Shown piece by piece: positions 1 through 5,501 of a DNA stretch of 5,501 nucleotides. Under the pieces are notes generated by a model. That model was not told the origin of the DNA. It made no database searches and saw only the letters and a list, made by a program, of their open reading frames with translations. The stretch is from Burkholderiaceae bacterium (GTDB taxonomy: Bacteria > Pseudomonadota > Gammaproteobacteria > Burkholderiales > Burkholderiaceae): the NCBI GenBank assembly GCA_025057735.1, contig JANWUU010000082.1:1-5501 (forward strand), given 5' to 3'. Positions within the stretch are counted from its first letter, which is position 1, and each line of letters starts with the position of its first letter. The position numbers were made by a program, and so were the translations under genes.

Positions 1-879
1 GACCGCAGCCTCCAGGTCGCCGTAGACGAGCTGGTAGCACGACGCGCCGGCGAGCAGCCGTCCCAGCGCATCGAAGGCATCCGGACCGAGGAATTCGTAA
101 TTGAATGAATTGACGGCCAGGCGCGCGAAGGCGCGCGCGCGGGGCAACGGCTCCAGCGCGACGCCGCGGCCGGCTTCGAAGCGCGGGAAGATCACAAGCG
201 TCGTCTGGGCGGGTCGATGACAGGCGGCCACGTCCTCGGGGCGCGGTGCCAGGTGCGCCACCGTGCCCTTGTGCGTCTTCGGGAAGCGCGGGCCGATCAC
301 CGCCTCTGGTGCGAAGCGCGCGATGACATCGATCGATTCGTTCTTCAGCGCCACCGGGCGCAGCAGGGGAAGCAATTGCGCGTCGGTGAGCCGCACGACA
401 CCGAACTCGTCGGACAGCAGCCGCCAGCCGCGCAGCGCCAGCGCGGCCGTCAGCGTGCTCTTGCCGGCTCCGGGCATGGCCGGCAGCAGCACGGCGCGCC
501 CGCCGCGCTCCACCGCGCCGGCATGCAGCAGCAGATGGCAGGTCAGGCGGCTGGCCAGCGCGTAATTGAGCCCCCATTCGAGCAGCGGCAAGGGCGTGTC
601 GCGCGGAAACGGCTCCAGCTCGCGCGCGCCGTCGATCACCAGTTCCACCTGGGGCCGCAGCCAGCGCCGCAGCCCGCGGCCGCGCCTCAGCCGCACCGAC
701 ACGTCGCAACCGGCCGCCGCCGGCAGCGGCGCATAGCCGCGGTAGAGGATGCGCAGCAGCGGCGCAAGCTCCGGCAGATCGCTGCGGATACGGATGCGCG
801 CGGCGCCGCAGTCGAGCGTCAAACCGTCGTTGAAAAGCCGTTCGCGCAGGGGCGCGAGGTCCAGGTCAGCCAGGGGCAA
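1..879 (-). CDS. HprK-related kinase A (HPr-rel-A system), 3' end cut by the window edge
   Basis: The frame is open for 293 codons to the window edge and shows an HPr kinase-like P-loop fold. Residues 115-123 contain the H-A-G-A stretch that precedes the P-loop in HPr kinases. A Walker A motif, A-M-P-G-A-G-K-S-T, lies at about 134-142 (pattern A-x4-G-K-S), and an S-D-E-F acidic motif, the likely metal/catalytic site, at 156-159. The blocks L-K-N-E-S-I-D-V-I (178-186), K-G-T-V-A-H-L (204-210) and N-S-F-N-Y-E (257-262) are typical, from memory, of the family named HprK-related kinase A. I see no HPrK/P phosphorylase signature, so phosphorylation of HPr itself is not implied. The target is unknown. 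Family members are about 300 residues, so only a few C-terminal residues should be missing. No ATG lies upstream of the P-loop. I chose TTG at 879 because GGAG sits 6 bases before it and the L-P-L-A-D-L opening matches the family. The start overlaps the PqqD-like gene by 14 bases, suggesting coupled translation. Confidence 0.88.
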   Translation of the reverse strand, partial: MPLADLDLAPLRERLFNDGLTLDCGAARIRIRSDLPELAPLLRILYRGYAPLPAAAGCDVSVRLRRGRGLRRWLRPQVELVIDGARELEPFPRDTPLPLLEWGLNYALASRLTCHLLLHAGAVERGGRAVLLPAMPGAGKSTLTAALALRGWRLLSDEFGVVRLTDAQLLPLLRPVALKNESIDVIARFAPEAVIGPRFPKTHKGTVAHLAPRPEDVAACHRPAQTTLVIFPRFEAGRGVALEPLPRARAFARLAVNSFNYEFLGPDAFDALGRLLAGASCYQLVYGDLEAAV

Positions 880-1186
880 GCCCGTCTCCGTCCAGCGCGC
901 GCACGAGCGACAGTTGGGACAGATCGCTCAACAACTGCCGCGCGTACTCCGCGGCGGCGGCGCGCTCTTCCTCGCACAGCAGGTCGGACAGCAGCGCGGC
1001 GACTTCCAGCTCCGTCCGGGGGGCCTGCTGCAGGAATTCGAGTACCGCCGCGGCGGCGGCGTTCAGCACATGCGCATCCCAGCTCAGCGGTTCGAAAACG
1101 ACGACTTCGTCGTCGAAGTCGTGCACCTTTAATCCCGGCGCCGCGGCGTAGCGACGCCGGCTGCCGTTCGGCGCTGCTTCCCGCAA
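866..1186 (-). CDS. PqqD family peptide chaperone, HPr-rel-A type
   Basis: This 106-residue protein has the PqqD-like winged-helix pattern. It has A-P-G-L at 16-19, a D-D-E-V-V-V-F-E-P strand at 25-33, L-S-W-D-A-H-V-L-N at 34-42, an alanine-rich helix with L-E-F-L, and a C-terminal helical part ending in L-S-L-V. PqqD domains bind the leader of a precursor peptide and present it to a modifying enzyme. The version ending just before an HprK-related kinase is the HPr-rel-A type, whose substrate is not established. The first codon appears to be TTG (1186), 4 bases after the stop of the upstream gene. The only other usable in-frame start is GTG at 1126, which would remove the conserved A-P-G-L. 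No clear Shine-Dalgarno precedes the TTG, so re-initiation from the upstream gene is plausible. The 20 or so N-terminal residues are not conserved in character, so the exact start is uncertain. Confidence 0.82.
   Translation of the reverse strand: MREAAPNGSRRRYAAAPGLKVHDFDDEVVVFEPLSWDAHVLNAAAAAVLEFLQQAPRTELEVAALLSDLLCEEERAAAAEYARQLLSDLSQLSLVRALDGDGLAPG
886..889 (-). promoter_or_regulatory. Ribosome binding site for the kinase (TTG start)
   Basis: On the minus strand GGAG is followed by a 6-base spacer and then TTG at 879. It lies inside the end of the PqqD-like gene. It decides the kinase start, because there is no ATG or GTG in a sensible position upstream in this frame. Confidence 0.5.
1101..1122 (-). 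repeat. Perfect 9-bp inverted repeat inside the PqqD-like gene
   Basis: ACGACTTCG and CGAAGTCGT flank a 4-base loop. In the mRNA this would be a stable stem-loop over about codons 22-29, near the start of the PqqD-like reading frame. It may simply reflect alternating Asp/Glu and Val codons (D-F-D-D-E-V-V-V). A role in translation or mRNA processing is possible but not shown. Confidence 0.5.
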
Positions 1187-1190
1187 GGAT

Positions 1191-1655
1191 TCAGGCGAGG
1201 CGGCGGAACGAGCCGTAGCAGCTCATCGTGGTGGCGACCGAACCGCGCGGCTTCTGCAGCGTGATCTTCGAGTACTGCGTGCCGGTGGATTTGTCGAACC
1301 ACACCAACGCCCAGCGGTTCGTCTGGCCCGAAACCTGCCATCCCGGCGGCAGGATCGGCCCGAAGGAAAGCTCCGCGTGCGGCGGCGCCACGCTCACATA
1401 GACGTTCTTGAGCGGATCCAGATAGAAGTTGCCTTTCACGTGGCCTTGATAGGCGAGCTGCACGACGGGCACCTGCTTGCGGAACCAGCCGTCGGCCGTC
1501 GTGGTGAAGAACTGCGCCGGCTGATGGCGGTCGAGGTTGCGCAGGCAGCGGCCGAAGCTCGTCATCGACGTCGCGGATGCCGAGGACACGGTCAGCACGG
1601 CAGGCGCTGCCAGCGACCCCTGCAGCAGCTTCCGGCGCTTGCGGTCAGCACTCAT
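1191..1655 (-). CDS. Small exported-type protein with RR leader, upstream of the HPr-rel-A genes (unrecognised)
   Basis: This 154-residue protein belongs to no named family that I recognise. Its N-terminus is basic, D-R-K-R-R-K-L-L-Q-G (4-13). A modest hydrophobic stretch, S-L-A-A-P-A-V-L-T-V (14-23), follows, and A-S-A at 26-28 could be a signal peptidase site. The RR-x-L-L resembles a twin-arginine (Tat) leader but lacks the usual preceding S/T and has a short core. The rest is mostly beta-like and aromatic-rich, with W57, W106, W115 and W119. There are only two cysteines, C37 (F-G-R-C-L) and C146 (S-C-Y-G-S-F), one near each end of the mature part. These could form a disulfide or be modification sites. 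I chose ATG at 1655 because GGAGGG precedes it and the signal-like leader then begins at once. ATG at 1691 would add 12 unlikely residues. It is the first gene of the leftward cluster and ends 4 bases before the PqqD-like TTG start. It could be the substrate of the kinase/PqqD pair, which is inference from position and leader. Confidence 0.75.
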   Translation of the reverse strand: MSADRKRRKLLQGSLAAPAVLTVSSASATSMTSFGRCLRNLDRHQPAQFFTTTADGWFRKQVPVVQLAYQGHVKGNFYLDPLKNVYVSVAPPHAELSFGPILPPGWQVSGQTNRWALVWFDKSTGTQYSKITLQKPRGSVATTMSCYGSFRRLA

Positions 1656-1658
1656 GGA

Positions 1659-1664
1659 CCCTCC
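1659..1664 (-). promoter_or_regulatory. Ribosome binding site for the small leader-bearing protein
   Basis: GGAGGG stands 3 bases before ATG at 1655 on the minus strand. The spacing is short but the match is strong. It supports this start over the ATG at 1691. Confidence 0.55.
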
Positions 1665-1706
1665 ATCTTGCTCGCGTGGCTCATCCCACATTTTGGCGAT
1701 ATGTGC

Positions 1707-1737
1707 ATTGTAGAACCGACCTAGGGGCGGTGAGCAA
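1707..1737 (-). promoter_or_regulatory. Possible sigma-70 type promoter of the leftward three-gene cluster
   Basis: On the minus strand a good -10 box, TACAAT, lies at 1712-1707. A weak -35, TTGCTC, lies at 1737-1732 with a long 19-base spacer. The -10 is about 50 bases upstream of the chosen ATG, in an AT-richer patch of an otherwise GC-rich window. The long spacer makes it a candidate for activator-dependent transcription. Prediction by eye only. Confidence 0.3.
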
Positions 1738-1740
1738 CCG

Positions 1741-1753
1741 TTTGTCGGACAAA
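1741..1753. repeat. 13-base perfect palindrome, possible operator
   Basis: TTTGTC-G-GACAAA is a perfect inverted repeat with 6-base arms and a single central base. It lies 3 bases upstream of the candidate -35 box of the leftward cluster, which fits a binding site for a dimeric regulator. I do not recognise it as a named operator. Confidence 0.4.
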
Positions 1754-1771
1754 TCCTCGTTTTGGTGGGAT

Positions 1772-1813
1772 CGGGTCTACCCGGAGGCGCGATAGGACGG
1801 GGGCGAGACGCCC
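1772..1813 (-). terminator. Two short hairpins after the ABC ATPase, weak terminator candidate
   Basis: GGGCG-TCT-CGCCC (1813-1801) and CGGGT-AG-ACCCG (1783-1772) are perfect 5-bp stems read on the minus strand. They begin about 20 bases after the ATPase stop. Neither is followed by a T-run, so this is not a classical intrinsic terminator. The hairpins may pause transcription, protect the 3' end of the mRNA or be chance structures in GC-rich DNA. Confidence 0.2.
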
Positions 1814-1832
1814 GAACCCCACGGCGGGGGCG

Positions 1833-2624
1833 TCAGGCGGCGACTGCGCCGGCCTCCAGGCTGGCCCGCACCTCGGCGCGCACCTGCTCGGTCAGCTCCG
1901 CCTTCAGCGCGGCGAAGGCGGGCGAGGTCTTCATCGAATAATGGCGCGGGTGCGGCAGCTCGATGCGCCGGTCGACCTTGACGCGGCCGGGCCGGGCGCT
2001 CATCACCACCACGCGGCTGCCCATGAAGACCGCCTCGTCGATGTCGTGCGTGACGAACAGCACGGTCTTTTTCTCCGCCTCCCAGATGCCGAGCAGCAGC
2101 TCCTGCATCAGCTCGCGCGTCTGGTGATCGAGCGCGCCGAACGGTTCGTCCATCAGCAGGATGCGCGGATCGTTGGCGAGCGCGCGCGCCAGCGCCGTGC
2201 GCTGCTGCATGCCGCCGGAGAGCTGCTTCGGGTAGTGCTGCTCAAAGCCGGTCAGACCGACCTTGGCGAGAAAGCCGCGCGCGATCTCGATTCTCTGGCG
2301 GCGCGGCAGCCCGCGCTCGCGCAGCCCGAAGCAGACGTTCTCCAGCACGGTGAGCCACGGAAACAGCGTGTAGCTCTGGAACACCATGCCGCGGTCGGCG
2401 CCGGGGCCGGTGATCGCGCGGCCGTCGAGCAGCACCTGGCCGCTGCTCGGGCGGTCCAGCCCGGCGACGATGCGCAGCAGCGTGCTCTTGCCGCAGCCGG
2501 AGGGGCCGAGGATCGTGATGAAGTCGTTTTCCGCCACCTCCAGGTCGGTGGCGAGCAGCGCGACCGTCTCGCCGTGGCGGGAGGCGAAGCGGCGCGACAC
2601 GCCGCGGATGGACAGGATCGACAT
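1833..2624 (-). CDS. ABC transporter ATP-binding protein, NitT/TauT (nitrate/sulfonate/taurine) type
   Basis: This 263-residue cytoplasmic ATPase powers the importer whose permease is encoded just upstream. All nucleotide-binding motifs are intact. They are Walker A G-P-S-G-C-G-K-S-T at 40-48, Q-loop glutamine 83 (M-V-F-Q-S-Y), signature L-S-G-G-M-Q-Q-R at 135-142, Walker B I-L-L-M-D-E-P at 155-161, D-loop A-L-D at 164-166 and H-loop histidine 193. The tail motif S-A-R-P-G-R (209-214), followed by I-E-L-P-H-P-R, is typical of the SsuB/TauB/NrtD group. The frame is open far upstream, but that part is a shadow of the permease. ATG at 2624 lies 2 bases after the permease stop, has AGGA 8 bases upstream and gives the normal family length. 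This spacing implies translational coupling. The substrate cannot be read from the ATPase. Its place behind hutU-hutH suggests histidine, urocanate or a related compound rather than taurine or nitrate. Confidence 0.93.
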   Translation of the reverse strand: MSILSIRGVSRRFASRHGETVALLATDLEVAENDFITILGPSGCGKSTLLRIVAGLDRPSSGQVLLDGRAITGPGADRGMVFQSYTLFPWLTVLENVCFGLRERGLPRRQRIEIARGFLAKVGLTGFEQHYPKQLSGGMQQRTALARALANDPRILLMDEPFGALDHQTRELMQELLLGIWEAEKKTVLFVTHDIDEAVFMGSRVVVMSARPGRVKVDRRIELPHPRHYSMKTSPAFAALKAELTEQVRAEVRASLEAGAVAA

Positions 2625-2626
2625 CG

Positions 2627-3472
2627 TCAGCGTCCTAGTTCCGCCCACGGGAACAGGCGGCGGTTGACCCACTTGAACGCGAAGTCGCTGACCAGCCCGA
2701 TCACCCCGATCACGATGATCCCGAAGATGATCTGGTCGGTGGCGAGCAGCGCCTGGCTGTCGGTGATCATGTGGCCGATACCGGAGGAGGCGCCGATCAG
2801 CTCGGCGACGATCACGTAAGTCCAGGCCCAGCCGAGCACGGTGCGCAGAATTTCGGCGATCTCGGGCGCGGCGTTCGGGATCAGCACGCGCAGCACCAGC
2901 GCGCGGTCGCTCGCGCCCAGCGTGTAGGCCGCCTCCACCAGGTCGCGCCGCGTGTTGCCGACCGTGACCGCGATCATCAGCACGAGCTGGAAAAAGCTGC
3001 CGATGAAGATCACCGCCAGCTTTTGCGCCTCGCCGATGCCGGCCCACAGGATCAGCAGCGGGATGAAGGCGCTCGCCGGCAGGTAACGGGCGAAGGACAC
3101 GAACGGCTCGAAGAACGCCTCGACCGGCTTGTACGCGCCCATCGCCACACCCAGCGGCAGCGCGATGGCGGCGGCGATGGCGAAGCCGCCGACCACGCGC
3201 CACACGGTCATGCCGATGTCGTGCGCGAAGTTGAACTCCACCAGCAGCCGCCAGCCGCTGGCGAGCATCGACAGCGGATCGGCGAGGAAGGTCTTCGGCA
3301 CCCAGCCGCTGAAGGTCACGGCGGCCCAGACGCCGACGAACAGCGCGAAGAAGGCCACGCCGAGGGCCACGCGCGTGGCCGGCGCCACGGGTACGAGCGG
3401 CCGCAGCAGCGGCTCGCGGCGCGCCGCGGGGCGCGCGGTGGCCGCCGGCGCTTCGATCGGGGTACTGCTCAT
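2627..3472 (-). CDS. ABC transporter permease, NitT/TauT type (BPD_transp_1 family)
   Basis: This 281-residue inner-membrane protein forms the channel of a binding-protein-dependent importer, probably as a homodimer. After a polar, Ala/Arg-rich cytoplasmic N-terminus of about 30 residues I see six likely membrane segments, at about 34-55, 91-113, 130-146, 150-171, 208-226 and 247-266. The cytoplasmic EAA loop that docks the ATPase is E-A-A-Y-T-L-G-A-S-D-R at 180-190, followed by L-I-P-N at 197-200. The motif G-W-A-W-T-Y-V-I-V-A-E-L (214-225) is characteristic of SsuC/TauC-like permeases. I chose ATG at 3472, 25 bases after the hutH stop, because it gives the usual family length. A weak GAGG lies about 10 bases upstream. 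The frame stays open into hutH, but the extra residues are a shadow. The partner ATPase follows directly. No periplasmic binding protein gene is in the window. Confidence 0.92.
   Translation of the reverse strand: MSSTPIEAPAATARPAARREPLLRPLVPVAPATRVALGVAFFALFVGVWAAVTFSGWVPKTFLADPLSMLASGWRLLVEFNFAHDIGMTVWRVVGGFAIAAAIALPLGVAMGAYKPVEAFFEPFVSFARYLPASAFIPLLILWAGIGEAQKLAVIFIGSFFQLVLMIAVTVGNTRRDLVEAAYTLGASDRALVLRVLIPNAAPEIAEILRTVLGWAWTYVIVAELIGASSGIGHMITDSQALLATDQIIFGIIVIGVIGLVSDFAFKWVNRRLFPWAELGR
3365..3380. repeat. 16-base perfect palindrome within the permease gene
   Basis: GGCCACGCGCGTGGCC is fully self-complementary and lies about 90 bases inside the permease gene (around codons 31-36). It could form a cruciform or an mRNA hairpin, but such palindromes arise easily in GC-rich coding DNA. 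No function is claimed. Confidence 0.4.
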
Positions 3473-3497
3473 CGTCGGTCGCCCTCGTCGGTGAATG

Positions 3498-5036
3498 TCA
3501 GGCCGGGATCCACAGCGCCGGCAGATCCGGCAGCGTGCGGAAGATCTGCGACAGCGCGCCGCCGGTGACCAGGCGCGTGGCGCGCTCGATGTCTGGCGCG
3601 AGGCACCGGTCCTGCGCGACGGCCGGACAGTGCGCGCGCAGCATGGCATGCGCCGCCTCCAGCGGCGCGGAGCTGCGCAACGGGCGCAGGAAATCGATGC
3701 CCTGCGCCGCGGCCAGCAGCTCGATGCCGAGGATGTGCGCGGTGTTGGCGATCATCGGCTGCAGCCGGCGCGCCGCGAAGGTGGCCATGCTGACGTGGTC
3801 CTCCTGGTTGGCGGAGGTGGGCAGGGAATCGACGCTCGCCGGGTGCGCGAGCGACTTGTTCTCGCTCGCCAGCGCGGCGGCGGTGACGTGCGCGATCATG
3901 AAGCCGGAGTTCAGCCCCGGCGCGGCGGTCAGGAAGGGCGGCAGGCGCGACACGCCGGCGTCGATCAGCATCGCGATGCGGCGCTCGGCGATCGCGCCCA
4001 CCTCGGCGATCGCCACCGCCATGCCGTCGGCGGCGAGCGCCACCGGTTCGGCGTGGAAATTGCCGCCGGACAGCAGCGCGCCGTCGTCGGCGAACACCAG
4101 CGGGTTGTCGGTCACCGCGTTCGCTTCGCGCAGCAGCACCCGCGCGGCATGGCGCAACTGGTCCAGGCAGGCGCCGACCACCTGCGGCTGGCAGCGCAGC
4201 GAATAGGGATCCTGCACGCGGTCGTCGCCGTGCCGGTGCGAGGCGCGGATCTCGCTGCCCGCCAGCAGCGCGCGGTAATAGCGGGCGACGTCGGCCTGCC
4301 CGGGGTGACCGCGCAGGGCGTGGATGCGCGGGTCGAACGGATCGTCGCTGCCGCGCGCGGCATCGACGGTGAGCGCCCCGATGACCAGTGCCGCTTCCAG
4401 CACCGGCTCGAACGTCAGTAGCGCGTGCAGCGCCAGGGCGGTGGAGACCTGGGTGCCGTTGATCAGCGCCAGCCCCTCCTTGGCCGCCAGCGTCAGCGGC
4501 TCGATGCCGGCCTGCCGCAGCAGCGGCGCGGCGGGCACGCGCTCGCCGCCGGCCAGCATCTCGCCTTCGCCCAGCAGCGCGAGCGTCAGGTGGGCGAGCG
4601 GCGCCAGATCGCCGGAGGCGCCCACCGACCCCTGACTCGGCACGTAGGGCACCAGGCCCGCGTTGAGGACGGCGAGCAGCGTGTCGATCACCACCGGACG
4701 CACGCCCGAATGACCGCGTGCGAGGCTGGCCGCCTTCAGCGCCAGTACCAGCCGCACGACCGCCGGATCGAGCGGGGCGCCCACGCCTGCCGCGTGCGAG
4801 CGGATCAGGTTCAGTTGCAGCGCGGCCAGATCGCCCGCGCCGATGCGCGTGGAGGCGAGCCTGCCGAAGCCGGTGTTCACGCCGTAGACCGGCGCGTCGA
4901 GCGCGGCGGCGCGCTGCAGGACCGCGGCGCTGGCGGCGATCGCGGGCCGGGCGGCGTCGTCCAGCTCGAGGCGGATGCCGCCGGCGTGGATGGCCGCCAG
5001 GTCTTCGAGGTGCAGCGCGCCAGGGACGAGCTTCAT
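3498..5036 (-). CDS. hutH: Histidine ammonia-lyase (histidase)
   Basis: This cytoplasmic 512-residue enzyme converts L-histidine to trans-urocanate and ammonia, the first step of the Hut pathway, and is normally a homotetramer. The A-S-G triad that cyclises into the MIO electrophilic cofactor is at 140-142, within [12 protein letters not shown]. Other active-site residues are present: Y51 (in Y-G-V-N-T-G-F-G), H81, N193 (in N-G-T-Q), Q275, Y278, R281, F327 and E412 (in N-Q-E-D-H-V-S-M). They sit two positions before the residues known in the Pseudomonas putida enzyme. [14 protein letters not shown] supports histidase over phenylalanine or tyrosine ammonia-lyase. Length is typical and the gene looks intact. 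ATG at 5036 begins M-K-L-V-P-G, which fits the family, and no earlier start exists in this frame, but no good Shine-Dalgarno precedes it. It lies downstream of hutU and upstream of the importer genes. Confidence 0.97.
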
Positions 5037-5073
5037 GCGGGTGCGGCAGCCGTCGGCGGTCGGAGCAGGCGCA

Positions 5074-5087
5074 GGCGCTCCCGCGCC
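5074..5087. repeat. Short GC hairpin in the hutU-hutH gap
   Basis: GGCGC-TCCC-GCGCC is a 5-bp inverted repeat with a 4-base loop in the 105-base gap (5037-5141) between hutU and hutH. No T-run follows, and no promoter or small gene is evident in the gap. It could be an mRNA-processing or stability element, or chance. Confidence 0.25.
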
Positions 5088-5141
5088 CGGCGGACGAGCG
5101 AGGCGTTCCGGGCGTGCGCGCGCTGCACGGGGAAAATCCGG

Positions 5142-5501
5142 TCAGCGTGCGAGCATCGGCAGCTTCAGGCCGTGTTCGCGCGCGCAGGCGATCGCCTCTT
5201 CGTAGCCGGCATCGGCATGCCGCATCACGCCGGAGGCCGGATCGTTCCACAGCACGCGCTCGATGCGGCGGGCGGCCGCCTCGGTGCCGTCGCAGACGAT
5301 CACCACGCCGGCGTGCTGCGAGTAACCCATGCCGACACCGCCGCCGTGATGGAAGCTCACCCAGGTCGCGCCGCTGGCGGTGTTAAGCAGCGCGTTCAGC
5401 AGCGGCCAGTCGGACACCGCGTCCGAGCCATCCTTCATCGCCTCCGTCTCGCGGTTCGGCGAGGCGACCGAGCCGGCATCCAGATGGTCGCGCCCGATGA
5501 C
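5142..5501 (-). CDS. hutU: Urocanate hydratase (urocanase), C-terminal part, 5' end beyond the window
   Basis: The last 119 residues and the stop are visible, and the frame runs open through the right edge. Urocanase is an NAD+-dependent cytoplasmic enzyme that hydrates urocanate to 4-imidazolone-5-propionate, the second Hut step. Diagnostic blocks are [20 protein letters not shown], then [29 protein letters not shown], and near the end [15 protein letters not shown]. The full enzyme is about 555 residues, so roughly four fifths lies off-window, including the active-site cysteine (near residue 410 in P. putida). The internal ATG at 5438 is not the start, since conserved sequence continues upstream of it. 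hutH follows after 105 bases, and the operon promoter must lie outside the window. Confidence 0.96.

Follow-up and report, generated by a model that had tools for sequence, protein, structure and literature searches.

A predicted leader-guided phosphorylation cassette joining an HPr-rel-A kinase and a PqqD-like protein to a small twin-arginine-leader protein

In the paeninodin and pseudomycoidin lasso-peptide systems, an HPr kinase-like enzyme for the C-terminal Ser is followed by a nucleotidyltransferase-like enzyme; according to the accessible excerpts of PMC9266682, PadeK phosphorylates that Ser and PsmN places a hexose, or possibly a nucleotide first, on the phospho-Ser. The LPP peptides of Bacillota, as described in the accessible excerpts of PMC13381572 (Nat Commun 2026), combine a discrete RiPP recognition element (RRE), an HprK-like kinase and an NTP transferase with a conserved leader bearing a YxxP motif and a dedicated SpI-like peptidase and exporter; the search that uncovered them started from clusters within loci for capsular polysaccharide, and an expression test showed no activity for LppN, their NTP transferase. 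A further gene neighbourhood, HPr-rel-A, is defined by curated models that name a kinase (TIGR04352) and a chaperone (TIGR04353), and its leader protein is only a ‘hypothetical’ protein in the two plasmid records that we examined. Searches of open-licence PMC papers returned none that names a substrate for HPr-rel-A, none on HPr-rel-A itself, on an HprK-related kinase with or without PqqD, on TIGR04352/TIGR04353 or on PF14907/NTP_transf_5, and none that joins a twin-arginine signal with a RiPP leader peptide and recognition element; in the same collection, RiPP recognition element plus HprK led to the LPP paper only and PqqD plus HPr kinase to lasso-peptide work, and the accessible part of PMC1569441 mentions neither HPr nor PqqD. 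Here we describe a locus of the HPr-rel-A type and propose that its cassette probably carries out leader-guided phosphorylation, perhaps phospho-glycosylation, of one small Tat-exported protein. The kinase and chaperone pair is already named in NCBIfam.

The window (the whole stretch of 5,501 nucleotides that was analysed) encodes, on the reverse strand, a leader-bearing small protein of 154 amino acids that is the cargo and likely substrate (1191-1655 (-), from an ATG at 1655), a PqqD_rel_X protein that is presumably leader-binding and RRE-like (866-1186 (-)), and an HprK_rel_A kinase whose C-terminus is open at the window edge (1-879 (-)). A gap of 4 bases (1187-1190) separates the first two genes and an overlap of 14 bases (866-879) joins the PqqD-like and kinase genes, so that the tight packing described in the original prediction is confirmed to the base. 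Its assignment of a PqqD-type domain and an HPr kinase-like enzyme also agrees with the curated models, which both proteins exceed (TIGR04353, 58.5 bits, cut-off 35; TIGR04352, 342.9 bits, cut-off 200). The sequence GGAGGG lies immediately 5′ of the 1655 ATG of the small-protein gene, and an alternative, longer reading of 166 amino acids would start at 1691. The small protein itself matched no family in a Pfam and NCBIfam scan.

About 12 residues are missing from the C-terminus of the kinase by comparison with its 99% identical, 305-residue homologue P0073; the predicted structure of the kinase is of high confidence (pLDDT 92.7). Its catalytic residues are invariant wherever they could be aligned: the P-loop PAMPGAGKST (454..483 (-)) contains K140, present in 103 of 103 aligned kinases, H119 (523..525 (-)) is likewise present in 103 of 103, and D157-E158 (406..411 (-)) in 104 of 104 each. 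H119 aligns with the HPr kinase/phosphorylase (HPrK/P) His and D157-E158 with its Asp-Asp pair through the structure 1jb1, in an alignment that is itself weak (E 0.22), and the second Asp of HPrK/P is Glu158 in all 104 kinases. Membership of the HPr kinase/phosphorylase family was considered and dropped (TIGR00679, 15.5 bits against a cut-off of 240); a PDB sequence search gave weak HPrK/P matches only, and the full-length kinase model matched PEPCK better than HPrK/P. Some homologues of the kinase carry a precomputed Pfam assignment, PF27840.1, and hmmscan gave none for the window's kinase.

The PqqD-like protein stands at the edge of the general Pfam PqqD family, scoring 22.7 bits as a full open reading frame against a gathering score of 23.4 and 23.6 bits when trimmed; the same Pfam model matched 10 of 30 PqqD_rel_X stretches at E ≤ 0.01. 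A PDB profile search aligned it over its full length with the lasso RRE TfuB1 (E = 0.084), below four designed repeat proteins.

How regularly these genes occur together was assessed across loci gathered by a contig scan with the kinase alignment (42 loci) and by whole-genome sampling with TIGR04352, the counts from which include the seed genomes. Kinases above the cut-off were present in 61 of 398 genomes in the phylum of a Rubrivivax genome, in 4 of 247 in that of a genome titled Acidobacteria and in 3 of 246 in that of one titled Planctomycetales. With repeats (L043-L050) and sub-cut-off loci (L082-L107, L110-L136) left out, 106 loci were used, and removal of L061, L077 and L147 (at least 95% identical) gave 103, of which 99 had 1000 nt or more of sequence ahead of the kinase domain and form the co-occurrence set. 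PqqD, called with an iterated local profile at E < 1 in the expected place and E < 0.01 otherwise, was found in 90 of these 99 loci, in 88 of them directly upstream of the kinase, and the association of the gene set is thus not due to chance. A leader-bearing protein was found in 94 of the 99: 86 by profile (84 in the slot preceding the kinase gene and 2 displaced), 7 by eye (L051, L053, L054, L138, L148, L150, L154) and 1 in trans (L166, with the cargo located in L178). Every one of the 90 PqqD-positive loci has a leader protein (84 by profile, 2 of which are displaced together with the PqqD gene, a further 5 by eye and 1 in trans), and all five loci that have no leader protein also have no PqqD (L068, L069, L075, L141, L151). 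Cargo accompanied by no PqqD call was seen in L148, L152, L153 and L154, and in L148 and L152 the slot holds a frame that by eye looks PqqD-like. The original prediction would have been undermined by a finding that the three genes are rarely together, and the reverse was observed; its suggestion of a peptide- or protein-phosphorylation system with an in-cluster substrate gains support from the neighbourhood, with the chemistry itself predicted from sequence. We caution that the lone HprK_rel_A kinases of the five loci may have a different substrate. By eye, a glycosyltransferase-like frame adjoins the lone kinase of L069 and a sugar-dehydrogenase-like frame that of L141.

Counting its own entry, the small protein has 72 homologues at E ≤ 0.001 among 116 candidates, and 30 of the 72 form alignment A1, in which the protein is conserved at both ends, in its leader and in a near-terminal [ST]C-x-x-S. 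Mean pairwise identity in A1 is 81.5% for residues 7-28, 61.9% for 29-38, 38.6% for 39-112 and 57.4% for 113-149. The best-conserved part is the twin-arginine leader at residues 7-28 (RRKLLQGSLAAPAVLTVSSASA; 1572..1637 (-)), which reads RRxxLxGSLAAPVVLTVSSASA as aligned in A1. Directly after it comes S33-F-x-x-C37 (1545..1559 (-)), a candidate site whose C37 is invariant and whose S33 is nearly so in A1; of the 84 cargos with profile leaders, 77 have a Cys after the leader and 70 of these 77 have a Ser 3-5 residues ahead of the first such Cys. At the other end lies the motif S145-C-Y-G-S149-F (1206..1223 (-)), with S149 as the candidate phospho-acceptor; S145, C146 and S149 are invariant across A1. 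The pattern [ST]C[YWFLM]xS[FILVM] occurs within the last 45 residues of 68 of the 79 slot proteins with 100 or more residues, against 5 of 4237 other frames, and in 70 of the 86 profile-found cargos (shuffled mean 0.06). When the Ser position was freed, the pattern gave 74 matches, and Ser stood there in all 74.

The strict C-terminal motif is absent from 16 of the 86 cargos. A second cargo class, defined by eye, has no C-terminal motif; its members instead carry a Cys and a Ser-Gly stretch following the leader, together with an SPG-x-W region (L053, L054, L148, L150, L154; L067 and L138 only partly). The cargos that were read range from about 130 to 250 residues. The AlphaFold2 model of the window's cargo (pLDDT 60.9) has low-confidence ends around a small beta core, and Foldseek with this model returned no match at E ≤ 0.001; a fold assignment was dropped on these grounds. 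A similarity of the L020 cargo to ZipA_C was also set aside (21.1 bits, cut-off 23).

A first-pass leader profile made from residues 5-40 of the window's family only, run against 13,064 stop-to-stop frames from the 103 loci, matched 47 frames at E < 0.01, of which 45 lie in the slot, although some of them (for example L001-L003) are close relatives of the window's small protein; the remaining two, at L006 and L066, stand beside a displaced PqqD gene. Iteration raised the matches to 86, 84 of them in the slot, with later rounds including earlier finds. The leader alignment was also run on 24 genomes with a kinase above the cut-off and 24 genomes with none: the 16 matches of at least 37 bits all fell in kinase-positive genomes, with at most one per genome, and nine of these 16 genomes had contributed alignment rows and seven had not. 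The best match in a kinase-negative genome reached 19.9 bits and the best further match anywhere 26.7 bits. Since the 16 strong matches occur only in kinase-positive genomes and the negatives stay at or below 19.9 bits, the profile is not a generic finder of Tat signals. In the 8 of 24 kinase-positive genomes with no 37-bit match the best score was 21.1 bits, and their leaders are diverged or belong to the second cargo class. In genome G221, the cargo lies 163 kb away from the kinase and retains both the leader and the C-terminal motif. The match of 26.7 bits is a leader-like stretch in an 839-residue frame of G032, apart from the cassette (L179, 1469-3988 (-)), which may be either another target or a regular Tat protein.

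The leader also shows features of a Tat signal. In the window's small protein, RR at residues 7-8 and SASA at 25-28 correspond to a twin-arginine n-region and an AxA-type cleavage site. The curated model TIGR01409 (TAT_signal_seq) gave no match on this protein and, over nine cargos, one sub-threshold match only (14.8 bits, cut-off 16.7); TatC was found in all 37 genomes tested, a result compatible with Tat export. Redox-enzyme maturation proteins act as chaperones of Tat signals, and by analogy the leader protein might be a Tat substrate of the ordinary kind, served by the PqqD-like protein as its signal chaperone, with the kinase in a regulatory role, acting on PqqD or the leader. RR in all 84 profile leaders, AxA in 72 of them (loosely placed, in Ala-rich leaders) and the joint displacement of PqqD and leader away from the kinase in L006 and L066 are consistent with such an arrangement, but we consider it quite improbable because it leaves the conserved C-terminal SC-x-x-S, remote from the leader, with no explanation, and because an NTP_transf_5 gene beside the kinase in most loci and a fusion of the two enzymes (both described below) suggest a two-step modification.

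L001, from a Burkholderiaceae MAG, is the closest relative that the genome scan found. Its kinase is 93% identical to that of the window and is directly followed by an NTP_transf_5 gene (PF14907, 172.5 bits, cut-off 31.2); the equivalent place in the window lies beyond its edge. NTP_transf_5 follows the kinase in 78 of 99 loci with enough downstream sequence and is not adjacent in 21. In L031 (10001-12103), kinase and NTP_transf_5 are fused into one protein of 700 residues. An open reading frame of about 500-570 residues takes the place of NTP_transf_5 after the kinase in L056, L063, L137 and L143, and in L056 and L063 it reaches the limit of the retrieved sequence. Of the further genes that the original prediction had placed to the left, the nucleotidyltransferase is thus borne out by L001 and the wider set, and an asparagine-synthetase-like gene was seen neither in the window nor in L001, but in a few other loci (L009 and L035, by profile). 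In L009 this gene (6446-9034) lies immediately before the cargo gene and scores below the cut-offs of both the XrtA amidotransferase model (245.1 bits, cut-off 816.9) and the lasso cyclase model (89.3 bits, cut-off 525).

Long frames within about 6 kb were clustered for 42 loci and, beyond kinase, nucleotidyltransferase, cargo, PqqD and one antisense-frame set, no cluster occurred in more than seven of them. No dedicated SpI-like peptidase or exporter recurred among the same-strand clusters of these loci, and neither a macrolactam cyclase nor a B2 peptidase recurred in the clustering. Some loci are enclosed by XrtA/PEP-CTERM exopolysaccharide regions, with genes above NCBIfam cut-offs in L005 (PrsK and a PEP-CTERM response regulator), L042 (PrsK) and L035 (four XrtA-associated genes), and clusters with XrtA/PEP-CTERM or sugar-dehydrogenase representatives touch 14 of the 42 loci, a set that includes loci with short flanks. 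The main rival interpretation is a small-molecule role in polysaccharide synthesis: the kinase and nucleotidyltransferase would have an exopolysaccharide intermediate (sugar or lipid) as their substrate, the leader protein would be a Tat-exported structural or accessory protein of the same locus, and PqqD would aid only its folding or export. We consider this unlikely because 90 of 99 kinase loci also have both PqqD and the leader protein (one cargo in trans), because the invariant near-terminal Ser and the conserved leader resemble recognition sites, and because RRE-partnered kinases of this type modify peptides in the systems covered by the accessible excerpts of PMC9266682 and PMC13381572.

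Like the lasso clusters, as far as the excerpts describe them, the cassette pairs an HPrK-like kinase with a nucleotidyltransferase-like enzyme, but no macrolactam cyclase or B2 peptidase recurs (by clustering only) and the cargos are of protein size. Resemblance to the LPP clusters extends to the RRE-like protein and kinase in the window, the NTP transferase in L001 and across loci, a conserved leader ahead of a variable remainder, and a setting among polysaccharide genes in some loci; it might suggest that the cassette is an LPP family member transplanted to Gram-negative bacteria. That reading is very improbable, since the leader carries RR and has no conserved Tyr or Trp before its Pro, the cargo is of protein size and mostly bears the conserved C-terminal SC-x-x-S motif, and the dedicated peptidase and exporter are missing from the recurrent clusters of the 42 loci. 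The LPP leader motif [Y/W]xxPx[LVIFA] fails accordingly: Px[VILMFAT] occurs in 81 of 84 leaders, but at P-3 most leaders have A, V, L, S or F.

From the enzymes shared with lasso and LPP systems, together with the twin-arginine leader, the protein-sized cargo and the lack of a recurring peptidase or exporter, we propose that the cargo is phosphorylated under the guidance of its leader and then exported by Tat. The PqqD-like protein would bind the twin-arginine leader of the cargo, as an RRE binds a leader peptide, and would pass the cargo to the HprK_rel_A kinase, which would phosphorylate a conserved Ser outside the folded middle, most likely S149 and otherwise S33. NTP_transf_5, where present, may extend the phosphoserine with a further group, for example a sugar or nucleotide. 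The leader would double as the Tat signal peptide, the finished cargo would exit through Tat and an ordinary signal peptidase would remove the leader. In this way, a kinase/chaperone pair known from family models gains a candidate substrate class for which the sites of recognition and modification can be predicted. A broader generalization, plausible and held tentatively, is a widespread system in which the Tat signal is the RRE-bound leader and a near-terminal Ser is phosphorylated and capped with a sugar or nucleotide, giving a secreted phospho(glyco)protein that in some lineages belongs to exopolysaccharide loci. If true, RiPP-style leader recognition would meet Tat export, many Gram-negative bacteria would secrete enzymatically phosphorylated proteins (given the kinase frequency of 61 in 398 sampled genomes of one phylum), and the LPP chemistry reported in 2026 would extend from short peptides to proteins.

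A sigma-54-like promoter upstream of the cargo genes was considered and rejected: sites were found for 39 of 84 genes against a shuffled mean of 5.1, and the coding control was too high. Sites with at least 9 of 12 positions occurred in 37 of 79 upstream regions; the reverse strand gave 1 of 79 and the sense-strand coding control 21 of 77, and because of this last figure we regard them as a weak lead only. The upstream region of the window's cargo gene has no such site, and a promoter and terminator scan of window positions 1600-1900 found none.

Four plasmid records have a kinase match, two of which were examined; a plasmid search with the window's small protein gave no match. On the Sphingomonas parapaucimobilis plasmid all four genes are annotated, and the cargo, a ‘hypothetical protein’, has the leader and the motif TCFLSV. 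The Vibrio alfacsensis plasmid carries, in order, a hypothetical RR-leader protein that resembles the second class and has no motif, an unannotated 84-residue frame in the place of PqqD, the kinase and a nucleotidyltransferase.

In the remainder of the window (1833-5501 (-)) lie an ABC transporter ATPase and permease, for which the best NCBIfam models are SaoA/SaoP and taurine-type, all below cut-off; their neighbours there, judged from the translations, are presumably hutH- and hutU-like. The palindrome TTTGTCGGACAAA lies at about 1740-1752, in the interval that separates the ABC gene from that of the leader protein.
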